Origin: Gemmatimonadaceae bacterium
Lineage (GTDB): Bacteria > Gemmatimonadota > Gemmatimonadetes > Gemmatimonadales > Gemmatimonadaceae
Direction of reading: 5' to 3'
Assembly (NCBI GenBank): GCA_011525845.1
Contig: WYBP01000003.1
Location: 124,001-188,000, forward strand
Length of the DNA: 64,000 nucleotides
Positions 1 through 64,000 of this stretch are shown in pieces; the stretch's first letter is position 1, and every line of letters begins with the position of its first letter. The notes under the pieces are model-generated. The model had not been told where the DNA came from. It saw only the letters and a list, made by a program, of their open reading frames with translations, and made no database searches. The position numbers and the translations under genes are program-made.

Positions 1-1
1 C

Positions 2-514
2 ACCACGCTCGAGAAGCTCTGGACGCGTCCCACCTGCGAGGTGAACGGGATGCTCTCGGGCTACACCGGCGAGGGCGCCAAGACCGTGCTCCCCGGCAAG
101 GCGATGGTGAAGGTGAGCTGCCGCCTGGTGCCGGACCAGGACCCGAAGGAGGTCGCGCGGGCGCTCGAGCGGCACGTGCGTGCCGCCGCACCGCCGGGCG
201 TGACGGTGCAGGTGACCGAGCTGCACGGCGGCCGTCCGTGGCGCGCGGACCTCGAGGGGCCGCTCTACGACGCGGCCGCGCGCGCCCTGGGCGCCGCGTT
301 CGGGCGCGCCCCGGTGATCACGGGCGAGGGGGGCTCGATCCCCGTGGTGAACGACTTCGCGCGGATCCTCGGCGCCCCGGTGCTGCTCGTCGGCTTCGGG
401 CTCCCGGGGGAGAACGCGCACGCCCCCGACGAGTGGATCAGCCAGGAGAACTTCCGGCTGGGGATGCGCGCGATCGCCACGCTCTGGGACGAGCTGGCCG
501 CCGCCGGCACGTGA
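2..514 (+). CDS. M20 family dipeptidase, C-terminal part (partial at 5' edge)
   Basis: The reading frame is open to the left edge, so only the last ~171 residues are present. It is the C-terminal part of an M20 (CNDP-like) zinc dipeptidase. What is seen: the end of the lid/dimerisation domain (KVSCRLVPDQDP), a GEGGSIPV segment typical of the substrate-binding region, and GENAHAPDEW, whose His is the C-terminal metal ligand of the family. These proteins remove an amino acid from di- or tripeptides in the cytoplasm. The stop codon overlaps the GTG start of the FkbM methyltransferase gene by 4 bases, so the two are probably translated together. Substrate cannot be told from this fragment. Confidence 0.9.
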   Translation, partial: TTLEKLWTRPTCEVNGMLSGYTGEGAKTVLPGKAMVKVSCRLVPDQDPKEVARALERHVRAAAPPGVTVQVTELHGGRPWRADLEGPLYDAAARALGAAFGRAPVITGEGGSIPVVNDFARILGAPVLLVGFGLPGENAHAPDEWISQENFRLGMRAIATLWDELAAAGT

Positions 515-1386
515 GCGCACTGGCCGCGGGCTACGACCTGCTCGCGGCCGCGAGTCGCGCGCTCCCGGCCTTCCGCGGCAAGGGACGCCTCGCGCTCGCG
601 CTGCACCGGCGGCTGCAGCGCGCGGCGGTGGCCCGCGCGCCGCTGCGCGACGTCCGCATGCGCGACGGGAGCCGCGCCCGCTGGGACCTGCGCGACGAGG
701 CCGAGGCGCTCGCCTGCTGGCTCGGCGAGGCAGACGACGCCGTGCGCGACGCGCTCCTGGCGCGCGTGCGCCCCGACGCGATCGTCCTCGACGTGGGGGC
801 GAACGTCGGCTGGTGGAGCGTGCCGCTCGCCCGCCGCGTGGGGCCCAAGGGAGGGCGCGTGGTCGCCTTCGAGCCCGTGCCGGACAACCGCCGCCGCCTC
901 GAGTGGGCCCTCGCCGCGAACGATGCCCAGTCGCACTGCACCGTGGTCCCCGCGGCACTCGGCGACCGCCCCGGCGAACTCGGCATGTGGCTCAAGTCCG
1001 CCGAGACCGGGGCGGGGAGCGGCACGGCCGCGCTCGTGACGGGGGAGGGCGAATCGCACCTGCGCGTGCCGGTGATCACGCTCGACGCGTGGGGGGACGA
1101 GCATCCGCTCCCGCGCTGCGACCTGATGAAGCTCGACATCGAGGGCGCGGAGCTGCTGATGCTGCGCGGCGCCGAGCGTTTCGTCGCGCGCCACCGCCCG
1201 CTGATCTTCGGCGAGTTCGAGGCGTACTGGCTCACCACCTTCGGCGCGACCTTCCTCGACGTGGCGGAGTGGGCCGGGCGGATGGACTACCGGATGCTCA
1301 GGTGGGATCCGCGCGGCGAGAGGTTCGAGCCGCTCGCCGAGGCCGCGGTCGGCGTGCAGGATGTGTTGCTCGAACCAAGGATGTGA
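511..1386 (+). CDS. FkbM family SAM-dependent methyltransferase
   Basis: A 291-residue methyltransferase. The SAM-binding motif I is VLDVGANVGWWS (about residues 91-102), followed by an acidic strand end VVAFEPVPDN and the FkbM hallmark DLMKLDIEGAE near residue 205. FkbM enzymes O-methylate sugars or small metabolites; the acceptor here is unknown. The GTG start at 511 is chosen because it overlaps the upstream stop (GTGA) and because the frame upstream is the shadow of the peptidase gene. The gene runs into a repeat-flanked hairpin shared with convergent rho. The short gap between the conserved domain and the C-terminus is normal for the family. Confidence 0.88.
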   Translation: MSALAAGYDLLAAASRALPAFRGKGRLALALHRRLQRAAVARAPLRDVRMRDGSRARWDLRDEAEALACWLGEADDAVRDALLARVRPDAIVLDVGANVGWWSVPLARRVGPKGGRVVAFEPVPDNRRRLEWALAANDAQSHCTVVPAALGDRPGELGMWLKSAETGAGSGTAALVTGEGESHLRVPVITLDAWGDEHPLPRCDLMKLDIEGAELLMLRGAERFVARHRPLIFGEFEAYWLTTFGATFLDVAEWAGRMDYRMLRWDPRGERFEPLAEAAVGVQDVLLEPRM

Positions 1387-1476
1387 GATGGGAGATGGGA
1401 GATGGGAGGAACTCCGCTCGCAACGAGAGAAGGCCGCCCGAACGGGCGGCCTCCTCACATCTCCCATCTCACATCT
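1381..1476. repeat. Inverted heptamer-repeat arms around a hairpin
   Basis: An 18-base arm at 1381-1398 is matched, with one mismatch, by its reverse complement at 1457-1474. Both arms are built from a GATGGGA-like heptamer. Between them is the GC hairpin at 1431-1452. The element fills the junction of the convergent FkbM and rho genes and includes the FkbM stop codon. The same arrangement occurs at 30182-30296 and, less completely, at 18966-19086 and 43966-44014. Confidence 0.85.
1431..1452. terminator. Bidirectional terminator-like hairpin between convergent genes
   Basis: Nine base pairs AGGCCGCCC/GGGCGGCCT close a GAAC loop. There is no T-run on either side, so termination might need Rho or the outer arms. 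It lies between the ends of two convergent genes, the expected place for a terminator. Confidence 0.65.
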
Positions 1477-1482
1477 GCCGTT

Positions 1483-3075
1483 CTAAAGCCCTGCGAGCAA
1501 TGCGTCGTTCGAGGTGGTGCCCGCGATCCGCTTGATCAGCCATTCCATCGCCGACTGCGGTGGCATCTGCTGGAGCCCGCGGCGCAGCGTGTAGATCGCC
1601 TCGATCTGCTCCGCCTTGTAGAGCTTCTCCTCGCGCCGCGTGCCCGAGCTCGCGATGTCGAACGCCGGGAAGATGCGCTTCTCGGAGAGGGAGCGGTCGA
1701 GCTTGATCTCGCAGTTGCCCGTGCCCTTGAACTCCTCGAAGATCACGTCGTCCATCCGCGAGCCCGTCTCGACGAGCGCCGTCGCGATGATCGTCAGCGA
1801 CCCGCCGCCATTCTCCGGGGCGATCGAGCGTGCGGAGCCGAAGAACGCCTTCGGCCGCGCCATCGCCGAGGTGTCGAGGCCGCCCGAGAGCGTGCGCCCC
1901 GTGCCCCGTTCGGCCGTGTTGAACGCGCGGGCCATGCGGGTGAGCGAGTCGAGCACGATCACCACGTCGCGCCCCTGCTCCACGAGTCGGCGGGCGCGCT
2001 CCAGCACCATCTCCACCACCTCGACATGCCGCTTGGCGGGCTGGTCGAAGCTCGAGGCCACCACCTCGCCGACGCCCCAGGAGATCGCCTCGCTCACTTC
2101 CTCCGGCCGCTCGTCCACGAGCAGGATGAGGAGCGTGGCCTCGGGGTGGTTGAGGGCGATGCCCTCGGTGATCGCCTGCATCAGCATCGTCTTGCCGGCG
2201 CGTGCCGGGGCGACGATCAGGGCGCGCTGGCCGTAGCCGATGGGCGCGATGAGGTCGATCGCGCGGCGCGTGAGCTCCGGGCCGCCCTTCGCGGGACGCC
2301 CGGTCTCGAGGGTGAGCCGGCGCTCGGGGTACGAGGCCGTGAGGGTCTGGAAGTCGGGGCGCCGGGCCGTCGGGTCCGGGTCCGCACCGTTGATCGAGAC
2401 GATCTCGGCCACCGAGTTGCGGCCGCGGTGGTCGCGTCCCGTGCGTGCGATGATGCGGTCGCCGCGTCGCAGGCCGAACTCCTTGACGAGCTGCGTGGAG
2501 ACCCACGCATCGCCCTGCTCGGCCAGGTAGCTGTTCTCCGGCCGGCGGATGAACCCGGCGTCGCGCGCGGGATCGAACCACCCTTCCGTCTCGCCGTCCA
2601 CCACGAGGATGACCGGCGGCCCCTGGTCGCGCGGTTCGCGGGACTCGCGATTCCCGCCGCGATCGCCGCGGTTGTCGCCGCGGTTGTCGCCGCGGTTGTC
2701 GCCGCGGTTGTCCCCGCCCCGTCCACGTCCGCGCTGTCGACGACCCCGCCGACCCCGCCCGTTGCGCTCGGGACGCCCACCCCGATCGCTCCGGTCCCCT
2801 CGATCCTGCGCGTTCCGCGAGCCCTGGGCGTTGTCGCCCGAGGAGCCGTTGTCGCCGCGCTCGCCCGCATCGGAACCCGAATCGGAGCCCGAATCGGCCG
2901 TGCTGGGGGCCGACTCGCTCCTCTCGGAGGCCGAGTCGTTCACGGTCGCATCGGGGGAGTCCGGGGAGTCCGAGGCGTCACGGTAGGGATCGGCTTCGGC
3001 AGTGGTGTCAGGTGCGGTCTCGCCCTTGGGGCGCGCACCACGCCCACGACGGGGCGGACGACGGCGTTCTGTCAT
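1483..3075 (-). CDS. rho: Transcription termination factor Rho with long disordered N-terminus
   Basis: A 530-residue hexameric RNA helicase that ends Rho-dependent transcripts. The core is intact: cold-shock-type RNA-binding domain from about 155 to 235, Walker A APARAGKT at 289-296, Walker B LLILLVDERPEE at 315-326, and the Q/R-loop region through EEFKGTGN. The first ~150 residues are not the usual helical Rho_N domain but a Ser/Asp-rich then Arg/Gly-rich disordered tail with a fourfold RGDN repeat. I start at the ATG at 3075. An in-frame ATG at 3162 would add 29 residues, but that stretch has many A/T third positions, unlike the rest. Neither has a clear Shine-Dalgarno. Confidence 0.95.
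   Translation of the reverse strand: MTERRRPPRRGRGARPKGETAPDTTAEADPYRDASDSPDSPDATVNDSASERSESAPSTADSGSDSGSDAGERGDNGSSGDNAQGSRNAQDRGDRSDRGGRPERNGRGRRGRRQRGRGRGGDNRGDNRGDNRGDNRGDRGGNRESREPRDQGPPVILVVDGETEGWFDPARDAGFIRRPENSYLAEQGDAWVSTQLVKEFGLRRGDRIIARTGRDHRGRNSVAEIVSINGADPDPTARRPDFQTLTASYPERRLTLETGRPAKGGPELTRRAIDLIAPIGYGQRALIVAPARAGKTMLMQAITEGIALNHPEATLLILLVDERPEEVSEAISWGVGEVVASSFDQPAKRHVEVVEMVLERARRLVEQGRDVVIVLDSLTRMARAFNTAERGTGRTLSGGLDTSAMARPKAFFGSARSIAPENGGGSLTIIATALVETGSRMDDVIFEEFKGTGNCEIKLDRSLSEKRIFPAFDIASSGTRREEKLYKAEQIEAIYTLRRGLQQMPPQSAMEWLIKRIAGTTSNDALLAGL
2665..2712. repeat. Four tandem 12-bp repeats inside rho
   Basis: The unit GCCGCGGTTGTC is repeated four times without change and encodes RGDN x4 on the minus strand. 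In-frame 12-mers like this can gain or lose copies by slippage without breaking the gene. Confidence 0.95.
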
Positions 3076-3279
3076 GCAATCGGGTGTGGGACCACGAGGG
3101 TCGTAGCGGAAGCGGGGACCGCGTTCCAGCGATGTAGAGAGCGAGCGCCCTGACGTATCCATCCGAGTCCCGGCCTACTGGCCGGGAGGCGCCGCGCGCA
3201 CGGGCGTGGCGGGGGGAGCGTCGGGGAACGCAACCGTCGGGGTGGGCATCGGCCTCACCGTGACGGGCGGTTGATATTG

Positions 3280-3308
3280 AGTATGCCCGGTCCCGGTGCC
3301 CCGCGCAA
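3280..3308 (-). promoter_or_regulatory. Candidate sigma-70 promoter for rho
   Basis: On the minus strand, TTGCGC (3308-3303) is followed after 17 bases by CATACT (3285-3280). Transcription would begin near 3273 and leave a leader of about 200 bases before the chosen rho start, or about 110 before the alternative. A long leader fits the known autoregulation of rho in other bacteria, which is inference here. Confidence 0.4.
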
Positions 3309-3339
3309 CCCTCGTCGCGCGACCGGGATGGATCTCCCG

Positions 3340-3534
3340 CTAGACCTGGGAGGGCGGGACCCGCTCGCGGACGATCTGGATCACCCGCCGGCAGAGCCCG
3401 ATCGCGCGCTCCACCGACTCCCGGTGTTCGGGGGCGAGCTCCTCCAGTTCAAGGAGCTGGAGCTCGGCGAGCAGCCCCGCGAGCGGGTTGTTGAGCGAGT
3501 GCTGGAGGCCCTTCTGGTCTTTGGGGATCTCCAA
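3340..3534 (-). CDS. Stand-alone HisKA-like phosphoacceptor mini-protein
   Basis: A 64-residue protein that looks like only the dimerisation/phosphoacceptor helix pair of a histidine kinase. The H-box is LQHSLNNPLAGLLAELQLLE with His at residue 12; a second helix (about 36-58) would complete the four-helix-bundle half. There is no ATP-binding domain and no room for one. The TTG start at 3534 has an AGGGAG ribosome site about 7 bases upstream. Possible roles are a phosphotransfer intermediate or a dominant partner for a histidine kinase; the response regulator at 4209-4616 is a nearby candidate recipient. It lies between rho and the divergent TPR gene. Function is inferred from one motif only. 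Confidence 0.6.
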   Translation of the reverse strand: MEIPKDQKGLQHSLNNPLAGLLAELQLLELEELAPEHRESVERAIGLCRRVIQIVRERVPPSQV

Positions 3535-3580
3535 CGAAACTCCCTGTGTCGAGGGCGACGGAGTCGCCTCCGGCGCCGAT

Positions 3581-3586
3581 TAGGTT
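3581..3586 (+). promoter_or_regulatory. TANNNT -10 element, likely leaderless start
   Basis: TAGGTT ends 6 bases before the ATG at 3593, and no ribosome-binding site is present. The transcript would begin at or next to the start codon. Confidence 0.45.
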
Positions 3587-3592
3587 TCCCGC

Positions 3593-4189
3593 ATGGCAAG
3601 TCCCGCCCACGACCCGCGCACGGCCGTCGCCGCAGCGGTCAAACAGTACCGCGCCGACGCCGACGTCGCCAAGCTGCTCGCGCGCCTCGAGGCCGTCTGC
3701 ACCGAGACCGCCGACCCCGGCGCCCTCGTGGCCGCCGTCGAACCCTACCGCGAGATGCACGAGGTCGCGGGTCCCGTCTACGAGCGGGTCGTCGAGCGCG
3801 ACCCGGAGAACGCCGACGCCCTCGTTGCCCTGGCCAACGCCTACTGGCTCACCGGGCGCGGTCCGGACGTGGTCGGCGCCCTCGCCTCCCGTGCCCTCAC
3901 CGCCGACCCGTCCAACCGCGCCGCCTGGCACCTCTGGGCCCTCACCGAACCCTCGCCGCGGGGGCGGATGACCCGCTGGCACCAGGTGACCACGCGCTTC
4001 CCGGCGGACAAGCTCGCCCATGCCGCCCTCGCCGATAACGCGACCAGCGTGGCCAGCGCCGAGAACGACCCGGTGGCCCTCAAGCTCGCCCTCGGGACCT
4101 ACGAGATGCTCCTCGCCGATGCTGCCACCGATGCGGAGCGCGCCGCACTCTCGAACTCGCTCGGTACCCTGCGGAAGTGGAAGCTCTAG
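3593..4189 (+). CDS. TPR-like helical repeat protein
   Basis: A 198-residue soluble, Ala-rich, all-helical protein with no signal peptide or membrane segment. The clearest tetratricopeptide-like unit is YERVVERDPENADALVALANAYWLTG (about 61-86), followed by a second (SRALTADPSNRAAWHLWAL) and a weaker third. Such repeats bind other proteins, and no catalytic motif is seen. It is monocistronic: rho-side genes run away from it and the response regulator gene faces it. The start is the ATG that follows a TAGGTT hexamer. The partner is unknown. Confidence 0.7.
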   Translation: MASPAHDPRTAVAAAVKQYRADADVAKLLARLEAVCTETADPGALVAAVEPYREMHEVAGPVYERVVERDPENADALVALANAYWLTGRGPDVVGALASRALTADPSNRAAWHLWALTEPSPRGRMTRWHQVTTRFPADKLAHAALADNATSVASAENDPVALKLALGTYEMLLADAATDAERAALSNSLGTLRKWKL

Positions 4190-4208
4190 CCGGCGCGCCC
4201 CCCGGCGG

Positions 4209-4616
4209 TCAGCAGGCGCGGTCGACGATGCGGGAGGCGAGCGGGGCCATCCGGAGCACGCGCTGCAGCAGCATGTCGCCGCGGAACGGCTTGTGGAGCA
4301 GTTCGCAGCCGGTCTGCGCGATGATCTCCTCGGCCTGCTCGGTGATGTCGCCCGTCACGAAGAGGGTGCGCTCCGCCAGCCAGGGCTGCCGCGCCGACGC
4401 GAGGTAGTAGAGCGCATCGCCCCGCATCTCCGGCATCCGGAGGTCGAGGACGAGGGCGTCGAACCGCTGGTCGAGGAGGAGTTCCGCCTCGCGCGCGCTC
4501 CCCGCGACGCTCACCGAGTATCCGGCGCGCACGAGGACCGCCGCGAGCGCCTTCGCGACCGCGGCGTCGTCGTCCACGAGCAGGACGTGCGGCGCGGTGG
4601 GGCTAGTGCCGGGCAT
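4209..4616 (-). CDS. Single-domain response regulator
   Basis: A 135-residue CheY-like receiver with all key residues: acidic pocket Asp15-Asp17 in VLLVDDDAA, phosphoacceptor Asp58 in ALVLDLRMPEM, switch Thr88 in LFVTGD and Lys109 in LLHKPF. No output domain follows, so it must act through a partner protein. Its start overlaps the end of the AraC-like regulator gene by 14 bases on the same strand, which means co-expression and suggests that it modulates that regulator, whose own receiver-like domain is degenerate. No cognate sensor kinase is in the window; the HisKA-only protein at 3340-3534 is the only candidate phosphodonor nearby. Confidence 0.9.
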   Translation of the reverse strand: MPGTSPTAPHVLLVDDDAAVAKALAAVLVRAGYSVSVAGSAREAELLLDQRFDALVLDLRMPEMRGDALYYLASARQPWLAERTLFVTGDITEQAEEIIAQTGCELLHKPFRGDMLLQRVLRMAPLASRIVDRAC

Positions 4617-5415
4617 CCGCCGGCGGCTGCGAGGGGGCGGGGCCCGGCATCAGCTTCTGGGCCAGCAGCGCCACGAAGTCCTCGGGGATGAGGCGGTCGC
4701 GCGCGCGCGCCGTGGTCATCCCGCAGGCCCAGCGCATGGTCTTGGTGAGGTGGTGCGGGCTCGAGAAGCGGAGGTGCTCCGCCACGTCCTCGATCGAGTA
4801 GTCCGACTCGCGAAGGAAGGCGTACGCGCGCAGCACGCGCGCACCCGCGATGAGTTCCCGCGGCGAGGCGAGCGCGGCCCGCTCGCACTCCCGGTAGATC
4901 GTGCGACGGGAGACATGCGCGGCGGCTGCGAGGTCCGGCACGCCGTTGAAGGCCGCCGGGGTGTGGATGACCTGCTCGATGGCCCGGGTCACGTCCGCCG
5001 GGAGGGAGCGGAAGCGCGAGCGCATGCGGCTCAGGAGCTTGTGCGCGAGGGCGACGCCCGGCTGGCGTTCCAGGATGCGGCGCAGGTGCCGCGGGTCATC
5101 GTCCACGCCGAAGAGGACCACCTGCTCCATCCCGTCGCGGCCGAGCTCGATCAGGGGACGCAGCGTCTGGGCGGCGAGGATCGAGTAGACGACGAAGGGC
5201 ACCGACCGATACTGCTCGCGAAGGGCGCGGATGCCGTCGGTCTTGGGCTCCGACGAGCCGAAGTGCGGATCGACGACCAGCACATCCACCGGCTGCCGGC
5301 GGATGATGCTGTCCGCGTGCTGCCAGTCGAGCGCGACGTGGAGGCGGTGGGATTCCCCTACCGCTCCGCGGAGACGACTCAGCTTCTGCGGTTCAACGCA
5401 GGCCGCAACGATCAT
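4603..5415 (-). CDS. AraC-type regulator with degenerate receiver domain
   Basis: A 270-residue transcription factor. Residues 1-115 resemble a receiver fold (VDVLVVDPHFG at the phosphoacceptor strand) but lack the conserved Lys and the paired N-terminal acids, so phosphorylation is doubtful. Residues 155-235 form the AraC double helix-turn-helix: DLAAAAHVSRRTIYREC, then YSIEDVAEHLRFSSPHHLTK. The gene is divergent from a 40-residue lipoprotein gene, and the 142-base gap holds two direct TGGCACRRAAT boxes 21 bp apart, as expected for an AraC-family activator. It is co-transcribed with the response regulator downstream. Ligand or signal is unknown. Confidence 0.85.
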   Translation of the reverse strand: MIVAACVEPQKLSRLRGAVGESHRLHVALDWQHADSIIRRQPVDVLVVDPHFGSSEPKTDGIRALREQYRSVPFVVYSILAAQTLRPLIELGRDGMEQVVLFGVDDDPRHLRRILERQPGVALAHKLLSRMRSRFRSLPADVTRAIEQVIHTPAAFNGVPDLAAAAHVSRRTIYRECERAALASPRELIAGARVLRAYAFLRESDYSIEDVAEHLRFSSPHHLTKTMRWACGMTTARARDRLIPEDFVALLAQKLMPGPAPSQPPADARH

Positions 5416-5447
5416 GTCGCTCTCGAGGTGAATGGAAACACGACGGC

Positions 5448-5479
5448 TGGCACAGAATAGCCGATTCGTGGCACAAAAT
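5448..5479 (+). promoter_or_regulatory. Direct-repeat operator TGGCACRRAAT x2
   Basis: TGGCACAGAAT (5448-5458) and TGGCACAAAAT (5469-5479) match at 10 of 11 positions and are spaced 21 bp start to start, two helical turns. The second copy ends 5 bases before a possible -35. This placement is typical of AraC-family activator sites, and an AraC-type gene diverges here. Confidence 0.6.
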
Positions 5480-5484
5480 CCATC

Positions 5485-5512
5485 TTATTCACTTTCCGGG
5501 ACTGCCTAGCTT
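5485..5512 (+). promoter_or_regulatory. Candidate promoter of the 40-residue lipoprotein gene
   Basis: TTATTC (5485-5490) and TAGCTT (5507-5512) are separated by 16 bases. The -35 is poor, as expected for an activator-dependent promoter. The transcript would start near 5519. Confidence 0.4.
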
Positions 5513-5557
5513 GGAGACAGCAAATTCACGCTGCTTCCCACTCCTGGAGCCCTTCCC

Positions 5558-5680
5558 ATGCGCGCCTTCCGCTTCGTGTTCATCCTCGCCCTCGCCGCCG
5601 CTGCCATGTCGACCGTCGCGTGCACGAATCCGACTGGCCCGAAGCCGGCTGGTGACGCCGTCGCGGGTTCCAGCATCTGA
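5558..5680 (+). CDS. 40-residue secreted peptide or lipoprotein
   Basis: A very small gene. A basic N-terminus (MRAFRF) and a hydrophobic core rich in Ala/Leu/Val lead to STVAC at residue 22, a lipobox-like site (the -3 Thr is unusual). The mature part would be only about 19 residues, CTNPTGPKPAG onward. A GGAG ribosome site lies 9 bases before the ATG, supporting real translation. It faces the AraC-type regulator gene across a repeat operator and converges on the TPR gene at 5706. It may be a lipid-anchored peptide or a signal peptide precursor; no homologue is recognised. Confidence 0.65.
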   Translation: MRAFRFVFILALAAAAMSTVACTNPTGPKPAGDAVAGSSI

Positions 5681-5697
5681 TCCCTTCGGGTGTGGGA

Positions 5698-5715
5698 CGC
5701 GGCCCCTAGGCCGCG
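5698..5715. terminator. Hairpin between convergent genes
   Basis: CGCGGCC/GGCCGCG closes a CCTA loop and overlaps the stop codon of the minus-strand TPR gene. It could end both converging transcripts. No T-run follows. Confidence 0.4.
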
Positions 5716-6974
5716 GCGCCCGACACCTCCAGGAGCAGGTCACGCAGTGCAGCAGCGATATCGTCCGGGGCCGCCACCGGCTCCGGACGATTCGCGTTGG
5801 CGCGACGCTCCGCGCGCTCCGCGGATTCCAGCGACCGCAGCATCTCCTCGAACACGAAGATCTTCTGGTTCGCCCCGGCGTCCTCGGCGGCCTTGAGGCC
5901 GTCCGTGAGCGCGGTGCGCGCGTCAGCGAGCTGGCCGAACTGCATGCACCCGCTCCCCAGCTCGATCATGAACTCGATCTGGATGCGGACCGGAAGCGCC
6001 GCCTCCGAAAGCCGGCGGCGGTAGTGCTTGAACATCATCTCGTTCCCCGTGCGGACGGCGAGCGAGAGCAGGTTGACCTGTGAGGTCCAGCGCAGGTCGG
6101 CGGAACGAGCCGTGATTTCGAGCGCGCGGAGCGCATCGGTCGCCGAATCCGTCGCGCCATACACGCTCAGGTAATTCGCGAGGTCCGCGAGCACGCGCTC
6201 GCGCTCGAACTCGTCCGCCGTGCGGCGGAACGCGTCGTAGCCGAGTCGGATCGCGCGCGGGAGGTCGCCCCGGTCACGCGCCACGCCGGACCGGTCGTGC
6301 AGCACCATGGCGAGCACGCGCTTCGCGTCGAGCTGCTCCGCCTCGGTCGCCAGTGCCTCCATCGCCTTGTCCGCCGCGGGAAGGTTGCCGCGCGCCCACT
6401 CGACCTTCGCCTGGCCCTGCCGCGCGGTGATGACGCGCACCCGGTCCTTGTCGCGCACGGCGAGGCTCGCCGCACTCGCGTACGCCTGCTCCGACCACTC
6501 GAACTCGCCGTTGGTGCGCAGGCAGAAGCCGCGGCGCATGTGCGCGTCGAAGGCGAGGTCGAGGTGGACCGTGGAATCCACGTAGCGCGCGACGGTCGCA
6601 TAGATGTCGCCCGCCTCCGACAGGAGGCCGCGACGCTCGATCAGCCCGCCGAGCGCATAGACGCGCGGCAGCACCGGCTGCGCGTCCGGCTCCTGGAGGG
6701 AGCAGATGGCGTTGAGGATGGAGGAGAGCGCGGCGCGCATCTCCGCGTCACCCTGGATCGCGTTCACCGCCTCGCGCGCGGCGCGATGCGCCGAGACGTT
6801 GGGGTCGGCGAGCTCGCTGCCGAGCGTGAGCCAGTGGTCGAGCAGGCGAAGCGTCAGCAGCGCGGCGTACGCGCCGTCGTGAAGCGGACTCCGCTCCGGC
6901 GCACTCGCCATCGTCTCCAGGAAGGCGACATGGCGCAGTGCAGGCTTTGGAGCGCGGGGTCTGCGGATGGGCAT
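5706..6974 (-). CDS. TPR-repeat protein, possible regulator
   Basis: A 422-residue cytoplasmic protein made of paired helices, with repeated A-x-x-L-Y-A motifs typical of TPR units between about 120 and 380 (for example GDIYATVARYVDSTVHLDLAFDAHMRRG and the SAADKAMEALATEAEQLD-like segment). There is no DNA-binding, enzyme or membrane domain. The start is the ATG at 6974 with AGGAG 8 bases upstream. Its upstream region carries one TGGCACGAATG box like the two in front of the divergent 40-residue lipoprotein gene, so it may belong to the same regulon. The pairing of a TPR protein with a tiny exported peptide recalls Rap/Phr systems, but that is only an analogy. Confidence 0.7.
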   Translation of the reverse strand: MPIRRPRAPKPALRHVAFLETMASAPERSPLHDGAYAALLTLRLLDHWLTLGSELADPNVSAHRAAREAVNAIQGDAEMRAALSSILNAICSLQEPDAQPVLPRVYALGGLIERRGLLSEAGDIYATVARYVDSTVHLDLAFDAHMRRGFCLRTNGEFEWSEQAYASAASLAVRDKDRVRVITARQGQAKVEWARGNLPAADKAMEALATEAEQLDAKRVLAMVLHDRSGVARDRGDLPRAIRLGYDAFRRTADEFERERVLADLANYLSVYGATDSATDALRALEITARSADLRWTSQVNLLSLAVRTGNEMMFKHYRRRLSEAALPVRIQIEFMIELGSGCMQFGQLADARTALTDGLKAAEDAGANQKIFVFEEMLRSLESAERAERRANANRPEPVAAPDDIAAALRDLLLEVSGAAA

Positions 6975-7005
6975 CGTATACTCTCCTGTTGCGCGTCAAC
7001 ATCGG

Positions 7006-7016
7006 CATTCGTGCCA
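7006..7016 (-). promoter_or_regulatory. Single TGGCAC-type box upstream of the TPR gene
   Basis: The minus strand reads TGGCACGAATG, which resembles the two boxes at 5448-5479 after removal of one base. It lies 32 bases before the TPR start codon. Only one copy is seen. Confidence 0.35.
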
Positions 7017-7067
7017 GCTGACGCAAGCAATCACGTCACGCTTTAACAGTGTTCAGGTTCTTGACGG

Positions 7068-8015
7068 CTAGCGGGCCCTCGGGCCGGCCACGTACCTGGA
7101 TCCCCTTCGATCGAGCTGGTCCAGCAACTTCTCGAGCTCGTCGCCGAACACCTGGACCCTCGGGATCTTCAATGGATCGAAGGCAGAATCATGCGGACTT
7201 CTGCTTGGTCCTCCGGCCACCATCAGTACAGCATCAATGGAGTAACGAACCTCTCGCTTGGTCCTCGCATCCACCCAACTTCCGCGCGTCAGGAGCGACC
7301 GGTCCTGAGGCCAGATTCCCAGAGGGAGCGCCAGCGTCCTCATCTGATAGCCAGGTACCGCAGAATCCACGGCCAGCTGCGCCCGCGCCACCTGCTCCTG
7401 GACCCCGGCAGCCGACATCCTACCGAGATTTGCGTGCCAGAGCGTGTGGTTGCAGAGCTCGTGGCCGTCGGCCACCAACCGCCGGAGTTTCGGGAACCGC
7501 CAGGCGGTCCTCTGCCCCTGGATCCCCTTGTCGCCGAAGAAGGCGTGGCCCGAGTCGGCGCCCGAGAGCACGCAGAACACGCCGCGCCCCTTCCACTCCG
7601 GGTTCCGCGCGGCGAATGCACTCCAGATCCCGACCGCGCTCCGCGGGTCCACGCGCAGCGAGTCCCCCTCGGCGATGTAGCGGAACTGGCCCGGTGAGGC
7701 GTCGTCGAAGGTGATCACCACCGGCGACAGGCCGGGCGCGACATCGATGCGCCGCTCGACCAGCTGCCGCACGGTGATCGGCCGGTAGCCACGCGCGTGG
7801 AGCAGCTCGAGGTCGCGCGCGAAGCGCTCCCAGTTGCGCGACCAGCGACTCTCCCGCTCGCCGATCAGGTGGTACTCGAGCACGGGGATCACCCCCATCT
7901 CGTTTGCGGGGCGCGCCTGCGGCGCCGTACGGCGCTCCGGTGAGCGCGCCGCGGCCGAGACGGTCGCAAAGCCCAACGCGAGAACGAACAGGACGAGCGC
8001 GCCACGAGGTCTCAT
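7068..8015 (-). CDS. Secreted polysaccharide deacetylase (NodB/CE4 family)
   Basis: A 315-residue exported enzyme. The first ~22 residues are a signal peptide (hydrophobic LVLFVLALGFATVSA). The NodB domain shows motif 1 VVITFDDASPG (metal Asp pair, about residue 103) and motif 2 HTLWHANLG (His-x3-His metal ligands, about 192). The family removes N- or O-acetyl groups from chitin-like or peptidoglycan glycans. A VIPVLEYHLIG segment before the domain matches secreted members of the family. The start is the ATG at 8015, 7 bases after a TAGTTT hexamer. It is on its own between TPR and DUF1501 genes. Confidence 0.88.
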   Translation of the reverse strand: MRPRGALVLFVLALGFATVSAAARSPERRTAPQARPANEMGVIPVLEYHLIGERESRWSRNWERFARDLELLHARGYRPITVRQLVERRIDVAPGLSPVVITFDDASPGQFRYIAEGDSLRVDPRSAVGIWSAFAARNPEWKGRGVFCVLSGADSGHAFFGDKGIQGQRTAWRFPKLRRLVADGHELCNHTLWHANLGRMSAAGVQEQVARAQLAVDSAVPGYQMRTLALPLGIWPQDRSLLTRGSWVDARTKREVRYSIDAVLMVAGGPSRSPHDSAFDPLKIPRVQVFGDELEKLLDQLDRRGSRYVAGPRAR

Positions 8016-8022
8016 GGCTGCA

Positions 8023-8028
8023 AAACTA
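8023..8028 (-). promoter_or_regulatory. TANNNT -10 element, likely leaderless start
   Basis: On the minus strand TAGTTT ends 7 bases before the ATG at 8015, with no ribosome-binding site. This matches the spacing at several other genes here. Confidence 0.5.
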
Positions 8029-8045
8029 CAACGCCTCGCGCTCCC

Positions 8046-9299
8046 TCAGCCGAAGAGCCCCACGCTCGCGGCGTTCGCGAACCCCGGGAAGAGCGGCGCC
8101 GCGCTCGGCGCGCCCAGGTGCGTGCGCACCACCTCGCCGAACACCGTGCGGAAGTCGGTCGTGAGGGCGAGGTCGCGCCCTTCATACAACTGCTCGCGCG
8201 CGAGCCCCGGCCACCGGCCGAGCACCCGTCCACCGCGCACGCTCCCCCCAATCGCGAACATCGAGCCCGCGTGGCCATGGTCGGTGCCGCCATTCCCGTT
8301 CTGTCGCGCCATCCGCCCGAACTCGGACATCGTCAGGATCACGACGTCGTCCATCCGGTCACCCAGGTCGGTCACCAGCGCGGCGATGCTGCGCGCGAAG
8401 TCGCCGAGCCGGTTGGCGAGCTGCCCGGTGGCGCCCCCCTGGTTCACGTGCGTGTCCCAGCCGCCGACGTCGGCGAACGCCACCTCGAGTCCCACGCCCG
8501 CCTTGATCAGCTGCGCGATCTGGCGCAGTCGCTGGCCGAACTCGCTGCGCGGATACTCGGCGCCATGCTCCGGCTGGTAGCGCTGCGGGTTCGCCTCGCG
8601 GAGCATCTTCACGGCGTCGAACGTCTCGGCGCCGGTCGCATGCACGAGGTCGGCGGAGCCGGTGCGGTAGAGCGCCTCGAGGCGTTCCACCATCCCGCCC
8701 GCGCTCCGCACCGTGAACGCATCGAGCGAGTTCATCGCCACCGCGGGTGAGGGCCCCTGCAGGATGCGCGGTGTCTGCGGCGTCATCGCCACGGCGCGGA
8801 AGGGCGACTTGGCCGCACCCGCCTCGCAGGTGTCGCAGGTGGCGAGGTAGCGGTTGAGCCACCCGTCGCGGGTGCCCTTCACGTCGGGAGTGCCGCTCTC
8901 CATGTAGTCCTGCGCGTCGAAGTGCGAGCGCGTCGCGCTCGGGCTCCCCACGGCGTGGATCGGCGCGAGGATCCCGCGCTTCCAGAGTGGCGCCAGCGGG
9001 GAGAGCGCGGGGTGGAGCCCGAAGAAGCCGTCGAGGTCGATCGACCCGTTCTCACCCGCGCTCCGTGCCGGGCGCGGGATGGCGATGTTCGGGCGCAGCC
9101 GGAAGTACTCGGCGTCGCCGAACGGCACGACGACGTTGAGCGCGTCTGCGGCGCCGCGCTGGAAGAGGCAGATCAGCACCTTCCCCTTGGCGGCGCGCGG
9201 CAGCTCGAGCCCGAACGCGGTGCGGCGGAGGAAGGAGGGGGAGAGCCCCATGGTCACCAGGGCGAGCGCACCCGAGCGGACGAAGACGCGGCGGTGCAT
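8046..9299 (-). CDS. DUF1501 family secreted protein
   Basis: A 417-residue protein with a twin-arginine-like export signal (MHRRVFVRSGALALVTMG) and the DUF1501 sulfatase-like core: VLICLFQRGAADALNVVVP near residue 41, GSHFDAQD-type segment (ATRSHFDAQDYMESG), GGWDTHVNQGG near 285 and VVILTMSEFGRMARQNGNGGTDHGHAG near 315. DUF1501 proteins are exported and act in unknown steps of outer-surface or polysaccharide processing. The gene starts 2 bases after DUF1800, with an AGGAG site. DUF1800/DUF1501 pairs are commonly adjacent in planctomycetes, Gemmatimonadota and related groups. Confidence 0.9.
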   Translation of the reverse strand: MHRRVFVRSGALALVTMGLSPSFLRRTAFGLELPRAAKGKVLICLFQRGAADALNVVVPFGDAEYFRLRPNIAIPRPARSAGENGSIDLDGFFGLHPALSPLAPLWKRGILAPIHAVGSPSATRSHFDAQDYMESGTPDVKGTRDGWLNRYLATCDTCEAGAAKSPFRAVAMTPQTPRILQGPSPAVAMNSLDAFTVRSAGGMVERLEALYRTGSADLVHATGAETFDAVKMLREANPQRYQPEHGAEYPRSEFGQRLRQIAQLIKAGVGLEVAFADVGGWDTHVNQGGATGQLANRLGDFARSIAALVTDLGDRMDDVVILTMSEFGRMARQNGNGGTDHGHAGSMFAIGGSVRGGRVLGRWPGLAREQLYEGRDLALTTDFRTVFGEVVRTHLGAPSAAPLFPGFANAASVGLFG

Positions 9300-9301
9300 G
9301 G

Positions 9302-11074
9302 CTATCTCCTCTGGAATTCAGGGCTGCCGATCGCCAGGCCGACGACCTGTGCGAGCCCCTGGAGCGGCGGGATGGGGCGCTCGCCGTCGGTGGCCTCGCC
9401 GGTCTGCAGCGGGTTGCGGCCGCTGATCAGGATCTCCCGTGTCTCCGGCGACACGCGCCCGCCGAGGAAGGCGGCGATCACGCCATCCACCTGCGCGGCG
9501 CGGTCGGCGGCGGCGAGCTTCTCGGCGCCGGGCCAGTCGGTGGGGCGCGCGCCGGGGAGCCGGTTCGCGCCGACGGCGAGGCCGAAGTTGATGCGGTTGA
9601 GGATCGCCCCCGTGCCCATCCACTCGCTCGCGACATCGGGCCATCCGTCGGGCGTCTGCCGTCCATAGATGGGCTGGCCGAGCTGCGCGACGACCATCGC
9701 GGTGCGCGGGCTCGGATCGGGTGCGGCGTCGAGCGCGCGCAACGCGCTCACCACCACCTCGAACGGCGTCTTCACCTTGGAGCGGAACGCCGCGGAGGAG
9801 AAGAACTCGGGGCTGGTGATGATCGTGCGCACGACCTCGCGGATGTCGCCGTCGGTGCGCGTGAAGGTCTCGGCGGCGCGGTCCACGAGCTCGTCGGGCG
9901 GCTCGTCGCTCACGAAGCGGCGCGCGAGCTTGGTGGCGATGTGCCGGGCCGTGGCCGGGTGGCGCGCGACGATGTCGAGCACCTCCTCGCCATCCTCGAT
10001 GCCGCGCCCGGCGCGGAGCTTGTGGCCGAGGACCGTCTTGGCGCCGGCGTCGTGCACGCCGGCGTTGAAGAAGAACTTCCCGACCTCCGGGAGGTTCTGC
10101 TGCACGAGGCGCGCCGCTCGCTGCCGACCGAGGCGCCCGCCGCGGACGTTGTCGCGCTCCATCGACTGCGCGATCTCGGCCTGGTTGGGGCGCTGGGGGA
10201 GGAAGGTCCACCCGGTGAGCGCCCGTGCGACATCGATCACGTCCTGCTGCGTGTAGCCGCCGTCGACGCCGAGCGTGTGGAGCTCGAGGAGCTCGCGTCC
10301 GTAGTTCTCGTTGAGCCCGCGGTTGCGGCCGGCCGCGAGGCGCGGCTGCGTGGTGCGCGGGCGTCCGCTGTCGGCGGCGCTCTGCCAGTTGTCGAGGTAG
10401 AAGAGCATCGCCGGGCTCTTGGCGACGGCGCCGAGGAGGTCGCGGAACTTCCCCATCGCCCGCGGGCGGATGACGGTGTTCTCGTACTCCGCGAGCATGA
10501 AGCGCTGGTTCACGCCCTTCCCCTGGAAGACGGAGAAGTGGTTGAGCCAGAAATCGGTGAGGACCTCGTCGAGCTGGCGCTCCGTGAGCAGCGCGCGCCC
10601 GATGCGGGCGGCCTGCACTTCCGTGGTCACCTTGCGGAACCCTTCGGCGATGCGGCGGAACTCCGCTGAGTCCTCTGGACTCAACGAGTTACGGTTCTCG
10701 GCGTTGAGCCGCTGCAGCGCGTCGGCCGGCCGCGGGTATGCCTTTTGCATCTCCGGGTAGCTGAGGTCGAGGGTCTCGAACTGGCTCAGCCATGCCGTGA
10801 GGCGTGTGTCCGCGATCCGCTCGGGCCGGAGTTGCTGTGCGATGAACGCATCGACTCCCATCGCGCGAACGCGGGCGACGTCCCCGGGACGTGCGCCGAA
10901 GGTGAGCCGGCTCAGGACATGCGCGACCTGCTCGTCGGCGGTCTGCTCTCGCGCCGCCGGAACCTGGTTCGACTGCATCCGCACGGCTTGGCCCGCCGCG
11001 ACACCCGGGGCAAAGGCCCCGCACGCGGCGACACCGATGACGAACGCTACCGCTGTTCTCCGAGAGGGCATCAT
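9302..11074 (-). CDS. DUF1800 family secreted protein
   Basis: A 590-residue exported protein with a signal peptide (AVAFVIGVAACGAFAPGVAAGQA). The DUF1800 core begins with HVLSRLTFGARPGDVARV, then DFWLNHFSVFQGKG, ENYGRELLELHTLGVDGGYTQQDVIDVARALTGW and a C-terminal LGQPIYGRQTPDGWPD. These conserved blocks are diagnostic, but the biochemical role is unknown. It is the first gene of a two-gene unit with DUF1501, and two ATG codons lie at 11074 and 11071. The proteins are probably a functional pair at the cell envelope. Confidence 0.9.
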   Translation of the reverse strand: MMPSRRTAVAFVIGVAACGAFAPGVAAGQAVRMQSNQVPAAREQTADEQVAHVLSRLTFGARPGDVARVRAMGVDAFIAQQLRPERIADTRLTAWLSQFETLDLSYPEMQKAYPRPADALQRLNAENRNSLSPEDSAEFRRIAEGFRKVTTEVQAARIGRALLTERQLDEVLTDFWLNHFSVFQGKGVNQRFMLAEYENTVIRPRAMGKFRDLLGAVAKSPAMLFYLDNWQSAADSGRPRTTQPRLAAGRNRGLNENYGRELLELHTLGVDGGYTQQDVIDVARALTGWTFLPQRPNQAEIAQSMERDNVRGGRLGRQRAARLVQQNLPEVGKFFFNAGVHDAGAKTVLGHKLRAGRGIEDGEEVLDIVARHPATARHIATKLARRFVSDEPPDELVDRAAETFTRTDGDIREVVRTIITSPEFFSSAAFRSKVKTPFEVVVSALRALDAAPDPSPRTAMVVAQLGQPIYGRQTPDGWPDVASEWMGTGAILNRINFGLAVGANRLPGARPTDWPGAEKLAAADRAAQVDGVIAAFLGGRVSPETREILISGRNPLQTGEATDGERPIPPLQGLAQVVGLAIGSPEFQRR

Positions 11075-11196
11075 ACCGAGCCTACGAATGGAGACGGTGA
11101 GAAGTTAAGGTCGCCGCCCCGCGGACGTGGGGTACGTGGGTCTCCGGCGACCAGGTCCTATGGTGAGGGCAGGCAGGACCGTGGTTGTGCGTTGGA

Positions 11197-11221
11197 TCAC
11201 ACGAAAGTGTCACCAGTGTGA
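11197..11221 (+). promoter_or_regulatory. Inverted repeat in the 264-base gap before the unknown gene
   Basis: TCACAC (11197-11202) and GTGTGA (11216-11221) form an inverted pair 13 bases apart, with an inner AGTGTCACCAGTGT. The gap separates the divergent DUF1800 gene and the gene at 11339. A GTGACA with an 18-base spacer to TAGAGC lies farther downstream. It may be an operator, but nothing confirms it. Confidence 0.25.
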
Positions 11222-11338
11222 AACAATCGCTGTCCGCCTGCTGCTCACCGCCAACCGATGTGACAGTGTTGGTGTACTACGGGTAGAGCCAACTACACAC
11301 GCACGACGACGGAACCCACAAGAGGAGAGAGAGCGGCG

Positions 11339-11863
11339 ATGATGGACGTGATGGTGCAATGGGACGAGGCGACGTCGGGAACACCGTCGATCGCACGGGT
11401 GAGTTCGGTGGCATCGCCGGACACGCTCGAGACCCCATCACGTGATGTCGTCACCCTCTACGGCGTCCCGACGCCGGAGTCGCTGGCGCTCGCGCTGGCC
11501 ACGGCGGTGGAGGCGCGGCGTGCGTCGCACGGCCCCGAGGCGCTGCGCGACCTGCAGGTCTCGGAGTCCGACGGGGCGCATGGGGACTCGCGCTGGCGCG
11601 ACAGCTCCACCGGGGAGGTCATCAAGCAGGACCTCCAGATCCCGCTCACCGTGCTGCGCGAGACGGCCGGCGAACTGCTCGCCGAGGGTGGGCAGGCGAT
11701 CCGTCGGCTGCTGGCGGGGCTCCTGATGAAGGATTGGCCGGCCGGCACGCGGCGGGCGCTCACCTTCCAGCTCGCGACCGCCGGGCCGCGGCGCACCTCG
11801 GACATGCTCGCCAAGATGCGCGAGGCGGACGGGGCGGACTCGGTGGGGTTCGACGAGGAATGA
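11339..11863 (+). CDS. Conserved-looking protein of unknown function
   Basis: A 174-residue soluble protein that I do not recognise. It has no signal peptide, no membrane segment and no known motif. The middle reads as a long amphipathic helical stretch (VIKQDLQIPLTVLRETAGELLAEGGQAIRRLLAGLL) and the N-terminus is polar and Ser/Thr rich. An AGGAGAGAG ribosome site precedes two tandem ATG codons at 11339 and 11342. GC-rich third positions support coding. It is followed by 159 bases and then the EF-G paralogue on the same strand. Confidence 0.6.
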   Translation: MMDVMVQWDEATSGTPSIARVSSVASPDTLETPSRDVVTLYGVPTPESLALALATAVEARRASHGPEALRDLQVSESDGAHGDSRWRDSSTGEVIKQDLQIPLTVLRETAGELLAEGGQAIRRLLAGLLMKDWPAGTRRALTFQLATAGPRRTSDMLAKMREADGADSVGFDEE

Positions 11864-12022
11864 CCGCGGCGTCCTCGCGGACGCCGAGCTGGGACGGGGG
11901 TGGGACGGGACGGGGGATTCCTGCACGGCGTGCAGGGGTCCCCCGCCTTGCATCCGGCGCGAAGAATGTGCACCCTCTCAGTCCCCCTATGCGCCCGCCA
12001 GGAGGCGGGAGGAGGGTGTCCC

Positions 12023-14101
12023 ATGCGGGAGTACAAGAGCGACGAGATCCGGAACATCGCGGTCGTGGGTCATGGAGCGAGCGGGAAGACCACTCTGGTC
12101 GACGCGCTCGCTTTCGTTTCCGGGTCATCGAAACGCCGTGGCACGGTGAAGGACGGCAACACGCTCACCGACACCTCCCCCGAGGAGGTCTCGCACGGCT
12201 ACTCGATCTCGCTCGGCTGTGCCCACGCCGAGTGGAAGGACGCCAAGATCAACCTGCTCGACACGCCCGGGTACGCGGATTTCGCGGGGGACGCGATCGC
12301 GGGGCTGGTGGCGGCGGACGGTGCGCTCGTCGCCGTGGGTGCGACCGGCGGCGTGGAGGTCGGCACGGAGCGGATGTTCCGCGAGGCGGTGAAGCGGAAG
12401 GACCCCGTGCTCTTCGTCGTGACGATGATGGACAAGGAGACCGCCGACTTCGACCGCGCGTACGCCGCGATCAAGGAGCGGCTCACCGCCAAGGTGGTGC
12501 CGGTGGAGATCCCGATCGGCGCCGGCGCGGAGTTCCGCGGGATCATCAACCTCCTCACGAGGAAGGCGCACCTCTTCAAGCCCGGCACCAAGTCCGGGGA
12601 GTTCACCGAGGCGCCGATCCCCAAGGAGGAGGAGGCGCGCTTCAAGCGCTACCATGCCGAGATGGTGGAGGCGATCGCCGCCACGGATGACGACCTGCTC
12701 GAGCGCTTCTTCGCCGAGGAGGAGCTCGCCACCGAGGACGAGGTGCGCGCGATGAAGAACGCGATGAAGGAGGCGGAGATCTTCCCGCTCCTCTGCTGCT
12801 CGGCGCAGCTCACCTACGGCATCCCGACGGTGCTCGACCTGCTGGTGCAGTTGATGCCGAACGCGTACGAGATGGAGGAGCTCCACGCCCTCAAGGGGGC
12901 GGAGGGGAACCGGACGGTGGAGATCCATGCGAAGGAGGACGCGCCCTTCGCGGCGCTCGTCTTCAAGACCACCGCCGAGCCGCACGTGGGGGAGGTGACC
13001 TTCTTCCGCACGATGAGCGGCACCGTGGCGAACGGGGCCGAGGTGTACAATGCGACGCGCGGTGCGCCGGAGAAGCTCTCGCACCTCGCGATCCCGCAGG
13101 GGAAGGAGCGGATCGAGGTCCCGCGGCTGTACCCGGGCGACATCGGGTGCGTGGCCAAGCTCCGCGGCACGCACACCAACGACACGCTGAGCACCGAGGC
13201 GCATCCGGTGCGCCTGCCGCAGATCCCCTTCCCGGACCCGCTGGTGAGCTTCGCGATCGAGGCCACCGCGCGCGCGGACGAGGAGAAGCTGCAGAACGGG
13301 CTGCACCGGCTGCACGACGAGGACCCGACGATCCAGACGCACTTCGAGCCCGAGACGCACGAGACGATCATCGAGGGGCTGGGCGAGCGACACCTGGACA
13401 TCGCGCTCGCGCGGCTCGAGCGGCAGTTCGGGGTGAAGGCCACGCTGCGGGCGCCGCGCGTGCCCTACCGCGAGACCCTGCTCGGCGCCGCCGAGGGGCA
13501 GGGGCGGCACAAGAAGCAGACCGGCGGGAAGGGGCAGTTCGGCGACTGCTGGATACGGATCAAGCCCGCGCCGCGCGGCACCGGCTACCAGTTCGTGGAC
13601 AAGATCTCGGGCGGCGTGATCCCGCGGCAGTACGTGCCCGCGGTGGACAAGGGCGTGCAGGAGGCCGCCGAGCGCGGCGTGCTCGCCGGGTTCCCGGTGG
13701 TGGACTTCACCGTCGAGTGCTTCGACGGCTCGTACCACTCGGTCGATTCCAATGAAGCGAGCTTCAAGATGGCGGGGATACTGGCGTTCAAGACGCTGGC
13801 GCCCAAGTGCAAGCCAGCGCTGCTGGAGCCGCTGATGACCGTGGAGGTCTTCACACCCGACGCGCACATGGGGGACGTGCTGGGCGATCTCTCAGGGCGT
13901 CGCGGGCAGATCCTGGGGACGGAGCCGTCGCCGGACGGGCTGGGGACGATCGTGAAGGCGACGGTGCCGATGGCGGAGCTGCACCTGTACGCGACCAAGC
14001 TGCAGTCGATGACGCACGGGTATGGGACGGTGAAGTACCGGTTCCAGGGGTTCGAGATGATGCCGGCGGAGGCGGCGGCGAAGGTGGCGCAGGCGAGCTA
14101 G
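12023..14101 (+). CDS. Elongation factor G-like GTPase with altered G4 motif
   Basis: A 692-residue paralogue of EF-G with all five domains, so probably a ribosome-associated translational GTPase. G1 is GHGASGKTT (16-24) and G3 is DTPGYADF (80-87). The nucleotide-specificity motif G4, normally NKMD, reads TMMD at 134-137, and the switch-I Thr of RGITI-type segments is Ser in HGYSI. Domain IV still has the GGKGQFGD loop start. A strong GGAGGAGGG site lies 6 bases before the ATG at 12023; the open frame upstream looks untranslated. It belongs to the EF-G-like group that usually coexists with a canonical fusA rather than replacing it. Exact role unknown. Confidence 0.88.
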   Translation: MREYKSDEIRNIAVVGHGASGKTTLVDALAFVSGSSKRRGTVKDGNTLTDTSPEEVSHGYSISLGCAHAEWKDAKINLLDTPGYADFAGDAIAGLVAADGALVAVGATGGVEVGTERMFREAVKRKDPVLFVVTMMDKETADFDRAYAAIKERLTAKVVPVEIPIGAGAEFRGIINLLTRKAHLFKPGTKSGEFTEAPIPKEEEARFKRYHAEMVEAIAATDDDLLERFFAEEELATEDEVRAMKNAMKEAEIFPLLCCSAQLTYGIPTVLDLLVQLMPNAYEMEELHALKGAEGNRTVEIHAKEDAPFAALVFKTTAEPHVGEVTFFRTMSGTVANGAEVYNATRGAPEKLSHLAIPQGKERIEVPRLYPGDIGCVAKLRGTHTNDTLSTEAHPVRLPQIPFPDPLVSFAIEATARADEEKLQNGLHRLHDEDPTIQTHFEPETHETIIEGLGERHLDIALARLERQFGVKATLRAPRVPYRETLLGAAEGQGRHKKQTGGKGQFGDCWIRIKPAPRGTGYQFVDKISGGVIPRQYVPAVDKGVQEAAERGVLAGFPVVDFTVECFDGSYHSVDSNEASFKMAGILAFKTLAPKCKPALLEPLMTVEVFTPDAHMGDVLGDLSGRRGQILGTEPSPDGLGTIVKATVPMAELHLYATKLQSMTHGYGTVKYRFQGFEMMPAEAAAKVAQAS

Positions 14102-14147
14102 TCGCCTGCTTCACCAACGGGCGCCTATGGTTCTCGCCCGAACGGAC

Positions 14148-17100
14148 TCAACGCCGCTCTTCTCCGGCGCGAGCGATGTCCGCCCCCCGGCTCGTGCCCG
14201 TGGTCACGCGCAGTCCCCGCATGATCAACTCCGCCCCCACGCTGTTCCCGGCGATCGACACGCGCACCGTGGGCGGCACCGCCGCCACCGCCTCCGTCCG
14301 CACGAGGAACTCGTCGTTGGCGAAGAGCGCGCAGCGCCCGTCGGTGGTGTACTCGATCCGGACGCGCTGCCACCCGCCATCGTAGAAACCCGGCGGGGGC
14401 GGCGACCCGGTGAAGGCCGCGGCCGCGTTCCGGGCCTCGACACCGAGGCGTCGCATGGCGCTGCCGCCTTCGCCCGGCGGGAAGTGGGCGCGGCAGACCA
14501 TCTCGTGCGGCGGCCCGGCGAGCGACGAGTGGTCCCACTGCTCGAGCGCCGGACTCGGTCCCCAGAGGATCAACGCGACGCCGAGCGTCTGCAGCTTGAA
14601 GCGGGTGACTGGGAGGCGAGCCTCGTACTCGACCGTGAGGCCGCGGGCCGTGGGAAGCAACGCCCGCGAATAGACCCCGCTGGGATAGACGCCGTCGCCG
14701 TTCGGAAGGAGCGCGGGACGGTCATCGTACTGAACGATCATCGGTCGCGGCCGGCCATACGGTATCCACTGCCGATCCAGTGGCCCCGTCCAGTCCTCCT
14801 GCAAGACCACGGTCCGCTCCGCGGGCGCCACGTCGATGACGACGGAATCCGTGCGCCATCCCCCCGCGCTCACGCGGAGCCGGGCCCGACCCGGCGCCAA
14901 CGCGCGCACGGTGCCGTCCGGATCGACGAGGGCCACACTCGAGTCGGATGATGAGTAGCGCATCGCATTGAGCGGGATGCGTAGACCGCTCGGCGTGAGC
15001 CCGACGGCCGTCAGCGCCGATGTGGTGCCCGGGCTCAGGAGCCTCGTCGGCATCTCCACCTTGATCACATCCAGATACTCCGAGCTCCCGGGTCCGGCGT
15101 CACGGATGTGTATCGCGCCGGATGTGATGAATCGCCCGTCGAGTTCCAGCGCACGCTGGGCGAGGACGTTCTGCAGCGTCGAGACCATGAGCGCTTGACG
15201 GCCGGACGCCTTGTCGCGACAGGAGCACCAGAGATAGCCGGTCGATCCGATGGGCGAGAGTGACCCCGTAACAGCGCCGATCTCCACGGTGACCCCCGTC
15301 CTGAGGTCGAGCCGGTGCACCGTGTACGCGCTCATGTCCTGGACCAGGAGCGCGCCGTCGTCGATCCAGCCCAGCACGAACGCCTCCTCCGGGATTCCGA
15401 GCCAGTCGCAGCGCTCGCGGGCGCCGTCGCTGTCGGCCACACAGAGCACGGGAGGGTCGGCCCGCTCCGTGACGAAGCTCCGCGTGAAGGCGATGCGCGT
15501 CCCGTCCGGACTCCATGCTGCTCCGCGTTCGTCGTCGTCGGTCGCCGTGACGCGCAGGGTCTCTCCCGAGGCCCGATGGTGGACGACCAGGTCGGCCTGA
15601 TGATAGGTCCGGTCGAATCGCCGGGTCGAGAACAGCACCAGGCGCGCATCAGGTGAGAGCACGGGGAAGAAGTCGTCCCCGAGCGCGGGTGAGAACCGGC
15701 GGATCGTGCCGTCCGGGGCGACCTCTACGACCTCCTGGCCTCCGGAGTCCTCGGGAAACAACATGGAGGTGACGGCGGTCGAACTCGGACCTGCCATCGT
15801 GGCGAACTGCTGGAGCTGCCCCGTGAAGATGAGGCTCTCCCGCGACGAAGCGCGGACCGCATGGAGCGGGGACCCCGTCCGCCATCCCTCCGGGGGTGGG
15901 AGGACGACCTTCGCACGGGACCCACTGGACTCCTCAGCCACGTAGAGGATCGTGGTGCCGTCGACATCCGCCCCGACCAATGCAAGTCCGGCTGCGCCAC
16001 CTGAGATCACCACCAACCCAGCCGCCGCTGCGATGAGGCGCCGCCAGGGATGCAGGCGAAGCCGCCGGGGCGTCGTCCGGAGGACCTGCTGCCGTCGATT
16101 GTCGCCGAGCGTCGGCGGGAGGACGTCGGCCGCGATCCGCGGCACGGGACGCGGGTCTCCGCCCTCCCGGGCCGCGCGAAGCGCGCTGACCCAGACCTGC
16201 GCGAGGCGGGGGTCGTCCGCCGCACGCATCGCGTGGTGCGCGGAGAGGGCGAAGTCGGGGAGGGTCCGCCCCCGCGCGAGCAGCAGGTCGGACGCCCACG
16301 CGTGCGCTCGCAGACGGTCGCCGGGGGCCGTGAGATCCAGCGCGGCGGCGGCGATCTCGTCATGCCAGACGCCGACACGACCCTCGACGCGCGCGACGAA
16401 GCCGCGGCGCTCCAGTTCCGGCAGGACCGCGGCCCAGTCCGGGACCTGCGCATCCGGCTGGAGGTCGTGGTCCGTGGCGGGCCGGCCGAGCGTCGCGAGC
16501 CGCGCGAGCGCCGCACGCGCCGCCGCATCGAGCGACTCGACCCGCGCGTGCAGCGCGCTCCCGGTGGGCATCGCCTCCTCCAGCGCCTCCGGCGAGGCGG
16601 CGTGCCACACGCCGTCCCGCCGTGCGAGCGCGCCGTGCTCGACCAGGCGCTGCAGCGTCTCGATGAGGTAGAGCGGGATGCCGTGCGTCACCTGGTGCAG
16701 TCGCGGGACGAACGATCGCGCCCACGCCTCGGTCGGAAGGCCGGCGAGCCGGCTCACGAACTCGCCGACGCCGGCGACATCGAGCGGCGCGAGGGGGAGC
16801 TCGTCCACGGTGCCGAACTGGAGCCGGAGCTCGTCGGGAACGCGCGACGCGACCACGAGCAGGGCACGCGAGCGCTCCACGCGCGCGCGAAGGGATGCGA
16901 CGAGCCGGATGGACTCCGTGTCCGCCCAGTGCCCATCGTCCACGAGCATGACGAGCGGGTGCGACTCGGTCACCACCGTGACGAGCTCCCCCAGTGCGGC
17001 GGCGCGGCGGCGCACGGCATCCTCGCCGGTGGCGAGGTCGGGAGCAGCGCCGGGGTAGGTGCTGGCGAGGACTGGCGAGAGTGCGACGAGCACCGCCGCA

Positions 17101-18146
17101 CTCCCGGGCGAGACCGACGCCGCGCCGGGGAGCTCGGCGAGCGCGGACGCGAGCGCCGCTGCGAGCCCCGCCTGGATCGAGCGCTCGCCGGGGTGCGCAC
17201 GCACGGCTATCACCCGCCCGCGCGCGCCGGTGACCCGCGCGCCGAAGTCGGCGAGGATCCGGCTCTTGCCGAGGCCTGCGGCGCCGCTGAGGAGGATCGC
17301 CCGCCCCTGTCCACGGCGTGCCCCCTCCCACGCGTCCACCAGCGTGCGGAACTCCGACTCGCGCCCGATCAGGTCGGGCACCAGCGTCTCCTCCGAGACG
17401 GGAGCGTCCTCCGCTCCCGAGCCGTTGGACGAGAGCTTCTTCGCCGAGCGGATGAGTGCCCGCGACGTCGCATCCGCCTCGATCTCACCGCGCGCCAACT
17501 GCTCCTCGAGCTCGGCGACCAGGGCGAGGGCGCCGAGCGCGTCGCGCGCCGCGATCAGGGACTCGAGGAGAAGGTTGCTGGTCGCGGGATCCTCCGGAGC
17601 GACCTCGCGCGCGCGCCGCGCGAGCTCGATCGCCTCGCGCGCACGCCCCGACGAGAGGAGCGTCCGCACCGCCTCCTCGACGCACAGCACGTACGTCGCG
17701 CGCAGGCGCCGTCGCTCGAGATCCCCCCACTCCTCGAACGCCTCGGCGCCGGGTGCCGCGAAGTCGGGGATGAGATCCCCCTTGTACGCGGCGACGGCCT
17801 CGGCGAATCGGCGCTGCTGTGCCGCCTCGAGGAACTCATCCACGTCGCTCCGCGCTTCGGGCACGAGGCCGACGCCGTCGTCGTCGGCGAGCAGGATCTC
17901 GCCCAGCCGCTTCTTCAGGTACCAGAGGGTCTGGCGGAGGTTCTGGCGCGCCGCGTCAGTGCTGCCATCAGACCAGAGGAGGGTCGCGAGGCGTTCCCGG
18001 GAAGCGCGGCGTCCGGGTGTGAGCGCCAGGTAGGCGAGGAGCGCGACAGGTTTCCCCTTCGCAAGATGCCGCTCGCCCTCCTCGCCGGCGCTGCGCGCCT
18101 CGAGCCCACCGAGCAGGACCAACGAGAGCCGCATCTGTGACGCCAT
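14148..18146 (-). CDS. Membrane-spanning SARP/ATPase regulator fused to extracytoplasmic propeller
   Basis: A 1332-residue single-chain signalling protein. Order: winged-helix DNA-binding domain (about 5-95), BTAD helical domain (about 100-240), STAND/AAA-type ATPase with Walker A GAAGLGKS (288-295) and Walker B VMLVDDGHWAD (399-409), helical region to 690, a transmembrane segment (about 703-724), a TolB/PD40-like beta-propeller (about 730-1000 with SPDARLVLFS and SPDGTRIAFTR blades), a BIG2-like domain (about 1040-1106) and a C-terminal LamG-like beta-sandwich (about 1115-1320). The cytoplasmic half resembles AfsR/SARP activators. The outside half would sense an envelope ligand. Convergent with the EF-G paralogue and immediately downstream of thyX on the same strand. 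Confidence 0.88.
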   Translation of the reverse strand: MASQMRLSLVLLGGLEARSAGEEGERHLAKGKPVALLAYLALTPGRRASRERLATLLWSDGSTDAARQNLRQTLWYLKKRLGEILLADDDGVGLVPEARSDVDEFLEAAQQRRFAEAVAAYKGDLIPDFAAPGAEAFEEWGDLERRRLRATYVLCVEEAVRTLLSSGRAREAIELARRAREVAPEDPATSNLLLESLIAARDALGALALVAELEEQLARGEIEADATSRALIRSAKKLSSNGSGAEDAPVSEETLVPDLIGRESEFRTLVDAWEGARRGQGRAILLSGAAGLGKSRILADFGARVTGARGRVIAVRAHPGERSIQAGLAAALASALAELPGAASVSPGSAAVLVALSPVLASTYPGAAPDLATGEDAVRRRAAALGELVTVVTESHPLVMLVDDGHWADTESIRLVASLRARVERSRALLVVASRVPDELRLQFGTVDELPLAPLDVAGVGEFVSRLAGLPTEAWARSFVPRLHQVTHGIPLYLIETLQRLVEHGALARRDGVWHAASPEALEEAMPTGSALHARVESLDAAARAALARLATLGRPATDHDLQPDAQVPDWAAVLPELERRGFVARVEGRVGVWHDEIAAAALDLTAPGDRLRAHAWASDLLLARGRTLPDFALSAHHAMRAADDPRLAQVWVSALRAAREGGDPRPVPRIAADVLPPTLGDNRRQQVLRTTPRRLRLHPWRRLIAAAAGLVVISGGAAGLALVGADVDGTTILYVAEESSGSRAKVVLPPPEGWRTGSPLHAVRASSRESLIFTGQLQQFATMAGPSSTAVTSMLFPEDSGGQEVVEVAPDGTIRRFSPALGDDFFPVLSPDARLVLFSTRRFDRTYHQADLVVHHRASGETLRVTATDDDERGAAWSPDGTRIAFTRSFVTERADPPVLCVADSDGARERCDWLGIPEEAFVLGWIDDGALLVQDMSAYTVHRLDLRTGVTVEIGAVTGSLSPIGSTGYLWCSCRDKASGRQALMVSTLQNVLAQRALELDGRFITSGAIHIRDAGPGSSEYLDVIKVEMPTRLLSPGTTSALTAVGLTPSGLRIPLNAMRYSSSDSSVALVDPDGTVRALAPGRARLRVSAGGWRTDSVVIDVAPAERTVVLQEDWTGPLDRQWIPYGRPRPMIVQYDDRPALLPNGDGVYPSGVYSRALLPTARGLTVEYEARLPVTRFKLQTLGVALILWGPSPALEQWDHSSLAGPPHEMVCRAHFPPGEGGSAMRRLGVEARNAAAAFTGSPPPPGFYDGGWQRVRIEYTTDGRCALFANDEFLVRTEAVAAVPPTVRVSIAGNSVGAELIMRGLRVTTGTSRGADIARAGEERR

Positions 18147-18206
18147 GGCCTCGAAATGTGCCCCGGGCGTCAGAGGTCCGTCAGACCCGCAGCGACTACC
18201 GGCGGA

Positions 18207-18962
18207 TCACACCTTGTGGTAGCTGATCCGCCCCGCCTCCACGCGGTCCGCGGCCATGTAGACCTCGAAGTCCGAGAAGAAGGCGGGCGCCTCCTTCTGC
18301 AGCGTGCGGAGCGCGACGATCGCCAGGCGCCGGATCTCGAACTCCGCGCCCTCGCTGGAGCGGAGCTCGAGCATCGTCCGCCAGGCGCGCGCGTTGGCGG
18401 TGACGACGATCTTCGTCTCGGTCGAGTTGGGGAGCACCCCGCGCGCGGCCTCGCGCGCCATCTTCCGGCGGTGGACCTTGTCGTCCACCCACTTGTAGCG
18501 CTCCATCAGCTTCTCGACGAGCGCGATGTAGGTGGCCTGCGCGGACTCGATCTGCGCCTTCCATGCCGCGGTGAGCGCGTCGTCGCCGATGATCGCCGGC
18601 GGCACCACGAACGCGGCGTCGGACTCGTCGACGTACCGCTGGCTGAGCTGGCTGTACGCGAAGCCGGCCCGGTGCCGCACCAGCTCGTGCGTGAGGGACC
18701 GGCTCACCCCCTCGAAGAGGAGGGAGTAGTTCGCGTGCTCGAGCACCGAACCATGCCCCTGCTTCTTGATGTTCTCCAGGTAGTCCCGCGTGGTGCGGCT
18801 CGCGGGGTTCTTCTGGCTCATGTAGCAGAGCCGCCCGGCGAACTCGGCGAGCTTCTCACCACCGGTGCTCTCGCCCATCCACTGCACGGGGAGGTGTCCG
18901 GGCTCCGCGAAGTCGGGGCGGGAGAGGACGGTGACCTTGGGTTCGGTGTAGAACTGGGGCAT
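18207..18962 (-). CDS. thyX: Flavin-dependent thymidylate synthase ThyX
   Basis: A 251-residue FAD enzyme that makes dTMP from dUMP with methylenetetrahydrofolate and NADPH. The signature is RHRAGFAYSQLSQRY; the gap between RHR and the catalytic-loop Ser is 8 residues where the usual pattern is 7. A KKQGHGSVLEHANYS segment (about 67) supplies a further conserved FAD/dUMP contact. No thyA or dfrA is in the window. It is the last gene of a long minus-strand run, with the repeat element at 18966-19086 immediately upstream, so it may also be separately expressed. The ATG lacks a Shine-Dalgarno. Confidence 0.95.
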   Translation of the reverse strand: MPQFYTEPKVTVLSRPDFAEPGHLPVQWMGESTGGEKLAEFAGRLCYMSQKNPASRTTRDYLENIKKQGHGSVLEHANYSLLFEGVSRSLTHELVRHRAGFAYSQLSQRYVDESDAAFVVPPAIIGDDALTAAWKAQIESAQATYIALVEKLMERYKWVDDKVHRRKMAREAARGVLPNSTETKIVVTANARAWRTMLELRSSEGAEFEIRRLAIVALRTLQKEAPAFFSDFEVYMAADRVEAGRISYHKV

Positions 18963-18965
18963 CTG

Positions 18966-19086
18966 AAGGGCAGATGGGAGATGGGAGATGGGAGATGTAA
19001 GCTAACTGCGGCGCGGCCCTCACACCTCACACCTCACACCTCCCACCTCACACCTCCAACCTCACACCTCCAACCTCACACCTCTC
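18966..19086. repeat. Heptamer-repeat cluster upstream of thyX
   Basis: GATGGGA-type heptamers (18972-18998) face about nine CCTCACA/CCTCCAA heptamers (about 19018-19086) on the opposite sense. The right side is a tandem array and overlaps the stop codon of the FAD oxidase gene. The arms can pair imperfectly around a GC-rich centre. It is the same family as the element at 1381-1476 but with expanded, diverged units. Confidence 0.8.
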
Positions 19087-20791
19087 CAACGAGGTCGAGT
19101 CGGTGGTGTGACCAGTCCTTCTCGCGCACGATGCGATCGAGGGCGGCGCGGGCGGCGGTTGGGAGCGGCGGGAGTGCAGGGTCGTACTTCAGGTCGACCA
19201 GCGGCGCCGCGCTGGGGAGTGGGACCTTCACGCCGGGGTTGAGGATCCCCTCGGGATCAAAGGCGCGCTTGGTGGCGGCGAAGAGCTCCAGCGCCTCGGC
19301 GGGCCAGGTGTGCGCGAGGAGCGGAGTGCGGAGCCGACCGTCGCCATGCTCGCCCGCCAGGGTGCCGCCGAGCCGGGCCACGAGCGCCGTCACCTCCGCC
19401 ACCAAGCGCTCGGCGCGCGCGCGCCAGTCGGGCTCCGCGACATCCACCAGCGCATTCACATGTGCGTGCGCGTCGCCGGCGTGTCCGAAGATCACCCCGC
19501 GGAACGCCGCGCGGTCCAGGGCGGCGCGCACGCCACGCACGTACTCGGCGAACTTCGGGGGAGGCACGCACCCGTCCTCGATGAGCTGCATGCTCTGCAA
19601 CCGCGGCGCGAGGCGGTTCAGGATGGGGCTCGCGGCATGCCGCAGCGCCCAGATCCGGGCCTCGCCATCGGCGCCGAGCGCGAGCTCCACGTGGGTGGCG
19701 CCGCCCGTCTCACAGATCCCGGCGAGTTCGCCCATCTGTCGTTCGAGTCGATCGCTCGAGGTCCCCTCGGATTCCACCACGAGCACGGCCTCGAGACCCT
19801 CCGGCAACGGCAGCGGGGATCCCTCGCTGGCCGCGATCTCGAGGAAGGTGCGGTCGAGGAGCTCGACGGCGCTCGCCCCGCTCGCGGCCAGCCGGCCCGC
19901 AGCGGACGCCGCTCCCTCGAGATCGGGGAATCCGGCGAGCAGGCTCGCGGTCGCCGCGGGCAAGCGCGTGAGCCGCAGCTCGACGCCGACGATGAATGCG
20001 AGCGTTCCCTCGGAGCCGAGGATGAGGTCGATCGGGTCGCGCGAGTCGAGCCACGCGTCGAGGGCGTAGCCGGAGGATTCCTTGCGGACACCCTCGTGCC
20101 GGAGGTGCTCGCGGCGGGCGGCAAGGACGCGGGGCGCGACGTGGACGTCGAAGCGCTGGAGTGCGCGCACGGTGGCGGGGTCCGTCGCGGACGCGGCACC
20201 GGTCGCACCATCCACGCCTCCGAGCGCTCCGCGCCCCGTCCGCCGAAGCCAGGCGCGCGTGCCGTCGGCGAAGACGCAGTCCAGTCCCGTGATCCACGCG
20301 CGCAACGGTCCGTGCTTCACCGTGCGCGCGCCTGCCGCGTGCGTGGCGCAGAGCCCTCCGATCGTGGCGAACGCACTGCTCGACGGGTCGATCGGGAAGG
20401 TGAGGCCATGCTCGCGGACGACCGCCTGCACCCGGTCGCGCGTGACCGCGGCGCCGACGGTGATCGTCGCCGGAGCCGCTTCGGCGGCGGCACCGGCGGC
20501 TTCGGACGCGCCGCGCTCCACGCTCCCCACGTGATCGAACCGCGCGAGATCCACGATCACGCCCTCGCCGAGCGCACCGTTCGCCATCGAACTCCCGGAC
20601 CCGCGCGGCACGAGGGAGACGCGCGACGCGGCGGCCCAGCGCACGAGCGTCACCAGGTCATCCGCGTCCGCCGGCACCGCGACCGCGGCGGGGACGATGC
20701 GTGCCACGCCGGCCGCCTCGCTGTAGACCGCCCGCGCGAGCTCGTCGGTGCGGAAGACCCCGCGGAATCGCGGGGGCGCGGAGAGGCTCAC
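19076..20791 (-). CDS. FAD-linked oxidase, D-lactate/glycolate dehydrogenase type
   Basis: A 571-residue flavoprotein of the PCMH family. The FAD-binding half has PRGSGSSMANGALGEGVIVDL (about 51-71), SSSAFATIGGLCATHAAGARTVKHG and DLILGSEGTLAFIVGVEL. The C-terminal half has FGHAGDAHAHVN, GGTLAGEHGDGRLRTPLL and the closing FDPEGILNPGVK. Such enzymes oxidise D-2-hydroxyacids (D-lactate, glycolate) and pass electrons to quinone or cytochrome; the substrate is not fixed here. No iron-sulfur domain is fused. The GTG start at 20791 overlaps the stop of the squalene/phytoene synthase gene (GTGA). Confidence 0.9.
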   Translation of the reverse strand: MSLSAPPRFRGVFRTDELARAVYSEAAGVARIVPAAVAVPADADDLVTLVRWAAASRVSLVPRGSGSSMANGALGEGVIVDLARFDHVGSVERGASEAAGAAAEAAPATITVGAAVTRDRVQAVVREHGLTFPIDPSSSAFATIGGLCATHAAGARTVKHGPLRAWITGLDCVFADGTRAWLRRTGRGALGGVDGATGAASATDPATVRALQRFDVHVAPRVLAARREHLRHEGVRKESSGYALDAWLDSRDPIDLILGSEGTLAFIVGVELRLTRLPAATASLLAGFPDLEGAASAAGRLAASGASAVELLDRTFLEIAASEGSPLPLPEGLEAVLVVESEGTSSDRLERQMGELAGICETGGATHVELALGADGEARIWALRHAASPILNRLAPRLQSMQLIEDGCVPPPKFAEYVRGVRAALDRAAFRGVIFGHAGDAHAHVNALVDVAEPDWRARAERLVAEVTALVARLGGTLAGEHGDGRLRTPLLAHTWPAEALELFAATKRAFDPEGILNPGVKVPLPSAAPLVDLKYDPALPPLPTAARAALDRIVREKDWSHHRLDLVGEV

Positions 20792-21864
20792 CCCGCGACC
20801 GGCACCGGCGTGAAGGGGCGCCGCTTCACGCGCCCGACGAGCCGCCGCAGCGCACGGTTGCTCAGGAGCGCGAGCACCCCGAACACCATCAGGGAACGCA
20901 CCTCGCGGCGCGAGATCTTCACCTGCCCACCGACGGTGAGCATGGCGCGCGAGGTGGTGAGGTCGCGGAGCGTGGCGTAGGCGAAGAGGAGCGGGAGCAC
21001 GCAGAACGCGCGGATGGCGATCGCGCGCCGCGGGATGAGCAGGATGTACTCGAGCGCGTCGTCGAGGTCGGTGCGCGCGAGCTCGATGAAGTGCACCACG
21101 GCCTTGTGGTTCTGCTCGAGGTGCGCGGGCGAGAGCAGGGTGTCGTGGCCGCTCCCCTGCGCCGCGAGGTCGTGCGCGGGGATGTAGATGGAGTTCTCGT
21201 GCTGCGCGTCCCAGGCGATGTCCTTCAGGATGTTCACCGTCTGCAACGCCTCGCCGAAGGCCTGGCACTTCGCCCAGAGCCGCTCGAACTCGCGCTTCCC
21301 CACCGCGCGCGCGTGCTCGTGCCAGAGCTCGGTGAGGAGGCACCCCACCGTCCCGGCGACGTAGTAGCAGTACTCCTTGTACTCGGCGAGCGTCTGGATG
21401 CGGATGCCGCCGGGGTAGTTGCGGACGAACTTCGCCATCCCACGCCCCATCTCGCGCACCCAGTGCGCCACGCGCTCCCGCGTGCGGGTGGGAAGGGTGC
21501 GGTGCAGCACGAGCACAAGGTCGGCGCGGCGCACGAGGTCGAGGTGCGCGGCGTCGCCGCGCAGCCCGGCCGCCTGCGCGGGGAAGGCGTCGGCGGCCTC
21601 GCGGTCGTCCAGCGTGCGCAGGAACTCCTCGAGCAGCTCGCCGCGCCGCTCCGGGGGCGTGGTGCCGTCGTCCTCGATGGTGTCCGCGATGCGGCAGAGC
21701 AGGTACGAGGTGAGCACCGCGCGCCCGAGCGTTCCGGGAAGGAACCGGATGCTGATCGCGAAGGTCCGCGAGACCCCCGGGAGGATCGCGTGCGCGAACC
21801 GCTCCGCCTCGCGGATGCGGGCGGGCGCGTCGGCAGCAGGCACGAGTTCCGCAGGGCGGGCCAT
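20788..21864 (-). CDS. Squalene/phytoene synthase family prenyltransferase
   Basis: A 358-residue head-to-head prenyl synthase. The two metal-binding motifs are DTIEDD (61-66) and NILKDIAWD (211-219); YVAGTVGCLLTELW (168-181) is the conserved helix between them. The C-terminal part after residue 300 is basic. The enzyme would condense two farnesyl or geranylgeranyl diphosphates to squalene or phytoene; the AVLTSYLLCRIADTIED context looks squalene-type, but the product is an inference. No cyclase or desaturase genes lie nearby. The ATG at 21864 is 7 bases after TAGATT, giving a likely internal leaderless promoter inside the previous gene's end. Confidence 0.88.
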   Translation of the reverse strand: MARPAELVPAADAPARIREAERFAHAILPGVSRTFAISIRFLPGTLGRAVLTSYLLCRIADTIEDDGTTPPERRGELLEEFLRTLDDREAADAFPAQAAGLRGDAAHLDLVRRADLVLVLHRTLPTRTRERVAHWVREMGRGMAKFVRNYPGGIRIQTLAEYKEYCYYVAGTVGCLLTELWHEHARAVGKREFERLWAKCQAFGEALQTVNILKDIAWDAQHENSIYIPAHDLAAQGSGHDTLLSPAHLEQNHKAVVHFIELARTDLDDALEYILLIPRRAIAIRAFCVLPLLFAYATLRDLTTSRAMLTVGGQVKISRREVRSLMVFGVLALLSNRALRRLVGRVKRRPFTPVPVAG

Positions 21865-21871
21865 GCGGGGG

Positions 21872-21877
21872 AATCTA
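21872..21877 (-). promoter_or_regulatory. TANNNT -10 element, likely leaderless start
   Basis: Minus-strand TAGATT overlaps the stop region of the previous gene and ends 7 bases before the ATG at 21864. It would allow the synthase to be expressed apart from the upstream genes. Confidence 0.45.
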
Positions 21878-22666
21878 CTGGCTATCGGACGCCATGAGCT
21901 GGTCGAGGAGCCCGCGTTTCCGGGGCTCGCCGAACTCGATCCGGTCGAGGGACTGCTCGATCGCGAGGTGCGCCAGCGTCGCGTCGCGCCGGTAGCTGCG
22001 GCGCGCGAGCGCCATCCCGCCGAGGGCGAGCGCACCGCCCACGGCCGCCGAGAGGGGCGGGAAGACGGAGAGCATCAGCAGGACGCTGGTGAGCGCGAAG
22101 CCCGAGAGGGCGCCGATGAAGGCGTTCCGCGCGGCCGCGCCGCGGCGCCTCGAGAGCGCGGCCTCCACCCGCACGTGCACGCGGCCGGGTTCCACCTGGA
22201 TGACGGTCGCGCTCACCTCGTCGGCCTTGACGAGCGGGAACCCGCGGCCGTCGAGCCGCGTGAGCTCGCGCACCGCCCCGGCGAAGCCGCCGCGCGCGCC
22301 CCAGACGATCCGGTCCGGGAACCGGCGGCGCTCCGCGAGGTTGTCGTCGCGCTGGAACGAGCGGTCCATCCGCGCGAGCACCTCCTTGGCGTCACCGCCC
22401 ACGACGCGCGACGCGGCGAAGTAGGCCGGGCCCGCGAGCGACGCCGCGAGGCCCGACTCGTCCGGGACCGGCAGCCGCGACCGCTCCTCGGCGAGCGCCT
22501 GCCGCACCGCGAGCGGGGAGATGCCGACCTCCTGCGCGAGCGCGACGAGGTCGGCCTCGGTGAGCGTCTCCGGCTTCTCGGCGTTCGCGAGCTGCAGTTC
22601 CGCGGCGCGGAGCATCACGCGCTCGAGTGCCGCGCGGGGCAGGAGGGGCGCCGGCCGGTCCGCCAT
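21875..22666 (-). CDS. Two-helix membrane protein of unknown function
   Basis: A 263-residue protein. The N-terminal 50 residues (ELQLANAEKPETLTEADLVALAQEVGISPLAVRQAL) look like a small helix-turn-helix-like module. Two closely spaced hydrophobic helices (about 184-225) sit near the C-terminus, and a polar tail with many acids and bases follows. The domain between may be a beta-rich sensor; no enzyme motif is visible. The start ATG at 22666 is 1 base after the stop of the upstream lipoprotein gene, so it is translated in the same operon. I do not recognise the family. Confidence 0.7.
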   Translation of the reverse strand: MADRPAPLLPRAALERVMLRAAELQLANAEKPETLTEADLVALAQEVGISPLAVRQALAEERSRLPVPDESGLAASLAGPAYFAASRVVGGDAKEVLARMDRSFQRDDNLAERRRFPDRIVWGARGGFAGAVRELTRLDGRGFPLVKADEVSATVIQVEPGRVHVRVEAALSRRRGAAARNAFIGALSGFALTSVLLMLSVFPPLSAAVGGALALGGMALARRSYRRDATLAHLAIEQSLDRIEFGEPRKRGLLDQLMASDSQ

Positions 22667-22667
22667 G

Positions 22668-23765
22668 CTAGATGCCGCCGAAGGCGATCTCGAGCTGCCG
22701 CCGCATCGATGCGACCATGTCGTCCGGCATCGGGAACGCCGCCACGAGTGCGGCGAGCGCGTCCCGCGCCGGCACCGGGCGACCCGCCTGCGCGAGGTAG
22801 TAGCGCGCGTAGCGCTCGGCCGCCGCCGGGTCCACGCGCTCGACGAGCAGCGCGCCCCCGCGCACGAGCCCCACCGCGGAGAGCCGCGCACCGAGCCCCT
22901 CGCGCTGCTGCGCCGGGGTGAGGTGGTCGTTCACCGCCACCTGCGAGATGGCGCCGGCCGCCTCGTGCGCGAAGGTGAAGAGCACCACCTCCGCCGAGTC
23001 GGCGGTGCGGGGCCAGGCGACGGCGTACTGGCTCGCGGTCTTCCCCGCCGGCACGGCGCGCCCCTCGCCGCCGAGCGCGAGCGTGAGGATCAGGTCGCCG
23101 CTGGCCTGCTGCGTGTGGTTCAGGTAGCGCTGCAGCGCGGGCCGCCATCGGCGCTGCCAGAGCGTGTCCGCCGCGGCGAGTGCGGCGCTGCGCTCGCGCT
23201 GCTGCTCCACCCACCAGGCGTGGTGGAACCGCTCGCGTTCGCTCGCGACGCCGGCGATGAGGCGTCGGGCGAACTCGCGTCCCTCGGCGCGCGGGAACTG
23301 CTGCGCGAGGAAGGCGATCACCGCCTGCACCTCGCGATTCCCCGACTTGGCGGGGTCGCCCTCCGCGCGGAGGAAGTACTCGAACGCCTGGCGCATCTCC
23401 TCCCAGCTGCCGAAGTAGAGCGCCAGGAACTGGGTGCCCTCGAACGCCGGCCGCGCCTTGAGCGTCGCGGCGAGCGCGGCGCGGCTGGAGTCGAGTCCCG
23501 TGAGGATGTTGCGGGAGTTCTTGATGACGGTGAGCTGGTCGCGGTACCCGCGCGCGAAGAGCGGCACGGTCGCCGTGTCGTCCATGAGGAGCGCGAACGA
23601 GTGGAGCCAGAGGTCCACATGCTCGCGCGTCTTGACCGGCCACTGCACGCCGGGTTCGGCACGCGTGAGCGGTGCGGCCGTGGACTGCGTGCCCGCGCAT
23701 CCGGCCGCGCCGAGTGCGACGGTCGCGGCGAGAAGTACGGTGCGAGCGGCGCGTGTGCGGGTCAT
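22668..23765 (-). CDS. Lipoprotein of unknown function
   Basis: A 365-residue predicted lipoprotein. The signal ends in LGAAGCAGTQ with the lipidated Cys at about residue 22. The mature part is mainly helical, with a tryptophan-rich stretch (HHAWWVEQQRERSA) and SEVVLFTFAHEAAG-like segments. There is no recognised catalytic motif. The ATG at 23765 overlaps the upstream stop by 4 bases (ATGA), so translation is coupled to the zinc-ribbon protein. The tight linkage with an unknown two-helix membrane protein suggests one envelope-associated unit. Confidence 0.72.
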   Translation of the reverse strand: MTRTRAARTVLLAATVALGAAGCAGTQSTAAPLTRAEPGVQWPVKTREHVDLWLHSFALLMDDTATVPLFARGYRDQLTVIKNSRNILTGLDSSRAALAATLKARPAFEGTQFLALYFGSWEEMRQAFEYFLRAEGDPAKSGNREVQAVIAFLAQQFPRAEGREFARRLIAGVASERERFHHAWWVEQQRERSAALAAADTLWQRRWRPALQRYLNHTQQASGDLILTLALGGEGRAVPAGKTASQYAVAWPRTADSAEVVLFTFAHEAAGAISQVAVNDHLTPAQQREGLGARLSAVGLVRGGALLVERVDPAAAERYARYYLAQAGRPVPARDALAALVAAFPMPDDMVASMRRQLEIAFGGI

Positions 23766-24511
23766 CGTGCGGAGCGGCCGCAGGTGATGCAGAACTTCCA
23801 TCCGGATTCGATCTCCGCGCTGCACCCTGCGCAGCGCCTGACGCGGAGGTCCTGGCCGCAGGACGGGCAGAACCTGACGGTGCGCCCATCCGGGATCGGC
23901 TGGGCACAGTAGGGGCACCCGGAATCGTCCGGGACGGTCTCCACGGCGGGGGAGAAGGCCTCGAAGAGCGCGCCGGAGCGGCCGGGGCTCGTCGTCGGTT
24001 CGCCGCCGGCCGCCTCGGCCGCGGCGTTCGCTCCCCGCGCGACAGGCGCGGGCGCCGGCGCGGGAGGAGCGGACGCCGAGGGTGGGGACGACGGGGCCGG
24101 CGACGCAGGAGCGGCGGCCGCCTGCGCCGGCCGCGGCGAGAAGGGGGTCGGCGGACGCAGGTCGATGGTGGTGTCGCCGGCGAGCACGCGCTGCACACCC
24201 TCGGTGGAGAGGCGCACCTTCGTCTGTGCGTACGTCCTCACCACCGTGAGGTCGGGATTCGGTGACGCGAGCTCCGCCTTGAGGTCGTCCTGCATGAGGT
24301 CGTCGCCGAAGATGAGCGCGCGCTCGCCCGCGATGAGTTCCGTCACCGCCTGCAGGTAGTCGTCGTGGGTCGGGATCGGCCCGTCGCGACGGGCGGCCGC
24401 ATACGGCACGAACGTCTCGAGGATCTCACCCACGGTGAGCGGGCGTTCGAGCGCGCCGGCCGCGCGGGCGGCCAGGACGAGTCGGCGGAAGATGAGGTCG
24501 AGTGCGTCCAC
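23762..24511 (-). CDS. Double zinc-ribbon protein
   Basis: A 249-residue protein. An N-terminal helical domain of about 120 residues (DALDLIFRRLVLAARAAG, then THDDYLQAVTELIAGERALIFGDDLMQDDL) is followed by a Pro/Ala-rich linker and two C-terminal zinc ribbons with four CxxC pairs: CPYC, CPSC, CAGC and CITC. The ribbons are the double-zinc-ribbon type found in many bacterial regulatory and membrane-associated proteins. The GTG start at 24511 is chosen because the first residues of the helical domain follow it and an AGGAA site lies about 6 bases upstream. Function unknown. Confidence 0.72.
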   Translation of the reverse strand: MDALDLIFRRLVLAARAAGALERPLTVGEILETFVPYAAARRDGPIPTHDDYLQAVTELIAGERALIFGDDLMQDDLKAELASPNPDLTVVRTYAQTKVRLSTEGVQRVLAGDTTIDLRPPTPFSPRPAQAAAAPASPAPSSPPSASAPPAPAPAPVARGANAAAEAAGGEPTTSPGRSGALFEAFSPAVETVPDDSGCPYCAQPIPDGRTVRFCPSCGQDLRVRRCAGCSAEIESGWKFCITCGRSAR

Positions 24512-24522
24512 GGTCGTTCCTG

Positions 24523-25140
24523 TTACCCCACGCGGGGGAGTGGGGTGGAAGCTCGGAAATCGGACGCCTCCGGGAAAGGGGCGACCTCGCTCCGGGCCCC
24601 GCCCTTCGCGCGGCGGTTGGCGAGCCAGGCGTCGAACGCGCTCTCGACGAACCCGCCCGAGCGGTCCTGCGCGCCCGCGGCGCGCACGGCGAGGTCGTTC
24701 GCGTACTCGTTCTGCGGATGGCCCGCGTGTCCCTTCACCCAGCACCACTGGTGCTCGTGCCCGGCGACCGCGTGGATCGCCTCGTGCCAGAGCGCGAGGT
24801 TCTCGATCGCGCCGGTCTTCCGCTTCCAGCCGTTCCTCGCCCAGCCATGCACCCAGGAGGTCATCCCGTCCACGATGTAGCGGGAGTCCGTGGTGAAGCG
24901 CACGCTGAAGCGCCCGTCCTTGCTGCCAAGGCCGCGGAAGGCCTCGATCACCGAGGTGAGCGCCATCTTGTTGTTCGTCGTGGCCGGGGCGCTCACCCAG
25001 AGGTCGCGCCGCGAGATGCGCCCGTCGGCGTGGCGGTACTCGGCGAGGACGCCGGCGCCGCCGGGATTGTCCCCCTCCTTGCCGTTGCCGAGGCAGGACT
25101 CGTCGGCGAAGATCGCGACGATGGGGAAGCGCGCGGTCAC
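24523..25140 (-). CDS. RNase HI-like protein with altered active site
   Basis: A 205-residue RNase H fold protein. Four conserved sites align with RNase HI: Asp13 (IFADESC), Asp85 (FTTDSRYIVDG), His138 (WVKGHAGH) and Asp149 (NEYANDLAV). The second catalytic carboxylate, Glu in TTNNRMEL, is Ala60 here (TTNNKMAL), and an insertion (NGKEGDNP) splits the usual SGNPGPGG loop. It may have low or altered RNA/DNA hybrid cleavage activity, or use another acid. A basic, disordered tail of ~50 residues follows the fold. The GTG start overlaps the previous stop by 4 bases. Confidence 0.8.
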   Translation of the reverse strand: MTARFPIVAIFADESCLGNGKEGDNPGGAGVLAEYRHADGRISRRDLWVSAPATTNNKMALTSVIEAFRGLGSKDGRFSVRFTTDSRYIVDGMTSWVHGWARNGWKRKTGAIENLALWHEAIHAVAGHEHQWCWVKGHAGHPQNEYANDLAVRAAGAQDRSGGFVESAFDAWLANRRAKGGARSEVAPFPEASDFRASTPLPRVG

Positions 25141-25355
25141 CTCACCACCTCGAAGCGGTCCGTCTCCTCGAGCAGGATCTCGAGCGCGGCCCCCGTGGTC
25201 GGGTGCCGCGCGATGATCGCCTCCCGCCCGTCGCGCACGACGAGCTTCTCCGGCACCACGAGGAACTCGGTCCCGCGCCGGAAGAGCCGGATGCGCCGCG
25301 CGTCCACGATCGCCCGCTCGAGTGCGTCGTACTCCGCCACCGTCAGCTGCCCCAC
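25137..25355 (-). CDS. Small protein of unknown function in the M20/RNase H operon
   Basis: A 72-residue protein beginning at GTG 25355 inside the end of the M20 gene and overlapping the RNase H start by 4 bases. The sequence is short mixed alpha/beta (AEYDALERAIVDARRIRLFRRGTEFLVV) with many charged residues and no Cys. The tight coupling on both sides supports a real gene. No family is recognised; a small DNA- or RNA-binding protein is only a guess. Confidence 0.62.
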   Translation of the reverse strand: MGQLTVAEYDALERAIVDARRIRLFRRGTEFLVVPEKLVVRDGREAIIARHPTTGAALEILLEETDRFEVVR

Positions 25356-26521
25356 GCGGTACCCTCCGGTCCGGACCAGGCGCGGATCACGTCGGTGAGG
25401 ACGTCGGTCGCGCGCGTCACCTGCTCCACCGGAACGTACTCCTCGGCCGCGTGCGCGAGGGCGATGTCCCCCGGCCCGAAGCAGACCGCGGGGATGCCGG
25501 CGGCGGAGAGGAGCGCCGCATCGGTCCAGCAGGAGAGCCCCTCGACGCTCGGCGTCACGCCGTGCGCCCGGGCGGCGTCGCTGAGCGCGAGGACGATCGG
25601 ATGGTCGAGCGGCACGTCGTTCGGGGCCTGGGTGAGGCCGCGCCTCACCTCGGCCGCGAACTCGGGGAAGCGCGCGCGGACCCGCGCGATCGCCGCCTCG
25701 ACCTCGGAGACGAACTCCTCGCCGCGCTCCCCAGGCAGCGTCCGGCGCTCGAGGCTCACCGTGCAGCGATCGGGATAGGTGGAGATCCCCGTCCCGCCGG
25801 CGATCACGCCGGCGTGCAGCGAGGCGTGGCCCAGGAGGGGGTGCGTGCGCTTCGCGAGCGTCTCCCGCTGGAAGGCGTCGAGCTCGGCGAGCAGGTGCGC
25901 CATCCCCGTGATCGCGTCCACGCCGATGTCGTAGCGGGAGCCGTGCGCGGCGCGCCCGGTGGCCACCACGTCCACCCAGGCGAAGCCGCGGTGCGCCGGC
26001 GCGATCGCGAGGCGGGTCGGCTCCGTGACGATCGCGGCGTGCGCCGTCACGCCGCAGTCGATCAGGTGCCGCGTCCCGTGGCTCTCGAACTCCTCGTCGA
26101 TGACCGCGGCGATGATCACCTCGCCGCCAAGCCCGTCCTCCGCCGCGCGCGCCGCGGCCGCGCACATCGCCGCGATGCCGCCCTTCATGTCGGCCGAGCC
26201 GCGACCGTAGAGCCGGCCGTCGCGCTCCACGGCGCGCCAGGGCTCGTGGGTCATCCCGTCCACGCCCACCGTGTCGAGGTGGCCGTTCAGCAGGAGCGAG
26301 CGACCGCCGACGCCGCCCCCGATGCGGGCGAGGACGTTCGGGCGCCCCGGGAGCGGCTCGAGGAGGTCGACCTTGAATCCCCAGGCGCCAAGCACCTCGG
26401 CCAGCGCCTCAGCGGCCGCACGCTCCCCGGGCCCGCCGGGGACGAGGCGGGGGTTGCGCGAGTCGATCTCGACGAGCGCACGCGTGAGCGCGAGTGCGTC
26501 TCCGCGGGGGATGCTGGGCAT
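25343..26521 (-). CDS. M20 family metallopeptidase/deacylase (ArgE/DapE type)
   Basis: A 392-residue zinc hydrolase. The metal and catalytic sites are visible: LLNGHLDTV (about 79), GSADMKGG (about 109), general base DEEF (about 140), VTEPT and the C-terminal His in IALAHAAEEYVP (about 363). The dimerisation lid begins at about 180 (RGFAWVDVVATGRAAHGSR). Homologues remove acetyl or succinyl groups from ornithine or diaminopimelate precursors, or cleave dipeptides; the sequence does not settle which. It is the first gene of the long minus-strand run, preceded by the terminator of the lysine-rich protein gene. Confidence 0.88.
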   Translation of the reverse strand: MPSIPRGDALALTRALVEIDSRNPRLVPGGPGERAAAEALAEVLGAWGFKVDLLEPLPGRPNVLARIGGGVGGRSLLLNGHLDTVGVDGMTHEPWRAVERDGRLYGRGSADMKGGIAAMCAAAARAAEDGLGGEVIIAAVIDEEFESHGTRHLIDCGVTAHAAIVTEPTRLAIAPAHRGFAWVDVVATGRAAHGSRYDIGVDAITGMAHLLAELDAFQRETLAKRTHPLLGHASLHAGVIAGGTGISTYPDRCTVSLERRTLPGERGEEFVSEVEAAIARVRARFPEFAAEVRRGLTQAPNDVPLDHPIVLALSDAARAHGVTPSVEGLSCWTDAALLSAAGIPAVCFGPGDIALAHAAEEYVPVEQVTRATDVLTDVIRAWSGPEGTAWGS

Positions 26522-26540
26522 CGGCGAGGGCGAGGGGGGA

Positions 26541-26570
26541 AATGAAAAGAGCGCACCGGGCGGTGCGCTC
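26541..26570 (-). terminator. Rho-independent terminator of the lysine-rich protein gene
   Basis: Minus-strand GAGCGCACC/GGTGCGCTC pairs over 9 bp with a 4-base loop (26549-26570) and is followed by TTTTCATTT. It is the clearest intrinsic terminator in the window and lies 26 bases after the stop of the gene at 26596. Confidence 0.9.
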
Positions 26571-26595
26571 CCGTCACACCGCGTGGGCTCAGCGG

Positions 26596-27192
26596 TTACT
26601 TCTTCTTGGCGACGGGCTTCTTCGCCGCGGGCTTCTTGGCAGCCTTCTTCGCCGCCGGCTTCTTGGTGGCCGCCTTCTTGGCGGCGAGCTTCTTCGCTGC
26701 GGGCTTCTTGGCGGACTTCTTCGCCGCGGGCTTCTTGTCGGCGCTCGCCGCGCCTGCGGTCTTACGTGCCGCCACCTTCTTGAGGACGTCCTTCGTGAGC
26801 GATCCGCCCGGCGTGAAGGGGGAGACGACGTGCTTTCCGCTGGCGGCGGCCGCGGCCTTCGACGGCAGCTTGCCCTTGTGCTTCTTCACCCAAGCGTCCT
26901 CGGCGGAGCGGACGAGCTTGTCGGCTTCGTCCTGCGTCATCTGGCCGCGGCGCACCATATACTGGACGAGGTCGCGCGCGCTCTCGAGGGAGAAGGCCTG
27001 GAGCCCGGCGGCGGCACCGACGACCTCCTTCATGGCGGCGGCCATCTTGCTGCCGGCCTCGAGGGAGATCTCGTGGGCCTTGGCCGCCATCTCGGCGACG
27101 GTGTCCCGGACGTCCTGTCCGCGGTGGCCTGGGCTCTTCTTTGCTGGGGCGGCGGGAGCGGCCGTTTCGGCCGACATCGCGGATGCGAACAT
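26596..27192 (-). CDS. Lysine/alanine-rich histone H1-like protein
   Basis: A 198-residue protein in two parts. Residues 1-105 are a phasin-like helical region (AHEISLEAGSKMAAAMKEVVGAAAGL, then LVQYMVRRGQMTQDEADKLV). Residues 145-198 are PAAKK/AAKK-type repeats with about 40% Lys, like bacterial histone H1 mimics (AlgP, Hc1-like) that bind DNA through charge. A strong promoter with TATACT and its own intrinsic terminator suggest high monocistronic expression. The ATG at 27192 has a GGAAG site 9 bases upstream. It may organise the nucleoid, or bind DNA to storage granules through the phasin-like part. Confidence 0.8.
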   Translation of the reverse strand: MFASAMSAETAAPAAPAKKSPGHRGQDVRDTVAEMAAKAHEISLEAGSKMAAAMKEVVGAAAGLQAFSLESARDLVQYMVRRGQMTQDEADKLVRSAEDAWVKKHKGKLPSKAAAAASGKHVVSPFTPGGSLTKDVLKKVAARKTAGAASADKKPAAKKSAKKPAAKKLAAKKAATKKPAAKKAAKKPAAKKPVAKKK

Positions 27193-27238
27193 TAGTTTGG
27201 CTTCCGTTGCGAGGTGCTGCGCGACATGAACGGCCGCA

Positions 27239-27266
27239 AGTATATGATTTTTTTGGACGTACGCAA
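27239..27266 (-). promoter_or_regulatory. Sigma-70 promoter of the lysine-rich protein gene
   Basis: Minus-strand TTGCGT (27266-27261), a 16-base A-rich spacer and TATACT (27244-27239). Transcription would start near 27232, about 40 bases before the ATG at 27192. The spacer contains a run of seven A's. Confidence 0.7.
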
Positions 27267-27354
27267 GTGACGGCAGGGGCGGAATTTAGGGCATTTCCCA
27301 CTCTGAACGTATCTCACTTTCAATACAGCAACACAACACATAAACAACAGTAAC

Positions 27355-28449
27355 GTGACACTACCACTCCAAGGCATCCGAATTCTCGATCTCACGCGCG
27401 TTCTCGCCGGACCTCTCGCGACGATGATTCTGGCCGATCTTGGTGCGGAAGTCATCAAGGTCGAGCGCCCGGGGACCGGCGACGACACGCGCGGGTGGGG
27501 ACCTCCGTTCGATGACCGCGGGGAGAGCGCGTACTTCCTCTCCGTGAACCGGAACAAGCTGAGTGTCGCCGCCGACTTCGACGAGCCCGCGGACCGGGAG
27601 CTGCTGCACGCGCTGGTCGCCGGCGCGGACGTGGTCCTCGACAACTTCCGGGAGGGTTCGCTCGAGCGACGCGGATTCGGGCCCGACGAGATGGTCGCGC
27701 GGCATCCCCGGCTGGTCTGGTGCACCATCACCGGCTTCGGCCTGGGGAATCCGCGTCCCGGGTACGACTTCGTGGTGCAGGCCGAGAGCGGGTGGATGGC
27801 GATCACCGGGGCGCCGGACGGCGCGCCGACCAAGATCGGCGTGGCGGTGGTGGACGTCCTGGCGGGGAAGGATGCGGCGATCGCGGTGCTCGCCGCGCTG
27901 GCCGGCGGCCGGCAGGGCGCGCGGCGGCTCTCCGTCTCGCTCGCGCACAGCGCGGCGGCGGCCCTCGTGAACATCTCGCAGAACGCGCTGGTGACGGGCC
28001 GCGAGTCCCCGCGGTGGGGGAACGCGCATCCGACGCTCGTGCCGTACGATCTCTTCGAGACGGCGGACCGGCCGATGGTGATCGCCGTGGGGAACGATCC
28101 CCAGTTCGCCCAGTGCGTCCGGGCGCTCGGGCTCGACGAGCTCGCGGCGGACGCGTCGCTCCGGACGAATGCCGGGCGCTTCGCCGCGCGCGAGCGCGTG
28201 GTGGGCGCGATCGCCGCGACGGTGCGCACGCGTCCGTCGGCGCACTGGGTGGAGGTCCTGGGACGCGTGGGGGTGCCGTGCGGGCCCGTGCAGACGGTGC
28301 TCGAAGCGCTCCAGGGGGTCGATGCCTCGCCCCTCACCGGCGTCGCGCCGCTGGCACCGGGTACCGTGCGGCGCCCGCCGCCGCTCCTCGACGAGCATGG
28401 CGCGCTCGTGCGTGCCGAGGGGTGGGGGGCGTTCGCGAAAGGGGCCTGA
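27355..28449 (+). CDS. Class III CoA-transferase (CaiB/BaiF family)
   Basis: A 364-residue member of the formyl-CoA/carnitinyl-CoA transferase family. The N-terminus shows LDLTRVLAGPLATMILADLGAEVIKVE, typical of the CoA-binding fold; catalytic Asp is in AVVDVLAGKDA (about residue 166), and SLAHSAAAALVNISQNAL matches the following helix. Such enzymes swap CoA between two acids through an aspartyl-CoA intermediate. Acceptor and donor are unknown, and no acyl-CoA gene is adjacent. The GTG start at 27355 follows an AT-rich, divergent gap of 162 bases shared with the lysine-rich protein gene. Confidence 0.88.
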   Translation: MTLPLQGIRILDLTRVLAGPLATMILADLGAEVIKVERPGTGDDTRGWGPPFDDRGESAYFLSVNRNKLSVAADFDEPADRELLHALVAGADVVLDNFREGSLERRGFGPDEMVARHPRLVWCTITGFGLGNPRPGYDFVVQAESGWMAITGAPDGAPTKIGVAVVDVLAGKDAAIAVLAALAGGRQGARRLSVSLAHSAAAALVNISQNALVTGRESPRWGNAHPTLVPYDLFETADRPMVIAVGNDPQFAQCVRALGLDELAADASLRTNAGRFAARERVVGAIAATVRTRPSAHWVEVLGRVGVPCGPVQTVLEALQGVDASPLTGVAPLAPGTVRRPPPLLDEHGALVRAEGWGAFAKGA

Positions 28450-28460
28450 AGCGGTCGCGC

Positions 28461-28487
28461 CGTCACGTCCCGGAACGGGGCGTGACG
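28461..28487 (+). terminator. Hairpin after the CoA-transferase gene
   Basis: CGTCACGTCCC and GGGGCGTGACG pair over 11 bp (one G-T) with a GGAAC loop, 12 bases after the stop. No T-run follows, so termination is unproven. The hairpin stands between the CoA-transferase and the sigma factor gene. Confidence 0.5.
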
Positions 28488-28591
28488 CGGACCCCGGATG
28501 CTCGTCCCTGCTATGCGACAAGCAGTGCAGCGCCGGGTTCGAGCTGGTCGACCGGCGGTGTCGGGTACTGTCCTCGACGTGGTGGTTGGAT

Positions 28592-28597
28592 TACACT
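28592..28597 (+). promoter_or_regulatory. TANNNT -10 element before the sigma factor gene
   Basis: TACACT ends 6 bases before GTG 28604. No good -35 or ribosome site is visible. A leaderless transcript would start at the GTG. Confidence 0.4.
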
Positions 28598-28603
28598 AGC
28601 GTC

Positions 28604-29176
28604 GTGCCTCTCAAGACGACCGAACCGACGCCGCAGGAAGACCTGATCGACGCCGACCAGGCGGTCATCGACCGCGTGCTCGCCGGCGACCGCAACGCTT
28701 TCGGCATCCTGATCGAGCGCTACAGCGACCCGCTGTACCGCCACGCCTACGGGATGACGGGCAGCGCGGACGTGGCGGAGGACATCCTGCAGGTCTCGTT
28801 CATCAAGGCGTTCCACCACCTTGGCGAGGTCCGGGGCCGGTTCGATGCGTGGGTCTTCAGGATCGTGGCCAACGGGTGCAAGGACTGGCTCAAGAACATC
28901 CGGCGCACGCACCTGAGTTACGAGGAGGACGATCAACCGTCTGGATTACAGACGCCTGAGGAAGAGTTGGACCGGGGGGAGATCCGGCGCGACCTGGACG
29001 GCGCGTTGGCGGCACTCCCGGCGAGTCTGCGGGAAGCGTTCGTGATGAAGCACGTCGAAGGCCGCTCGTACGAGGAGATGGCCGAGTTGCTCGACGCGAC
29101 GGTCGGTGCCCTGAAGATGCGTGTCCATCGCGCCCGCGAGGCGCTGCAGAAGCTCCTGGAGGATCGATACTCGTGA
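28604..29176 (+). CDS. ECF-type RNA polymerase sigma factor
   Basis: A 190-residue sigma-70 family factor. Region 2 spans about 30-90 (ERYSDPLYRHAYGMTGSADVAEDILQVSF, then WVFRIVANGCKDWLKN) and region 4 about 130-185 (LPASLREAFVMKHVEGRSYEEMAELL, then GALKMRVHRAREALQK). There is no region 1 or 3. The gene overlaps a 100-residue protein by 4 bases, the usual sigma/anti-sigma layout. Target promoters are not known. GTG 28604 is preferred because the longer frame is the shadow of the CoA-transferase gene. Confidence 0.93.
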   Translation: MPLKTTEPTPQEDLIDADQAVIDRVLAGDRNAFGILIERYSDPLYRHAYGMTGSADVAEDILQVSFIKAFHHLGEVRGRFDAWVFRIVANGCKDWLKNIRRTHLSYEEDDQPSGLQTPEEELDRGEIRRDLDGALAALPASLREAFVMKHVEGRSYEEMAELLDATVGALKMRVHRAREALQKLLEDRYS

Positions 29177-29475
29177 TGCATGACTCCCTTGACCCCCGTG
29201 ACGCGGTGCGTCAGCCGACGCCCGAGCCCCGCCCTGCGGTGCAGGCGGAGCCCGCGGCCGCCGCTGACCGCGAGGTGCCGCTCGCGGCCGAAGAGCTGCC
29301 CCCGGCCGTGCACGCGTACCTCGACGGCGACAAGGTCGCCGACGCCGCCCTCTCGGGTGCCGAGCGCGAGCTCGAACTTTGGAAGCGGATCAGCGCCGAG
29401 ACGGGCCGCCGCCGCCGGATGATGACGCCCTCGCACCTGCAGGCGCAGATCCTCGCCAAGCTCTCGGACGACTGA
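29173..29475 (+). CDS. Probable anti-sigma partner of the ECF factor
   Basis: A 100-residue soluble protein translated from GTG 29173 (ATG 29176 also possible) overlapping the sigma factor stop by 4 bases. The first half is Pro/Glu rich, and the second half has a helical segment AVHAYLDGDKVADAALSGAERELELWKRI that resembles the sigma-binding helices of anti-sigma factors. It lacks the HxxxCxxC zinc motif and any membrane segment, so it would be an unusual, cytosolic anti-sigma. The assignment rests on gene position. A strong terminator hairpin follows. Confidence 0.55.
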   Translation: MMHDSLDPRDAVRQPTPEPRPAVQAEPAAAADREVPLAAEELPPAVHAYLDGDKVADAALSGAERELELWKRISAETGRRRRMMTPSHLQAQILAKLSDD

Positions 29476-29500
29476 GCGCACCACGCGCAGCAGCACCCAG

Positions 29501-29531
29501 GGCCGCCCCTCCGGGGGCGGCCTTCGTCTTT
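29501..29531 (+). terminator. Terminator after the sigma/anti-sigma pair
   Basis: GGCCGCCCC/GGGGCGGCC with a TCCG loop (29501-29522) is followed by TTCGTCTTT. It sits 26 bases after the stop. Confidence 0.8.
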
Positions 29532-29637
29532 CCCGCCCCCGTGCAACGGCGGGCGCCCAGGTGGCGTAGATTGGGGCGTCGGTCCGCTCCGCTCACGCGT
29601 GAGCCCAACCCCAGCCGAGCCCCTTCCGGAGCCTTTC

Positions 29638-30165
29638 GTGCCCGCCTATCGCCGTGAGAGACCCAATGCCGATGAGTTCGCGTCCTTCTACTCGGGCTAC
29701 CTCCAGCAAGTGCCGGACGGCGATGTCGTCGAGGCGTTGATCGGCGGCGCCGAGATCGCGGCGGCGCTCCTGCACGACGTGCCGGAGGAGGTGGCGTCGA
29801 AGGCGTACGCGCCGGGGAAGTGGACGCTCAAGGAAGTGGTGCAGCACCTCGCCGACGCGGAGCGGATCTTCGCGTACCGGGCGCTGCGCATCGCGCGCGG
29901 CGACGCGACGGAGCTGCCGGGGTGGGACGAGAATGCCTACGCCCCGGCGAGCGGTGCGAAGGAGCGTTCGCTCGAGTCGCTGCTCGATGAACTCGAGTCG
30001 GTGCGCGAGTCGACGGTGACGCTGTTCGAAGGGCTCCCCGAGGAGGCGTGGACGCGCACCGGGCGGGCGAACGGGCAGAAGGTGAGCGTGCGGGCGCTGG
30101 CGTGGATCACGGCGGGGCATCTGCTGCACCACCTCGAGATCATACAGGAACGCTATCTCGTGTGA
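29638..30165 (+). CDS. DinB-like metal-dependent protein
   Basis: A 175-residue DinB/YfiT-type four-helix-bundle protein. Metal-binding histidines fit LKEVVQHLADAERIFAYR (about 63) and GHLLHHLEIIQERY near the C-terminus, with a third His expected between. DinB proteins bind divalent metal; many are thiol transferases (bacillithiol or mycothiol dependent) or unknown. The GTG at 29638 is chosen since a GGAG site lies 6 bases before it; a GTG at 29599 would add 13 Pro-rich residues with no such site. TAGATT at 29569-29574 may be its -10. Confidence 0.8.
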   Translation: MPAYRRERPNADEFASFYSGYLQQVPDGDVVEALIGGAEIAAALLHDVPEEVASKAYAPGKWTLKEVVQHLADAERIFAYRALRIARGDATELPGWDENAYAPASGAKERSLESLLDELESVRESTVTLFEGLPEEAWTRTGRANGQKVSVRALAWITAGHLLHHLEIIQERYLV

Positions 30166-30181
30166 GGATGGTCTTCCTGCA

Positions 30182-30296
30182 GATGTGAGATGGGAGATGG
30201 GAGATGTGGGGGTGCGCAATGCAGAGGGGGCGATCCGTTTTCGGACGCCCCCTTTGCCGTTCCCTCCCATCTCACATCTCCCATCCCACATCTCGC
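30182..30296. repeat. Inverted heptamer-repeat arms around a hairpin
   Basis: A left arm (30182-30210) of GATGGGA-type units is matched, with about three mismatches over 28 bases, by a right arm (30264-30293). The hairpin 30225-30253 is in the middle. It lies between the convergent DinB-like and lpdA genes. The arrangement equals that at 1381-1476. Confidence 0.85.
30225..30255. terminator. Terminator hairpin between convergent genes
   Basis: AGGGGGCG pairs with CGCCCCCT, and an inner TCCG/CGGA pair closes a TTTT loop; TTT follows on the plus strand. It can end transcription from both sides. Confidence 0.8.
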
Positions 30297-31705
30297 TAGA
30301 GATGCAACGCCCGCCCCAGCGCGCCGAGCGCGGCTTCCTTCACCGTCTCGCTCAGCGTCGGGTGGGAGTGGACCGTCGCGCCGATGTCGTCCGCGGTGCC
30401 GCGGTACTCCATCGCCAGCACCACCTCGCTCAGCAGCTCGCTCACGTTCGGGCCGATCATGTGGCAGCCGAGCACCTCGTCCGTGCGGGCGTCGGTCACG
30501 AACTTCACGAAGCCGTCGGTCTGCCCCATCGTGCGGGCGCGGCCGTTCGCGCTGAAGGGGTACTTGCCCACCTTGTATTTCACCCCGCTCGCCTTCACCT
30601 CGGCCTCCGTGAGCCCGCACATCGCGACCTCGGGCCAGGTGTAGACCACGCCGGGCATGTTCTTGTAGTGCATGTGCGCCTTCTGGCCCGCGATCACCTC
30701 GGCGGCGATCACGCCCTCCTCCTCCGCCTTGTGGGCGAGGAGCTTGCCCCCCACCGCGTCGCCGATGGCGTAGACGTTCGGGAGGTTGGTGCGGAGCTGG
30801 TCGTCCACGACGATCTCGCCGCGCGCGCCGAGCTTGAGCCCGAGGGTCTGCGGGTCGATGCCGGTGAGCGCCGGCCGGCGGCCGATCGCGACGAGCACGT
30901 AGTCCGCGCCGAAGGTGCGCGCCGCGCCGTTCTGCTCGGTGCCGATCACCACGCGCGCGCCGTCCCGGTGCCCGCCCGTGACCTTGGTGCCGGTGTGGAG
31001 CTCCAGCCCCTGCTTGGCGAAGACGCGCGTGGCTTCCTTCGTGATGTCGGCGTCGCAGCCGGGGAGGATCGTCGGCGCGAACTCGAGCACGGTGACCATC
31101 GAGCCGAGGCGGCGCCAGACGGAGCCGAGCTCGAGGCCGATCACCCCGCCCCCGATCACGATCAGGTGCTTGGGCACCTCGGGGATGCGCAGCGCGCCCA
31201 CGTTCGAGAGGATGCGCTCCTCGTCGAAGGGGAGGTAGGGGAGCTCCATCGGCACGGAGCCGGTGGCGATGATGACGTTCTTCGGGCGGTAGGTCGTGGT
31301 GGTGCCGTCGAACGAGCGCACGTCCACGACGTTCCCCGCCTTGAGCGTGCCGAACCCCTTCGCCCAATGGATCTTGTTCTTCTTGAAGAGGAACTCGACA
31401 CCCTTGGTGTTGGCGGCGACCACGTCGTCCTTGCGCTTCATCATCCGCGCGAGGTCGAACGAGAGCCCCTGGAACTCGATGCCGTGCTCGGCGGCGTGGA
31501 GCCGCGCGAACTCGAAGTGTTCCGTGGAGCCGAGGAGCGCCTTGGACGGGATGCACCCGACGTTGACGCAGGTGCCGCCGAGGGTCTTGTCGAGCTCGAC
31601 GCAGACGACGGAGAGGCCGAGCTGGGCGGCGCGGATCGAGGCGACGTAGCCGCCGGGACCGCCGCCGATCACCAGGACGTCGGGAGTGAGATTCGGGTCG
31701 GGCAA
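30296..31705 (-). CDS. lpdA: Dihydrolipoyl dehydrogenase (E3)
   Basis: A 469-residue FAD flavoprotein that reoxidises lipoyl groups of pyruvate and 2-oxoglutarate dehydrogenases. It shows the FAD motif VIGGGPGGYVASIRAAQLG (12-30), the redox disulfide GGTCVNVGC (Cys46 and Cys51), the NAD motif IGGGVIGLELGSVWRRLG, and the catalytic pair near the C-terminus HSHPTLSETV. The TTG at 31705 gives a length normal for the family; no better start lies upstream and the preceding frame is unlike protein. TAGATT at 31745-31740 may be its -10. The E2 gene lies 2.5 kb away across a glycosyltransferase gene, so E1/E2/E3 are not one operon here. Confidence 0.94.
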   Translation of the reverse strand: MPDPNLTPDVLVIGGGPGGYVASIRAAQLGLSVVCVELDKTLGGTCVNVGCIPSKALLGSTEHFEFARLHAAEHGIEFQGLSFDLARMMKRKDDVVAANTKGVEFLFKKNKIHWAKGFGTLKAGNVVDVRSFDGTTTTYRPKNVIIATGSVPMELPYLPFDEERILSNVGALRIPEVPKHLIVIGGGVIGLELGSVWRRLGSMVTVLEFAPTILPGCDADITKEATRVFAKQGLELHTGTKVTGGHRDGARVVIGTEQNGAARTFGADYVLVAIGRRPALTGIDPQTLGLKLGARGEIVVDDQLRTNLPNVYAIGDAVGGKLLAHKAEEEGVIAAEVIAGQKAHMHYKNMPGVVYTWPEVAMCGLTEAEVKASGVKYKVGKYPFSANGRARTMGQTDGFVKFVTDARTDEVLGCHMIGPNVSELLSEVVLAMEYRGTADDIGATVHSHPTLSETVKEAALGALGRALHL

Positions 31706-31784
31706 GGGACGGGGAGTGCGAGGGGTGTTGGTCGGGCGGAATCTAAACGCAGGAACGGTGCCAGCCCCGGGCGGGGGCCGGCGA

Positions 31785-31790
31785 TAACTT
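31785..31790 (+). promoter_or_regulatory. Candidate -10 of the glycosyltransferase gene
   Basis: TAACTT ends 10 bases before ATG 31801. The distance is slightly longer than at the other leaderless-like starts. No Shine-Dalgarno is visible. Confidence 0.35.
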
Positions 31791-31800
31791 GGGGGCACGG

Positions 31801-32796
31801 ATGAGCGCCCCCCTCACACTCGTCACCTGCACCCGGAACCCGGACCCGGAGCACTTCCGGCGGGTGCTGGCCGGCGTCGCGGCGCTCGCGCGCCCCGCCG
31901 GCCGTGACGTCGAGTACCTCGTCATCGACAGCACGAGCGAGCCCCCCGTCGCGTCACGGGCGGAGGTGGGGGCGTTCCTCGCCGGTGCCCCCTGGGCGCG
32001 GGTGATCCGGGCTCCTGCGCCCGGCCTGGCCGCCGCGCGGAGCGCCGCCATCGACGCCTCGGCCGGCGAGCTCCTGGTCTGGATCGACGACGACAACGTG
32101 CCGGCCCCCGACTACCTGGCACAGGTGGTGCGCGTGGCCGGGGAGCACCCCGAGGCGTCGGTCTGGGGGGCGGGCACGATCGTCGTGGAGTTCACGGGGC
32201 CCGTGCCCGCGTGGGTGGAGCGGGAGCTGCGGCCGACCTTCCAGGAGCGCGCGCACGGGCGCGACGAGTTCGGGCGTGCGACCACGTGGATGCCCTACTT
32301 CCCCGTCGGCTCGGGGCTCGTCACGCGGCGCGCGGCCGCGCTGCGCTGGGCGCGGGCGATGCGCGAGGGATCGTACTCGCTCACCGGCAGGACCGGCCGG
32401 CAGCTCACCGCCGGCGACGACGCGCAGATGATCCTCGGCGCCGTGGCGGCGGGGGAATCGGTGGGGGTGGCCGCGGGGATGCGGCTCACGCACCTGATCC
32501 CGCCGGCGCGCTGCACCCTGCCCTACCTGCAGCGCCTGGAGTTCGGGCTGAGCGGGTCGATCCGCGTGGCGCGCGCCGAGTGCTTCCCGGACGATCCCTC
32601 GCCTCGGTCCATCGAGGGACTCGGCGCCCTCGCCGCCGCGCGCGCGACACTCTCCCGGCTGCGGCGCTCCGGTACTCGCGCCGCCCGGCTCGAGCTGGCG
32701 CGCCACCTCGGCGCGCTCAGCGGCACGCTCCAGACGACGAACCGCCCGGAGCCGATCTGGCTCCGGGCGGCGATCGCGGCGCTCGGGTTGCGCTGA
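31801..32796 (+). CDS. Family 2 glycosyltransferase
   Basis: A 331-residue GT-A fold enzyme. It begins LTLVTCTRNPD, has the nucleotide-sugar Asp region LVIDSTS and the metal-binding DDDN motif in LLVWIDDDNVPAPDYL (about residue 97-105), and a later GDDAQMILGA segment consistent with the acceptor-side acidic motif. These enzymes move a sugar from a nucleotide donor to a polysaccharide or lipid. No other cell-surface glycan genes are adjacent. It divides the lpdA and E2 genes, which run on the opposite strand. The C-terminal 60 residues are basic. Confidence 0.88.
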   Translation: MSAPLTLVTCTRNPDPEHFRRVLAGVAALARPAGRDVEYLVIDSTSEPPVASRAEVGAFLAGAPWARVIRAPAPGLAAARSAAIDASAGELLVWIDDDNVPAPDYLAQVVRVAGEHPEASVWGAGTIVVEFTGPVPAWVERELRPTFQERAHGRDEFGRATTWMPYFPVGSGLVTRRAAALRWARAMREGSYSLTGRTGRQLTAGDDAQMILGAVAAGESVGVAAGMRLTHLIPPARCTLPYLQRLEFGLSGSIRVARAECFPDDPSPRSIEGLGALAAARATLSRLRRSGTRAARLELARHLGALSGTLQTTNRPEPIWLRAAIAALGLR

Positions 32797-32835
32797 GTCG
32801 CGACCCGGCGCGAGGCCGGCGCGCGACACTGCGGA

Positions 32836-34278
32836 TCAGTCGTCGATGAGCATGGAGGCGGGATCCTCCATCAGCTCCTTGATCTTCACCAGGAAGAGCA
32901 CCGCCTGCTGGCCATCGACGATCCGGTGGTCGTAGCTGAGCGCGACGTACATCATCGGGCGAATCACCACCTGTCCGTCGCGCGCGACGGGGCGGTCCTG
33001 GATGGCGTGCAGGCCGAGGATGCCGACCTGCGGGTAGTTGATGATCGGCGTGGAGACGAGCGAGCCGAAGACGCCACCATTGGTGATGGTGAAGGTGCCG
33101 CCGGTGAGGTCGGCCATCGTGAGCTTGTTGTCGCGCGCGCGCTTGGCGACCTCGACGATGCCGCGGCTGAAGCCGAGCATGCCGAGGGAGTCGGCGTCCT
33201 TGATGTTCGGGACGACGAGTCCGGCCTCGCTGGCGACGGCGATGCCGAGGTTCACGTAGTGCTTGTAGATGATCGAGTCGCCGTCGAGCTGGGCGTTCAC
33301 GATCGGGAAGGCCTTGAGCGCGAGGCAGGTGGCCTTCGCGAAGAAGGGCATGAAGCTGAGCTTCACGCCGTGCTCCTTCTCGACCTTCTCCTTCATCCGC
33401 GTCCGGAAGTCGGACACGGCGGTCATGTCGATCTCGTTGAACGTCGTCAGGTGCGCCGTGGAGTGCTGCGCCTGCAGCAGGTTCTCGGCGATGCGACGCC
33501 GGCGCGTGGTCATCTTCTCGCGCGTCTCGCGTGCGGGCGCGGCCGGTGCGGCGGCGGAGGCGGGCGGGGCGGAGAGTGTGGGCGCGGCGACCGGGGCGAC
33601 GGCCGGTGCCGCTGGCGCAGCAGGTGCCGCGGGAGCAGGTGCCGACGCGGCCGGTGAAGGGGCGGCCGCGGCCGGCGCAGCCGGAGCCGGCGGCGCCGGC
33701 GGGCGCTCGAGGTAGTCGATCACGTCCGGCTTGCTCACCACGCCACCGCGGCCGGTGCCGGGCACCGCGCCGAGATCCACGTCCTTCTCGGCCGCGAGGC
33801 GGCGGGCGGAAGGGGCCGAGCGGACGTCCTCGGCGGCGACAGGTGCCGCAGCCGCCGGAGCGGGCGCAGCCGCAGGAGCGGGCGCGGGTGCGGGTGCGGG
33901 TGCAGGCGCGGCGGCAGCTGCGGCAGGCGCAGCGGCGGCGGGTGGCGCAGGCGCTGCGGGTGCGGGAGCGGCTGCAGGTGCGGCAGTCGGTGCGGCAGCC
34001 GGTGCGGTCGTCGGTGCAGCCGTCGGCGCAGCGCCGGCGCTCGCGGTCTCGTCGAGCTCGGCCAGTGTCTCGGCGAGCTGCACCACGTCACCTTCGTTCT
34101 TCAGGCGGCGCGTGAGCACGCCGGCATTGAGGGCGGGGACTTCAACGGTGATCTTATCGGTCTCGAGCTCGACCAGCGTGTCGCCGATCGCGACCGCGTC
34201 CCCTTCCTTCTTGAGCCAGCGGGAGACGGTCGCTTCGGTGATGGACTCGCCGAGCGGCGGCACCTTGATTGGGATCAT
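32836..34278 (-). CDS. sucB: 2-oxoglutarate dehydrogenase E2, dihydrolipoyl succinyltransferase
   Basis: A 480-residue E2 core enzyme. An N-terminal lipoyl domain has the lipoylated Lys42 in [13 protein letters not shown]; an Ala/Pro-rich linker of ~100 residues follows; then an E3/E1-binding domain (about 165-195: [28 protein letters not shown]), another Ala/Pro linker, and the catalytic domain with active-site His451 and Asp455 in SYDHRIVDG. The [13 protein letters not shown] form favours succinyltransferase over acetyltransferase. No E1 gene is in view. The 5' leader has a 22-bp perfect palindrome, and the ATG at 34278 has no Shine-Dalgarno. Confidence 0.93.
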
Positions 34279-34303
34279 CGAGTCGGGAGCGTCGAGGGAG
34301 GGA

Positions 34304-34325
34304 ACAGCGCGCGGCCGCGCGCTGT
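34304..34325. repeat. 22-bp perfect palindrome in the sucB leader
   Basis: The stretch reads the same on both strands (ACAGCGCGCGG then CCGCGCGCTGT). It lies between the E2 start codon and its -10 and so would be transcribed into the leader RNA or bound as DNA. It is a candidate regulatory site. Confidence 0.8.
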
Positions 34326-34335
34326 CGGCTGCACG

Positions 34336-34343
34336 AATATAAC
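34336..34343. promoter_or_regulatory. Overlapping divergent -10 elements
   Basis: The eight bases AATATAAC hold a minus-strand TATATT (34341-34336) for sucB and a plus-strand TATAAC (34338-34343) for the alcohol dehydrogenase. The plus-strand element ends 8 bases before ATG 34352. The two genes would compete for RNA polymerase. Confidence 0.5.
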
Positions 34344-34351
34344 GGTGGGGG

Positions 34352-35401
34352 ATGCAGTTGCGAGCACTGACGATCGACGCGCATGGCGGCTTGGAGCAAC
34401 TCCGGTATCGCGAGGATGTCGCGACGCCCGAGCTGACGGGCTCGGGGAGCGTGCGCGTGCGACTCCACACCGCCGCGCTCAACCGCCTCGACCTCTTCAC
34501 GCTCGGTGGGTTGCCGGGCGTCACCATCACGCCCCCGTGGGTGATGGGCGCGGACGGGATGGGCGTGATCGAGGCGATGGATGCGGACGTGCGCGGGCTC
34601 GCGCTCGGCGACCGCGTCGTGATCAACCCCGGGATCTCGTGCCGCGGCTGCGAGTTCTGCGCGCGCGGCGAGCACTCGCTCTGCACGCGCTTCCGGCTCC
34701 TCGGCGAGCACCTGCCGGGGAGCTTCGCCGAGTTCGTGGTGGTCCCCGCGACGAACGTGCGGCGCATCCCGGCGTCGGTGCCGGACGACGTGGCGGCCGC
34801 GTTCACGCTGGCCACGCTCACCGCCTGGCGGATGTGCGTGACGCGCGCACAGGTGAAGGCGGGGGACGACGTGCTCATCTGGGGCATCGGCGGGGGTGTG
34901 GCGATCGCGGCGCTCCAGATCTGCGTGGCGCGCGGCGCGCGCGTATGGGTCACCTCGTCGAGCGCGGCCAAGCGGGTGCGGGCACTGGCGCTCGGTGCAC
35001 ACGAGGCGCTCGACCACACGGCGGGCGACGTCGACAGGCAGGTCCGCCGACTCACCGGTCGCCGCGGCGTGGACGTGGTGGTGGAGTCGGTGGGGGAGAA
35101 GACCTGGGCGCAGTCGCTCGGCTCGCTCGCGCGCGGCGGGCGCCTGGTCACCTGCGGCGGGACCTCGGGCCCCGCGATCTCGATGGACGTGCGCCGACTC
35201 TTCTGGCACCAGTGGTCGATCCACGGCTCCACGATGGGGAACGACGCCGAGTTCGATGCGGTGGTCGCGGAGCTCGCGGCGGGGCGGCTGATCCCGCCCG
35301 TGGATTCCGTGCACGCGCTCCGCGACGGCCGCGCCGCATTCGCGCGGCTCGAGGAGGGCGCGCAGTTCGGCAAGGTGGTCCTGAGGATCGGCGATGACTG
35401 A
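34352..35401 (+). CDS. MDR-family zinc-binding dehydrogenase without catalytic zinc
   Basis: A 349-residue medium-chain dehydrogenase. The structural zinc site is complete: Cys97, Cys100, Cys103 and Cys111 in the segment [17 protein letters not shown]. The catalytic zinc ligands are not: the usual Cys is Asn44 (AALNRLD) and the usual GHE is GAD (67-68). The NAD(P) Rossmann motif is [12 protein letters not shown]. Enzymes with this pattern reduce quinones or enals rather than oxidise alcohols. It is coupled to a 74-residue zinc-ribbon gene by an 8-base overlap. The substrate is unknown. Confidence 0.85.
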
Positions 35402-35618
35402 GCGCGCGCAGTTCGACGCCGCGGAGGAACAGGGCGTGCGCGAGGCGTACGCGCGGGACGGCCACGCGGAGTGCCCGCGCTGCGCGGTGCCGATGCGCGA
35501 GCGGTCGATCGGCGGCGGGAGCTTCGGACTCGGCTACGCGCGCCAGCGCGAGTGGCTGCTCTGCCCGCAGTGCAAGCGGAGCGTGCTGTTCGACGTGAAG
35601 CGTGGGACGCGCAACTAG
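35394..35618 (+). CDS. 74-residue zinc-ribbon protein
   Basis: A small protein with two CxxC knuckles, CPRC and CPQC (about residues 27-58), that would bind one zinc as a ribbon. The rest is charged and short, with no other motif. It starts inside the last codons of the dehydrogenase gene and ends 4 bases into the convergent propeller gene. Small zinc ribbons of this kind may act as nucleic-acid-binding adaptors; the role here is unknown. Its position in a two-gene operon suggests a link to the dehydrogenase, which also binds zinc. Confidence 0.75.
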
Positions 35619-36625
35619 CGCGGGAGCGGAAGCCGCCGGATCTCGGGGCGCCAGAGCGGAACGTCGGGCCTGCGATTCCCGGCCGCGTCGAAGGCGGGCC
35701 AGGGGCTGTTCGGGATGTAGATGAAGGCGTCGCCGTGCACCTCGCCGAGCGTGGGCTCGCCCGTGCCGTCGAGCCGCTCGAGCACCTCGAGGCCGGCGAT
35801 CGTGCGCCCGTCCTCCGAGAGCGTGATGCGCAGGACGCGACCGGGCGACGATCCATTGTGGGTGGCGATGAGGGCGCCGCGGTGGAGGGCGAGTCCATCG
35901 ATGCCCTGCGCGCGCTGGCCCTCGGGCGTCATGATGCGGGTGGCCGTGTCCCCGGCCGCGAGCGGCACGCGCACGAGTCCGTGGCGGTAGTCGGCGGCGA
36001 TGAGGGAGGCGCCGTCCGGCACGAGTACCAGTCCCTGCACCGAATGGAACCAGGGAGAGGTGATCGTCCGCACCACGCGGCCGTCACTCGCGATCACGTA
36101 GATGCGCTTGGCCGTCGCATCGGAGACGTAGGCGGTCCCGTCGCGCGCGACGACGACGTCTCCCGGAGTGCGCGCGGTGTCCGCGCCCGGGAGGTCGATG
36201 CGCTGGAGGAGTCGCCCGTCGGCGAGGGCGAGGCGGAGCACCATCGCCCGAGCGGTGTCGCGCGGCTGGTAGCCCGCCATCGGCGGGAGGCCGGCCGAGG
36301 TGGCCCAGAGCACCCCGCGCGCGCTGTCGACCCGGATGCCGAGGATCGCGCCGACGTCCGCGGGGAGGCCGCGCGCGAAGGGAGTGATGGTGCCGTCGTC
36401 CGCGACGGCGACGACCGTGCGGTTCCGGACCGAGGAGACGAGCCAGCGCGCTCGCGCAGCGTCGCGGCTGATGCCTTCGGGGAAGAGCGCGGTGTCGGCG
36501 AGGGTGAGGAGTGGTGCGCCCTGTGCGCCGAGCGCGGCGTGGTCTGCGGTCGGCGAGAGCAGGGTGGCGCAGAGCAGCGCGATCGACGCCGTGAGCGACG
36601 TCGCCACCGCACGAGGCGCGTTCAC
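35615..36625 (-). CDS. Secreted SMP-30/NHL-type beta-propeller protein
   Basis: A 336-residue protein with a signal peptide ([22 protein letters not shown]) and repeated blades such as [43 protein letters not shown] and [19 protein letters not shown]. The layout is that of gluconolactonase/NHL propellers, but the exact fold and any ligand are inferred. No metal triad is certain. The GTG start at 36625 overlaps the stop of the SGNH gene (GTGA), so both are made from one message. It may bind a sugar or small ligand outside the cell. Confidence 0.8.
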
Positions 36626-37392
36626 CGGATCCCCCACGCGATCGCCGTCTCGTGCGCGGCCTCCTGCAGGAGCGCGACCGTCGCCGCGGGGACCGGGAGC
36701 GTGCGGCCGTTCACGACGGCGACGTCGGGGAGGTCGGTGGCGGGGCGGTCGTAGATCATCTCGAAGTGGACGAGGGCCGCGAGGTAGGTGCCGAGCTCGG
36801 AGGGGTGGAACGCATCGCCGCCGTAGAGCGCGAGGGAGGCGTCGCGCGCCCAGGCGGCCCTCCAGGCCTCGCCGGCGGGGATGAACATCCCACTCACCGC
36901 GATCGCCGCGTTGCGGTACGAGTCGCGCACGGCGGTGAAGCTCGTGATGAACTGCTCCGCGGGCCAGACCTGGTAGAGCGCGCTCCGCGCGCCGGCGGTA
37001 CGCGCGACACTGTCGAGGCGCACGGTCCAGACGCGGAGGAACTCCTGGTTCTCGGGGAGGGAGGACGGGCCCTGCTGCATCACCACCAAGTCCCACTCGT
37101 CGCGCGCGATCGCGGATGCGATGCCGTCGTACCAGTGGTCCTCGAGCGCGTAGTTCGCCTTGGCGATGGTCCGGAAGACGAGCGGCGTGTCGTTCACCGA
37201 GCGCGCCATGTCGCGGAGGGTGCGCGGCAGGTCGTTCACATAGGTGAGGCTGTTCCCCACGAAGAGCACGCGGCGCCCGCCGGCGGAGGGGAGCCCGGTC
37301 GAGGCACCCGCACAGGAGAGCAGGACGAGCGCGACCGCGAGGAGCAGCGGTCCGGTGCGCGACCATCGGGGTAGCACGGAGCGGACAGGCAT
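36622..37392 (-). CDS. SGNH-hydrolase-like lipoprotein
   Basis: A 256-residue predicted lipoprotein. The signal ends in VLLSCAG with the lipidated Cys at about residue 27. SGNH features are GNSLTY (block I, about residue 46) and GGDAFHPSELGTYLA (catalytic Asp/His pair, about 189-203), with QQGPS between. These enzymes hydrolyse esters or deacetylate carbohydrates on the cell surface. No second Ser-containing block is certain. It is the upstream partner of the secreted propeller protein, and the pair is likely to handle one envelope or extracellular substrate. Confidence 0.8.
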   Translation of the reverse strand: MPVRSVLPRWSRTGPLLLAVALVLLSCAGASTGLPSAGGRRVLFVGNSLTYVNDLPRTLRDMARSVNDTPLVFRTIAKANYALEDHWYDGIASAIARDEWDLVVMQQGPSSLPENQEFLRVWTVRLDSVARTAGARSALYQVWPAEQFITSFTAVRDSYRNAAIAVSGMFIPAGEAWRAAWARDASLALYGGDAFHPSELGTYLAALVHFEMIYDRPATDLPDVAVVNGRTLPVPAATVALLQEAAHETAIAWGIR

Positions 37393-37459
37393 CGCGTGAA
37401 CCTACCCCTCGGGCCGCCGGGACCGTCACGCACGTGCTTCATCTCCTCCTCGTCACCAC

Positions 37460-37465
37460 TACATT
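37460..37465 (+). promoter_or_regulatory. TANNNT -10 element, likely leaderless start
   Basis: TACATT ends 7 bases before ATG 37473, and there is no Shine-Dalgarno. It also argues for ATG 37473 rather than the upstream GTG 37434 as the start. Confidence 0.5.
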
Positions 37466-37472
37466 CCTGCCC

Positions 37473-38606
37473 ATGCGATCCCGCGCGCTCGCGCTCCTCC
37501 TCACGCTCGCCTGCTCGGTGCCCGCCGCGGCGCAGCAGGAGGTTCCGCGCCGCCTCGACTTCTCCACCGACACGGTGCTCCCCGCGCGGCCACCGGAAGC
37601 GACGCGCGCCCTGCGCAACCGGTTCGTGCGCAACCAGACGATCCTCGGGCTTTCCGTGTACGGGCCCTCCTTCGCGGTGATGGTCGGCACGGACGGCGTC
37701 ACCGGCACGGCCGCGTACCTGGTGATGGCCGGGGGCTCGTTCTTCGCGTCGGCCGAGTACGCGCGGCGGGCGGAGGTGACGGAGGCGAAGGTGCTGCTCT
37801 CCACCGCCATGGCGTGGCGCACGGCGGGATCGGCCCTGTTCATCGGTAGCGAGACCGAGGCGAAGGGACGTTCGGTCGCCGCGATGACACTGGTCGGAGG
37901 CCTGGGCGGCACCGTGGCCGGCGTGCTGCTGGGCAACGGACTCACGGGGGGCGAGGCGGCGGCGACGGTGTTCGGGCACGACCTCGCGTACGCGTCCGCC
38001 GTCGCGGTCTCGTTCGCCGTCGCGCCCGACCTGAGCGACCCGGGCGTCCTCGACGCCCGCTACGCCGCGGGCTGGACGGCCGCGGGCGCCGTGGGGTACG
38101 TGCTCGGCAACGCCTACGCGCGCCGCGTGCCGTACAACCTCACGGTCGGCGACGTGAGCACGCTCTGGCTCGGCGCCGGCGTCGGTGCGCTCGGCGCGAG
38201 CACCTTCATCGCGAACAACGACCCCTCGAACGAGGCGATCGCGCTCACCCTGCTCGGCGGTGCACTCGTGGGTACCGTCGCCTCCGACCGCTTCCTCGTC
38301 CGGCGCTACGACCACTCGCGGAGCGACGCCGCGTTCGTGTCGCTCGGCGCGCTCGCCGGGGGCGTGATGGGGGTGGGCGTCGGCGTGCTCGCCGCCGGCG
38401 AGGCGGACCGGGACGGCTCGCTCACGCGCAGCTTCGCGACGCTCGGGGCGATCGGTGGCATCTTCATGGCAGAGCGCTACCTGCAGACGGACCGCGACGC
38501 GGGGCGTGCGTCGCGGCTCGGCCGGCTGGAGCTCCACCCGATGGGCGCCGTCGCGGCCGCGACCGGCGCGCCCGGGCGCCACACCCTCCTCCGCTACACC
38601 TTCTAG
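37473..38606 (+). CDS. Secreted or outer-surface glycine-rich protein of unknown function
   Basis: A 377-residue protein with a clean signal peptide (MRSRALALLLTLACSVPAAAQ, cleavage after AAA). The remaining sequence has many Gly/Ala hydrophobic stretches about 20 residues long (for example GGLGGTVAGVLLGNGL and LGAGVGALGASTFIA), separated by charged turns. They may be transmembrane helices or a beta-barrel; the pattern fits neither cleanly. I do not recognise the family. ATG 37473 follows a TACATT element and places the signal peptide at the start. It runs with the next gene, 27 bases downstream. Confidence 0.7.
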   Translation: MRSRALALLLTLACSVPAAAQQEVPRRLDFSTDTVLPARPPEATRALRNRFVRNQTILGLSVYGPSFAVMVGTDGVTGTAAYLVMAGGSFFASAEYARRAEVTEAKVLLSTAMAWRTAGSALFIGSETEAKGRSVAAMTLVGGLGGTVAGVLLGNGLTGGEAAATVFGHDLAYASAVAVSFAVAPDLSDPGVLDARYAAGWTAAGAVGYVLGNAYARRVPYNLTVGDVSTLWLGAGVGALGASTFIANNDPSNEAIALTLLGGALVGTVASDRFLVRRYDHSRSDAAFVSLGALAGGVMGVGVGVLAAGEADRDGSLTRSFATLGAIGGIFMAERYLQTDRDAGRASRLGRLELHPMGAVAAATGAPGRHTLLRYTF

Positions 38607-38633
38607 GCACGACCACCCATCCGACGGATCCCC

Positions 38634-39344
38634 GTGACCTTCTTCGACCGACTCAGCGAAAGCCTCCAGCGCCTCTGGGAGTACGTGCCCGCGCTCTTCG
38701 GCGCGGCCGTGGTGCTCACCGTCGGCTACTTCATCGCCAAGCTGGCGCAGCGCGGCGTGACGCGCCTGCTCCGGCGCGTGCAGCTCAACGACGTGCTGGA
38801 GAAGGGGGGCATCGCCGCGCGCGACCGCGTGGGTGCGCCGGTGAACCCGACGCGCGTGCTCGCCAACGTCGTCTTCTGGTTCTTCCTCTTCGTGGCGATG
38901 CTGCTCGCGGCGGAGACGCTGGGGATCGACTACCTCGGGCAGGCGTTCTCGGAGCTCGTGAGCTACGTGCCGAGCGTGATCGCAGCCGTGGTGATCGTGA
39001 TCCTCGGCCTCGTGCTGGGCGACCTGGTGGCGGCGCTGATCGGCGCGAGCACGGGGGCGCTGCACGGCGGGCCCACGCTGGCGCGGGTCGGGAAGGGGGG
39101 CGTGGTGATGCTCGCGGTGTTCATGTCGCTGCAGGAGCTGGGCGTGGCGACGGACATCGTGACGACCGCGTTCGCGATCGTCTTCGGCGCGGTCGCGCTC
39201 GCGCTGGCGCTCTCGTTCGGGCTCGGCAACCGCGACCTCGCGGGGGAGGTGACGCGCGCCTGGTACGAGCGGTGGAAGGCGGAACGCGACGCGATCGCGC
39301 GGGAGCAGGCGGCGGAGGAGCGGGACGACCGGCCGCAAGGGTGA
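38634..39344 (+). CDS. Conserved TM-helix (MscS-related) membrane protein
   Basis: A 236-residue membrane protein with four predicted helices (about 20-38, 80-98, 111-135 and 165-197) and a Gly-rich second half. It matches the small TM-helix-repeat proteins (YVPSVIAAVVIVILGLVLGDLVAALIG type) related to mechanosensitive channels but lacks the soluble beta domain of MscS. It probably forms a channel or an associated membrane scaffold. The GTG at 38634 is 27 bases after the previous stop, in the same operon. A highly charged tail ends the protein. Confidence 0.82.
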   Translation: MTFFDRLSESLQRLWEYVPALFGAAVVLTVGYFIAKLAQRGVTRLLRRVQLNDVLEKGGIAARDRVGAPVNPTRVLANVVFWFFLFVAMLLAAETLGIDYLGQAFSELVSYVPSVIAAVVIVILGLVLGDLVAALIGASTGALHGGPTLARVGKGGVVMLAVFMSLQELGVATDIVTTAFAIVFGAVALALALSFGLGNRDLAGEVTRAWYERWKAERDAIAREQAAEERDDRPQG

Positions 39345-39385
39345 CCGGGCGGCGCGGACCGGGGCGGATGCGCGGTCCGTTTCGA

Positions 39386-39414
39386 TTGAAATGACCGCTG
39401 CACGGGGCTAAATT
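39386..39414 (+). promoter_or_regulatory. Sigma-70 promoter of gyrA
   Basis: TTGAAA (39386-39391), exactly 17 bases, TAAATT (39409-39414). Transcription should start near 39421. That is 2 bases before an in-frame GTG at 39423 and about 40 bases before ATG 39462. Confidence 0.75.
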
Positions 39415-39461
39415 CGGGGGTCGTGTCGGGAGCATCCGACCCCCCTCTTTCTCCCCTGAAA

Positions 39462-41975
39462 ATGACCGCACCGAACAACCGTGAACGGATCCTCCCCCGT
39501 CTCATCCAGGACGAGGTGAAGGAGTCGTTCATCAACTACTCGATGAGCGTCATCGTGTCGCGCGCGCTCCCCGACGTGCGCGACGGCCTGAAGCCGGTGC
39601 ACCGGCGCGTGCTGTACGCGATGAACGAGCTCGGGTTGGTGCCGGGGCGTCCCTACAAGAAGTGCGCGACCGTCGTCGGCGACGTGCTGGGCAAGTACCA
39701 CCCGCACGGCGACCAGTCGGTGTACGACGCGCTGGTGCGCATGGTGCAGGACTTCTCGCTGCGCTACCCGCTGGTGGACGGGCAGGGGAACTTCGGGTCG
39801 GTGGACGGCGACCCGGCGGCGGCGTACCGCTACACCGAGTCGCGCCTGACGCGCATCGCGGTCGAGATGCTCGGCGACATCGACAAGCGCACGGTGGACT
39901 ACGCGCCGAACTTCGACGACCGCCTCGAGGAGCCGACGGTCCTGCCGAGTGCGTTCCCGAACCTGCTGGTGAACGGGTCGTCGGGGATCGCGGTGGGGAT
40001 GGCGACGAACATCCCGCCGCACAACCTGCGCGAGGTGGCGGCCGCGGTCGCGGCGATGATCGACGACCCCGACCTCTCGACGGACGCGATCCGCGGGCTG
40101 GTGAAGGGCCCCGACTTCCCGACCGGCGGGTTCATCTATGGCCGCGCGGGGATCAAGGACTACATCGAGACCGGGCGCGGCAAGATCGTGATGCGCGCGC
40201 GCGCCGTGGTGGAGGAGAAGGAGAGCTCGAACAAGGCGCAGATCGTCGTCACCGAGCTCCCCTACCAGGTGAACCGCGCGAACCTCGTGACCGCCATCGC
40301 GCAGCTCGTGCGCGACAAGAAGGTCGAGGGGGTCTCGGACCTGCGCGACGAGTCGGACGTGAACACGCGCATCGTGATCGAGCTCAAGCGGGACGCGATC
40401 CCGCGCGTGGTGCTGAACCAGCTCTACAAGCACACCGCGATGCAGAGCACCTTCGGCGTGATCATGCTCGCCCTGGTGCCCGACCCGGCCACGCGCCGGC
40501 TGGTGCCGCAGGTGATGCCGATGCGCGACGTGCTCGGCCACTACATCGCGCACCGGCACGAGGTGATCGTCCGGCGCACGCAGTTCGACCTCGACAAGGC
40601 GAACGAGCGGGCCCACATCCTCGAGGGGCTCAAGATCGCGGTCGACAACATCGACGCGGTCATCAAGCTCATCCGCGCGGCGGAGGACTCGCCGACGGCG
40701 AGCGCGCAGCTGCAGGAGCGTTTCAAGCTCTCGGAGATCCAGGCCGAGGCGATCCTCAACATGCGCCTCGCGAAGCTCACGGGGCTCGAGATCGAGAAGC
40801 TGGAGGAGGAGCTCGCGGAGGTGCGGGCGACGATCAAGGACCTGACCGACCTGCTCGCGAACAAGAAGCGCCGGATGAAGGTGCTCAAGGAGGAGCTCGC
40901 CGCGGTGGTGAACACCTTCGGCGACGAGCGGCGCACCGAGATCGTGAGCGACGACGGCGAGTTCTCGGTGGAGGACCTGATCGCGAACGAGGAGGTCATC
41001 GTGACCATCTCGCACGCCGGGTACATCAAGCGGACGTCGATCACCAACTACCGCCGGCAGCGCCGCGGCGGCGTGGGGACGATCGGCACCGAGCTCCGCA
41101 CGGACGACTTCGTGGAGCACCTCTTCGTCGCGCAGACGCACGACTACCTGCTCGTCTTCACGCACGACGGGCGCTGCTTCTGGCTCAAGGTGCACGAGAT
41201 CCCCGAGGGGAGCCGCACGGCCAAGGGGAAGCCGATCATCAACCTGATCAACGTGACGCCGGACACGATGGTGAAGGCGATCGTGCCCGTGAAGGAGTTC
41301 ACGGAGGACCAGTTCCTGATGTTCTGCACGCGGATGGGCACGGTGAAGAAGACGCCGCTCTCCGACTACTCGAACGTGCGGTCCACGGGGATCAAGGGGA
41401 TCAAGCTCGCGGACGACGACGAGCTGGTGGACGTGCAGATCACGACCGGCACGAACGACGTGGTGCTGGTGACGCAGCACGGGCTGAGCATCCGGTTCCA
41501 CGAGCAGGAGGCGCGGCCGATGGGGCGCGACACCACCGGTGTGCGCGGCATCCGGCTGAGCAAGGGGGACCGGCTGGTCGGGATGGTCGTCGTGAAGCGC
41601 GACGCGTCGCTGCTCGTGGTGACCGAACTCGCGCTCGGCAAGCTGACCGGCGTGGACGAGTACCGGGTGCAGGGGCGCGGCGGGAAGGGGATCCTGACCG
41701 TCAAGCGCACCGAGCGCACGGGGGACGTGGTCGGGCTGCTGGAGGTGCTCCCCGAGGACGGGCTGATGCTCATCACGCGGGGCGGCCAGTCGCTGCGCTG
41801 CGCGGTGGCGGACATCCGCGAGACCGGGCGCGTGGCGCAGGGCGTGAAGCTCAAGAACCTCGAGATGGGGGACGTCGTCGCGGCGATCGCGCGCGTGGTG
41901 GCGGACGAAGGTGAGGGGGAAGGCGGGGACGAGGCGGGGCCGAGTGAGCAGATCGAGTTGACGGCGGGGGAGTAG
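39462..41975 (+). CDS. gyrA: DNA gyrase subunit A
   Basis: An 837-residue type IIA topoisomerase subunit that cuts and religates DNA. The catalytic Tyr is Tyr124 in AYRYTESRL. The QRDR reads [10 protein letters not shown], so the position of E. coli Ser83 is Gln85; Asp87 is kept (Asp89). The GyrA box in the C-terminal wrapping domain is QRRGGVG (about 531), one change from the usual QRRGGKG, which supports gyrase rather than topoisomerase IV. C-terminal propeller blades follow and the tail is acidic. I start at ATG 39462; GTG 39423 adds 13 residues with few GC third positions. gyrB is not in the window. Confidence 0.96.
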
Positions 41976-42035
41976 CCCCGCCTGCCGGGCGGAACCCTCG
42001 CGCGTGATCCACTTGGCGGCTCGCGGGGTATTCGC

Positions 42036-42061
42036 GGAGGGCGGGGTTCGAACCGCCCTCC
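42036..42061. terminator. Hairpin between gyrA and the lipoprotein gene
   Basis: GGAGGGCGG/CCGCCCTCC is a perfect 9-bp stem with the loop GGTTCGAA. It looks like a tRNA T-arm but no tRNA is present. It may end gyrA transcription; no T-run follows. Confidence 0.5.
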
Positions 42062-42075
42062 AATCCGGATGAGAG

Positions 42076-42645
42076 ATGCGCCCCTTCCGCGACGCCTCAG
42101 GAGCATTCGGCCGCATACTACGGATCGCGGCATTCGCCGGTACGTGCACAGTCGTCCTGCTCGGCGCGGTCGCCTGCGGCGATGAGTTCGTCGGGATCGA
42201 CGCCGTATCCCACTTCCCCCGCGAGATGCGCCTTGTCGCCGAGGCTGAGGGGGAGGTGGGCGGAGTCCTCATCACATGTCACCTCGACTGGACCGTCGAG
42301 GTCGAACCGCATCGGGGCGACCTCTTCGGGTCGGCCGGCGGGGATGCCTACCGCCAGGTGCTCGACGGATCGGGCGCCGGCATCGAGTTCTGGGGGTTCG
42401 CCCAGTCCGAGACGCGGATCCGCGCCTTCGCGGACGGCGTCGTGGAGGTCACAGCGTTCCGTGACGGCGTGCCGATGCCGCGGGTCGACGACAGCCGCTT
42501 CTGGGAGAGCGTGCGCGTGCTTCGTGGCGACGTGACGCACGACAGGGACGTCCTCGCCTTCGGGGACTGGAGTTGCCCGCCGATGGATGCGCGGGGCGAC
42601 GACTTCGGGACCGTCCACGGGTACTGGATGCTCGTGCCGCGGTAG
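42076..42645 (+). CDS. Predicted lipoprotein of unknown function
   Basis: A 189-residue lipoprotein; the signal has a hydrophobic core FAGTCTVVLLGAVAC and the Cys is at about residue 34. The mature part is about 155 residues of mixed beta type with no known motif, ending at WMLVPR. Two Cys residues in the mature part (about 68 and 166) could form a disulfide. The signal peptide is preceded by a long N-terminal region, so an internal start (not visible as an ATG) is possible. No homologue is recognised. It stands alone between gyrA and the propeller cluster. Confidence 0.72.
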   Translation: MRPFRDASGAFGRILRIAAFAGTCTVVLLGAVACGDEFVGIDAVSHFPREMRLVAEAEGEVGGVLITCHLDWTVEVEPHRGDLFGSAGGDAYRQVLDGSGAGIEFWGFAQSETRIRAFADGVVEVTAFRDGVPMPRVDDSRFWESVRVLRGDVTHDRDVLAFGDWSCPPMDARGDDFGTVHGYWMLVPR

Positions 42646-42745
42646 CCGGCCACAGAGGGGGAAACCATCGCGGCCGCAGGGGTGACTCATCCACTGGTCC
42701 CCGATGGCTATCATTGAAGCGTCGAATCCTTCCAGTCCAAGACCG

Positions 42746-43957
42746 ATGACCACATCCCTGAGAGTCGCCCTCGCCGCGCTCGCGGCGCTCCCGCTCGGCC
42801 TCGCGGCCCAGCAGCCGCGCACACTTCCCGCGCCCGACGCCAGCTACTCCGAGCCGTTCACGAACGTCTCCTTCGGCACCCTGCGCGAACTCCGGGACGG
42901 CCGCGTGCTCGTCGCCGACCCGCGCGACAAGATCCTCCAGATCGTCGACCTCAAGGCCGGCACCGCGATGCGGATCGGGCGCGAGGGGAGCGGGCCCGCG
43001 GAGTACGGGATGCCGATGCGGCTCCTCACCGCGCCCGGGGACACGACGCTCCTCTTCGACCCGCTCAACCAGCGTTACCTCCCGATCAATCCCGATGGCA
43101 AGGCCGGGTCGACCTTCCGTGTGGAGTTCGCGCCGGCGCAGCAGGGTCCGGGGGGCGGGATGGTGCGGATGGGGATGGACCTGCCGCGCACCGCGGACGC
43201 GCGCGGACGCCTCTACTTCGAGACCGGCGCCCTCACGACGGGTCCCGACGGTCCGAAGGCCGCCGATTCGGCCGCGATCACGCGGTATGACCGCGCGAGC
43301 AGGAAGCTCGACACGCTCGCCTGGGTCGCGCTGCCGAAGAACAACGCGCAGGTCTCGGGCGGGCAGGGGAACATGAACGTCCGCATCGGGATGGCGAACC
43401 CGCTCACGCCGCGCGACGAGTGGACCGTCTTCCCCGACGGCCGCGTCGCGGTCGTGCGCTCTCCCGACTATCGCGTCGACTGGATCCTCCCCAACGGCAC
43501 GAAGCAGTCGTCGGCGCCGATCAAGTACACGCCCGTGAAGATGGGCGCGGCCGAGATCAAGGACGAGGAGGAGGAGCGCAACCGGGCGCGGCAGGGGCAG
43601 ATGATGATGACCATCGAGGACGGGCCGGGCGGGATGCGGCGCAACGCACAGATCGGACCCGGCCCCAACGCGCGGCCCCTCACGCCCCTCACGGACTGGC
43701 CGGCGGTGAAGCCGCCCTTCCGTTCGGGGCAGGCGAGCGTGGTCGCGCGGCCGAATGGCGAGCTCTGGGTGCGGCGCACGGAGGGCGCGGGGGCGAAGGG
43801 CGCGCTCTACGACGTGATCGACGCGAAGGGCGTGGTGACGCACCAGGTGCGGCTGGCCGAGGGGCAGAACCTCGTCGGGTTCGGGAATGGGACGGTGTAC
43901 ACGACCAAGGCGGATGAGGACGACCTGCTCTACCTCCAGCGGCATCGGATGCCGTAG
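42746..43957 (+). CDS. Secreted six-bladed propeller protein, first of four paralogues
   Basis: A 403-residue exported protein with a signal peptide (TTSLRVALAALAALPLGLAAQ). The blades carry repeated LRELRDGRVLVADPRD-type and GREGSGPAEYGMP motifs, typical of six-bladed beta-propeller proteins. A large insertion of charged residues (about 278-325, DEEEERNRARQGQ and a Pro/Gly stretch) separates blades. It shares GxGPGE/GSGPxEY turns with the three genes that follow. Such proteins probably bind small ligands or peptides in the periplasm. ATG 42746 is chosen because the signal peptide starts there; an earlier ATG (42704) gives an unlikely prefix. Specific ligand unknown. Confidence 0.82.
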   Translation: MTTSLRVALAALAALPLGLAAQQPRTLPAPDASYSEPFTNVSFGTLRELRDGRVLVADPRDKILQIVDLKAGTAMRIGREGSGPAEYGMPMRLLTAPGDTTLLFDPLNQRYLPINPDGKAGSTFRVEFAPAQQGPGGGMVRMGMDLPRTADARGRLYFETGALTTGPDGPKAADSAAITRYDRASRKLDTLAWVALPKNNAQVSGGQGNMNVRIGMANPLTPRDEWTVFPDGRVAVVRSPDYRVDWILPNGTKQSSAPIKYTPVKMGAAEIKDEEEERNRARQGQMMMTIEDGPGGMRRNAQIGPGPNARPLTPLTDWPAVKPPFRSGQASVVARPNGELWVRRTEGAGAKGALYDVIDAKGVVTHQVRLAEGQNLVGFGNGTVYTTKADEDDLLYLQRHRMP

Positions 43958-43965
43958 AACGGCAG

Positions 43966-44016
43966 AGGGGAGATTGGAGATGGGAGGGGGGCGCCGGGGA
44001 CTGCCGGCGCCCCTCG
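43966..44016. repeat. Heptamer-repeat arm with a GC hairpin
   Basis: Units GAGATTG and GAGATGGGAG precede a 10-bp GC hairpin. Only the left arm of the family (see 1381-1476) is clear here. It separates the first and second propeller genes. Confidence 0.65.
43988..44014 (+). terminator. Terminator hairpin after the first propeller gene
   Basis: GGGGCGCCGG/CCGGCGCCCC closes a GGACTG loop and is followed by TCGTTCCTTCC. It is 30 bases after the stop. Confidence 0.7.
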
Positions 44017-44038
44017 TTCCTTCCGACCTTTGGGGCGC

Positions 44039-45175
44039 ATGAGACACTTCGTCAGGGCATTCCTGGGTGCGTCCGTCGTCGCCTTCGGTGCGGCGGGGAT
44101 CGGTTGCGCGGGGAGTGAGGACGCCAGCGAGGACGTGCCCGTCTGGCGGCTGGAGGAGATCGCGCGCGTCGGTGGGTCCGATGAAGGGCTCGGTTCGTTC
44201 AACGTCATCGGCGACCTGCAGCTCGCGCCGGACGGGCGGCTCTGGGTGCTCGACCGGCAGGTGCAGTCGCTGCGGCTCTTCGACGCGGACGGCGCGCCGC
44301 TCCGCGAGGTCGCGCGTCGTGGTGCGGGGCCGGGGGAGCTCGGCAAGGTCGCGGGGTTCCGGCTCGCACCGGGCGGCGGCGTGGTGGTGCGCGACTACGC
44401 GAACGGCCGGATCCTGCGCTTCACCGCGGAGGGCGAGAGCGCCGGGGAGCAGCGGAGCGACCTCTTCGGCGGGGCGAACTGGGATGGCATGGTCGACGCC
44501 GAGGGGCGGACGCTCGAGTTGGTGACGGTCTTCCGCGGCAAGGAGCAGTCGGAGCTGATGCAGCTGCGGCGCTCCGCGGACCTGCGGAGCGCCGACACGG
44601 CGGCCTTCCCCGCGGCGTGCCGGATCGAGCGTGACGACCGGAACTCGATCGTGTTCAAGGGCGGCTTCGTCTACACCGTTCCCCTCACGGCGCGCAGCGT
44701 GAGCGCGTTCGCGCACGACGGGGCGCTCTGGTGCGGGAGCACCGACGAGTACCGGCTGATGCGCTTCGCGTTCGGCGACACGGTGCCGGAGCTCGAGGTG
44801 CGCGGCGACGGCATGCGACTCCCGATCGCCCCTTCCGCACGCGACTCGGCGCTCCGGATCCTGGGGTCCGCGCTGGCGAAGGGAGGGAGCGGCGCCGCGC
44901 GACCCGACGCGTCCCTCCTCCCGACGGAGCACGGGCCGGTGCATGCGCTCCTCACCGACGACGAACGCCGCCTCTGGGTCCTCCGCGGCGCCGCGGGCGG
45001 GCGGCTGGCGCTCGATGTGTGGGATCCGAGCGGACGGCGCGTGGCGACGGTGCCGACGGTGATGAGCGCCGAGAGTCCGCCGATCGTGCGGGTGCAGGGG
45101 GATCGGATCGCGCTCGTGGTGCTCGATGCGGACGACCTGCCGACGATCGTGATGGCGCGGATCGTCAGGCCCTGA
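44039..45175 (+). CDS. Secreted propeller lipoprotein, second paralogue
   Basis: A 378-residue lipoprotein; the signal ends AAGIGCAGS with the Cys at about residue 24. Blades repeat the WRLEEIARVGGSDEGLGSFN, GDLQLAPDGRLWVLDRQ and RRGAGPGELG turns seen in the family. The last residues, VVLDADDLPTIVMARIVRP, are identical to the end of the third paralogue and show a recent duplication. ATG 44039 follows the hairpin of the previous gene; TTG 44030 would add three residues. No enzyme site is seen. It is 65 bases from the third paralogue. Confidence 0.82.
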   Translation: MRHFVRAFLGASVVAFGAAGIGCAGSEDASEDVPVWRLEEIARVGGSDEGLGSFNVIGDLQLAPDGRLWVLDRQVQSLRLFDADGAPLREVARRGAGPGELGKVAGFRLAPGGGVVVRDYANGRILRFTAEGESAGEQRSDLFGGANWDGMVDAEGRTLELVTVFRGKEQSELMQLRRSADLRSADTAAFPAACRIERDDRNSIVFKGGFVYTVPLTARSVSAFAHDGALWCGSTDEYRLMRFAFGDTVPELEVRGDGMRLPIAPSARDSALRILGSALAKGGSGAARPDASLLPTEHGPVHALLTDDERRLWVLRGAAGGRLALDVWDPSGRRVATVPTVMSAESPPIVRVQGDRIALVVLDADDLPTIVMARIVRP

Positions 45176-45240
45176 GCGGGGCGGGATTAGGGCTTCATTA
45201 ACCGCCTTGACGCGCGTGGGACCGCGCGGCATCTAGTGCC

Positions 45241-46353
45241 ATGCCCCGGACGACGCGACTCCTCACGCTGACCCTCGCGCTCGCGGCAGTCTCGGCGCCG
45301 CTCGACCTCGCGGCGCAGGCCCGGTGGCGGCTCCAGGAGATCGCCCGCGTCGGCGGTTCGGACGAGGGCCTCGCCTCCTTCAACGATATCCGCGACCTGC
45401 AGCTCGACGACAAGGGCCAGCTCTGGGTGCTGGACTTCCAGCTCTCCTCGCTCAGCCTCTTCGGCGCGGACGGGCGGCCGATAAAGGAGGTCGCTCGGCG
45501 TGGGGCCGGCCCAGGTGAGCTGGGGCGTACGAACGGCTTCCGCCCCCTGCCGGACGGCCGGATGGTGGCGCGCGACTATTCCAACCGGCGCTGGACGCTC
45601 TTCGCCCCCGACGGCTCGTTCGCCTCGCAGGCGCGCGGCGACTTCACGAGCTACGCCTATCGGTGGGAGGCGGGCGTCGACCGCGAGGGGCGGGTGGTCG
45701 AGCAGACGTCGGTCCGGCGCGGCGACTCCGGCGCGCGGGTCCTGGTCCGGTGGAGCGCCGACTTCACGCGCGCGGACACGACGGAGTTCCCGACCGGGTG
45801 CGTGGACGGGGAGATGCCGCCGAGCGGCATCGAGGGGAAGTCGGGGTTCGCGGGGATCCCATTCGCGCCGCGGGTGGTCTCCACCCTCTCGCCGACGGGC
45901 GCGCTCTGGTGCGCCAGCACGGACGGCTACGTCGTCCGTCGCATCCCCTTCGGTGCGACCGCCGCGGATCGCGAACTGCGGCGCACCGTCCCGCGCGTGC
46001 CGATCGCGCGCGCGGTGCGTGATTCCGCGATCACGGCGGTGCAGGAGTTCCTGGTCAAGATCGGCGGGCCCGTGAAGCCCTGGAACCCCGCGACGGTCGC
46101 GCGCGACCGTGGCCCGATCGTCGCGCTCGAGACGGACGAGCAGGACCGGCTCTGGGTGCTGCGCGAGACGCCGCAGGGTCCGCTCGAGCTCGACGTCTGG
46201 GATGCGCGCGGCGCGCACGTCGCGTCGCTCCCCGTCCCGCTCACCTACCAGTACTCGCCTCTCTTCCGGATCCGCGGCGACCGCATCGCGATGGTGGTGC
46301 TCGACGCGGACGACCTGCCGACGATCGTGATGGCGAGGATCGTGCGGCCATGA
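45241..46353 (+). CDS. Secreted propeller protein, third paralogue
   Basis: A 370-residue exported protein with a signal peptide (TRLLTLTLALAAVSAPLDLAAQ) and no lipobox. WRLQEIARVGGSDEGLASFND and RDLQLDDKGQLWVLDFQLSS mirror the second paralogue, and the C-terminus VVLDADDLPTIVMARIVRP is the same. Compared with the neighbour it has lost the lipoprotein Cys and may be soluble in the periplasm. It overlaps the fourth paralogue by 4 bases (ATGA), so those two are co-translated. A TTGACG (45207-45212) upstream may be a -35, but the -10 is unclear. Confidence 0.82.
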   Translation: MPRTTRLLTLTLALAAVSAPLDLAAQARWRLQEIARVGGSDEGLASFNDIRDLQLDDKGQLWVLDFQLSSLSLFGADGRPIKEVARRGAGPGELGRTNGFRPLPDGRMVARDYSNRRWTLFAPDGSFASQARGDFTSYAYRWEAGVDREGRVVEQTSVRRGDSGARVLVRWSADFTRADTTEFPTGCVDGEMPPSGIEGKSGFAGIPFAPRVVSTLSPTGALWCASTDGYVVRRIPFGATAADRELRRTVPRVPIARAVRDSAITAVQEFLVKIGGPVKPWNPATVARDRGPIVALETDEQDRLWVLRETPQGPLELDVWDARGAHVASLPVPLTYQYSPLFRIRGDRIAMVVLDADDLPTIVMARIVRP

Positions 46354-47504
46354 GGCGTCGCGTGATGGGGGCGATGGTCGCGCTCGCGGCGGCCGGGGCG
46401 TGCGCATCGCCACCGGCGGAGCCAGCGGATGTGGTGCGCACCGATTCCGCCGGTGTGCGGATCGTGAGTTCGGGGGCGGAGGACCGTGAGCTGCCGTGGC
46501 GATTCGACTCGGTGGATGTGTTGCGCGACTCGGTCGGCGAGCCTTGGCTCTTCACGAGCATGTCTCCGGGGACGGTCCTCATCGATCGGGCCGGTCGGGT
46601 CTACGCGATCACCCAGGACCCGAGCATCGTGCGGTTCGGACTGGACGGACGGTTCGACCGGACCATCGGCCGCAAGGGGAGTGGCCCGGGTGAGTACGAG
46701 TTCCCGGTCGCGATCTCCGCGCAGGGGGACACGCTGGTCGTGCGGGACATCGCCAGGCAGGTCCTGGTCCGGTTCTCGTCGAGCCTCGACCCGGTGCCGG
46801 ACCGTCGGCTCGTCGGCGCACTGGCGGGCGCCGGGGCGATCGAGTTCCGGTCGGGCGGACTCTGGTTCCTGAAGCAGGTCAACGCCGACACCGTTCGCCG
46901 GGTGGAACTGCGTGCCGACACCGCCGAGGGCGCACCGCTGCGGCAGGTGCCGCTCACGCTGGGGAGGCCGGTGCGCTACGACTGCGTCGGATTCCCCTTC
47001 GCACCGCCCTTCTTCGAACCGACGATCCTGTGGAGCGCGAGCGGCGCTCGCATCGTCGTGAACGAGCAGCCGAGCTACGAGCTCTGGCTCTACGAGGGCG
47101 CGCGCGCCGTGGCGAGGGTCGAGCGCCGGCTCCGGCCCCGCGCCCCAACGGTCGAGGACGTCCGCGCGCGGATGCCCGAGGGTCTGGTCATCAACTTCCT
47201 CGGTCAGCGTCCGGACTGCACCATCCCGGTCGAGGAAGTCGTCGCGAAGCAGGGCATGGCGCCGCACCTTCCACTCGTCGAGGAGGTCCAGCTCTTCAGC
47301 GACGGGACGATCTGGACGCGGCGCGCGATGCGAACGGCGGACACGGTCGAGGTGGACGTCTTCGGCTCGGACGGCGCGTACGTCGGGACGGCGAGTGGCA
47401 TGGCACTTCCGCTTGCTCGGTATCCGAATGGCGACCTGCTGGTGCCCCGGGAGCACGAGGAGAGTGGCGGCGTCGTGTTCGTGCGGGTGCGCGTGCGGCG
47501 CTGA
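46350..47504 (+). CDS. Secreted propeller lipoprotein, fourth paralogue
   Basis: A 384-residue lipoprotein with a short signal (MRRRVMGAMVALAAAGACAS, Cys at about residue 18). It shares RFDRTIGRKGSGPGEYEFP-type blade turns with the other three but is the most diverged; its C-terminus lacks the IVMARIVRP ending. Cys pairs in the blade region (DCVGFPF and DCTIPV) may form a disulfide. The start overlaps the third paralogue. An 83-base gap separates it from the RND efflux operon on the same strand. Confidence 0.8.
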   Translation: MRRRVMGAMVALAAAGACASPPAEPADVVRTDSAGVRIVSSGAEDRELPWRFDSVDVLRDSVGEPWLFTSMSPGTVLIDRAGRVYAITQDPSIVRFGLDGRFDRTIGRKGSGPGEYEFPVAISAQGDTLVVRDIARQVLVRFSSSLDPVPDRRLVGALAGAGAIEFRSGGLWFLKQVNADTVRRVELRADTAEGAPLRQVPLTLGRPVRYDCVGFPFAPPFFEPTILWSASGARIVVNEQPSYELWLYEGARAVARVERRLRPRAPTVEDVRARMPEGLVINFLGQRPDCTIPVEEVVAKQGMAPHLPLVEEVQLFSDGTIWTRRAMRTADTVEVDVFGSDGAYVGTASGMALPLARYPNGDLLVPREHEESGGVVFVRVRVRR

Positions 47505-47587
47505 GCGGGTCACGACGGCAACCATTCATGCAGGCGAACGGGTCTTAACCAACGCATGTTCTCTTCCGTGCCTCCCACCCGTCCCCG

Positions 47588-48730
47588 ATGATCCTGCTCC
47601 TCCGCGCCTCGCTCGCCGGCGCCCTCCTCATCACGCTCGCCGCCTGCGGCGCCACCGGCGCCGCCGCCGACGCGAGCGCCGACGGCACCGACCCGGACTC
47701 CGCCACCGCCTCGGGCGCCTCCTCCTCGGTCAGCCTCCCCGTCGTCGCCGAGCCGGTGACCGAGGGCGACCTCGTCCTCTCGATCAACACCACCGGCCAG
47801 GTCCGCTCCGACGCCGAGGGCCGCCTGCGGGCAGAGGTCGGCGGACCGGTGGAGAAGGTGAACGTCCGGCCGGGCGACCGGGTGCACAAAGGACAGGTGC
47901 TCGTCGAGCTCGACCCGCGCCCCTTCGACCTCGCGGTGCAGGAGGCGCAGGTCGCGGTGGACCTCGCCGAGCTGCAGCACCAGGACAACTACCTCCCCGA
48001 TTCGGCCGCCACCGGCAAGATGCCGACGCAGCGGCGCCTCGACGCCTCGGTCACCCGGTCGGGACTGGCCGCGGCGCGCGTGCGGCTCGACCGCGCCAAG
48101 CTCGACCGCGAGCGGGCGACGATCGTCGCCCCCTTCAATGGAGTGGTGGACCGCCTGAACGTCGTCCCCGGCGACCGGCTCACGGCGGGCCAGGAGATCA
48201 CGACGATCGTCGACCTGCAGAACCTGCGGATCGAGGCGGCGGTGCTGGAGCACGACCTCCCGCTCATCAAGGTCGGCGGCGAGGCGGTGATCACGAGCGC
48301 GGCGCTCGCGGGCCAGGCGTTCAACGGGAGGGTCGTCGCGGTGCTCCCGCTGGTCGACAGCACCACCCGCGCCGGGCGCGCCTTCGTGCGCACGCAGGGG
48401 AACGGCACGCTGCGCCCGGGGATGTACGCCGACGTGCGCCTCGAGGCGCAGCGCCTCCCCGACCGCCGCCTCGTGCCGACGCGCGCGATCATCGAGCGCG
48501 ACGGCCGGCCCCTCGTCTTCGTGATCAAGGACGGCCGCGCACAGTGGACCTACATCCTCCCCGGCCGCTCGAACGGACGGGTGACGGAGGTGCTCCCCGA
48601 CTCGGTCTCCGGCGTGATCCCGGTGAACCCGGGGGACCAGGTGATCGTGCAGGGGCACCTCACGCTGACGCACGACGCGCCGGTGCGCGTGGTGGCGCAG
48701 CGCGAGCAGGCGCCCGGCGCGCGCGACTGA
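47588..48730 (+). CDS. RND efflux periplasmic adaptor (membrane fusion protein)
   Basis: A 380-residue lipoprotein adaptor of tripartite efflux pumps. The signal ends LITLAACGA (Cys at about residue 20). After a Ser/Ala-rich linker come the barrel-sandwich VEKVNVRPGDRVHKGQVLVELD, a short coiled-coil hairpin (AQVAVDLAELQHQDN, about 120-165), the second half (ATIVAPFNGVVDRLNVVPGDRLTAGQ) and the beta-barrel and membrane-proximal domains. It would link the RND permeases below to an outer-membrane channel, which is not encoded here. It is the first gene of a three-gene operon. Confidence 0.93.
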   Translation: MILLLRASLAGALLITLAACGATGAAADASADGTDPDSATASGASSSVSLPVVAEPVTEGDLVLSINTTGQVRSDAEGRLRAEVGGPVEKVNVRPGDRVHKGQVLVELDPRPFDLAVQEAQVAVDLAELQHQDNYLPDSAATGKMPTQRRLDASVTRSGLAAARVRLDRAKLDRERATIVAPFNGVVDRLNVVPGDRLTAGQEITTIVDLQNLRIEAAVLEHDLPLIKVGGEAVITSAALAGQAFNGRVVAVLPLVDSTTRAGRAFVRTQGNGTLRPGMYADVRLEAQRLPDRRLVPTRAIIERDGRPLVFVIKDGRAQWTYILPGRSNGRVTEVLPDSVSGVIPVNPGDQVIVQGHLTLTHDAPVRVVAQREQAPGARD

Positions 48731-48755
48731 GCGGCACACCGGACCCGGCGGAATA

Positions 48756-51700
48756 GTGTCGATCACACGCTACGCGGTCCGTCGTCCGGTGACGACGGTG
48801 GCGGCGACGCTCGCCATCGTCCTCCTCGGCAGCGTCTCGCTCACGCGCCTCCCGGTGACGCTCCTCCCGGACGTCACCCTCCCAGTGCTCACGATCCGCA
48901 CGATCTACGCAGGCGCGGCGGCCGAGGAGGTCTCGCGCTTCGTGGCGGAACCGATCGAGACGGCGATCGCGGCCACCCCGGGGATCGTCGAGCTGCGCTC
49001 GGTGAGCCGGAATGGCGAGGCGGTGACCACGGCGCGCTTCGCCTGGGGCACGGAGATGCAGACGACCGTGCTCACGGTGCGCGAACGGCTCGACCAGGCC
49101 CGTGCGCGCCTCCCGGAAGAGGCCGAACGTCCCACCCTCCTCACGAGCGACCCCGGCGAGCGGCCGATCGCCGTGGTGGGACTCACGGGGCTGAACGACC
49201 TCCGCCTCCTGGGCCGCACGGCCACGGACGTACACGCGCGCCGCTTGGAACAGATTGCCGGCGTGGCGAGCGTCGCGGTGACGGGCGCCCCGGAGGACGA
49301 GATCCGGATCGAGGTGGACCCGGAGCGGATGCGCGCGCTCGGGCTCTCGACCAACGACGTGGCGGTCGCGGTGCAGGCGGCGAACGCGAACGGCGCGGGG
49401 GGGACGATCCGCCGCGGCCAGTTCCGCTTCTCCGTACGCGCGATGACGGAGTTCCGCGCGCTCGACGAGATCGCGGACACGCCGATCGGCCCGGTGCGCG
49501 CCGGCTACCGGCTCCGCGACATCGCGACGATCACCTCGACCATCGCCGAGCCGCGGACGCTCACCCGCCTCGATGGCGGCGGGGCGGTGGGGCTCGTGAT
49601 CTACAAGGACGCGGGCGCGAACACGGTGGCGGTCACCTCCCGGATGCGCGAGGTGATCGAGCAGTTGCAGGGAGAGTTCCCCGACATCCGGATGCACGTG
49701 GTGGCCGCACAGGCGGACTTCGTGGTGGACGCGCTCTCCAACCTCGGCCAGGAGATCGTGCTCGGCGGGCTCCTCTCGCTCGCGATGATCCTCGTCTTCC
49801 TCAAGGACTGGCGGTCGAGCCTCGCGATCGCGGCGATCCTCCCGCTCTCGGTGCTCGTCGCGCTCGTCTTCCTCCAGCTCTTCGACGTCACGGTCAACGT
49901 GCTCTCGCTCGGCGGGCTCGCGCTCGGGGTGGGGCTCCTGGTGGATAACGCGATCGTCGTGGCCGATGCGGCGGGACGAAAACGCGAGGAGACGGGGGCC
50001 GCGGTCGACGAGGCGGCGATCGAGGCGACGGACGAGGTGGCTGGGCCGCTCCTCGCGGGTACGCTCACGACCCTCCTCGTCTTCGGGCCGATCGTCTTCG
50101 TGAAGGGGCTCGCGGCGGCGCTCTTCCGCGACCTCTCGCTCGCGGTGGTGCTCTCCGTGGGTGGGTCGCTGGTGCTCGCGCTCACCCTGATGCCGGTGAT
50201 GATCGTCGGCCGTCGCCGGTCGGCGCCCAAGGCCCCGCGCGTGCCGAGGGAGTGGGAGCGGCGCCTCGACGCGTTCGGGGTGCGTTGCGCCGACCTCTAC
50301 GAGCGCGGGATGGAGTGGTCACTGCTGAATCCGCGCGCGATGCTCGGGCTCGGGCTCGGGCTCGTCGCGATCATGGTGGTCTCCGTCTGGCGGCTCCCGA
50401 AGGAGATCCTCCCGCAGGTGGACGAGGGGATCGTCGTCGCCGCGCTCCAGCTCCCCGAGGGGACCGCGATCGAGGAGACCGCGCGCCAGGCCGCGCGGAT
50501 CGAGGCGGCCGCCACGGCGCTCGGCTCGCGCGGCATCTACACGCGCATCGGCATCGCGACGGACGAGGAGGTGCTCGCGGGGGCCGAGCCGGGGACTTCC
50601 GCGACGGGGCAGCTCCTGGTGCCCGTCCCCGACGGGCTCGACGCCGCCGACTTCGCGGACCGGCTCCGCACGGCCGTCCCCGACCTCGCCACGGGCGCGC
50701 TCGCGCTCGACCTCGCGGGGCAGTCGGAGTTCGGGTCGCTGATCGGCCGCGAGGGGCGGCTGGTGCGCGTGGAGGTGAGCGCGCGCAACCTCGCCGAGTC
50801 GCGGCTCTGGGCCGACTCGGTGCGGCTCCGGCTCGCGACCCTCCCCACGCTCACCGACGTGCGCGACGCGTTCAGCACCACGCAGCCGCAGATCGAGGTG
50901 GAGCTCGAACGCACCCGGCTCGCCGAGCGCGGGATCAGCGTGCAGGCGGTGCAGCGGGCGCTGCAGGGAGGACTCGGCGGCGTGGAGGCGAGCGAGCTTC
51001 GCGAGACCGACCGCCGCACGCCGATCCGCGTGCGCTTCGCGGGGAACGCGAACGAGGACCTCCTCACCGCGCTGGCGACGCCGGTGGATGGCGTGCCGCT
51101 CAGCCAGCTCGTGAGCTGGAAGGAGGTGCGCGCGCCGATCGAGGTGGTGCGGGTGAACCAGCGCCCGGTGAGCGTGGTGGAGGCGCTGATCGAGCGGGGG
51201 GGCACCGCGCGCGCCACCGCGGACGTGCAGCGGCAGCTCGATGCGCTCTCCCCCCCGGCCGGCCTCACCTGGGCGATCACCGGCGCGGACCAGGAGCAAC
51301 AGCGCACGACGGAGCAGCTCACGCTCGTCGCGGTCCTCTCGGCGGCGCTCGTCTTCCTGGTGCTCGCGGGGGAGTTCGCGTCGTTCACGATCCCGCTGGT
51401 GGTGATGATCACCGTGCCCCTCGCGGCCGCGGGCGGGTTCGTCCTGCTCTGGATCATGAACCAGAGCATCAACGCGGTCTCGCTGATCGGCATCGTGGTG
51501 ATGATCGGGATGGCGGACAACGAGGCGGTGGTGAAGCTCGACGCGATCCGCCGCTTCCGCGAGATGGGGCACTCGATCCACGACGCCGTGCTCCTCGGCG
51601 GCCGGCAGCGTCTGCGCGCGATCACGATGACGAGCCTCACGACGATCTTCGGCGTGCTTCCGCTCGTCTTCGGGATCGGGAGCGGGGGTGCGCTCTACCA

Positions 51701-51848
51701 ACCGCTCGCTGCGGCGGTGATCGGGGGCGCGATCTCGGCGCAGGTGGTGACCTTCTTCCTGCTGCCGGTGGCGTACGCGCAGATGGAGCAGTGGCTCGCG
51801 CGTCGCGCCGCCGCGCGCATCGGGGCGGCCGCGCCGGAGCACGCATGA
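48756..51848 (+). CDS. RND efflux permease, HAE1-like, catalytic candidate
   Basis: A 1030-residue RND transporter with twelve predicted helices and two large periplasmic loops (about 40-330 and 560-850). The TM4 relay segment is GLLVDNAIVV with Asp397; AcrB has two Asp here, this protein Asp-Asn. In TM10, AcrB Lys940 is replaced by Asp921 (GMADNEAVV), leaving an acid pair more like HME-type pumps. This subunit therefore keeps a plausible proton relay. It is coupled by ATGA to a second permease that lacks the relay acids. It would work with the adaptor at 47588. Substrate unknown. Confidence 0.92.
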   Translation: MSITRYAVRRPVTTVAATLAIVLLGSVSLTRLPVTLLPDVTLPVLTIRTIYAGAAAEEVSRFVAEPIETAIAATPGIVELRSVSRNGEAVTTARFAWGTEMQTTVLTVRERLDQARARLPEEAERPTLLTSDPGERPIAVVGLTGLNDLRLLGRTATDVHARRLEQIAGVASVAVTGAPEDEIRIEVDPERMRALGLSTNDVAVAVQAANANGAGGTIRRGQFRFSVRAMTEFRALDEIADTPIGPVRAGYRLRDIATITSTIAEPRTLTRLDGGGAVGLVIYKDAGANTVAVTSRMREVIEQLQGEFPDIRMHVVAAQADFVVDALSNLGQEIVLGGLLSLAMILVFLKDWRSSLAIAAILPLSVLVALVFLQLFDVTVNVLSLGGLALGVGLLVDNAIVVADAAGRKREETGAAVDEAAIEATDEVAGPLLAGTLTTLLVFGPIVFVKGLAAALFRDLSLAVVLSVGGSLVLALTLMPVMIVGRRRSAPKAPRVPREWERRLDAFGVRCADLYERGMEWSLLNPRAMLGLGLGLVAIMVVSVWRLPKEILPQVDEGIVVAALQLPEGTAIEETARQAARIEAAATALGSRGIYTRIGIATDEEVLAGAEPGTSATGQLLVPVPDGLDAADFADRLRTAVPDLATGALALDLAGQSEFGSLIGREGRLVRVEVSARNLAESRLWADSVRLRLATLPTLTDVRDAFSTTQPQIEVELERTRLAERGISVQAVQRALQGGLGGVEASELRETDRRTPIRVRFAGNANEDLLTALATPVDGVPLSQLVSWKEVRAPIEVVRVNQRPVSVVEALIERGGTARATADVQRQLDALSPPAGLTWAITGADQEQQRTTEQLTLVAVLSAALVFLVLAGEFASFTIPLVVMITVPLAAAGGFVLLWIMNQSINAVSLIGIVVMIGMADNEAVVKLDAIRRFREMGHSIHDAVLLGGRQRLRAITMTSLTTIFGVLPLVFGIGSGGALYQPLAAAVIGGAISAQVVTFFLLPVAYAQMEQWLARRAAARIGAAAPEHA

Positions 51849-54800
51849 TCCGCTGGGCCGTCTCGCGACCCGCGATCGTCTGGGCGACGACGGTCACCGT
51901 CCTCCTCGGCGGCGCGGTGAGCTTCACCAAGCTCGCGCTCGCGACCTCGACCACGGTGGAGCTGCCGCGCCTGCGGATCTCGTCCGGGTGGCCGGGGGCC
52001 TCGTCGGAGCTGGTGGAGATGTACATCTCCTCCCCGATCGAGGCCGCGGCGCAGGGCGTGCGCGGCGTACGGAAGACGAGCAGCGAGTCGCGCGACGGCG
52101 TGGCGAGCCTCACGGTGGAGCTCGACGCCAAGGCCGACGTGCAGCTCACGCGGCTCGCGATCCTCGAGCGGCTCGAGCTCCTCCGCCCCGAGTTCCCGAT
52201 CGGCGTCACGCCGCCCGTGGTGGGGAACTTCGTGCCCGAGGCGCTCGAGGAGCCGCCCCTCCTCCGCGTGCTGTTGAGCGGTCCGTACACGCCGGGTGCG
52301 CTGCAGCGGATCGCGGACGAGCAGATCACGCCGCGCGTGAGCGCGGTGCCGGGCGTCGCCGGCGTCGGGATCGGGGGCGGAACGGAGTTCGGGGCGACGG
52401 TCTCGTACGACGCGAGCCTCCTCCGCCAGCTCGGCATCAGCCCGGCGGCGATCACGCAGGCGATCGCCGAGTCGCGCGTGGTGGCGGCGCTCGGTACCGA
52501 GCGGATCGGCGCGAGCAAGCGCGAGGTGGTGCTCCGCGACCAGCCGGGCGCGCTCGCCGAGCTCGAGGACCTGCCGATCCGCGGGCGCGGCACGCAGGTG
52601 TTCCGCCTGGGCCAGCTCGCGCAGGTGCGCGCGGAGGAGGACACGCGCGGGCGCTTCTTCCGCGTGAACGGGACCACCGCGCTCTCCTTCACCGTGACGC
52701 GCGAGGCGAGCTCGGACGCGATCAAGACGGCGGCAGCGGTGCGCACGACGCTCAAGGAGCTCGTGCAGTCGTTGCCCCCCGGCCTCCGCTACCAGATCTC
52801 CGCGGACGACTCGATCGACCTCCGCCGCCAGCTCACCGACCTCGTGCGCCGCGGCGCGATCGCATTCGTCTCCGTGATGCTCCTCCTCGCCGTCGCCCTG
52901 CGGAACGTGCGCGCGGTCGCACTGGTGATGGGGAGCGCGGCCATCGCGATCGCGGGCACCGCGCTCGGGCTCTACCTGCTGGAGATCCCGGCGAACATGC
53001 TCACCCTCGCCGGGCTCGGGATGGGGATCGGCGTGCTCGTGCAGAACGGGCTCGTGATCGTCGAGCGGCTGCGTTCTGCGCCCGACACGGCGGACGGGCG
53101 CGCCGAGGTGGCGCGCCGGATGCTCCCGGCGGTGGTGGGCGCGACGCTCACCACCGCGGTGGTGCTCTTTCCCTTCCTCTACCTGCAGGGGAATGCGCGC
53201 GCAGCGTTCTTCCCGTTCGCGGCCGCCTTCACGCTCGCGCTCTTCTGCTCGGTGCTCTCGGCGCTCCTCGTCGTGCCCGCGCTCGCGGCGGGGCACGGGT
53301 TGCGCGAGACGCACTGGCCGCGCGCGCAGCGTGTGTACGCGTGGCTGCTCAAGAAGACGCTGCGCTGGCGCTGGGTGACGATCGTGCTGACCGTGGCCGC
53401 GGTGGGCGGGCTCACCTACGCGTTCGTGAAGAAGGTGCCGCGGTTCGCGTTCGGCGGATTCGGGAGCCAGCGCACGAGCATCCAGGTGTCGATCAACTTC
53501 CCGCGCGGCTCCGACCCGGAGAGCGTGGACGCCGCGATGCGGGAGATGGAGGCGGTGGTGGTCGGGCGCGCCGGCGTGGAGGAGGTGGTGGCGCAGACCT
53601 ACGGCACCTTCGGCGCCGGGATGCGCGTGAGCTTCACGCGCGCCGCCGACATGAGCGCGATCCCGCTCCAGCTCCAGGAGGAGCTCACGGCGCGCGCGGT
53701 CTACATCGGCGGCGCGTCGATCGGTGTGTACGGCCAGGGGAACGCGTTCAGCTCCGGCGGCGGCGTGGGGACGATGAGCAACTTCCGCATCCGGGCGCTC
53801 GGGTACAGTTACGCTTCGGTGGCGCGGCTCGCCGAGGACATCCGCGGCCGGCTGGAGTCGATCACGCGCGTGCGGAACCCGATCGTCACGAGCGGGAGCT
53901 TCGTCGGCGGGGAGCGCGCCTTCGCGGTGACGCTCGAGCCCGACCGGGACGCGCTCGCGCGCTACGGCGTGACCGCGCAGCAGTTCAGCGGGGCGGTGCA
54001 GCGCGAGGTGCGCGGCGCGGTGGGCGGGCAGCGGCTCGAGATCGGTGGGGAGGAGATCCCCGTCTCGGTGAAGGCGCGCGGCGCGCGCGAGCGGACCATG
54101 GACGAGCTGCGCGAGGCGCTGATCCCCACGGCGATGGGTTCCACGGTGCGCGTCGGCGACCTCTCGGACGTGGCCGAGCGCGAGGAGCTGGGGACGATCA
54201 CGCGCGAGGACCAGCAGTACCTGCGCGTGGTGGCGTACGAGTTCCGCGGCCCGACGCGACTGGCCAACCGTACGCACGAAGCGTTCATGGCGAGCATCGC
54301 CGTGCCTCCCGGGTTCATGGTACAGGACGCGAGCCAGTACTTCCGGGAGCAGGACACCAGCCAGAAGGGGCTCTGGCTCGTCTTCGCGATCGGCGTGACG
54401 CTGGTGATCCTCGCGGTCGCGATGGTCTTCGACTCGGCGTGGGGCGCGGCGATGGTCTTCCTCTCGCTCCCGATCGCCCTCGCGGGGGTGATGGCGGCCT
54501 TCTGGTGGGCCGGCGCGGGGTTCACGCGCGAGGCGGCCGTCGGGGTGATCCTCGTGGTGGGGCTCGCGGTGAACCAGAGCATCCTGCTGGTGGACGCGGC
54601 GCTCGAGAAGCGCCGCGCCTCGCCGCAGCAACGCCTCGCCGCCGGGCGAGTGCTCCGTGCCGCGCTCGACCGCTCGGGGATGATCATGATGGTGACGCTC
54701 ACCACGCTCGCCTCACTCATCCCTCTCGCGGTGGGGACCGGCTCCAACACCCTCTTCGGCGCGATCGCGCTCGCCACCGCGGGGGGCACGCTCGCGGGGA

Positions 54801-54859
54801 CGATCGGCGCGATGTTCGTGCTGCCGGCGATGCTGGCGGGGCGGCGTCGGCGCGCCTAA
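51845..54859 (+). CDS. RND permease-like subunit without proton-relay acids
   Basis: A 1004-residue RND family protein with the same topology (helices near 15, 340-440, 520, 860-980 and two periplasmic loops). The TM4 segment reads GVLVQNGLVIVE, so the relay Asp is Gln400; the TM10 position is Val909 (GLAVNQSILL). Without these residues it probably cannot drive proton-coupled transport alone. The likely role is a structural or binding partner in a heterotrimer with the upstream permease, as known for MdtB/MdtC-type pumps. ATG 51845 overlaps the upstream stop by 4 bases. Confidence 0.9.
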   Translation: MIRWAVSRPAIVWATTVTVLLGGAVSFTKLALATSTTVELPRLRISSGWPGASSELVEMYISSPIEAAAQGVRGVRKTSSESRDGVASLTVELDAKADVQLTRLAILERLELLRPEFPIGVTPPVVGNFVPEALEEPPLLRVLLSGPYTPGALQRIADEQITPRVSAVPGVAGVGIGGGTEFGATVSYDASLLRQLGISPAAITQAIAESRVVAALGTERIGASKREVVLRDQPGALAELEDLPIRGRGTQVFRLGQLAQVRAEEDTRGRFFRVNGTTALSFTVTREASSDAIKTAAAVRTTLKELVQSLPPGLRYQISADDSIDLRRQLTDLVRRGAIAFVSVMLLLAVALRNVRAVALVMGSAAIAIAGTALGLYLLEIPANMLTLAGLGMGIGVLVQNGLVIVERLRSAPDTADGRAEVARRMLPAVVGATLTTAVVLFPFLYLQGNARAAFFPFAAAFTLALFCSVLSALLVVPALAAGHGLRETHWPRAQRVYAWLLKKTLRWRWVTIVLTVAAVGGLTYAFVKKVPRFAFGGFGSQRTSIQVSINFPRGSDPESVDAAMREMEAVVVGRAGVEEVVAQTYGTFGAGMRVSFTRAADMSAIPLQLQEELTARAVYIGGASIGVYGQGNAFSSGGGVGTMSNFRIRALGYSYASVARLAEDIRGRLESITRVRNPIVTSGSFVGGERAFAVTLEPDRDALARYGVTAQQFSGAVQREVRGAVGGQRLEIGGEEIPVSVKARGARERTMDELREALIPTAMGSTVRVGDLSDVAEREELGTITREDQQYLRVVAYEFRGPTRLANRTHEAFMASIAVPPGFMVQDASQYFREQDTSQKGLWLVFAIGVTLVILAVAMVFDSAWGAAMVFLSLPIALAGVMAAFWWAGAGFTREAAVGVILVVGLAVNQSILLVDAALEKRRASPQQRLAAGRVLRAALDRSGMIMMVTLTTLASLIPLAVGTGSNTLFGAIALATAGGTLAGTIGAMFVLPAMLAGRRRRA

Positions 54860-54862
54860 GCT
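54857..54862 (+). promoter_or_regulatory. TANNNT -10 element, likely leaderless start
   Basis: TAAGCT overlaps the stop codon of the RND subunit and ends 7 bases before ATG 54870; no ribosome site is visible. Confidence 0.45.
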
Positions 54863-54869
54863 CCGGCGC

Positions 54870-55226
54870 ATGCCGATCATCCTCCGTACGACGCTCCTCC
54901 TCGTGGCGTCGAACCTCTTCATGACCTTCGCGTGGTACGGGCACCTCAAGAACCTCCCGAACCGCGCCTGGTACATCGCCGCGCTCGTGAGCTGGGGCAT
55001 CGCGCTCTTCGAGTACCTTCTCCAGGTGCCCGCGAACCGGATGGGGTACACGGTGATGTCGCTGGGCCAGCTCAAGATGCTGCAGGAGGTGATCGCGATC
55101 GGGGTGTTCGTGCCCTTCGCGATCGTGTACATGAAGCAGCCGATCAAGCTCGACTTCCTCTGGGCCGCGCTCTGCCTCCTTGGCGCGGTGTACTTCGTCT
55201 TCCGCGGCGGGATCGCGACGACCTGA
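54870..55226 (+). CDS. DUF486 / DMT-type small membrane protein
   Basis: A 118-residue protein with four predicted transmembrane helices (about 5-23, 33-50, 72-90 and 95-114). It fits DUF486, a family distantly related to the small multidrug resistance/DMT transporters; the motif FMTFAWYGHLK near the first helix and MSLGQLKMLQEVI are conserved-looking. No charged residue of SMR pumps (membrane Glu) is placed as in EmrE. The gene follows the RND operon by 10 bases on the same strand, with its own likely -10. Transport function is not established. Confidence 0.85.
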   Translation: MPIILRTTLLLVASNLFMTFAWYGHLKNLPNRAWYIAALVSWGIALFEYLLQVPANRMGYTVMSLGQLKMLQEVIAIGVFVPFAIVYMKQPIKLDFLWAALCLLGAVYFVFRGGIATT

Positions 55227-55296
55227 ACCGCCCGTGGTCGCCCCGACGGACCGCCCGCTCTCCGCACTCACCGCCGCCCCTCACCGGACCTCGCCG

Positions 55297-55872
55297 ATGC
55301 GCCGAATCTCCCGCCTCCTCCTCCCCCTTGTCGCGCTGGTCGCCCTCGCCGACTGCGCCGTGGCGCAGCCGCAGCCCGCGGCCCCGACGGTCGTGGTGAT
55401 CGTCCGCCACGCCGACAAGGCCGCGGAGCCCGCGAACGACCCGCCCCTCACGGCCACCGGGGTGGAGCGCGCCCAGGCGCTCGCGGCGCTCCTCTCGGAC
55501 GCGAAGGTCGGCGTGGTCATGCACACCCCGACCACGCGCACCCGGGAGACGGTGCGCCCGCTGGCCGAGAAGCGCGGGCTCACCCCGGTGGTGCTCCCGC
55601 TCGGGCCCGCGGCGGTGCACGCGTCGGCGGTGGCGGAGGCGGTGCGGCTCTACCCGGGGCAGACGATCGTGATCGCGGGCCATTCGAACACGATCATGCG
55701 CTACATCGCGGCCCTCGGCGGCCCCACCCGCCCCGACCTCTGCGACCACCAGTACGACGGGATCTACACGCTGATCATCGACGGCACCTCGGTGCGCCTG
55801 GTGGAGGCCCGGTACGGCCCCCCGAATCCGCCGCAGACGGCCCCCTGCGCCACGATGCAGACGCGCCCCTGA
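55297..55872 (+). CDS. Secreted histidine phosphatase-family protein
   Basis: A 191-residue exported protein with a signal peptide (RRISRLLLPLVALVALADCAVAQ). The phosphatase core shows VVIVRHADKA (catalytic His, about residue 37), RTRETVRPLAE and AGHSNTIMRYIA (second His, about 129). The first block is RHA rather than the more common RHG, as in SixA-like members. Substrate unknown; its exported location suggests phosphate release from a periplasmic substrate. ATG 55297 is chosen because the signal peptide starts there. Confidence 0.85.
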   Translation: MRRISRLLLPLVALVALADCAVAQPQPAAPTVVVIVRHADKAAEPANDPPLTATGVERAQALAALLSDAKVGVVMHTPTTRTRETVRPLAEKRGLTPVVLPLGPAAVHASAVAEAVRLYPGQTIVIAGHSNTIMRYIAALGGPTRPDLCDHQYDGIYTLIIDGTSVRLVEARYGPPNPPQTAPCATMQTRP

Positions 55873-55881
55873 GCAGGGGCG
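55864..55881 (+). terminator. Hairpin over the stop of the phosphatase gene
   Basis: CGCCCCT/AGGGGCG with a GAGC loop includes the TGA. No T-run. Weak evidence. Confidence 0.35.
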
Positions 55882-56000
55882 TCCAGCGTTGCGGAAGTCG
55901 CTGCGGGACCGCAGATTACCCCGTTCGCGCCCCCCGGCGCCCTGAGGGCCCGGGGCGAGGTGCTCGACACTTCCAGCTGGTCCTCTGGAGAGCTGCATTG

Positions 56001-57308
56001 ATGGCTCGTTACGCCCCGACTGTCGCGATCCTCGTCGCCTCCGTGACGCTGGCGTCGATCTCCCTGCCCGCGCAGCGACCGGCACTCGCCGGAGAGAAGG
56101 CGCGCGTGGCGGAGGCCGTGCGCGCGGACCTCGCGCGACTCACGCGGCTCCAGAAGGCCTTCCACGACAAGACCAAGAGCTACGCCGCCGACGCGCGCGA
56201 CCTCGCGTTCGCGCCGAGCAGCGGGGCGGAGATCAACATCGCCTTCGCGTCGACCAACGCCTGGGCCGCGAACGCCTCGCACGCGACGCTCTCGCCGGTG
56301 AAGTGCTTCGTGATCGTGTCCTCCGCGGACGCACTGGACGCGCCGACGGCGCAGCCCTTCTGCACCGACGCGGAGCCCGGCACGGCCGCGGGACGCGTCG
56401 CTGCCACGACGGCGACCGAGGCGGCGTCGAGCGCCAACCGGCCCGCGCCGGCGAGCGCCACGCCGACCAAGGCCGCGCCCCCCGCCGCGACTCCCCCGGC
56501 GAGCCGTCCGGCCGCCTCGGCGAATCCGCCGGCCAGCACCCCCGCGCGCCAGGCGCCCCCGCGCCAGCAGGCGGCCGCGCCGGCACGGCAGGCGCCGGCC
56601 ACCACGCCGAGCCGCCCGACGGGCGCCGCCGCGGCCTCCACCAGCGGCATCACGCCGGGCGGCGGTCCGGCCGGCCAGCTCCCCGGCGCCGCGCGCCTCA
56701 GCACGCGCGAGGTGATTGCGGGCGCCTCGGCCACCGACCGTGGCGAGGCCGTGACCGCGCAGCAGTTCGCCGGCGTGCTCGCCGACTTCGCGCAGAGCGC
56801 GCTCGCGGTGCTCAACGCGCCGCTGCCGGAGATCGTGCGCGACCCGTACGAGAGCACGCAGGAGTTCGAGCAGCGCCGCGCCGCGGCGATCGCGGCACAC
56901 ACGCGCCGCGAGGCCGAGTTCTTCAGCACGAACACCAAGACGTACAGCGTGGCGATGACGGTGCGGAACGTGAAGTACGACCCGGACCGTGAGGTGCTGG
57001 AGTTCGCCGTGGACCCGGTGCGCCTGCCGGGGAACGCCGGGGGCCAGCTCTCGCTCACCTGCTACACGCGTCCCGTGTTCTGGTGCTCGCCGGACACCGG
57101 GATGATCTACGACGCGGGCGACCTCTGGCGGGTGCCGCGCGCCACCGCGCGCCAGCACGACGTGCTGCGCACGCCGCTGACGCTCACGGCGCGCTACACC
57201 GTCGGGCGGCTCGAGGGCGAGGGGCGCGAGTTGGCGATCTCGCTCGTGGACATGGAGCTCCAGGCGCGCGGCCAGTTGGTGCAGCGCTGGCCCGCCTCGG
57301 GGCGCTAG
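56001..57308 (+). CDS. Secreted protein with a long Ala/Pro/Thr linker
   Basis: A 435-residue exported protein with a signal peptide (YAPTVAILVASVTLASISLPAQ). The N-terminal part (about 30-130) resembles type II secretion pilin-like or LapA-like regions (RADLARLTRLQKAFHDKTKSYAADARDLAF), followed by a ~100-residue Ala/Pro/Ser/Thr-rich linker, then a folded C-terminal domain (about 240-430) with a STNTKTYSVAMTVRNVKYDPDREVLEF-like beta region. No enzyme motif. ATG 56001 follows a TTG at 55998; a GGAG site lies about 10 bases before it. I do not recognise the family. Confidence 0.7.
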   Translation: MARYAPTVAILVASVTLASISLPAQRPALAGEKARVAEAVRADLARLTRLQKAFHDKTKSYAADARDLAFAPSSGAEINIAFASTNAWAANASHATLSPVKCFVIVSSADALDAPTAQPFCTDAEPGTAAGRVAATTATEAASSANRPAPASATPTKAAPPAATPPASRPAASANPPASTPARQAPPRQQAAAPARQAPATTPSRPTGAAAASTSGITPGGGPAGQLPGAARLSTREVIAGASATDRGEAVTAQQFAGVLADFAQSALAVLNAPLPEIVRDPYESTQEFEQRRAAAIAAHTRREAEFFSTNTKTYSVAMTVRNVKYDPDREVLEFAVDPVRLPGNAGGQLSLTCYTRPVFWCSPDTGMIYDAGDLWRVPRATARQHDVLRTPLTLTARYTVGRLEGEGRELAISLVDMELQARGQLVQRWPASGR

Positions 57309-57331
57309 TCGGCGCGCCGCGACCCCGCGCG

Positions 57332-58336
57332 ATGACGCCCACCGCCACCGACCGCGGCATCGACACGCTCGTCTCGCTCGACGACCTGCGCGCGGCGGCG
57401 CGCGCGATCGCCGGCGTGGCGGTGCGGACCCCGCTCCTCGCGGCGCCCGCGCTCTCGGAGCGGTCGGGCGTCCCGGTGCACGTGAAGCCCGAGATGCTGC
57501 AGCGCGGCGGCGCCTTCAAGTTCCGCGGCGCCTACAACTACGTGGCCGGCCTCTCCAAGGCGGACCGCGCGCGCGGGGTGATCACCGCGAGCTCGGGGAA
57601 CCATGGCCAGGCGGTCGCGCTCGCGGCCAAGCTCTTCGGCGTGCCGGCCACCATCGTGATGCCCACCACCGTGCCCCGTGCCAAGAAGGAGGGCGCGGTG
57701 CGGCTCGGCGCGCGCTGCTTCTATGAGGGCGTGACCACCGCGGAACGGATGGCCAAGGCCGTCGAGATCCAGGAGGCCGAGGGGCTCACGATGGTGCCCC
57801 CCTTCGACGACCTGATGATCATCGCGGGGCAGGGCACCATGGGGCTCGAGATCTGCGAGGACCTGCCGACGGTCGGCACGGTGATCGTGCCGATCGGCGG
57901 GGGCGGGCTGAGCTCCGGCGTCGCGCGCGCGGTGAAGCTGCTCGCCCCCAAGGCCCGCGTGATCGGCGTGGAGCCGGAGGGATCGCCCAAGTACTCCAAG
58001 GCACGCGCCGCGGGCGCGCCGGTGACCATCCCCTCGAACGCCGGCGGGATCGCGGACGGGCTGCTCGCCGTGCGGATCGGCGAGCGCAACTTCCATCACC
58101 TGCAGGCGTGCATGGATGACGTGGTCACGGTGCCGGACGAGATGCTCCCGGGCGCGATGCGCTTCCTGCTCGACCGCATGAAGCTCGTGGCGGAGCCGAG
58201 CGGCGCGATCACGGTCGCGGCGCTGACGGCGGGGCTCGTGAAGCCCGTCGGTCCTACGGTGTGCATCCTGAGCGGTGGGAACATGGAGTGGGACGGCCTC
58301 GGCACGATCCTCGGCGCGGGAGCACCGGTCGCATGA
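57332..58336 (+). CDS. Threonine dehydratase / serine racemase-type PLP enzyme
   Basis: A 334-residue fold-type II PLP enzyme. PLP Lys63 lies in GAFKFRGAYNY; the phosphate loop SSGNHGQ is at 87-93 and a Gly-rich GGGGLSSGV is at about 188. There is no C-terminal ACT regulatory domain, so it is the short, biodegradative (TdcB-like) or serine-racemase form and should not be feedback-inhibited by isoleucine. The reaction is Thr or Ser to 2-oxoacid plus ammonia, or racemisation. Its stop overlaps the start of the kinase gene by 4 bases. Confidence 0.9.
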   Translation: MTPTATDRGIDTLVSLDDLRAAARAIAGVAVRTPLLAAPALSERSGVPVHVKPEMLQRGGAFKFRGAYNYVAGLSKADRARGVITASSGNHGQAVALAAKLFGVPATIVMPTTVPRAKKEGAVRLGARCFYEGVTTAERMAKAVEIQEAEGLTMVPPFDDLMIIAGQGTMGLEICEDLPTVGTVIVPIGGGGLSSGVARAVKLLAPKARVIGVEPEGSPKYSKARAAGAPVTIPSNAGGIADGLLAVRIGERNFHHLQACMDDVVTVPDEMLPGAMRFLLDRMKLVAEPSGAITVAALTAGLVKPVGPTVCILSGGNMEWDGLGTILGAGAPVA

Positions 58337-59430
58337 GCATGCGCTGCCCCACCTGCGGCACGATGTACGGCGACGAGGCGCGCTTCTGCACGCGTGACGG
58401 TACGCGGCTGACGGCGCCGCCGGGCGCTGCTGCAGCCCCCGCCGCGGCCCCTGGTGCGGCCCCTGGTGCGCCGGCTGCGCCGAGCGCCCCGACCAAGCCC
58501 GCCGCCCCGGCGCAGCCGGCGCGCGCGACCGCGGTGCGCCCCAAGGAGGCCGCGGCGGGGACCACGGGCGCCTCGAGCCACGCGAACATGGCGGGGAAGG
58601 TGCTCGACCGGCGCTACCACATCGTGCGCAAGGTCGGCGAGGGGGGGATGTCGTACGTCTACCTCGCGCACGACGTCGCCTCGCAGGAGCGGTACGCGAT
58701 CAAGATCCTCTCCCCCGCGCTCTCCAAGGACGAGAACGCGATGGCGCGCCTCCGCCGCGAGGCCGCGCTCGGCATCCGGCTCGCGCACCCCAACGTCTGC
58801 CACATCGTGCGGATGGGGGAGACCGAGGACGGGATCGTCTACGTGGTGATGCCGTACGTGGAGGGGGAGATCCTCTCCGACCGCAACTACCGCGTGGGGA
58901 AGACCACGCTCACGGACGCCGCCAAGTTCGTCACGGAGATCGCCGACGGCCTGCACGTCGCGCACCAGCTCACGATCATCCATCGGGACCTGAAGCCCGA
59001 GAACATCATGATCTGCAAGCGCGCCGACGGCACCGAGTACGCCGTGGTGATGGACTTCGGGCTCGCGAAGGAACGGAAGGCGGGGGGCGAGCTGCAGAAG
59101 CTCACCGCGACCGGGATCATCCTCGGCACCCCCGAGTTCATGAGCCCCGAGCAGCTCCGCGGCAAGACGCTCGACCTCCGCACCGACGTCTACTCGCTGG
59201 CGCTGATGGTGTACGAGATGCTCACCGGGAAGCTCCCCTTCGAGGGGAAGAACCAGCAGGAGATGATGATCTCGCGCCTGCGCAACGACCCGATCCCGGC
59301 GAAGAACCGGCGCCCCGAGCTGCCCGACGCGGTGGACGCGGTGCTCCTCAAGGCGATGGCCCGCGCGCCGGAGGACCGGTACCAGTCGGCGCCCGACTTC
59401 GCCAAGGCGTTCCGCGATGCGGCGGGGTGA
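58333..59430 (+). CDS. Zinc-ribbon Ser/Thr protein kinase
   Basis: A 365-residue cytoplasmic kinase. Residues 4-21 form a CxxC zinc ribbon (CPTCG, then Cys19), followed by an Ala/Pro linker of ~60 residues. The kinase domain (about 95-355) has the glycine loop VGEGGMSYVY, ATP Lys124, catalytic HRDLKPEN (217-224), DFG (241-243) and GTPEFMSPEQ. It is Hanks-type (PknB-like) with no membrane or sensor domain at the C-terminus. The zinc ribbon may be the regulatory input. It is translation-coupled to the PLP enzyme upstream. Start ATG 58333 is the only one that includes the ribbon. Confidence 0.92.
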   Translation: MSMRCPTCGTMYGDEARFCTRDGTRLTAPPGAAAAPAAAPGAAPGAPAAPSAPTKPAAPAQPARATAVRPKEAAAGTTGASSHANMAGKVLDRRYHIVRKVGEGGMSYVYLAHDVASQERYAIKILSPALSKDENAMARLRREAALGIRLAHPNVCHIVRMGETEDGIVYVVMPYVEGEILSDRNYRVGKTTLTDAAKFVTEIADGLHVAHQLTIIHRDLKPENIMICKRADGTEYAVVMDFGLAKERKAGGELQKLTATGIILGTPEFMSPEQLRGKTLDLRTDVYSLALMVYEMLTGKLPFEGKNQQEMMISRLRNDPIPAKNRRPELPDAVDAVLLKAMARAPEDRYQSAPDFAKAFRDAAG

Positions 59431-59448
59431 GCAGGTCGTGAGGACGCC

Positions 59449-61080
59449 GTGAGGATCCTGCTGCTCGCACTCGCCGCCACGGCGGCGATCGCCGGCCCGG
59501 TGCGCGCGCAGCAGGCCGACGTGGACGTCCTGCGCTACCGCTTCTACCTCACCCTCCCCGACACCGGGAAGCTCGTGAGGGCGGCGGCGACCACGATCTT
59601 CCACCGCGACTCCGCGAACGAGTCGATCTCCCTCGACCTCCTCGCGCCGATGGCGGTGCGCGCGGTCTACCTCGGGTGCAGCGCCGCGCGTGCCACGCCC
59701 TTCACGCATGACGGCCGCGTGGTGCGCGTCCCGCTGGGCGAGGGGGGCGATTCCGCCGACTCCACCTGCGTCACGGTGCAGTACGAGGGGGAGCCCGCCG
59801 ACGGGCTCGTGATCTCCACCGACAGCGCGGGGCGGTGGCGCGCCTTCGGGGACAACTGGCCCAACCGCGCGCGGCACTGGCTCCCGACGGTCGACCATCC
59901 GTCGGACAAGGCGTACGTGGAGTTCATCGTGGACGCCCCCGCGGCCCTCACGGTCGTCGCGAACGGCACGCGGCGCGGCGTCGCGCCGATCGAGCCGAGT
60001 GAGGGCGGGGAGCGGCGGCGCACCGCCTGGGCCACCGTGGAGCCGATCCCGACCTACCTGATGGTCATCGCCGCCGCGCCCCTCACCGAGACGCCACTCG
60101 GCGAGACGGCGTGCGGCTACGCGGCGCTGCAGCGCTGCGTGACGCAGTCGGTCTTCACCGCGCCGGAGCAGGCGGGCTTCATGCCCGGCAACTTCACGCG
60201 CGCGGGCGACATCGTGCAGTTCTTCGCGCGCACCGTGGGCCCGTACCCGTACGAGCAGCTGCTCCACCTGCAGAGTTCCACGCGCTTCGGCGGGATGGAG
60301 AACGCGGGGGCGATCTTCTACGCCGACCGGCTCTTCCGCCGCCAGGACGGGGTGAGCGTCGGGCTCATCGCGCACGAGTCCGCGCACCAGTGGTTCGGGA
60401 ACGCCGTGACGGAGCGGGAGTGGGGGCACCTCTGGCTCTCGGAAGGGTTCGCGACCTACTTCGCCGCGCTCTACACGCGCCACGCGTTCGGGGACAGCGC
60501 CTTCCGCGCCGAGATGGCGGGCATCCGCCAGACGATCCTGCGCGCTCCCGCGGTGGCCGAGCGGCCCGTGCTCGACACGGCCCAGACCGACCTGATGGGG
60601 CTGCTCAACGCGAACAGCTACCAGAAGGGCGGGTTCGTGCTGCACATGCTGCGCACGGAGGTGGGGGACAGCGCCTTCTTCCGCGCGATCCGCGCGTACT
60701 ACCAGGCGCACGTGCACAAGACCGCGCTCACCGACGACCTGCGCGAGGCGATGGAGCGGGAGACCGGGCGCGACCTCACCTGGTTCTTCGACCAGTGGCT
60801 CCGGCGACCGGGGTTCCCCGAGCTCACGCTCAAGTGGGAGCACGACCGCGCCACGGGATCGCTCGCCGTGGTGGTCACGCAGGGGGAGCGCTTCGCGCCA
60901 TTCCGCATCCCGCTCCGTGTCGAGGTCGTGGACGTGAGCGGGCGGCAGACGCACCTGGTGATCGACGTGCCCGAGCAGCGCACGGCGCGGATCACGGTGC
61001 CCGGGCGGTGGGTGGAGCCGCCCTTCGCGATCCGGCCCGATCCGCTCGTGGAGATGCTGGGGGAGTTCCGCACGCCGTGA
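59449..61080 (+). CDS. Secreted M1-family aminopeptidase
   Basis: A 543-residue zinc metallopeptidase with a signal peptide (MRILLLALAATAAIAGPVRA). The GGMENAG substrate/amino-end motif (281-287), HESAHQWFGN (HExxH at 309-313) and the third zinc ligand Glu332 in WLSEGFATYF are all present. The N-terminal domain is shorter than in PepN, and no long C-terminal ERAP1-type helical domain follows. The protein removes N-terminal residues from peptides outside the cytoplasm. GTG 59449 follows the kinase gene by 18 bases. A closing beta-rich domain of ~80 residues ends the protein. Confidence 0.92.
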   Translation: MRILLLALAATAAIAGPVRAQQADVDVLRYRFYLTLPDTGKLVRAAATTIFHRDSANESISLDLLAPMAVRAVYLGCSAARATPFTHDGRVVRVPLGEGGDSADSTCVTVQYEGEPADGLVISTDSAGRWRAFGDNWPNRARHWLPTVDHPSDKAYVEFIVDAPAALTVVANGTRRGVAPIEPSEGGERRRTAWATVEPIPTYLMVIAAAPLTETPLGETACGYAALQRCVTQSVFTAPEQAGFMPGNFTRAGDIVQFFARTVGPYPYEQLLHLQSSTRFGGMENAGAIFYADRLFRRQDGVSVGLIAHESAHQWFGNAVTEREWGHLWLSEGFATYFAALYTRHAFGDSAFRAEMAGIRQTILRAPAVAERPVLDTAQTDLMGLLNANSYQKGGFVLHMLRTEVGDSAFFRAIRAYYQAHVHKTALTDDLREAMERETGRDLTWFFDQWLRRPGFPELTLKWEHDRATGSLAVVVTQGERFAPFRIPLRVEVVDVSGRQTHLVIDVPEQRTARITVPGRWVEPPFAIRPDPLVEMLGEFRTP

Positions 61081-61964
61081 TGGCCCCCGGACGCCGGCAT
61101 GGTGCCGGCGCGCGGCTCCGATGGTGCGGCGTAGCCTTGTCCCTCGCGCTCGCCTCCGCGCCACTCGCCTCCGCGCCACTCGCGGCCCAGCGCAACGTCG
61201 ACCTCCGCAGCGTGCCGATCTCGCGCGTGGACACGCTCCTCGCGTGGGGCCGGCTCGCGGCGGCGGAGCAGGCGCTCTACGCGGCGGTGGAGGCCAGGCC
61301 GCGCGCCCCGGAGGCGCGGGGCGCGCTCGCCTGGTACCTGGCGTCGCGCGCGCGCTTCGGCATCTCCGACGTGCTCTTCACGGAGGCGCTCCGCTTCGGC
61401 GCCGACAGCGGGGCCGTGCGCCGCGCGCGCGCGACGATCGCGCCCTGGACGGTGCGGCACGATGGCGCGGAGGTCACGGTCCCGTTCGTGTTCGCGGAGG
61501 ACGCGCGCACCATCGGGAGCTTCGAGGTGCAGGTGGACGGCGCGCCGCTGCGCGCCGTGCTCGACCCGAACGCGAGCGGCGTCTCCGTGCGCACCGCGGC
61601 AGTGGCCCGCACGGCCGGGCGCGGCATCTCCGCTGGCGGGCGGATGCTGCCGCGGCCACGCGTGGCCGTGGACGCGAGGGTGCCGGAGGGCGAGATCCGG
61701 CTCGGGCTCGACGTGCTCTGGGGCCACGCGCCCGTCTTCGACGAGGTCCGCGGCACGCTCACGCTCCCCGCGCGCGGCACCCCGCCGCGGGTGATGGAGC
61801 CCGCCGAGCGGATCCCGTTCGTGCTCACGATGCCGGGACTCTGGCTCGTGCTGCGCCCCGGGGTGGCCCCGGCACCGGTGGAGAGCCCGCAGGGCCGCGT
61901 GCTGCTCCGCGGCTCGCGCTGGCGCGTGGACGTGGACGCCAGCGTCTTCGTGATCGAGCGCTGA
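61080..61964 (+). CDS. Secreted protein with aspartic-protease-like fold lacking the catalytic Asp motif
   Basis: A 294-residue exported protein. The signal contains a duplicated LASAP segment from a 15-bp tandem repeat. About residues 35-100 are helical (possible TPR-like). The C-terminal domain (about 120-285) resembles a retropepsin-like aspartic protease: VDGAPLRAVLDPNASGVSV would be the active strand, but the catalytic DTG is replaced by DPNASG, so hydrolysis is unlikely. It may be a binding-only relative. ATG 61080 overlaps the previous stop by 1 base; GTG 61077 is the alternative. The family call is tentative. Confidence 0.6.
   Translation: MAPGRRHGAGARLRWCGVALSLALASAPLASAPLAAQRNVDLRSVPISRVDTLLAWGRLAAAEQALYAAVEARPRAPEARGALAWYLASRARFGISDVLFTEALRFGADSGAVRRARATIAPWTVRHDGAEVTVPFVFAEDARTIGSFEVQVDGAPLRAVLDPNASGVSVRTAAVARTAGRGISAGGRMLPRPRVAVDARVPEGEIRLGLDVLWGHAPVFDEVRGTLTLPARGTPPRVMEPAERIPFVLTMPGLWLVLRPGVAPAPVESPQGRVLLRGSRWRVDVDASVFVIER
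61149..61178. repeat. 15-bp tandem duplication in a signal-peptide coding region
   Basis: CTCGCCTCCGCGCCA occurs twice in direct order and in frame, encoding LASAP twice. It lengthens the hydrophobic core of the signal without altering the frame. Confidence 0.9.
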
Positions 61965-62000
61965 CGCTTCGCTGATCGCGCCTCGGCGGTGCGCGCCGGC

Positions 62001-62438
62001 TCAGCGCCCCCGGTCCTGGAGCTCCACCATCAGGCAGCGGTCCTGCACCACGTCGATCCCCGCGCGCGCGAACTGCTCGGCTGCGCCGTCGTGCCGGATC
62101 CCCGACTGGAACCAGACCGCGCGCGGCGCCGCGGCCAGGATGTCGTCCACGTGCGCCGGGATGTCGTCCGGCCGCCGGAAGACGTCCACCAGGTCCACCC
62201 GCTCGCCGATGGACGCGACCGAGCGGTGGGCGCGCTCCCCCAGGAACTCGTGGATGTCGGGATAGTAGACCGGCACCGGGATGATGCGGAACCCGGCCCG
62301 CTGGGCGTACTCGGGCACGTAGTGCGCGGGCACGGGGCCCGGCGGCTTGATGCCCAGGACGGCCACGGAGCGGGTGCGGTCCAGGAGGGCCGTGACCTGG
62401 TCGTCCGTCTCCAGCAGGTGTGTGCGCCAGGCGGTCAT
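62001..62438 (-). CDS. CoA-binding domain protein
   Basis: A 145-residue protein of the CoA_binding_2 family. The Rossmann-type start is SVAVLGIKPPGPVPAHYVPEYAQRAG (about 24-49), and RIIPVPVYYPDI and VDLVDVFRRPDDI follow the family's pattern. Such proteins bind CoA or a nucleotide; the substrate and role are unknown. The second half keeps APRAVWFQSGIRHDGA. The ATG at 62438 has only a short 5' gap before the divergent saccharopine dehydrogenase gene, whose promoter lies in that gap. Confidence 0.85.
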   Translation of the reverse strand: MTAWRTHLLETDDQVTALLDRTRSVAVLGIKPPGPVPAHYVPEYAQRAGFRIIPVPVYYPDIHEFLGERAHRSVASIGERVDLVDVFRRPDDIPAHVDDILAAAPRAVWFQSGIRHDGAAEQFARAGIDVVQDRCLMVELQDRGR

Positions 62439-62444
62439 GGTGAC

Positions 62445-62473
62445 GTGAAATCGGGGGTGCGCATGAGTAAACT
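62445..62473 (+). promoter_or_regulatory. Sigma-70 promoter of the saccharopine dehydrogenase-like gene
   Basis: GTGAAA (62445-62450), exactly 17 bases, TAAACT (62468-62473). The transcript would start near 62480 and leave a leader of ~35 bases to ATG 62515, with GGAGA upstream as a ribosome site. Confidence 0.6.
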
Positions 62474-62514
62474 TAAGGGCTGTTCACCGACCGTTACCCC
62501 GAATCGGAGACACG

Positions 62515-63666
62515 ATGCGGATGCTCGTCCTTGGCGCCGGCCTGCAGGGCTCGGCGTGTGCCTATGACCTCCTGCAGAACCCCGCGATCTCCGAGGTCCG
62601 CCTGGCGGACCGGACCGTGGACCACCTCCCCTCCTTCCTCCAGCCCTACGTCGACGGCGAGCGACTGAAGCTCATCACGCTCGACGTGAAGGACGCGGCC
62701 GCGGTGCGCGCGGCGATGGACGGGGTGAAGAGCGTGATGTGCGCGATCCCCTACTACTTCAACCTCCCGATGACGGAGGCGGCGATCGCCGCCGGCGCGC
62801 ACTTCTGCGACCTCGGCGGGAACACCGAGATCGTGCAGCTCCAGAAGCAGATGAACGCCAAGGCGGTGGCGAAGGGCATCACCGTGGTCCCCGACTGCGG
62901 ACTCGCCCCCGGCATGGTGAACATCCTCGCCCAGCTCGGGATCGACCGCTGCGACTCCGTGGACGCGGTGCGGATCTATGTCGGCGGGTTGCCGCAGCAC
63001 CCGGAGGGGCCGCTCAAGTACCAGATCGTCTACTCCATCGAGGGCGTGCTCGACTATTACACGACGCTCTCCTGGGTGGTGCGGGACGGGAAGCGCACGC
63101 AGGTGAAGGCGCTCTCGGAGATCGTGCCCGTGCAGTTCGACGAGCCGGTGGGGGAGCTCGAGGCGTTCCACACCGCGGGTGGGCTCTCGACCATGGCGTT
63201 CCGGTACGAGGGGAAGATCCCGACGATGGAGTACAAGACGCTCCGCTACCCCGGGCACGCCAAGATCATGGAGGCGATCCGCGACCTCGGCCTGCTCGAG
63301 CTCGAGCCCGTGGACGTGAAGGGCACGAAGGTCGTGCCGCGCGACGTGGCGATCGCCCAGATGCAGCCGCGCCTCTTCAAGAAGAACAGCCCCGACCTCG
63401 TCGCGCTCCGCGTGGTGGTCACGGGGAAGAAGGGCGGGAAGCCGGTGACGCACACCTTCGAGCTCGTGGACCGGAACGACGCCACGCGCGGCATCAGCGC
63501 GATGATGCGCACCACCGGCTTCTCCCTCTCGATCACGGGGCAGCTGCAGGCGGAGGGCGCGGTGAAGCCCGCCGGCGTCCACACCCCCGACGAGTGCATC
63601 CCGGGGGAGCGCTACGTGACGGAGCTGGCGAAGCGCGGGGTACTCATCCGGCAGGCCGTCTCCTAG
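62515..63666 (+). CDS. Saccharopine dehydrogenase-like NAD(P) protein
   Basis: A 383-residue protein. The Rossmann motif is LVLGAGLQGSACAYDLL (4-20); GAHFCDLGGNTEIVQ (about 98) and VVPDCGLAPGMVNILA (about 124) are family blocks, as is CGxxPG. Members act in lysine breakdown/synthesis or polyamine pathways (saccharopine reductase, carboxynorspermidine dehydrogenase); the length suits either. No other lysine pathway gene is close. A clear -35/-10 lies upstream. The C-terminus (CIPGERYVTELAKRGVLIRQ) is typical of the lysine-6-dehydrogenase-like group. Confidence 0.86.
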   Translation: MRMLVLGAGLQGSACAYDLLQNPAISEVRLADRTVDHLPSFLQPYVDGERLKLITLDVKDAAAVRAAMDGVKSVMCAIPYYFNLPMTEAAIAAGAHFCDLGGNTEIVQLQKQMNAKAVAKGITVVPDCGLAPGMVNILAQLGIDRCDSVDAVRIYVGGLPQHPEGPLKYQIVYSIEGVLDYYTTLSWVVRDGKRTQVKALSEIVPVQFDEPVGELEAFHTAGGLSTMAFRYEGKIPTMEYKTLRYPGHAKIMEAIRDLGLLELEPVDVKGTKVVPRDVAIAQMQPRLFKKNSPDLVALRVVVTGKKGGKPVTHTFELVDRNDATRGISAMMRTTGFSLSITGQLQAEGAVKPAGVHTPDECIPGERYVTELAKRGVLIRQAVS

Positions 63667-63808
63667 CGGGGCGGCCGCGGGAGGCGGGGCGCGCCCGGGA
63701 ACCAGGGGCGCGTCCCGCGGGTAGATTCCCTACCGACACGCACGAGGATCGGAACCGCGATGGCCCCGGGGGCAGCATCCCCGAACACCTCAACGGAAGG
63801 AGGAAGCG

Positions 63809-64000
63809 ATGCCAGAGAATGCGTTCGTCGTCCGTACCTTCCAGAACAGTGTCGAAGCCGAGTTCGCACGTGCCGTGCTGGACGCCAACGGGATCGCGTC
63901 CATGTTGCTGAAGGACAGCGCCAGTGGGATGCTCCCGTTCCTGGACATGATGCACCCGGTCCGCCTCATCGTGCGGCAGACCGACGTGGACACGGCGGTG
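63809..64000 (+). CDS. DUF2007-type protein (partial at 3' edge)
   Basis: The first 64 codons are present and the frame is open at the right edge. FVVRTFQNSVEAEFARAVLDANGIAS with the following VRLIVRQTDVDTAV matches DUF2007, a small signal-transducing-protein family with a beta-alpha-beta-beta fold. A strong AAGGAGG site lies 7 bases before ATG 63809. TAGATT near 63722 could be its -10, leaving a long leader. Function is unknown; these domains are often joined to zinc-ribbon or membrane proteins. Confidence 0.75.
   Translation, partial: MPENAFVVRTFQNSVEAEFARAVLDANGIASMLLKDSASGMLPFLDMMHPVRLIVRQTDVDTAV

Follow-up and report, generated by a model that had tools for sequence, protein, structure and literature searches.

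Can a single polypeptide join a SARP activator, an ATPase and an extracytoplasmic sensor, as the initial annotation of this locus proposed, and, if so, what does it regulate? The gene in question lies in the window (the whole stretch of 64,000 nucleotides that was analysed), which comes from a soil-type bacterium. Its open reading frame is intact, running from an ATG at 18146 with no internal stop, and the proposed domain order was confirmed and recurs in relatives. With moderate confidence, drawn from sequence and structural models, we regard the predicted product as a membrane-tethered, self-regulating one-component SARP-STAND receptor and activator with a built-in STAND switch. The gene and its neighbours are as follows:

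14148–18146, minus strand: whole gene, SARP-STAND-TM-propeller-BIG2-lectin-like regulator of 1332 aa (intact ORF, co-linear relatives)
11900–14101, plus strand: EF-G paralogue, convergent, downstream of the regulator gene (conserved synteny)
18207–18962, minus strand: thyX, same-strand gene upstream of the regulator (conserved synteny; probably without functional link)

Querying genome contigs with the single protein gave no matches, but a profile made from a four-row alignment detected relatives. A search for the same domain order across Gemmatimonadota, which had been suggested as a check, found it in dozens of proteins. Co-linear full-length relatives with 25–47% identity occur in many genomes, so the domain order is not a product of chance. 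The family is likely restricted to Gemmatimonadota and, as far as sequences can tell, these relatives across the phylum are a real, unstudied type of regulator; in the open-access literature we found no relevant paper on membrane-bound SARPs or on SARPs in Gemmatimonadota. The motif, cysteine and hydropathy counts given below refer to 24 aligned family members. The N-terminal half of the protein comprises:

17427–18140, minus strand: SARP domain, residues 3–240, an OmpR-type winged helix (~3–100) followed by a BTAD (~101–240) (fold match to AfsR/EmbR; Pfam)
16323–17384, minus strand: STAND nucleotide-binding oligomerisation domain, residues ~255–608 (AAA_16, fold match, motifs in 24/24)
17262–17285, minus strand: Walker A, GAAGLGKS, residues 288–295 (sequence, alignment)
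16935–16949, minus strand: Walker B, MLVDD, residues 400–404 (sequence, alignment)
16050–16322, minus strand: helical arm-like linker, residues 609–699, without a TPR array (model)

Pfam matches to the DNA-binding part of the query protein are marginal and below cut-off (Trans_reg_C 19.4 bits, BTAD 18.8 bits), although BTAD exceeds its cut-off in a six-frame search (24.8 bits) and is matched in 11 of the 15 aligned family members searched. The predicted fold of residues 3–240 matches AfsR (Z 15.7–16.1 over 225–226 aligned residues, 21–22% identity) and EmbR (Z 15.6), and a profile search also pairs this domain with both proteins; the winged helix and BTAD read from the letters alone are thus borne out. 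Comparison with the DNA-contact residues of AfsR (PMC10936776) reveals that R71, equivalent to the phosphate-contacting R87, is kept in 24/24 members, while W58 (AfsR W74) and a K/R at position 78 (AfsR R94) are each found in 23/24. The base-contacting T88 and R92 are not kept, being Q72 and Y76 in the query, so its specificity must differ from that of AfsR. With its N-terminal OmpR winged helix and BTAD, as judged from sequence and model, the protein is a predicted member of the SARP family (AfsR/DnrI/EmbR type).

The ATPase is more readily recognised, with a Pfam AAA_16 match of E 4e-21 and GAAGLGKS exactly where a Walker A had been called. The modelled fold of residues 255–700 resembles PH0952 (Z 24.5) and MalT (Z 22.1) over ~360 residues. 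K294 of Walker A, the second Walker B aspartate D404, R435 after the following strand, the GxP motif (G489-x-P491) and the MHD-like H595-D596 of the winged-helix HD motif are present in 24/24 members, and the first Walker B aspartate (D403) in 23/24. This apparent NOD/STAND ATPase is placed after the SARP domain as in the large SARPs of the AfsR subtype. The cytoplasmic C-terminal TPR sensor of that subtype is absent, and a membrane helix with propeller, BIG2 and lectin-like domains stands there instead:

15975–16040, minus strand: single transmembrane helix, residues 703–724 (hydropathy, family alignment, model)
15114–15959, minus strand: TolB/PD40-type beta-propeller, residues ~730–1011, with conserved C902/C913 (PD40, TolB fold match, cysteines)
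14829–15071, minus strand: BIG2 (Ig-like) domain, residues ~1026–1106 (Big_2 Pfam, model)
14190–14822, minus strand: concanavalin/L-type-lectin-like domain, residues ~1109–1319, with conserved C1218/C1272 (ERGIC-53/Emp46 fold match, cysteines)

In view of its composition, the hydrophobic segment deserves scrutiny: it is rich in alanine and glycine and only moderately hydrophobic (KD 2.05 in the query), as might be expected if it were merely a buried helix in a soluble protein with every domain cytoplasmic. We consider this very improbable. The segment is modelled as one helix (residues 700–726), and both its position and its hydropathy are conserved in the 24 members, whose mean peaks at 2.06 at residue 707 (next peak 1.3); an equivalent peak is absent from the soluble relatives. 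Eight K/R flank the query helix on its N side and none on its C side, and an N-side excess of positive residues is seen in most relatives. The C half contains exactly four or six cysteines in 24/24 members, four of them at conserved positions, whereas the N half has anywhere from 0 to 11 per member, with no column above half. The sole family-wide hydrophobic peak, the N-side positives and the conserved C-half cysteines together support an N-in/C-out topology, with the winged helix inside, one membrane helix and a C-terminal sensor outside. The initial annotation had staked its reading on the helix being inserted and on the C-terminal domains not being cytoplasmic in all homologues; the evidence examined speaks against neither.

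The proposed outer half has Pfam matches above cut-off to PD40 (E 7e-7) and Big_2 (E 2.5e-5), and the propeller model matches the fold of TolB. The last domain has no Pfam match but its fold resembles the L-type lectins, with Z reaching 17.9 for ERGIC-53. Since L-type lectins and LamG belong to the same concanavalin-like superfamily, the LamG-like sandwich originally described can be kept along with the propeller and the BIG2-like domain. Neither the lectin-like domain nor the propeller revealed a ligand site; the two modelled folds would be compatible with binding of a glycan or lipoprotein outside.

Is this outer half the true input? It could instead be a mere anchor or envelope-binding module, the real signal being cytoplasmic, either the ATP/ADP level or phosphorylation of the SARP-STAND half by a kinase. 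Several Ser/Thr kinases are encoded in the source genome, and in AfsR the controlling event is the binding of ATP by the NOD. In vitro this releases the protein from its inhibited state, and phosphorylation makes little difference to activation (PMC10936776), data that make the original statement that AfsR types need phosphorylation too strong. We nevertheless hold a purely cytoplasmic input to be unlikely, because dozens of proteins retain the sensor half in the same domain order and the two halves co-evolve (Mantel r 0.65–0.83, 0/2000 permutations), with a mean identity of 25% for the sensor half versus 38% for the DNA-binding half. Faster sensor divergence, co-evolution and fixed order are what is expected of an input module. 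The SARP-TM-sensor order is also retained in relatives that have no ATPase (L146, L148, L149).

The surroundings of the gene are less informative about its targets. The EF-G paralogue had been taken for a divergent partner, but it is convergent, and the upstream gene is thyX, 60 bp away on the same strand. Family genes occupy two conserved loci (thyX/EF-G and ParA/folE/QueD-type) whose neighbours are all housekeeping genes; we therefore rejected the deduction of a target operon from the neighbours and conclude that there is no dedicated one. The earlier view that target genes are not evident thus holds for the neighbourhood, but not for the regulator's own promoter, which carries a SARP-type operator:

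18168–18185, minus strand: predicted SARP-type operator TCTGACG-GACC-TCTGACG, a heptamer pair with an 11-bp period, 21 bp upstream of the ATG
18153–18158, minus strand: candidate -10, CATTTC, a weak match ~9 bp past the 3' repeat

The strict operator, TCTGACG-N4-TCTGACG, occurs once in the 3.58-Mb genome, and allowing one mismatch brings up no second copy. Pairs of TGACG at exactly 11-bp spacing lie upstream of 16/49 family genes (other spacings ≤4) and in 7/460 control upstream regions (Fisher p 7e-13); this control is conservative, since two of its seven matches belong to a family member that is broken into fragments. With longer upstream regions the count becomes 19/49, against a shuffle expectation of 0.06 per set, though three of the 19 apparent operators were excluded for lying inside coding sequence (LTLR motif). 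The exact operator is thus confined to a third of the family genes, and the remainder may use diverged boxes or none. A mechanical promoter scan at the regulator gene did not find a sigma-70 consensus; an A at +26 (18157 in the query), conserved in 12/16 family sites, is consistent with a -10 at about the distance usual for SARPs. The inverted CGTCAGA that follows the repeats in some orthologues was considered as a terminator and dismissed, as the T run is absent. A direct-repeat operator with an 11-bp period near the -10 is what is found in the SARP family, and binding to it is predicted.

Which SARP would bind there is a separate matter. The TGACG operator could be read by a paralogue, giving control by a SARP network and no autoregulation; many genomes hold several SARP paralogues, and similar boxes precede other SARP-type genes (L250, L259, L266, L293, L318). 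At least one of these (L250), a further SARP-ATPase gene with a looser box, is in the source genome, where the loose pattern TGACG-N6-TGACG has four sites: two inside genes, one at the regulator gene and one before L250. To this reading we give a modest chance, somewhat better than to a cytoplasmic input. Against it, only one copy of the strict heptamer box occurs in the source genome, at the regulator gene itself, and box enrichment at family promoters spans genera. In other genomes boxes also precede three glycerate-kinase-type genes (DUF4147/MOFRL; one identified by Pfam), a fourth similar gene emerging from a further search, as well as single polysaccharide genes, which were too few for the exopolysaccharide regulon that we had considered. 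The loose pattern is only modestly above its control in several genomes.

How might such a receptor operate? We favour a scheme in which residues 1–700 (SARP and STAND) would be cytoplasmic, helix 703–724 would anchor the chain N-in/C-out, and the TolB-type propeller, BIG2 spacer and lectin-like domain would lie outside the cytoplasm. Without ligand, the STAND core would be ADP-bound and closed; binding of an outer ligand or envelope state would shift the helix and the arm-like segment 609–699, whereupon the core would swap ADP for ATP and multimerise at the membrane. Paired SARP domains would then bind the TCTGACG repeats beside sigma region 4, activating the regulator's own promoter, which would create positive feedback, and probably a small number of further promoters. 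The tethered one-component regulator of the initial annotation, with a cytoplasmic SARP-ATPase and an extracytoplasmic sensor, thus survives by virtue of helix conservation and cysteines, its EF-G partner does not, and the DNA-binding half would presumably be switched by ATP turnover. The full version, a transmembrane, NLR-like STAND factor whose outer lectin and propeller gate ADP-ATP opening and multimerisation through one helix, bringing paired SARP domains to the gene's promoter at the membrane in a self-amplifying manner, is offered tentatively, as a possibility. Alternatively, an outside signal might trigger cleavage near the helix, freeing the SARP-STAND half to diffuse to its operators. 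Single-pass anchors can be cut, and that half resembles complete soluble regulators (AfsR and Chloroflexota/Actinomycetota relatives), yet neither a cleavage site nor a dedicated protease was seen, the neighbours being housekeeping genes, and ToxR-type regulators are known to act from the membrane. We judge such release improbable, slightly more so than a cytoplasmic input.

Most known STAND switches and SARP activators are soluble; here, the two are predicted to be combined with a membrane helix and an external sensor, in a family conserved among Gemmatimonadota. If the tethered-receptor reading is true, a bacterium can let an outside signal govern STAND-dependent transcription with no kinase or partner protein. 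Because the operator sits at the gene's own promoter, the mechanism is directly testable, and relatives that share the SARP-TM-sensor order but differ in having an ATPase or not allow a natural test of what the STAND switch contributes.

With respect to known systems, AfsR, the large SARP of Streptomyces coelicolor, likewise begins with a SARP domain (fold Z 16 across 225 residues) and continues into a STAND/NOD ATPase; the DNA-backbone contacts are conserved, and its operator also consists of direct repeats with an 11-bp period near the -10. Its C-terminal end, however, is an arm and TPR sensor, and it is not known to reside in the membrane; in the query the TPR gives way to a membrane helix with three domains of extracytoplasmic type, and the operator sequence is different. 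PimR and other SARP-LAL regulators likewise combine a SARP with a large ATP-binding half, and PimR-type operators have heptamers with 4-nt spacers, as in the query box (PMC5930380). The PimR heptamer is CGGCAAG rather than TCTGACG, and neither a membrane helix nor an outer sensor is known in these regulators. MalT, a sugar-responsive STAND activator, and PH0952 share the STAND core fold (Z 22–24 over ~360 residues), but in MalT a LuxR HTH forms the C-terminus and the sensor is soluble, while the query has its DNA-binding domain at the N-terminus and its sensor past the membrane helix. CadC and ToxR place an OmpR-type winged helix in the cytoplasm and, past one membrane helix, a C-terminal periplasmic sensor, which in CadC contains a disulfide. 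CadC lacks BTAD and ATPase, its winged helix is joined directly to the membrane helix and its sensor is unrelated; the query would work like CadC/ToxR yet, with a predicted BTAD and STAND intervening, belongs outside that group. Finally, the Ser/Thr kinase-TM-PD40 receptors, present in the source genome (L239, L247), also carry a PD40 propeller behind one membrane helix, but their output is a kinase and not a DNA-binding SARP-STAND half.

The open reading frame at 14148-18146 on the minus strand, annotated initially as encoding one protein, is indeed intact and specifies 1332 residues from an ATG start. Pfam places AAA_16 at residues 259-432 (4e-21), PD40 at 865-889 and Big_2 at 1040-1090; Trans_reg_C (31-83) and BTAD (110-231) are both sub-threshold in the protein search, and BTAD passes the cut-off in a six-frame search and is matched by 11 of 15 aligned family members. 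The structure prediction called for by the initial annotation was run with AlphaFold2 in two parts (residues 1-730, mean pLDDT 86.4; residues 722-1332, mean pLDDT 74.0), using as input only sequences of the window and of related genomes' contigs, and recovered SARP/EmbR-type, STAND, TolB-like and L-type-lectin-like folds. In fold comparisons, modelled residues 3-240 resemble AfsR (8k60, Z 16.1; 8hvr, Z 15.7) and EmbR (Z 15.6), and for residues ~255-700 the matches are PH0952, a STAND protein (Z 24.5, 358 aligned), and MalT (Z 22.1, 366 aligned). In the second model, residues 9-290 of its own numbering resemble TolB (Z up to 18.6) and residues 388-598 match L-type lectins, ERGIC-53 and Emp46 among them (Z up to 17.9), with the BIG2 domain between the two regions; the modelled folds suggest that this outer part may bind sugar.

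The membrane helix proposed near 703-724 remains a prediction, one that the family supports: mean hydropathy over 24 members has a single peak (2.06 at residue 707; second-highest 1.30), absent from soluble SARP-ATPase relatives of other phyla, and the model has a single helix at residues 700-726. The 20 residues preceding it hold eight K/R and the 20 beyond it none. In all 24 members the C-terminal half has exactly 4 or 6 cysteines, of which C902/C913 and C1218/C1272 are conserved in 19-22 and a CxC at 974/976 is optional; the N half has 0-11, and no cysteine column there exceeds half of the members. This pattern fits a predicted N-in/C-out topology with disulfides outside.

The Walker A lysine, second Walker B aspartate, R435, GxP (489-491) and HD (595-596) are each present in 24/24 members. 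Of the AfsR residues that contact DNA (PMC10936776), the phosphate contacts R87 and R94 align with R71 (24/24) and K78 (R/K in 23/24); the base contacts T88 and R92 are replaced by Q72 and Y76, so an operator different from that of AfsR is expected. A candidate lies just ahead of the gene:

18185-18168, minus strand: candidate SARP-type operator TCTGACG-GACC-TCTGACG, 21 bp ahead of the ATG, inside the 60-bp gap between thyX and the gene

Its heptamers, set 4 nt apart, conform to the rule described for SARP operators (PMC5930380). Because the pattern came to light at this gene and its orthologues before the wider family was tested, the discovery set is part of the family counts. With coding parts trimmed off, TGACG pairs occur at exactly 11 bp in 16/49 upstream regions (at most 4 at any other spacing from 5 to 44), against 7/460 for neighbouring genes as controls (Fisher p 7e-13); in the longer regions 19/49 match, versus 0.06 per shuffled set. 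A de novo count also ranks TGACG first among 5-mers repeated at an 11-bp distance. An A at +26 in 12 of the 16 sites (p 6e-7 for the single position, ~4e-5 corrected for position choice) fits a candidate -10 near the SARP distance. Allowing up to one mismatch, the heptamer pair occurs once in the 3.58-Mb genome, ahead of this gene; the 64-kb window alone, with one loose match versus 0.35 expected, is uninformative on uniqueness. A looser box in the same genome, TGACGGGGCGGTGACG (L250, 1501-1564), lies 62 bp ahead of a second SARP-ATPase gene, making a SARP network possible. Elsewhere, TGACG 11-bp boxes precede glycerate-kinase-type (DUF4147/MOFRL) genes (L292, typed by Pfam; L284, L288 and L320, by similar N-termini) and, in two other genomes, an epimerase gene of polysaccharide biosynthesis and a gene for a UDP-sugar dehydrogenase (L253, L291).

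The proposed search for the domain order across Gemmatimonadota yielded full-length co-linear relatives (25-47% identity; 99 related genomes), and across 346 Gemmatimonadota genomes most copies of the sensor module belong to frames roughly 1230-1460 aa long. In a profile scan of genome contigs, full-length members appeared solely in records labelled Gemmatimonadota, and the N-terminal part on three short contigs (L040, L042, L044) whose labels read Chloroflexi or Kuenenia; these carry close N-terminal relatives and are probably misbinned Gemmatimonadota. Between members, the pairwise distances measured on the SARP, STAND and sensor parts are correlated (Mantel r 0.65-0.83; 0/2000 permutations as high), which argues for evolution of the chain mainly as a single unit, its sensor diverging fastest. 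Two members stand in tandem with a 4-base overlap in L195 (1203-4865, 4862-8587).

The EF-G gene, initially taken for a divergent partner, is in fact downstream and convergent; thyX lies upstream on the same strand. Five genomes from another genus of Gemmatimonadaceae show the same order, thyX - regulator - EF-G, which argues that the gene has long been part of the chromosome; one relative in the thyX/EF-G locus (L143 and L181) appears frameshifted into two ORFs. A second set of relatives lies between ParA-type and folE/QueD-type genes (named by eye from sequence), and neither neighbourhood points to a dedicated target. One subgroup (L150, 1683-5831; L151, 1530-5639) is surrounded by genes whose products have prepilin-type N-termini (GFTLPEVLV...), and a functional tie to type IV pili or pseudopilins is possible on this context.

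Starting from the domains, their conservation, the intact motifs and the SARP-type operator sequence, we infer that a ligand would act outside the cytoplasm, its signal passing through the membrane helix and an arm-like segment; the STAND core would open, as in MalT (PMC4381067), and the SARP domains would pair on the operator, so that the gene may activate itself. Related arrangements include SARP, membrane helix and propeller/lectin-like sensor without the ATPase, in CadC-like order (L146, L148, L149), SARP-STAND-TM with a short C end lacking domain assignment (L022-L033) and, in the same genome, SARP-TM-TPR (L246) and kinase-TM-PD40 (L239, L247). In the limited literature searched, no single chain joining a SARP and a STAND ATPase to a membrane helix and three outer domains was found; each module is already known. 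For the cytoplasmic half there is a direct precedent in AfsR, whose SARP is inhibited by its NOD and TPR until ATP binding lifts the inhibition (PMC10936776).
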